Source of the DNA: Pseudomonadota bacterium
GTDB taxonomy: Bacteria > Bdellovibrionota_C > UBA2361 > OMIW01
Assembly: GCA_900299205.1 (NCBI GenBank)
Contig: OMIW01000056.1
Coordinates: 1 to 10,106 of the forward strand
DNA: 10,106 nucleotides
Direction of reading: 5' to 3'
Part shown: one piece after another, positions 1-10,106 of the stretch
How positions within the stretch are numbered: position 1 is the first letter of the stretch
Layout of the letters: each line of letters begins with the position of its first letter
Position numbers and translations under genes: made by a program
The notes under the pieces: generated by a model
What the model was told of the DNA's origin: nothing
Seen by the model: only the letters and a program-made list of their open reading frames with translations
The model's database searches: none

Positions 1-477
1 ACTGGGGGACAGCCCGGCCTCAAACGAGGGGGAAGGGGCTATGATCGATAGGATCGCCTGGTTTTTTTGAATCTGCACGACTGGAAGCTTGGGGGCCTTT
101 TCCAGATCGAGAACTACCCGGATTTTATCGAGATGGGTTGCTATCCGAATCTTCTTGATTGCACCATCTTTCGTCTGACGAGCAGCATGTATGGGGTATC
201 GGCGTGGAATTCCCTTCGCATCGATCCCGATACGAGGAGGATTTGCCAGGGAAAAGGTGGAGAGCTTCGCCTCTTCAGGAAAGGTCACCACGATTCGTTC
301 CCCCTCCCGAATAACGGAAACTGTCGAATCGGCTCTGAACAACTCCTGACTCAGCGCTTCCTTTGAGTACACGATGAGACAGAGAAAAAGGACGAGGATA
401 AGTTTGAGGACTTCCAACAACCTGATTCGCAGAATGTTCCCGTCTCGAAACGATGTGCTTAGGTACTGCTCTCTCAT
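1..477 (-). CDS. AMIN-domain exported protein, N-terminal part (cut by window edge)
   Basis: An open minus-strand frame of 159 codons runs off the left edge without a stop. Residues 24-38 (LKLILVLFLCLIVYS) form a hydrophobic segment after a basic stretch, as in a signal peptide or membrane anchor. Residues about 44-138 look like an AMIN domain: the hallmark SLANPPRIGID (76-86) is followed by the strands IRIATHLDKIRVVLDL and a closing AILSI. AMIN domains occur at the N-terminus of periplasmic amidases (AmiC type) and secretin-associated proteins (PilQ type) and bind the cell wall or envelope. The catalytic or secretin part would lie outside the window, so the full identity is open. I chose the ATG at 477 because GGAG lies 5 bases upstream; in-frame ATGs at 480 and 525 are alternatives. 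The gene follows the membrane protein at 615-1313 on the same strand and may be co-transcribed with it. Confidence 0.72.
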   Translation of the reverse strand, partial: MREQYLSTSFRDGNILRIRLLEVLKLILVLFLCLIVYSKEALSQELFRADSTVSVIREGERIVVTFPEEAKLSTFSLANPPRIGIDAKGIPRRYPIHAARQTKDGAIKKIRIATHLDKIRVVLDLEKAPKLPVVQIQKNQAILSIIAPSPSFEAGLSPS

Positions 478-614
478 CATCTCTCCAAAAATACTCAAAT
501 CACGAGCGACAAACCTTTTATCCATAACAAGGAGAAGTTTTTTAGTTTTGGAAACACTCCGAGAGGTTGTGCGAATATACTCCACTCGTCTCGATAGAAA
601 CAGGAGGAAATTGA

Positions 615-1313
615 TCAGGTTTTGGGGGAAAATGGCGTTCTCACCTCCCTCTGTCGTTGCTGAAGAAGATGTTCGAAGACTGCCAAAGCGCCGGGGTAGG
701 GTGTTGTAAATCGGCAAGATATGCGACCTTGACCGGATGATTGCTTCCAGAATCGAAGCTCACGAAGCGGTAATTGTTTACCCTTCGACGACTCCCCCAC
801 AACAGATTGCATCTCAAGCTCATCACGAAGGTGTGCACCGTACTCGAGCGTTGCTCCGTGAGCACCCTCGCTGAGACAGACCAAGCAATCTCCGAGCAAG
901 ATCAACCAAACTGCCCGTGAGGAGACTCCTGTTTCGAATGTGGCTATCTGCTCACTTTCATCGGGACCATCCTCTGTCCAGTTGCCACGTACGATTAAAT
1001 GAACGGAGAGGTCGCGCGCTCGAGCCGCAAAAGCAAAGCGGCGAGCCGCTGATCGAACGGCGAGGTATTCGAGAATAGTGCGAGGCTTAAGCTCTCGCCA
1101 CCTTTTCGCTGCAGTCTGTTGAAAAACGATTGGCAGAAGGATAAGGGCTAACCACATAATCCCCTGCTCTCCAAGGCCGACGGCAAGCACGCCGCAGACA
1201 AGGCCGAGGAGCAGAACAGCGGATGTGCCCGAAGCGTGGGACTGAGAGAGAAGATGAAACTTCTCCTCAGGGGGAATTCTACTCCACATCTGGTCGGTGC
1301 TGATCGTGTCCAT
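615..1313 (-). CDS. Membrane protein of unknown function, 232 aa
   Basis: I do not recognise the family. The N-terminal 29 residues are polar. Two hydrophobic segments at about 30-47 and 51-65, separated by a very short GEQG turn, look like a transmembrane hairpin. A basic, Arg-rich stretch follows (68-101), suggesting that the rest is cytoplasmic by the positive-inside rule. Residues about 101-220 look like a compact soluble alpha/beta domain with alternating hydrophobic strands (for example RAVWLILLGDCLVCLSEG at 133-150); a PH-like fold is possible but only a guess. No catalytic motif is visible. No convincing ribosome binding site precedes the ATG at 1313, so the start is uncertain. The gene is divergent from comM and lies 137 bases upstream of the AMIN-domain gene on the same strand, so an envelope role is possible but unproven. 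Confidence 0.7.
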   Translation of the reverse strand: MDTISTDQMWSRIPPEEKFHLLSQSHASGTSAVLLLGLVCGVLAVGLGEQGIMWLALILLPIVFQQTAAKRWRELKPRTILEYLAVRSAARRFAFAARARDLSVHLIVRGNWTEDGPDESEQIATFETGVSSRAVWLILLGDCLVCLSEGAHGATLEYGAHLRDELEMQSVVGESSKGKQLPLRELRFWKQSSGQGRISCRFTTPYPGALAVFEHLLQQRQREVRTPFSPKT

Positions 1314-1533
1314 TATGGGTGGGTCAGGAAATTATTGCCTATTTTTCTCTTAATTCACTCATACTGGCACATCGCGTTCCAAGCTTGAGGAGATTAACGC
1401 CAAATGTACCAAGCCAGAATTAAAAAACCTGAAGATTGCGAAACTTATCCAGGAGTAATCCGATATATGAGAGTTCCCCGTTTCATCAGGTGAGGAGGCC
1501 CCAGCTTGGACGTGGGATTTCTAAGGACTTTTC
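1314..1533. other. Divergent intergenic region between membrane protein gene and comM
   Basis: This 220-base gap must hold promoters for both the leftward pair and comM. It is AT-richer than the flanking genes. I could not find a -35/-10 pair good enough to call in either direction. The only clear element is the comM ribosome binding site AAGGA at 1523-1527. Confidence 0.5.
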
Positions 1534-3066
1534 ATGTTGGCAAAAGTAATCACGAGCACCATCGTTGGGCTTCGGGCTCTTCCCGTCGAAGCGCAGATAG
1601 CAATCCGGCCCGGCAAACCGCTTTTTACCCTCGTGGGGATGGCTGACTGTGCGGTAAAGGAGTCACGCGAGCGCATCCTCTCCGCGCTCCGCCACCTAGC
1701 GATCTCGGTGGATAAACAGGTACTCGTTAATCTGGCACCTGCTGAAATTCGAAAGGAGGGCTCTTCGTTTGATTTGCCAGTGGCGATAGGTCTCCTTGCA
1801 GCCTTGAAGCACGTTCCGCGAGCAAGCCTTGCCTCTCGATCATTTCACGGAGAGCTAGCACTCGATGGTGAGCTCCATCGGATTAGGGGAGCAGCAAGCA
1901 TGGCGATAACAGCGATGGAACAGGGAGCATCCGAGATAATTCTTCCTCATGAGAATGTCGCTGAGGTTCGACTTCTGCGTGGAATTGAGCCGATTGGTGC
2001 TCATTCGCTTGCCGAGGTTATAGCCTATCTCCGGGATGGAGTCCGACCTCCGCAACTTTCCCTCAGCTACCCGCAAAGCGGGAATGGGGGATCCCCGTTG
2101 TCTCTCGACCAAGTAATCGGGCAGGATCGGGCGAAGCGTGCTCTCGCAATAGCAGCCGCGGGTGGTCACAATATTCTTTTCATTGGCCCGCCTGGGTGCG
2201 GAAAGTCGATGCTCGCTCAGCGATATGAGGAGCTGCTTCCTCCGATTGGAGAACGGGAGCTGCTCGATATCGTCAAGGTCCATTCGGTCTCGGGATTGCC
2301 CGTAGAGGACTTTCTTCGTGGCAAAAGACCCTTCCGCGCTCCGCATCATTCGCTCAGTGACGCTGCTCTCGTAGGGGGAGGAATGCCTGTCCGTCCAGGT
2401 GAGATCAGTCTTGCCCACGGAGGAGTTCTTTTCCTCGATGAATTCCCCGAGTTTAGGCGTACTGCTATCGAATCGCTCCGAACCCCCCTTGAGGAGGGGA
2501 AAGTCCTGGTCAGTCGCGCTCGGAGCTCGGCGGAATTTCCAGCAAGATTTCAGCTTATTGCGGCCATGAACCCGTGTCCTTGCGGACGGCTTGGGATATC
2601 AAAAGACTCATGCTCATGCAGTCACCTAGCTCTTCAAGGGTATCTTAGAAAGCTTTCTCAGCCGATCCTCGATCGTATCGATCTTCATCTCTATTTACAG
2701 GCGGTGCCGATACAATCAATCCTCCATCCTGCGGTCTCCTCCACTCCCCCGTCGATCCCCGCAAAGCAGCTAAGGGAGCGGATTGGGGGGGCAGTTGCGA
2801 TTCAGCTAGAACGGTCTGGAACGCTGAATGGCTATCTTCCAAGCACCGATTTTCTCGCTGAAAATGCTCTTAACTCCAAGGGTCGGGAGCTTCTCGAACG
2901 GGCTGCCGGCAAGCTCCGTATCTCAGCACGAGGGGTGATGAGGGTCATGCGAGTTGCCAGAACCATCGCCGATCTTGAGGCAACGGGCTCGGTTGACGAA
3001 CATCATATTGCGGAGGCCCTTGGATTTCGGGAGTTAGACCGAATGATGGTGTTTGGGGGGATGTGA
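1534..3066 (+). CDS. comM: YifB/ComM family Mg-chelatase-like AAA+ ATPase
   Basis: A full-length 510-residue member of the YifB/ComM family, whose usual length is about 500-510. Residues 1-170 form the N-terminal ChlI-like domain with the family opening (LAKVITSTIVGLRA, then FTLVGMADCAVKESRERI). The AAA+ core holds Walker A GPPGCGKS (218-225), the RAPHHSLSDAALVGGG block (268-283), Walker B VLFLDEF (298-304) and the SQPILDRIDL block (375-384). Cysteines 348, 350, 360 and 362 around NPCPCG make a possible metal-binding cluster, as is typical of the family. ComM is known in Gram-negative species as a hexameric helicase promoting branch migration when transformed DNA is integrated, but homologues also occur in non-competent bacteria. 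The start is supported by AAGGA 6 bases upstream. It is divergent from the membrane protein gene and shows no functional link to the ilv operon downstream. Confidence 0.95.
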   Translation: MLAKVITSTIVGLRALPVEAQIAIRPGKPLFTLVGMADCAVKESRERILSALRHLAISVDKQVLVNLAPAEIRKEGSSFDLPVAIGLLAALKHVPRASLASRSFHGELALDGELHRIRGAASMAITAMEQGASEIILPHENVAEVRLLRGIEPIGAHSLAEVIAYLRDGVRPPQLSLSYPQSGNGGSPLSLDQVIGQDRAKRALAIAAAGGHNILFIGPPGCGKSMLAQRYEELLPPIGERELLDIVKVHSVSGLPVEDFLRGKRPFRAPHHSLSDAALVGGGMPVRPGEISLAHGGVLFLDEFPEFRRTAIESLRTPLEEGKVLVSRARSSAEFPARFQLIAAMNPCPCGRLGISKDSCSCSHLALQGYLRKLSQPILDRIDLHLYLQAVPIQSILHPAVSSTPPSIPAKQLRERIGGAVAIQLERSGTLNGYLPSTDFLAENALNSKGRELLERAAGKLRISARGVMRVMRVARTIADLEATGSVDEHHIAEALGFRELDRMMVFGGM

Positions 3067-3257
3067 TGCAAGGGTATCTCATGGCTTTTCCGATTTGGAA
3101 TCGGAATCAGGATCCCTCTGCAGCCCTCGGACATTCGGGCCTCTTCATCAAAGAGTTGCCGCTCCCCGTTCTCCTCAGAACCGCCGAGGTCAGAGGCAAC
3201 TCTCCAAGAGACTTCGGGACAGAGCCCGATTGGTTGGACTTGACAAGCGGAGATTGA
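3066..3257 (+). CDS. Possible small protein, 63 aa, overlapping the comM stop
   Basis: A short ORF begins at the ATG that shares one base with the comM TGA (the bases read ATGTGATG), an arrangement typical of translational coupling; a GTG immediately before it (3063) is an alternative start. A run of six G at 3055-3060 could act as a weak ribosome binding site. The product has a hydrophobic start (GYLMAFPIW), a Leu/Pro-rich middle (FIKELPLPVLLRT) and a polar acidic end. I recognise no family. Its 3' end overlaps the -35 box of the ilv promoter, and two inverted repeats lie inside it, so the stretch may simply be non-coding. Codon choice is not clearly different from the neighbours. Confidence 0.22.
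   Translation: MQGYLMAFPIWNRNQDPSAALGHSGLFIKELPLPVLLRTAEVRGNSPRDFGTEPDWLDLTSGD
3088..3106 (+). repeat. Perfect 8-bp inverted repeat after comM
   Basis: TTCCGATT (3088-3095) pairs exactly with AATCGGAA (3099-3106) across a 3-base TGG loop. It begins 21 bases after the comM stop. No T-run follows, so it is not a standard intrinsic terminator; it could stabilise the comM mRNA end or be a binding site. It also lies within the possible small ORF at 3066-3257. Confidence 0.5.
3152..3203 (+). repeat. 9-bp inverted repeat with 34-base loop
   Basis: AGAGTTGCC (3152-3160) is exactly complementary to GGCAACTCT (3195-3203). Inside the loop CCTC (3173-3176) can pair with GAGG (3186-3189). The structure ends 36 bases before the -35 box of the ilv promoter and has no T-run. 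A role as comM transcript end, operator-like site or chance pairing cannot be separated by eye. Confidence 0.4.
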
Positions 3258-3269
3258 ACTCGGTATTCT
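3240..3269 (+). promoter_or_regulatory. Sigma70-like promoter for the ilv-leu operon
   Basis: A perfect -35 box TTGACA (3240-3245) is separated by 18 bases from TATTCT (3264-3269), which matches 4 of 6 positions of the -10 consensus including both conserved ends. The expected transcription start is close to 3276, the A of the first in-frame ATG of the leader ORF. The attenuator is about 90-215 bases downstream, a normal distance for a leader RNA. Confidence 0.65.
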
Positions 3270-3275
3270 CGTGGT

Positions 3276-3428
3276 ATGTCTCGACCAAACTCCATTTTTA
3301 AAGGGCGCCTGGCATCTCCGTTGAGGGGGTTTCGGGGAGATTGTATCCGTTCTGTCGTTCCTTTCTGCACCTCCGGTCTCCTGCTCGTCGTCGTACTCCT
3401 TACGAATCGGTGCGGGCCGCCTGTGTAG
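3276..3428 (+). CDS. Leu/Val-rich leader peptide of the ilv-leu attenuator
   Basis: A 50-codon frame ends at TAG 3426-3428. Near its end are eight consecutive branched-chain codons, CTC CTG CTC GTC GTC GTA CTC CTT at 3378-3401, giving SGLLLVVVLLTNRCGPPV at the C-terminus. Two further Val codons sit at 3354-3359. Such runs near the stop are the hallmark of ilv and leu leader peptides, whose translation, not product, is the regulatory signal. The Leu/Val run sits inside the 1:2 helix, and the last codons (ACG AAT CGG TGC GGG) form antiterminator strand 2. The start is unsure: the ATG at 3276 lies at or next to the predicted transcription start and would be leaderless, while in-frame TTG 3321 would give 35 residues without an obvious ribosome binding site. 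GGGGAG at 3334-3339 lies 5 bases before an in-frame ATC (3345), a very rare start codon. No other in-frame ATG or GTG start exists. Confidence 0.8.
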   Translation: MSRPNSIFKGRLASPLRGFRGDCIRSVVPFCTSGLLLVVVLLTNRCGPPV

Positions 3429-3493
3429 GCGACTGTGGCGAAAAGCCCCCGCACCGATTAAAAACCGGTGCGGGGGCTTTTTTGTTGTTTTTT
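3364..3493 (+). promoter_or_regulatory. Transcription attenuator (1:2, 2:3 and 3:4 pairings) before ilvB
   Basis: Four strands can be read directly. Strand 1 (3364-3371) pairs with strand 2 (3409-3416) over 8 pairs, two of them G-U, enclosing the whole Leu/Val codon run. Strand 2, extended to 3405-3416 (AATCGGTGCGGG), is exactly complementary over 12 bases to strand 3 (3448-3459, CCCGCACCGATT). Strand 3, as part of 3441-3456, is also the left arm of the terminator with strand 4 (3466-3481). Pairings 2:3 and 3:4 exclude each other. A small hairpin CGCCT/AGGCG (3418-3422 with 3427-3431) carries the leader stop. Inferred action: a ribosome stalled at scarce Leu or Val codons frees strand 2, the antiterminator forms and ilvB is transcribed; when charged tRNA is ample the ribosome reaches the stop, covers strand 2, and the terminator forms. 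Confidence 0.88.
3441..3493 (+). terminator. Intrinsic terminator of the ilv leader
   Basis: AAAAGCCCCCGCACCG (3441-3456) is an exact inverted repeat of 3466-3481 across a 9-base loop (ATTAAAAAC). Ten of the twelve inner pairs are G-C, and the right arm runs straight into TTTTTT (3478-3483), followed by a second T-run (3488-3493). The flanking A-run on the left would also permit termination in the reverse direction. It lies 60 bases before ilvB and serves as the off state of the attenuator rather than as the end of comM transcription. Confidence 0.93.
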
Positions 3494-3553
3494 ACGTCTG
3501 TTACTTTTTGAATCGAGCAATCGAATGGCTGCTCACTTATTGAGAGGGCTCGG

Positions 3554-5275
3554 ATGAAACCAACCTTAGATGAAATCGTCCCCCATCAGTCAGAAGAGAT
3601 CACGGGGGCGGAGATCCTGATGCGATCGTTGGTTGAGCATGGAGTTGACGTGGTATTCGGGTATCCAGGAGGGGCAATCATGCCTGTGTACGATGCCCTT
3701 TACCATTACCAAGACAGGATCCGCCATGTCTTGGTCCGTCACGAACAGGGAGCAACGCATGCAGCGGAGGGGTATGCGCGGGTTACAGGCCGATGTGGTG
3801 TCGCGCTTGCTACCTCGGGGCCAGGTGCGACGAACCTTGTGACTGGGATTGCGGACGCACTTATGGATTCAACCCCACTCGTGTGTATTACCGGTCAGGT
3901 GGGCCGAGCGTTGTTGGGAACGGATGCATTTCAGGAGACCGATATTATTGGAGTGACGGTTCCGATTACTAAATGGAACTACCAGGTAACTTCAGCCGAC
4001 GAAATCGCACCTGTCATGGCCAAAGCATTTGCCATCGCACTCGCAGGTCGACCGGGGCCGGTAGTCGTTGACATCACGAAGAACGCCCAACTTGAAAAGG
4101 CCGTCTATCGACGATCAAGCTATACGCCCCCTCTAAGGAGTTTTCATGCGGTCCCTGCCGTGGAGGATTACGAGCGAGCCGCACACTATATCAGTGAAGC
4201 AAAGCGGCCGATGTTGCTGGTGGGACGAGGCGTCCTCGTCGCTCGAGCGCAGCGAGAGCTTCTTAATTTCGCGGAGAAAACGGGAATACCGGTGGCGCTA
4301 ACCCTTCAGGGGCTCTCAGCGTTCCCTACGCGTCACCCCCTCTATGCGGGGATGCTGGGTATGCATGGAAACTACGCACCTAACATCCTCACGAATGAGG
4401 CAGACCTCCTGATAGCAGTTGGGATGAGATTCGACGATCGCGTCACAGGGAATGTCCAGACGTATGCAAAAAGGGCGAAGATCATTCACATTGATATCGA
4501 GCGTGCTGAGATAAATAAATTAGTTTCGGTTGACGTAGGATTGCGCACTGATGCGCGCGAAGGGCTCTTGGCGTTGACTGACCGAGTATCAGATAGTGAG
4601 TATCCGGAATGGCGAGAGCGATTTGCCGCTCTCTACGAGGAGGAGCGCGCGGCGGTTATCTCGCACGAGCTGCTTCCTGAGTCGGGAGGATTGCGGATGG
4701 CGGAGGTGATTCATCGACTTTCTGAGGCGACGGCAGGAGAAGCGATTACGGTTACCGATGTGGGGCAACACCAGATGGCAACCGCCCGTTACTATCGATA
4801 TGCTCGAACTGATGGATGGATATCGTCGGGGGGCTTGGGTACCATGGGCTTTGGCATACCAGCGGCGCTCGGCGCAGCGATAGCAGCACCGGAGCGTACC
4901 GTCCTCGCGATTGTGGGGGACGGTGGCTTTCAGATGACCTGTCAGGAGCTGGGCACAATAGCCCAAGAAAAAACTCCAGTAAAAATTGTTATCATGAATA
5001 ACAATTTTCTGGGGATGGTACGGCAGTGGCAGGAATTGTTTTTTGATAGTCGTTACTCCTTCGTTCATCTCGATAATCCTGATTTCGTCAAACTTTCAGA
5101 GGCATTCGGCATTCCCGCGCGTCGCGTTTCGGAGCGCGATAATCTCGATGAGACGATCAGTTGGGCACTCAATATTGAGGGGCCGTGTCTGATAGAAGTA
5201 CAGGTCGAAAAGGAGGAGAATGTATTTCCGATGATCCCCGCAGGGGCAGGGGTTTCAGAGATTCGACTCGGTTAA
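3554..5275 (+). CDS. ilvB: Acetolactate synthase, large catalytic subunit
   Basis: The 573-residue ThDP enzyme joins two pyruvates to 2-acetolactate (valine, leucine) or pyruvate and 2-ketobutyrate to acetohydroxybutyrate (isoleucine), in the cytoplasm with IlvN. The N-terminal ThDP domain has YPGGAIMPVYDAL (37-49) and the catalytic Glu 64 in RHEQGATHAAEGYAR; SGPGATN (88-94) and GTDAFQETD (122-130) are the standard family blocks. The central FAD-binding domain covers about 200-345 (GMRFDDRVTGN, 290-300). The C-terminal ThDP domain has GDG (455-457) and NNN (482-484), followed by MVRQWQ. Length is normal. GAGAGGG at 3542-3548 lies 5 bases before the ATG. It is the first structural gene after the attenuator. 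The residue after GQV, position 117, is Gly, at a site where plants have Pro and bacterial isozymes vary. Confidence 0.97.
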   Translation: MKPTLDEIVPHQSEEITGAEILMRSLVEHGVDVVFGYPGGAIMPVYDALYHYQDRIRHVLVRHEQGATHAAEGYARVTGRCGVALATSGPGATNLVTGIADALMDSTPLVCITGQVGRALLGTDAFQETDIIGVTVPITKWNYQVTSADEIAPVMAKAFAIALAGRPGPVVVDITKNAQLEKAVYRRSSYTPPLRSFHAVPAVEDYERAAHYISEAKRPMLLVGRGVLVARAQRELLNFAEKTGIPVALTLQGLSAFPTRHPLYAGMLGMHGNYAPNILTNEADLLIAVGMRFDDRVTGNVQTYAKRAKIIHIDIERAEINKLVSVDVGLRTDAREGLLALTDRVSDSEYPEWRERFAALYEEERAAVISHELLPESGGLRMAEVIHRLSEATAGEAITVTDVGQHQMATARYYRYARTDGWISSGGLGTMGFGIPAALGAAIAAPERTVLAIVGDGGFQMTCQELGTIAQEKTPVKIVIMNNNFLGMVRQWQELFFDSRYSFVHLDNPDFVKLSEAFGIPARRVSERDNLDETISWALNIEGPCLIEVQVEKEENVFPMIPAGAGVSEIRLG

Positions 5276-5292
5276 AAAAGTGAGGAGAGGAT

Positions 5293-5808
5293 ATGTCAGC
5301 GAGTGTCTGCTTAACGGTGTATTCAGACAATAATCCGGGATTGCTACACCGGGTGACTGCAGTATTCACCCGACGCAAAATGAATATCGAGTCGCTCACC
5401 GTGTCGGATACTGAGCTGGCGGGGGTTTCCCGTTACACGATCGTGATACGATCTGACAGCGACGCAGCGGGAAAAATAGCGGAGCAGATTCGGAAGATCA
5501 TAGAGGTTCATGAGGTCGTCGTCGGCGAGGAGGAGGCGATGGTTAGTCGTGAGGTGGCGCTTGTGAAGCTTCCTCGGAGCTGCTCTGCGGGGATAGCTCA
5601 CGTTGTTTCAACTCATGGATTAGTGCTCGTGTCGGAGGGGGATAGTGTCGTGATATTCGAAAAGACGGGCTCGGTAGAGGAGGTCAGCGATGCGCTTTTT
5701 GCCCTTCGACCCTTCGGTATCATCGAATTTGCTCGATCGGGCCGGATTAGTATGGCTGCCTTAGCGGAGCGATGGAGCGGGCCATCGAATGACACATTCT
5801 CGGGCTAA
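5293..5808 (+). CDS. ilvN: Acetolactate synthase, small regulatory subunit
   Basis: At 171 residues this matches the usual IlvH/IlvN length of about 160-175. The N-terminal ACT domain (about 4-78) holds NNPGLLHRV (13-21) and MNIESLTVSDTELAGVSRYTIV (30-51). Asn 13, Gly 16 and Asn 31 align with E. coli IlvH Asn 11, Gly 14 and Asn 29, positions tied to valine binding, so valine feedback on IlvB is likely. The C-terminal domain (about 86-157) has REVALVKL and the closing RPFGIIEFARSGRISMA. The wording of the ACT domain resembles, from memory, Bacteroidota IlvN more than enterobacterial IlvH. A strong GAGGAGAGG site (5282-5290) precedes the ATG, and the gap to ilvB is only 17 bases, so the two are translated from one message. 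Confidence 0.94.
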   Translation: MSASVCLTVYSDNNPGLLHRVTAVFTRRKMNIESLTVSDTELAGVSRYTIVIRSDSDAAGKIAEQIRKIIEVHEVVVGEEEAMVSREVALVKLPRSCSAGIAHVVSTHGLVLVSEGDSVVIFEKTGSVEEVSDALFALRPFGIIEFARSGRISMAALAERWSGPSNDTFSG

Positions 5809-5838
5809 AATACCCAGAAACTTTATTTTTAGGGAGAT

Positions 5839-5871
5839 TATCACGAGGTTCGGCTAGCCGGCGGCGTGATA
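5839..5871 (+). repeat. Nested inverted repeat between ilvN and ilvC
   Basis: TATCACG (5839-5845) pairs exactly with CGTGATA (5865-5871). Inside it lies the 10-base palindrome CGGCTAGCCG (5851-5860). The 101-base gap is the second longest inside the operon and has no T-run after the hairpin, so it does not look like a terminator. It could be an mRNA processing or stabilising element or a protein site; nothing in the sequence decides this. Confidence 0.45.
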
Positions 5872-5909
5872 GTGATTGGTAATGTCGTGTTGAAAAAGAG
5901 AGTAGAGAT

Positions 5910-6953
5910 ATGGCACGGATGATGTTTGGAGATGTTGAGGAGAGTGTGGTGACCCGTGATGAGGTATCGCTTGATACGGCGAGAGCAATCCTCGCGGAAG
6001 AGACGATTGCGGTCATAGGGTACGGGGTTCAGGGACCAGCTCAGGCGATGAACCTCCGTGATAACGGCTTTCGGGTCATCATCGGACAACGAGAGGGTGG
6101 CGCATCGTGGGAAAAGGCGATAGCCGACGGTTGGCAGCCCGGTGAGACGCTCTTCTCGATCGAAGAGGCGGCCAAGCAAGGATCCATTATTCTCAATCTT
6201 CTCTCTGATGCGGGTCAAATCGCCACGTGGCCGTCGATATCGGCGGGACTCACCGCTGGTAAGGCGCTCGCATTCTCGCATGGTTTTGGGATCGTATTCT
6301 CCGATGATACCGGAATTTTACCTCCCTCGGATGTCGATGTTTTTCTCGTTGCCCCGAAAGGGTCAGGAATGAGTGTGCGACGGCTGTTTCAGCAAGGCAA
6401 AGGAATCAATTCGAGCTTTGCCGTTCATCAAGATGCGACCGGACGGGCTCGCGATCGGGTTACCGCCCTCGGTATTGGGGTAGGATCGGGGTACCTTTTC
6501 GAGACTAACTTCCGAAACGAGGTGGTGAGCGATTTGGTCGGTGAGCGAGGAGTTCTCATGGGTGCGCTCGCAGGAATTATCGAAGCCCAGTATCGGGTGT
6601 TGCGAGCGAATGGACATTCGCCAAGCGAAGCGTTCAACGAAACCGTTGAAGAGCTCACCCAAAGCCTGGTGCCCCTCGTTGGAGAGAACGGGATGGATTG
6701 GATGTTCTCTTGCTGTTCGACAACCGCTCAGCGTGGGGCCCTCGATTGGCGGCATAAGTTCCGCGACGCAGTCGCGCCCGTGTTTGAGGAGCTTTATGAC
6801 AATGTTGCATCGGGTCGTGAAGCCAAGCACGTCATTGCTAAGAACAGCGACGCAAACTACCGAATCGCCCTCGATAAGGAGCTAGCTGAGGTGGCAGAAG
6901 CTGAAGTATGGCGTGCAGGGAAACAGGTCCGTTCTCTGCGGCCGACCCGATAG
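5910..6953 (+). CDS. ilvC: Ketol-acid reductoisomerase, 347 aa
   Basis: It performs the Mg-dependent rearrangement and NAD(P)H reduction of acetolactate or acetohydroxybutyrate to dihydroxy acids. The N-terminal Rossmann domain carries GYGVQGPAQAMNL (37-49) and the cofactor loop GQREGGASWEKA (59-70). Conserved catalytic parts are SHGFGI (123-128), APKGSG (148-153), the metal-binding Asp 208 and Glu 212 in SDLVGERGVLMG, Glu 244 and Glu 248 in FNETVEELT, and CCSTTAQRGA (268-277). There is one knotted domain, so it is the short class I form, not the roughly 490-residue enterobacterial class II. The whole sequence reads like Bacteroidota and related ilvC rather than the usual bacterial GYGSQGHAHALNL type; this comparison is from memory. 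GAGAG lies 7 bases upstream of the ATG. Confidence 0.95.
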   Translation: MARMMFGDVEESVVTRDEVSLDTARAILAEETIAVIGYGVQGPAQAMNLRDNGFRVIIGQREGGASWEKAIADGWQPGETLFSIEEAAKQGSIILNLLSDAGQIATWPSISAGLTAGKALAFSHGFGIVFSDDTGILPPSDVDVFLVAPKGSGMSVRRLFQQGKGINSSFAVHQDATGRARDRVTALGIGVGSGYLFETNFRNEVVSDLVGERGVLMGALAGIIEAQYRVLRANGHSPSEAFNETVEELTQSLVPLVGENGMDWMFSCCSTTAQRGALDWRHKFRDAVAPVFEELYDNVASGREAKHVIAKNSDANYRIALDKELAEVAEAEVWRAGKQVRSLRPTR

Positions 6954-6999
6954 ATGCGATGCCTGGAAGGGGGCTCAGTCTCGGGGCCCTCACCTCCCT

Positions 7000-7019
7000 T
7001 CGGACCACGGATGGTCCGA
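7000..7019 (+). repeat. Perfect 8-bp hairpin between ilvC and leuA
   Basis: TCGGACCA (7000-7007) is exactly complementary to TGGTCCGA (7012-7019) across a 4-base CGGA loop. Just upstream GAAGGG (6966-6971) can pair with CCCTTC (6996-7001), overlapping the first two bases of the hairpin, so the two structures compete slightly. No T-run follows. It lies 45 bases before the chosen leuA start and its presence supports reading 6954-7064 as untranslated. Confidence 0.5.
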
Positions 7020-7064
7020 CGAAATATTATCGGTAAAATCGAGCAGGGGCAGGAGACACTGACG

Positions 7065-8729
7065 ATGGATGACGCGAAAAAAGGGTCCTCGGACCGACAC
7101 GTGCGGATATTCGACACAACGCTGCGTGACGGCCAACAATGCCCTGGTGCGGGGATGAGCTTTGAGAAAAATCTCGAATATGCTCATCTCGCCGCTCAGC
7201 TTCGTGTTGATGTGCTCGAAGCAGGCTTCCCCTCGGCGAGCCAGCTCGATTTTGAGATTGTGAGCCGGATTGCGTCAGAGCTTGCTTCAGGCGAAGAGGG
7301 GCCAGTCGTTGCGGGGCTCTGCCAGTTGCGCTCCGACCAGATTGATCGAACGATTGAGTCCCTTCATCGGGCGATTCCCGCAAAACGAGCTCGGGTCCAC
7401 ACCTACGTTCCGGTGGATCCCGGTCTTATGGTCGCCTCCCTTGGTAAACGGGCTGAGGATTTCTCTGGTATCGTCAACGATGTTGGCCGATTTATTGAGC
7501 GGGCAACAGAAGCGGGGTGTGAGGTCGAATTTAGCCCCGAGGGATATTCCCGCATGGGGGCCAACTTCGATTTCGTAACAGACCTTATTCGAGCGGCAGT
7601 CCAATCTGGAGCTACGGTGATTAACTGCCCCGATACGATTGGGGGGGCCTCGCGGATGCAGGGGGATCGCTATTTCGTCCAGAAGATGAAACAGCACGCC
7701 GCAATTATCGCTCAAGAGTTCCCTGAAAGAGAGGTGACCTGGTCAGTGCACTGTCACAACGACTTTGGGCTCGCGCTCGATAATACGCTTGAGGGAGTTT
7801 TTCGAGGACCAGCGCTCCAGGTTGAGGGGTGTATGAACGGAATTGGGGAGCGAGCGGGTAATGTCGCGCTTGAGCAGGTAATTCTCGCGATAGAGCACTT
7901 CGGTGGATTTGTCGACCAGGAGCATCCTTTCTGGACACGGATTGATGTAAGTCATCTGCAGCGGGTCTCTGATTTTGTTCGTCGTCACATGTTGCCGAGG
8001 CAACCTCATTGGCCAATAACCGGCGATAATGCGAGCAAACATTCATCGGGTGGGCATACGAACGCGATCCTGCGTGATCCCCTCGCCTATCAACCATTTG
8101 ATCCCCGTTCAATCGGTCGGGAAGTTTCTATTGTATTCGGTCCTCTATCAGGGGGAAATCACGCCAAGGCTTTAATCGAGGCGCGAGGGTATCGGTGCGA
8201 TGATCACGAGAAGGCAGCGATTGCTCAGCACATCAAAAGCCTTTTCAAAGATCGGCGCAAAGGGATCACTGAGGAGGAATTACTTGAGGGATATCTCGAT
8301 TATCGTCGGGTGGCACGGATAGAGTCTTTCCAGTATCGCAAAGAAGGGGGGCAGGCTGGTGTAACGCTTCGCGGCAATTTCTTCGGACGAGAGGGAGAAG
8401 TGTCGTGGACCCGTCAGGGGGATGACTCGGCGCTCGTTGCGCTTAAGGAGCTTATCGATCAGGAATTACCGGGAACGGAGATACTCTCCCACCGAGCTGA
8501 GTCCGAGGAGGAGGGAGCTAGATCGAGAAGTGTATCGCGGATCGTGATTCGTAATGGAGGGGACCAGAACTGGACGGGAGTGGGAGTCGACAGCGATATA
8601 GAAATAGCGGCTATGAAGGCGTTGCTCGATGCAGTCAATCGCGCGTGGATCGATAAGCATTTCGCGCAGGAGCCAAAGCCGTTCTCACTGTCGGGCATCG
8701 CCGAGGAAGAGGGCGAGGGATCAATTTGA
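7065..8729 (+). CDS. leuA: 2-isopropylmalate synthase (divergent LeuA form)
   Basis: It condenses acetyl-CoA with 2-ketoisovalerate, the committed step to leucine. I chose ATG 7065 (554 residues): AGGAG lies 9 bases upstream and the DRE-TIM signature DTTLRDGQQCPG (17-28) then starts near the N-terminus. The frame stays open to 6954, but those 37 extra residues cover a perfect hairpin and resemble no part of the family. Metal ligands are Asp 22 and His 229/His 231 (VHCHND), and GCMNGIGERAGN (255-266) closes the active site. Residues about 430-540 form the C-terminal regulatory domain, ending WTGVGVDSDIEIAAMKALLDA, as expected for leucine feedback. Several blocks differ from classical LeuA: VHTYVPVDPG (111-120), FSPEGYSRMG (156-165) and FGPLSGGNHAKAL in the linker. 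A related activity such as citramalate synthase is less likely given the leuB partner. Confidence 0.88.
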   Translation: MDDAKKGSSDRHVRIFDTTLRDGQQCPGAGMSFEKNLEYAHLAAQLRVDVLEAGFPSASQLDFEIVSRIASELASGEEGPVVAGLCQLRSDQIDRTIESLHRAIPAKRARVHTYVPVDPGLMVASLGKRAEDFSGIVNDVGRFIERATEAGCEVEFSPEGYSRMGANFDFVTDLIRAAVQSGATVINCPDTIGGASRMQGDRYFVQKMKQHAAIIAQEFPEREVTWSVHCHNDFGLALDNTLEGVFRGPALQVEGCMNGIGERAGNVALEQVILAIEHFGGFVDQEHPFWTRIDVSHLQRVSDFVRRHMLPRQPHWPITGDNASKHSSGGHTNAILRDPLAYQPFDPRSIGREVSIVFGPLSGGNHAKALIEARGYRCDDHEKAAIAQHIKSLFKDRRKGITEEELLEGYLDYRRVARIESFQYRKEGGQAGVTLRGNFFGREGEVSWTRQGDDSALVALKELIDQELPGTEILSHRAESEEEGARSRSVSRIVIRNGGDQNWTGVGVDSDIEIAAMKALLDAVNRAWIDKHFAQEPKPFSLSGIAEEEGEGSI

Positions 8730-8746
8730 TAGGCGGAGTGGGGAAT

Positions 8747-9844
8747 ATGTTGGCAAACGGAGCTTCCTATTCATTGGCGGTGCTACCCGGCGATGGTATC
8801 GGGCCCGAGGTCGTTGATGCGGCTCTGAAGGTGCTGAATGCCGTCGAAAAACGGGAGGGCTTTTCGACTCTCATATCAAAGGGGTTGATTGGAGGTGCGG
8901 CGTACGATGTCTTTGGGGAGCATCTTCCGCAGGCGACGATAGATATTTGTCGGGGCTCGTCTGCAATACTTTTTGGTTCAGTAGGTGGTCCCCTTACTGA
9001 AGCAGCAAAACCAAAGTGGGCGAATTGCGAGCGTAATTCAATCCTCTCTCTCAGGAAGGAGTTTGGGTTTTATGCAAACATCAGGTCGCTGAGGGTTCCC
9101 CCCGGACTGGAGCATCTCTCCCCTCTACGACAAGGATTGATTCCGGGCGGTCATTCCATCATGGTGATTCGAGAGCTTCTAGGCGATATTTATTTTGGAG
9201 AACACAACACAACAGGGGTCAGCCCGAAACGAATTGCATCAGATATTGCGGAGTATCGAGAGGAAGAGATCCTCAGGATTGCGCGGCTCGGGTTTGAGCT
9301 CGCGCGAGGAAGGCGACGCTCGGTCGTGTCAGTCGACAAGGCAAATGTCCTCGATACCTCTCGGTTGTGGCGGGATGTGGTAACCTCGGTGCAGCGAGAG
9401 TTCCCCGACGTGACCGTTGAGCATCAGCTTGTCGATAATTGCGCGATGCAGTTGGTGAGAAATCCAGCGCAGTTCGATCTGCTCCTTTGCCCGAATCTAT
9501 TTGGTGATATCCTTTCCGATATTGTATCGGTGTTGGGTGGTTCGCTCGGATTGATGCCCTCGGCGAGTTTGAACGACCAGGGATTTGGATTGTATGAGCC
9601 TGCAGGGGGCTCAGCTCCTGATATCGCAGGGAAGGGAATTGCAAATCCGATAGGGCAGATACTCTCCCTCGCGATGTTGCTGAGATATTCATGGCGGATG
9701 GACGGCGCGGCGAATGCAATCGAGATGGCAGTCGAAACGGCGCTCGCATCAGGAGCGCGGACCCGCGATCTTTGCCGGTCGGGCGAGCCATCAGTTTCGA
9801 CCGAGGAGTTCGCCGAGGCAGTTGTGCAGGCGTTGGAGGAATAA
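8747..9844 (+). CDS. leuB: 3-isopropylmalate dehydrogenase
   Basis: The 365-residue enzyme oxidises and decarboxylates 3-isopropylmalate with NAD in leucine synthesis. It opens with VLPGDGIGPEV (12-22). Substrate-binding arginines are in SLRKEFGFYANIR (101-113) and VIRELLGDIYFG (140-151), with Lys 198 in SVDKAN and the metal aspartates Asp 230, Asp 254 and Asp 258. The NAD loop YEPAGGSAPDIAGKGIANP (283-301) marks a leuB rather than an isocitrate dehydrogenase. The start is ATG 8747, with GGAG 8 bases upstream. The frame is open to a TTG at 8726 overlapping the leuA stop, but that start has no such site. The gap to leuA is 17 bases, so it belongs to the operon. No terminator is visible in the 25 bases after its stop. 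Confidence 0.95.
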   Translation: MLANGASYSLAVLPGDGIGPEVVDAALKVLNAVEKREGFSTLISKGLIGGAAYDVFGEHLPQATIDICRGSSAILFGSVGGPLTEAAKPKWANCERNSILSLRKEFGFYANIRSLRVPPGLEHLSPLRQGLIPGGHSIMVIRELLGDIYFGEHNTTGVSPKRIASDIAEYREEEILRIARLGFELARGRRRSVVSVDKANVLDTSRLWRDVVTSVQREFPDVTVEHQLVDNCAMQLVRNPAQFDLLLCPNLFGDILSDIVSVLGGSLGLMPSASLNDQGFGLYEPAGGSAPDIAGKGIANPIGQILSLAMLLRYSWRMDGAANAIEMAVETALASGARTRDLCRSGEPSVSTEEFAEAVVQALEE

Positions 9845-9869
9845 TTGCTCTTCAGAACATTCCTGGCTC

Positions 9870-10106
9870 TCACTGAACTGCGGCGAGGAGACTTTTGAGT
9901 GCTGAGGAGAGGCGCGCGCGAATCGGTTGTGCGCGTTCTTGAATGGCCCGTTGTCGTTCGATATACGCCGATTTTCCCTCATCTGTCTCAATCGCGACAG
10001 TCCCATAGCCGAGCGCGCTCAGGTCGTAAGGACTGGCCTCCATGTCGAGAGTGCGCGCCTCCCAAGCGAGCAGGAAGGCGTCGCGAAGGATATCGCTTCC
10101 TACCCA
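9870..10106 (-). CDS. C-terminal part of a minus-strand gene, possibly a 3-methyladenine DNA glycosylase-like protein
   Basis: A minus-strand frame enters at the right edge and ends at TGA 9872-9870 after 78 residues, convergent with leuB across 25 bases. Visible blocks are ILRDAFLLAWEARTLDMEAS, PYDLSALGYGTVAIETDEGK and AYIERQRAIQERAQPIRARL, a helical C-terminus with many Arg and Glu. The middle part resembles, from memory only, the tail of a family annotated as 3-methyladenine DNA glycosylase (a phrase like LDMRASPYDL...GYEP...IETPEGR). The catalytic part is outside the window, so this is a weak name. That the frame is real coding is better supported, by its regular amphipathic composition and its codon use like the neighbours. 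Confidence 0.6.
   Translation of the reverse strand, partial: WVGSDILRDAFLLAWEARTLDMEASPYDLSALGYGTVAIETDEGKSAYIERQRAIQERAQPIRARLSSALKSLLAAVQ

Follow-up and report, generated by a model that had tools for sequence, protein, structure and literature searches.

The stretch of DNA analysed here (10,106 nt, referred to as the window) carries a combined ilvBNC-leuAB operon on its forward strand, and family models confirmed the gene order proposed in the initial annotation. The operon begins with ilvB, encoding the acetolactate synthase large subunit (3554..5275; TIGR00118 over its cut-off, and Pfam), followed by ilvN for the small subunit (5293..5808; TIGR00119 over cut-off), ilvC for ketol-acid reductoisomerase (5910..6953; TIGR00465 over cut-off), a leuA-like gene for 2-isopropylmalate synthase (6954..8729; HMGL-like and LeuA_dimer domains, with leuA as the best NCBIfam model, below cut-offs) and leuB for 3-isopropylmalate dehydrogenase (8726..9844; TIGR00169 over cut-off). 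In the same genome, ilvD and an ilvA-like gene were found on other contigs. Upstream of the leader a comM-like gene ends at 3066, and a 232-aa ORF without a Pfam match lies upstream of that gene on the reverse strand (615-1313).

The leader of ilvB-ilvN-ilvC-leuA-leuB occupies 3276-3493, and all of its parts lie on the forward strand. An open frame of 50 codons for a leader peptide (MSRPNSIFKGRLASPLRGFRGDCIRSVVPFCTSGLLLVVVLLTNRCGPPV) runs from ATG 3276 to TAG 3426-3428 (3276..3428) and includes eight consecutive control codons, Leu3 Val3 Leu2 (CTC CTG CTC GTC GTC GTA CTC CTT, read as LLLVVVLL), at 3378..3401; an in-frame alternative start, TTG 3321, had no ribosome site by eye. Strand 2, the 5' arm of the antiterminator (3405..3416), lies within this ORF, with the TAG 10 nt beyond it, and makes 12 exact pairs with positions 3448-3459 of strand 3 (3441..3459). 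Positions 3441-3456 of strand 3 make 16 exact pairs (-31.8 kcal/mol) with strand 4, the 3' arm of the terminator (3466..3481), and since the antiterminator (3405-3416:3448-3459) overlaps the terminator arm, the two helices are mutually exclusive. The intrinsic terminator closes with T-runs (TTTTTTGTTGTTTTTT, 3478..3493; runs at 3478-3483 and 3488-3493), and the distance from terminator to ilvB is 61 nt. The control codons, the stop at 3426, both stems with their exact complementarity and the T-runs had all been described in the initial annotation and were recovered at the same positions. The window element carries the parts of a ribosome-mediated attenuator, among which the protector helix 1:2 is the weakest.

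Promoter and start of the leader

Ahead of the leader we found a promoter on the forward strand (3240..3269) composed of -35 TTGACA (3240-3245), an 18-nt spacer and -10 TATTCT (3264-3269), which matches 10 of 12 consensus bases and is the sole promoter-like site in 3060-3600, where 0.1 were expected. The promoter and the likely leaderless start are additions to what had been annotated before, and the element is best counted from the promoter (3240-3269) onward. Because the -10 box ends 6 nt upstream of ATG 3276, +1 is expected at or beside the A of the ATG. The sequence upstream of this ATG offers a weak anti-Shine-Dalgarno pairing (-3.0 kcal/mol), in DNA predicted to be mostly untranscribed.

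Leader ATGs in general mostly came without Shine-Dalgarno pairing, whereas ilvB ATGs mostly had it. In 6 of 16 leaders (15 from the phylum, one from outside it) the best promoter-like pair ended 5-9 nt upstream of the ATG, compared with a shuffle mean of 1.06 and a maximum of 5 in 2000. For this count the start codons were picked by the analyst, chiefly on the basis of ORFs, and one genus supplied two of the six positives. The best promoter-like site of G001, G035 and G037 lies further upstream of the leader, so the leaderless geometry is not universal. Transcription is predicted to start at or next to ATG 3276; given this start, the mostly absent Shine-Dalgarno pairing and a geometry common to several relatives, the leader ORF is probably leaderless. 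If this reading is true, the ribosome would load on the 5'-terminal AUG at once when it emerges from RNA polymerase, and initiation would be tied to the start of transcription with no need of a Shine-Dalgarno site, a simple form of ribosome-polymerase coupling.

Alternative helices in the window and its relatives

Of 5000 dinucleotide shuffles of the comM-ilvB gap, 2 contained a run of eight Leu/Val codons (three forward frames), and none of 100 had an exact stem of at least 12 bp; the folding z-score of 3276-3493 was -2.9. We then used constrained folding in which the ribosome was assumed to cover ~15 nt beyond its A site. As long as strand 4 was unmade, a ribosome placed at 3378 or 3387 allowed 2:3 pairing at -33.0 kcal/mol; with the ribosome at the stop, the terminator 3:4 was the only helix able to form. 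A ribosome at 3396 hid part of strand 2, so in this model sensing should depend chiefly on the first six codons (Leu3 Val3) and less on the last two Leu codons.

A candidate strand 1 (3364..3371, forward strand) was recognised by inspection. The 8-pair 1:2 helix claimed for it (3364-3371:3409-3416; 6 Watson-Crick and 2 G-U pairs) does exist and encloses the Leu/Val codons, but it is not the minimum-energy pairing of its region, and upstream pairing with strand 2 in the window did not exceed that of shuffled sequence (z +1.2). Over 15 leaders the same pairing had a combined z of -3.4, driven by a few leaders, and in predicted folds the strand 2 core was mostly paired upstream in all leaders but one, a count made without a shuffled control. 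A protector role of helix 1:2 is plausible, and it is the least supported part of the attenuator.

The relatives comprised 45 genomes of a small, poorly studied phylum, represented by draft genomes only. Within them, 10 of 20 ilvB places (window included) were preceded by a uORF with a BCAA run and then a hairpin with a T-run, with leader peptides such as MNSICNILLLVVVIIGLEPRCGVLR (G006), MLKSRTIDPLILPANIVAGLIIIITGSRCGPPL (G001) and MAHARVNLLLVVVVLLVQVTRCGPV (G005); the window's genome has one element of this type. The other 10 ilvB places, some with partial or short upstream sequence, gave no match above 16 bits to R1, a covariance model holding only the terminator structure. R1 added five leaders (G040, G041, G025, G032 and G043). 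The same attenuator precedes ilvC rather than ilvB in G040 (L125) and G041 (L129), which form one family, and this placement indicates that the element has moved between operons. The G025 copy (L119) precedes a PLP aminotransferase-like gene, for which MocR/PdxR-type models were best, below cut-offs, and which may encode a BCAA aminotransferase. The G032 leader lies near a contig end, with downstream genes missing or unclear, and that of G043 (L123; G043:C116:772-862, reverse strand) is a good R1 match with the uORF end LLIIRARCGPPSRR and no recognisable BCAA gene within reach downstream. We counted the absence of the element from half of the phylum's ilvB places against the attenuator, a point partly offset by the short upstream sequence at some of these places and by the element's location before ilvC in two genomes of one family.

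Both mutually exclusive helices, 2:3 and 3:4, covary. Across 10 leaders, 93% of cells in the antiterminator columns were paired, with 8 double-change cells (slid controls, 37-57%), and 94% of cells in the terminator columns, with 12 double-change cells (slid controls, 40-67%). Kinship among the leaders makes shuffle counts optimistic, and the slid control is therefore preferable. The antiterminator lies outside the structure of the R1 model and yet covaries over 15 leaders, with 88% of its cells paired, 13 cells of double change and a score of 0.215 versus 0.023-0.118 for slid columns; the terminator covaries over all 15 as well. The proposed check of strands 1-4 for covariation thus succeeded for the 2:3 and 3:4 helices, and strand 1 was weakly supported. 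Sequence conservation across leaders is centred on strands 2, 3 and 4. Measured from the first base of the strand 2 core (GGYGCG), the stop codon lies 17 nt downstream in 10 of the 15 leaders and 9-23 nt downstream in the others, a spacing that would place the terminating ribosome over strand 2, and the control run starts 17-42 nt upstream of the same core, so that a ribosome stalled in the first part of the run would leave strand 2 free.

These observations bear on the idea that the hairpin is a plain constitutive terminator, serving comM or stray transcription, with a uORF that arose by chance or is an unrelated small gene. Any intrinsic terminator would look like a strong symmetric hairpin with T-runs, and R1 matches plain terminators elsewhere too: the weaker matches opened inside the phylum (L126, L127, L128 and L130) are terminators without a BCAA uORF, and antisense matches merely mirror the near-palindromic terminator. 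No R1 match in 18 genomes outside the phylum exceeded 42 bits, and the top four loci (L162-L165) were set aside as terminators without a BCAA uORF. A plain terminator would, however, leave unexplained the promoter located downstream of comM and ahead of the hairpin, the covariation of an alternative helix that excludes the terminator, and a BCAA-rich uORF recurring in relatives at a near-fixed distance from strand 2 to stop, and we regard it as very unlikely.

Equally improbable in our judgement is a leader peptide that acts in trans as a conserved product, the role suggested for Sinorhizobium meliloti peTrpL. In its favour, the small mRNA predicted here to be leaderless is similar to the trpL transcript of that species, rnTrpL, which begins at the leader-peptide ATG (PMC7298713), and most leader peptides of the phylum end in R/G-C-G plus one to four residues. 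The Cys-Gly near most of these ends is what strand 2 (TGC GGG) encodes. Against this reading, the peptides vary freely outside the BCAA run and the strand 2-encoded residues. In G035 (GGT GCG GGC), and likewise in G003, the leader ORF passes through the RNA core GGUGCGGG in a different frame, so that the peptide end is lost and the RNA is kept; we therefore rejected the peptide as the conserved object, and selection appears to act on the RNA.

We therefore favour, with a probability of about 0.9, a ribosome-mediated transcription attenuator sensing charged tRNA-Leu and tRNA-Val. Conservation in relatives, which had been set beforehand as a possible refutation, came out in favour of the attenuator, as the relatives keep a Leu/Val/Ile-rich uORF and show compensatory changes in the 2:3 and 3:4 helices. 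RNA polymerase would start near 3276 and a ribosome would initiate at the AUG lying at the 5' terminus of the RNA or close to it. When Leu- or Val-tRNA is short, the ribosome would be expected to stall at about 3378-3395, ahead of strand 2, which would then form its helix with strand 3 while strand 4 is still unmade, so that no terminator forms and ilvBNC-leuAB is transcribed. When both tRNAs are plentiful, the ribosome would reach the stop at 3426 and cover strand 2, strand 3 would pair with strand 4, and transcription would stop within the T-runs at about 3478-3493. An untranslated leader, or a ribosome stalled well upstream, would leave strand 2 able to pair with sequence 5' of it, and formation of the terminator is then expected.

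Control codons and operon content

A threonine-synthase/threonine-ammonia-lyase-like gene belongs to the operons of G001, G003, G006 and G029; ilvD comes after it in G001, G003 and G029, and the G029 operon also has thrA- and thrC-like genes. G040 has a citramalate-synthase-like gene downstream of ilvC. All five (5/5) have Ile codons in or beside the control run. Ile codons are missing from the run in the window (operon with leuAB) and in G035 (ilvBNC), and one occurs in G037 (ilvBN). The set is small and the pattern was recognised post hoc, but these leaders fit the view that control codons follow operon content, and the Ile codons of relatives with an Ile-pathway gene in the operon agree with the earlier prediction that the window element senses Leu and Val, not Ile. 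Such a match would let one read the starvation sensed by an uncultured organism. More tentatively, and at slightly less than even odds, BCAA attenuation in this phylum may often run through leaderless ORFs, with control codons retuned per operon (Ile in or out) and a near-fixed distance from strand 2 to stop.

We also observed ~600-aa proteins encoded in the ilvBNC operons at L142:4195-6042 (forward strand; G006), L145:5176-7023 (reverse strand; G001) and L146:4603-6396 (forward strand; G003), each combining a threonine-synthase/threonine-ammonia-lyase-like PLP domain with a C-terminal match to the allosteric end of 2-isopropylmalate synthase. The fusion may represent an unusually built threonine deaminase under feedback regulation. 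The corresponding protein of G029 is shorter and has no 2-isopropylmalate synthase allosteric end.

Relation to known regulators

BCAA genes of Firmicutes are regulated by T-boxes. An Rfam search of the window and seven relatives gave no family, T-box and riboswitches included, at its gathering score; for Leu_leader (RF00512) the alignment was full-length and in the right orientation at 19.4 bits, below the gathering score of 50. Some bacterial ilvB genes are under the control of ppGpp riboswitches (PMC10272879), and, together with the T-box precedent, this lends some weight to a metabolite-binding riboswitch or T-box in place of a translated attenuator. Against it stand the Rfam result and the lack of any conserved aptamer-like region that could be seen outside the attenuator strands, and we consider it the least probable of the alternatives, a very small chance.

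The attenuator has closer counterparts in the Corynebacterium ilvB-II, ilvB-OMG and Leptospira ilvB motifs, which likewise place a BCAA-codon-rich uORF and a terminator before ilvB and for which attenuation has been proposed (PMC10272879). The Corynebacterium ilvB-II motif differs from the window element in its uORF, mostly of 15-17 codons, and in its pairing plan, where the 3' side of the terminator stem serves the antiterminator (PMC10272879). The ilvB-OMG motif (41 representatives) may overlap these leaders. We counted against the attenuator that in Streptomyces coelicolor ilvB changes of candidate control codons were without effect despite an attenuator-like leader (PMC1262725). The trpL transcript of Sinorhizobium meliloti starts at the leader ATG (PMC7298713), as predicted for the window; it differs in carrying Trp instead of Leu/Val and in belonging to another phylum, and the start in the window is a predicted one.

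BCAA leaders were also seen elsewhere. Locus L099 of G048, outside the phylum, has a BCAA leader with LLIVIL and a 13-bp terminator before ilvB; the hairpin is unrelated in sequence, and a TATAAT box precedes the leader ATG by 8 nt. This different hairpin fits a repeated origin of BCAA leaders. In L039 (a Flavobacteriales MAG) and L077 (a record titled Microgenomates), ilvB is preceded by a short uORF that contains VVVVV or LVVLIV and then by a hairpin with a T-run, which suggests further BCAA attenuators elsewhere. A search of named genomes gave mainly Bacteroidota ilvB genes, few of them with anything like a BCAA uORF and terminator.

The leu and ilv leaders of E. coli are ribosome-mediated attenuators, and the window element shares its mechanism class with the leu, ilvB and ilvGMEDA leaders of that species. 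As a regulator it is of an ordinary type, found in a lineage that has received little study; it extends amino acid attenuation to a small phylum represented by draft genomes and belongs to an RNA family that lies below every Rfam threshold and could be added as a model. Compared with the E. coli leaders, it has a different leader peptide, the RNA core GGUGCGGG, a combined ilvBNC-leuAB operon and a predicted leaderless start, and the analysis adds two points, this likely leaderless start and the match between control codons and operon content.
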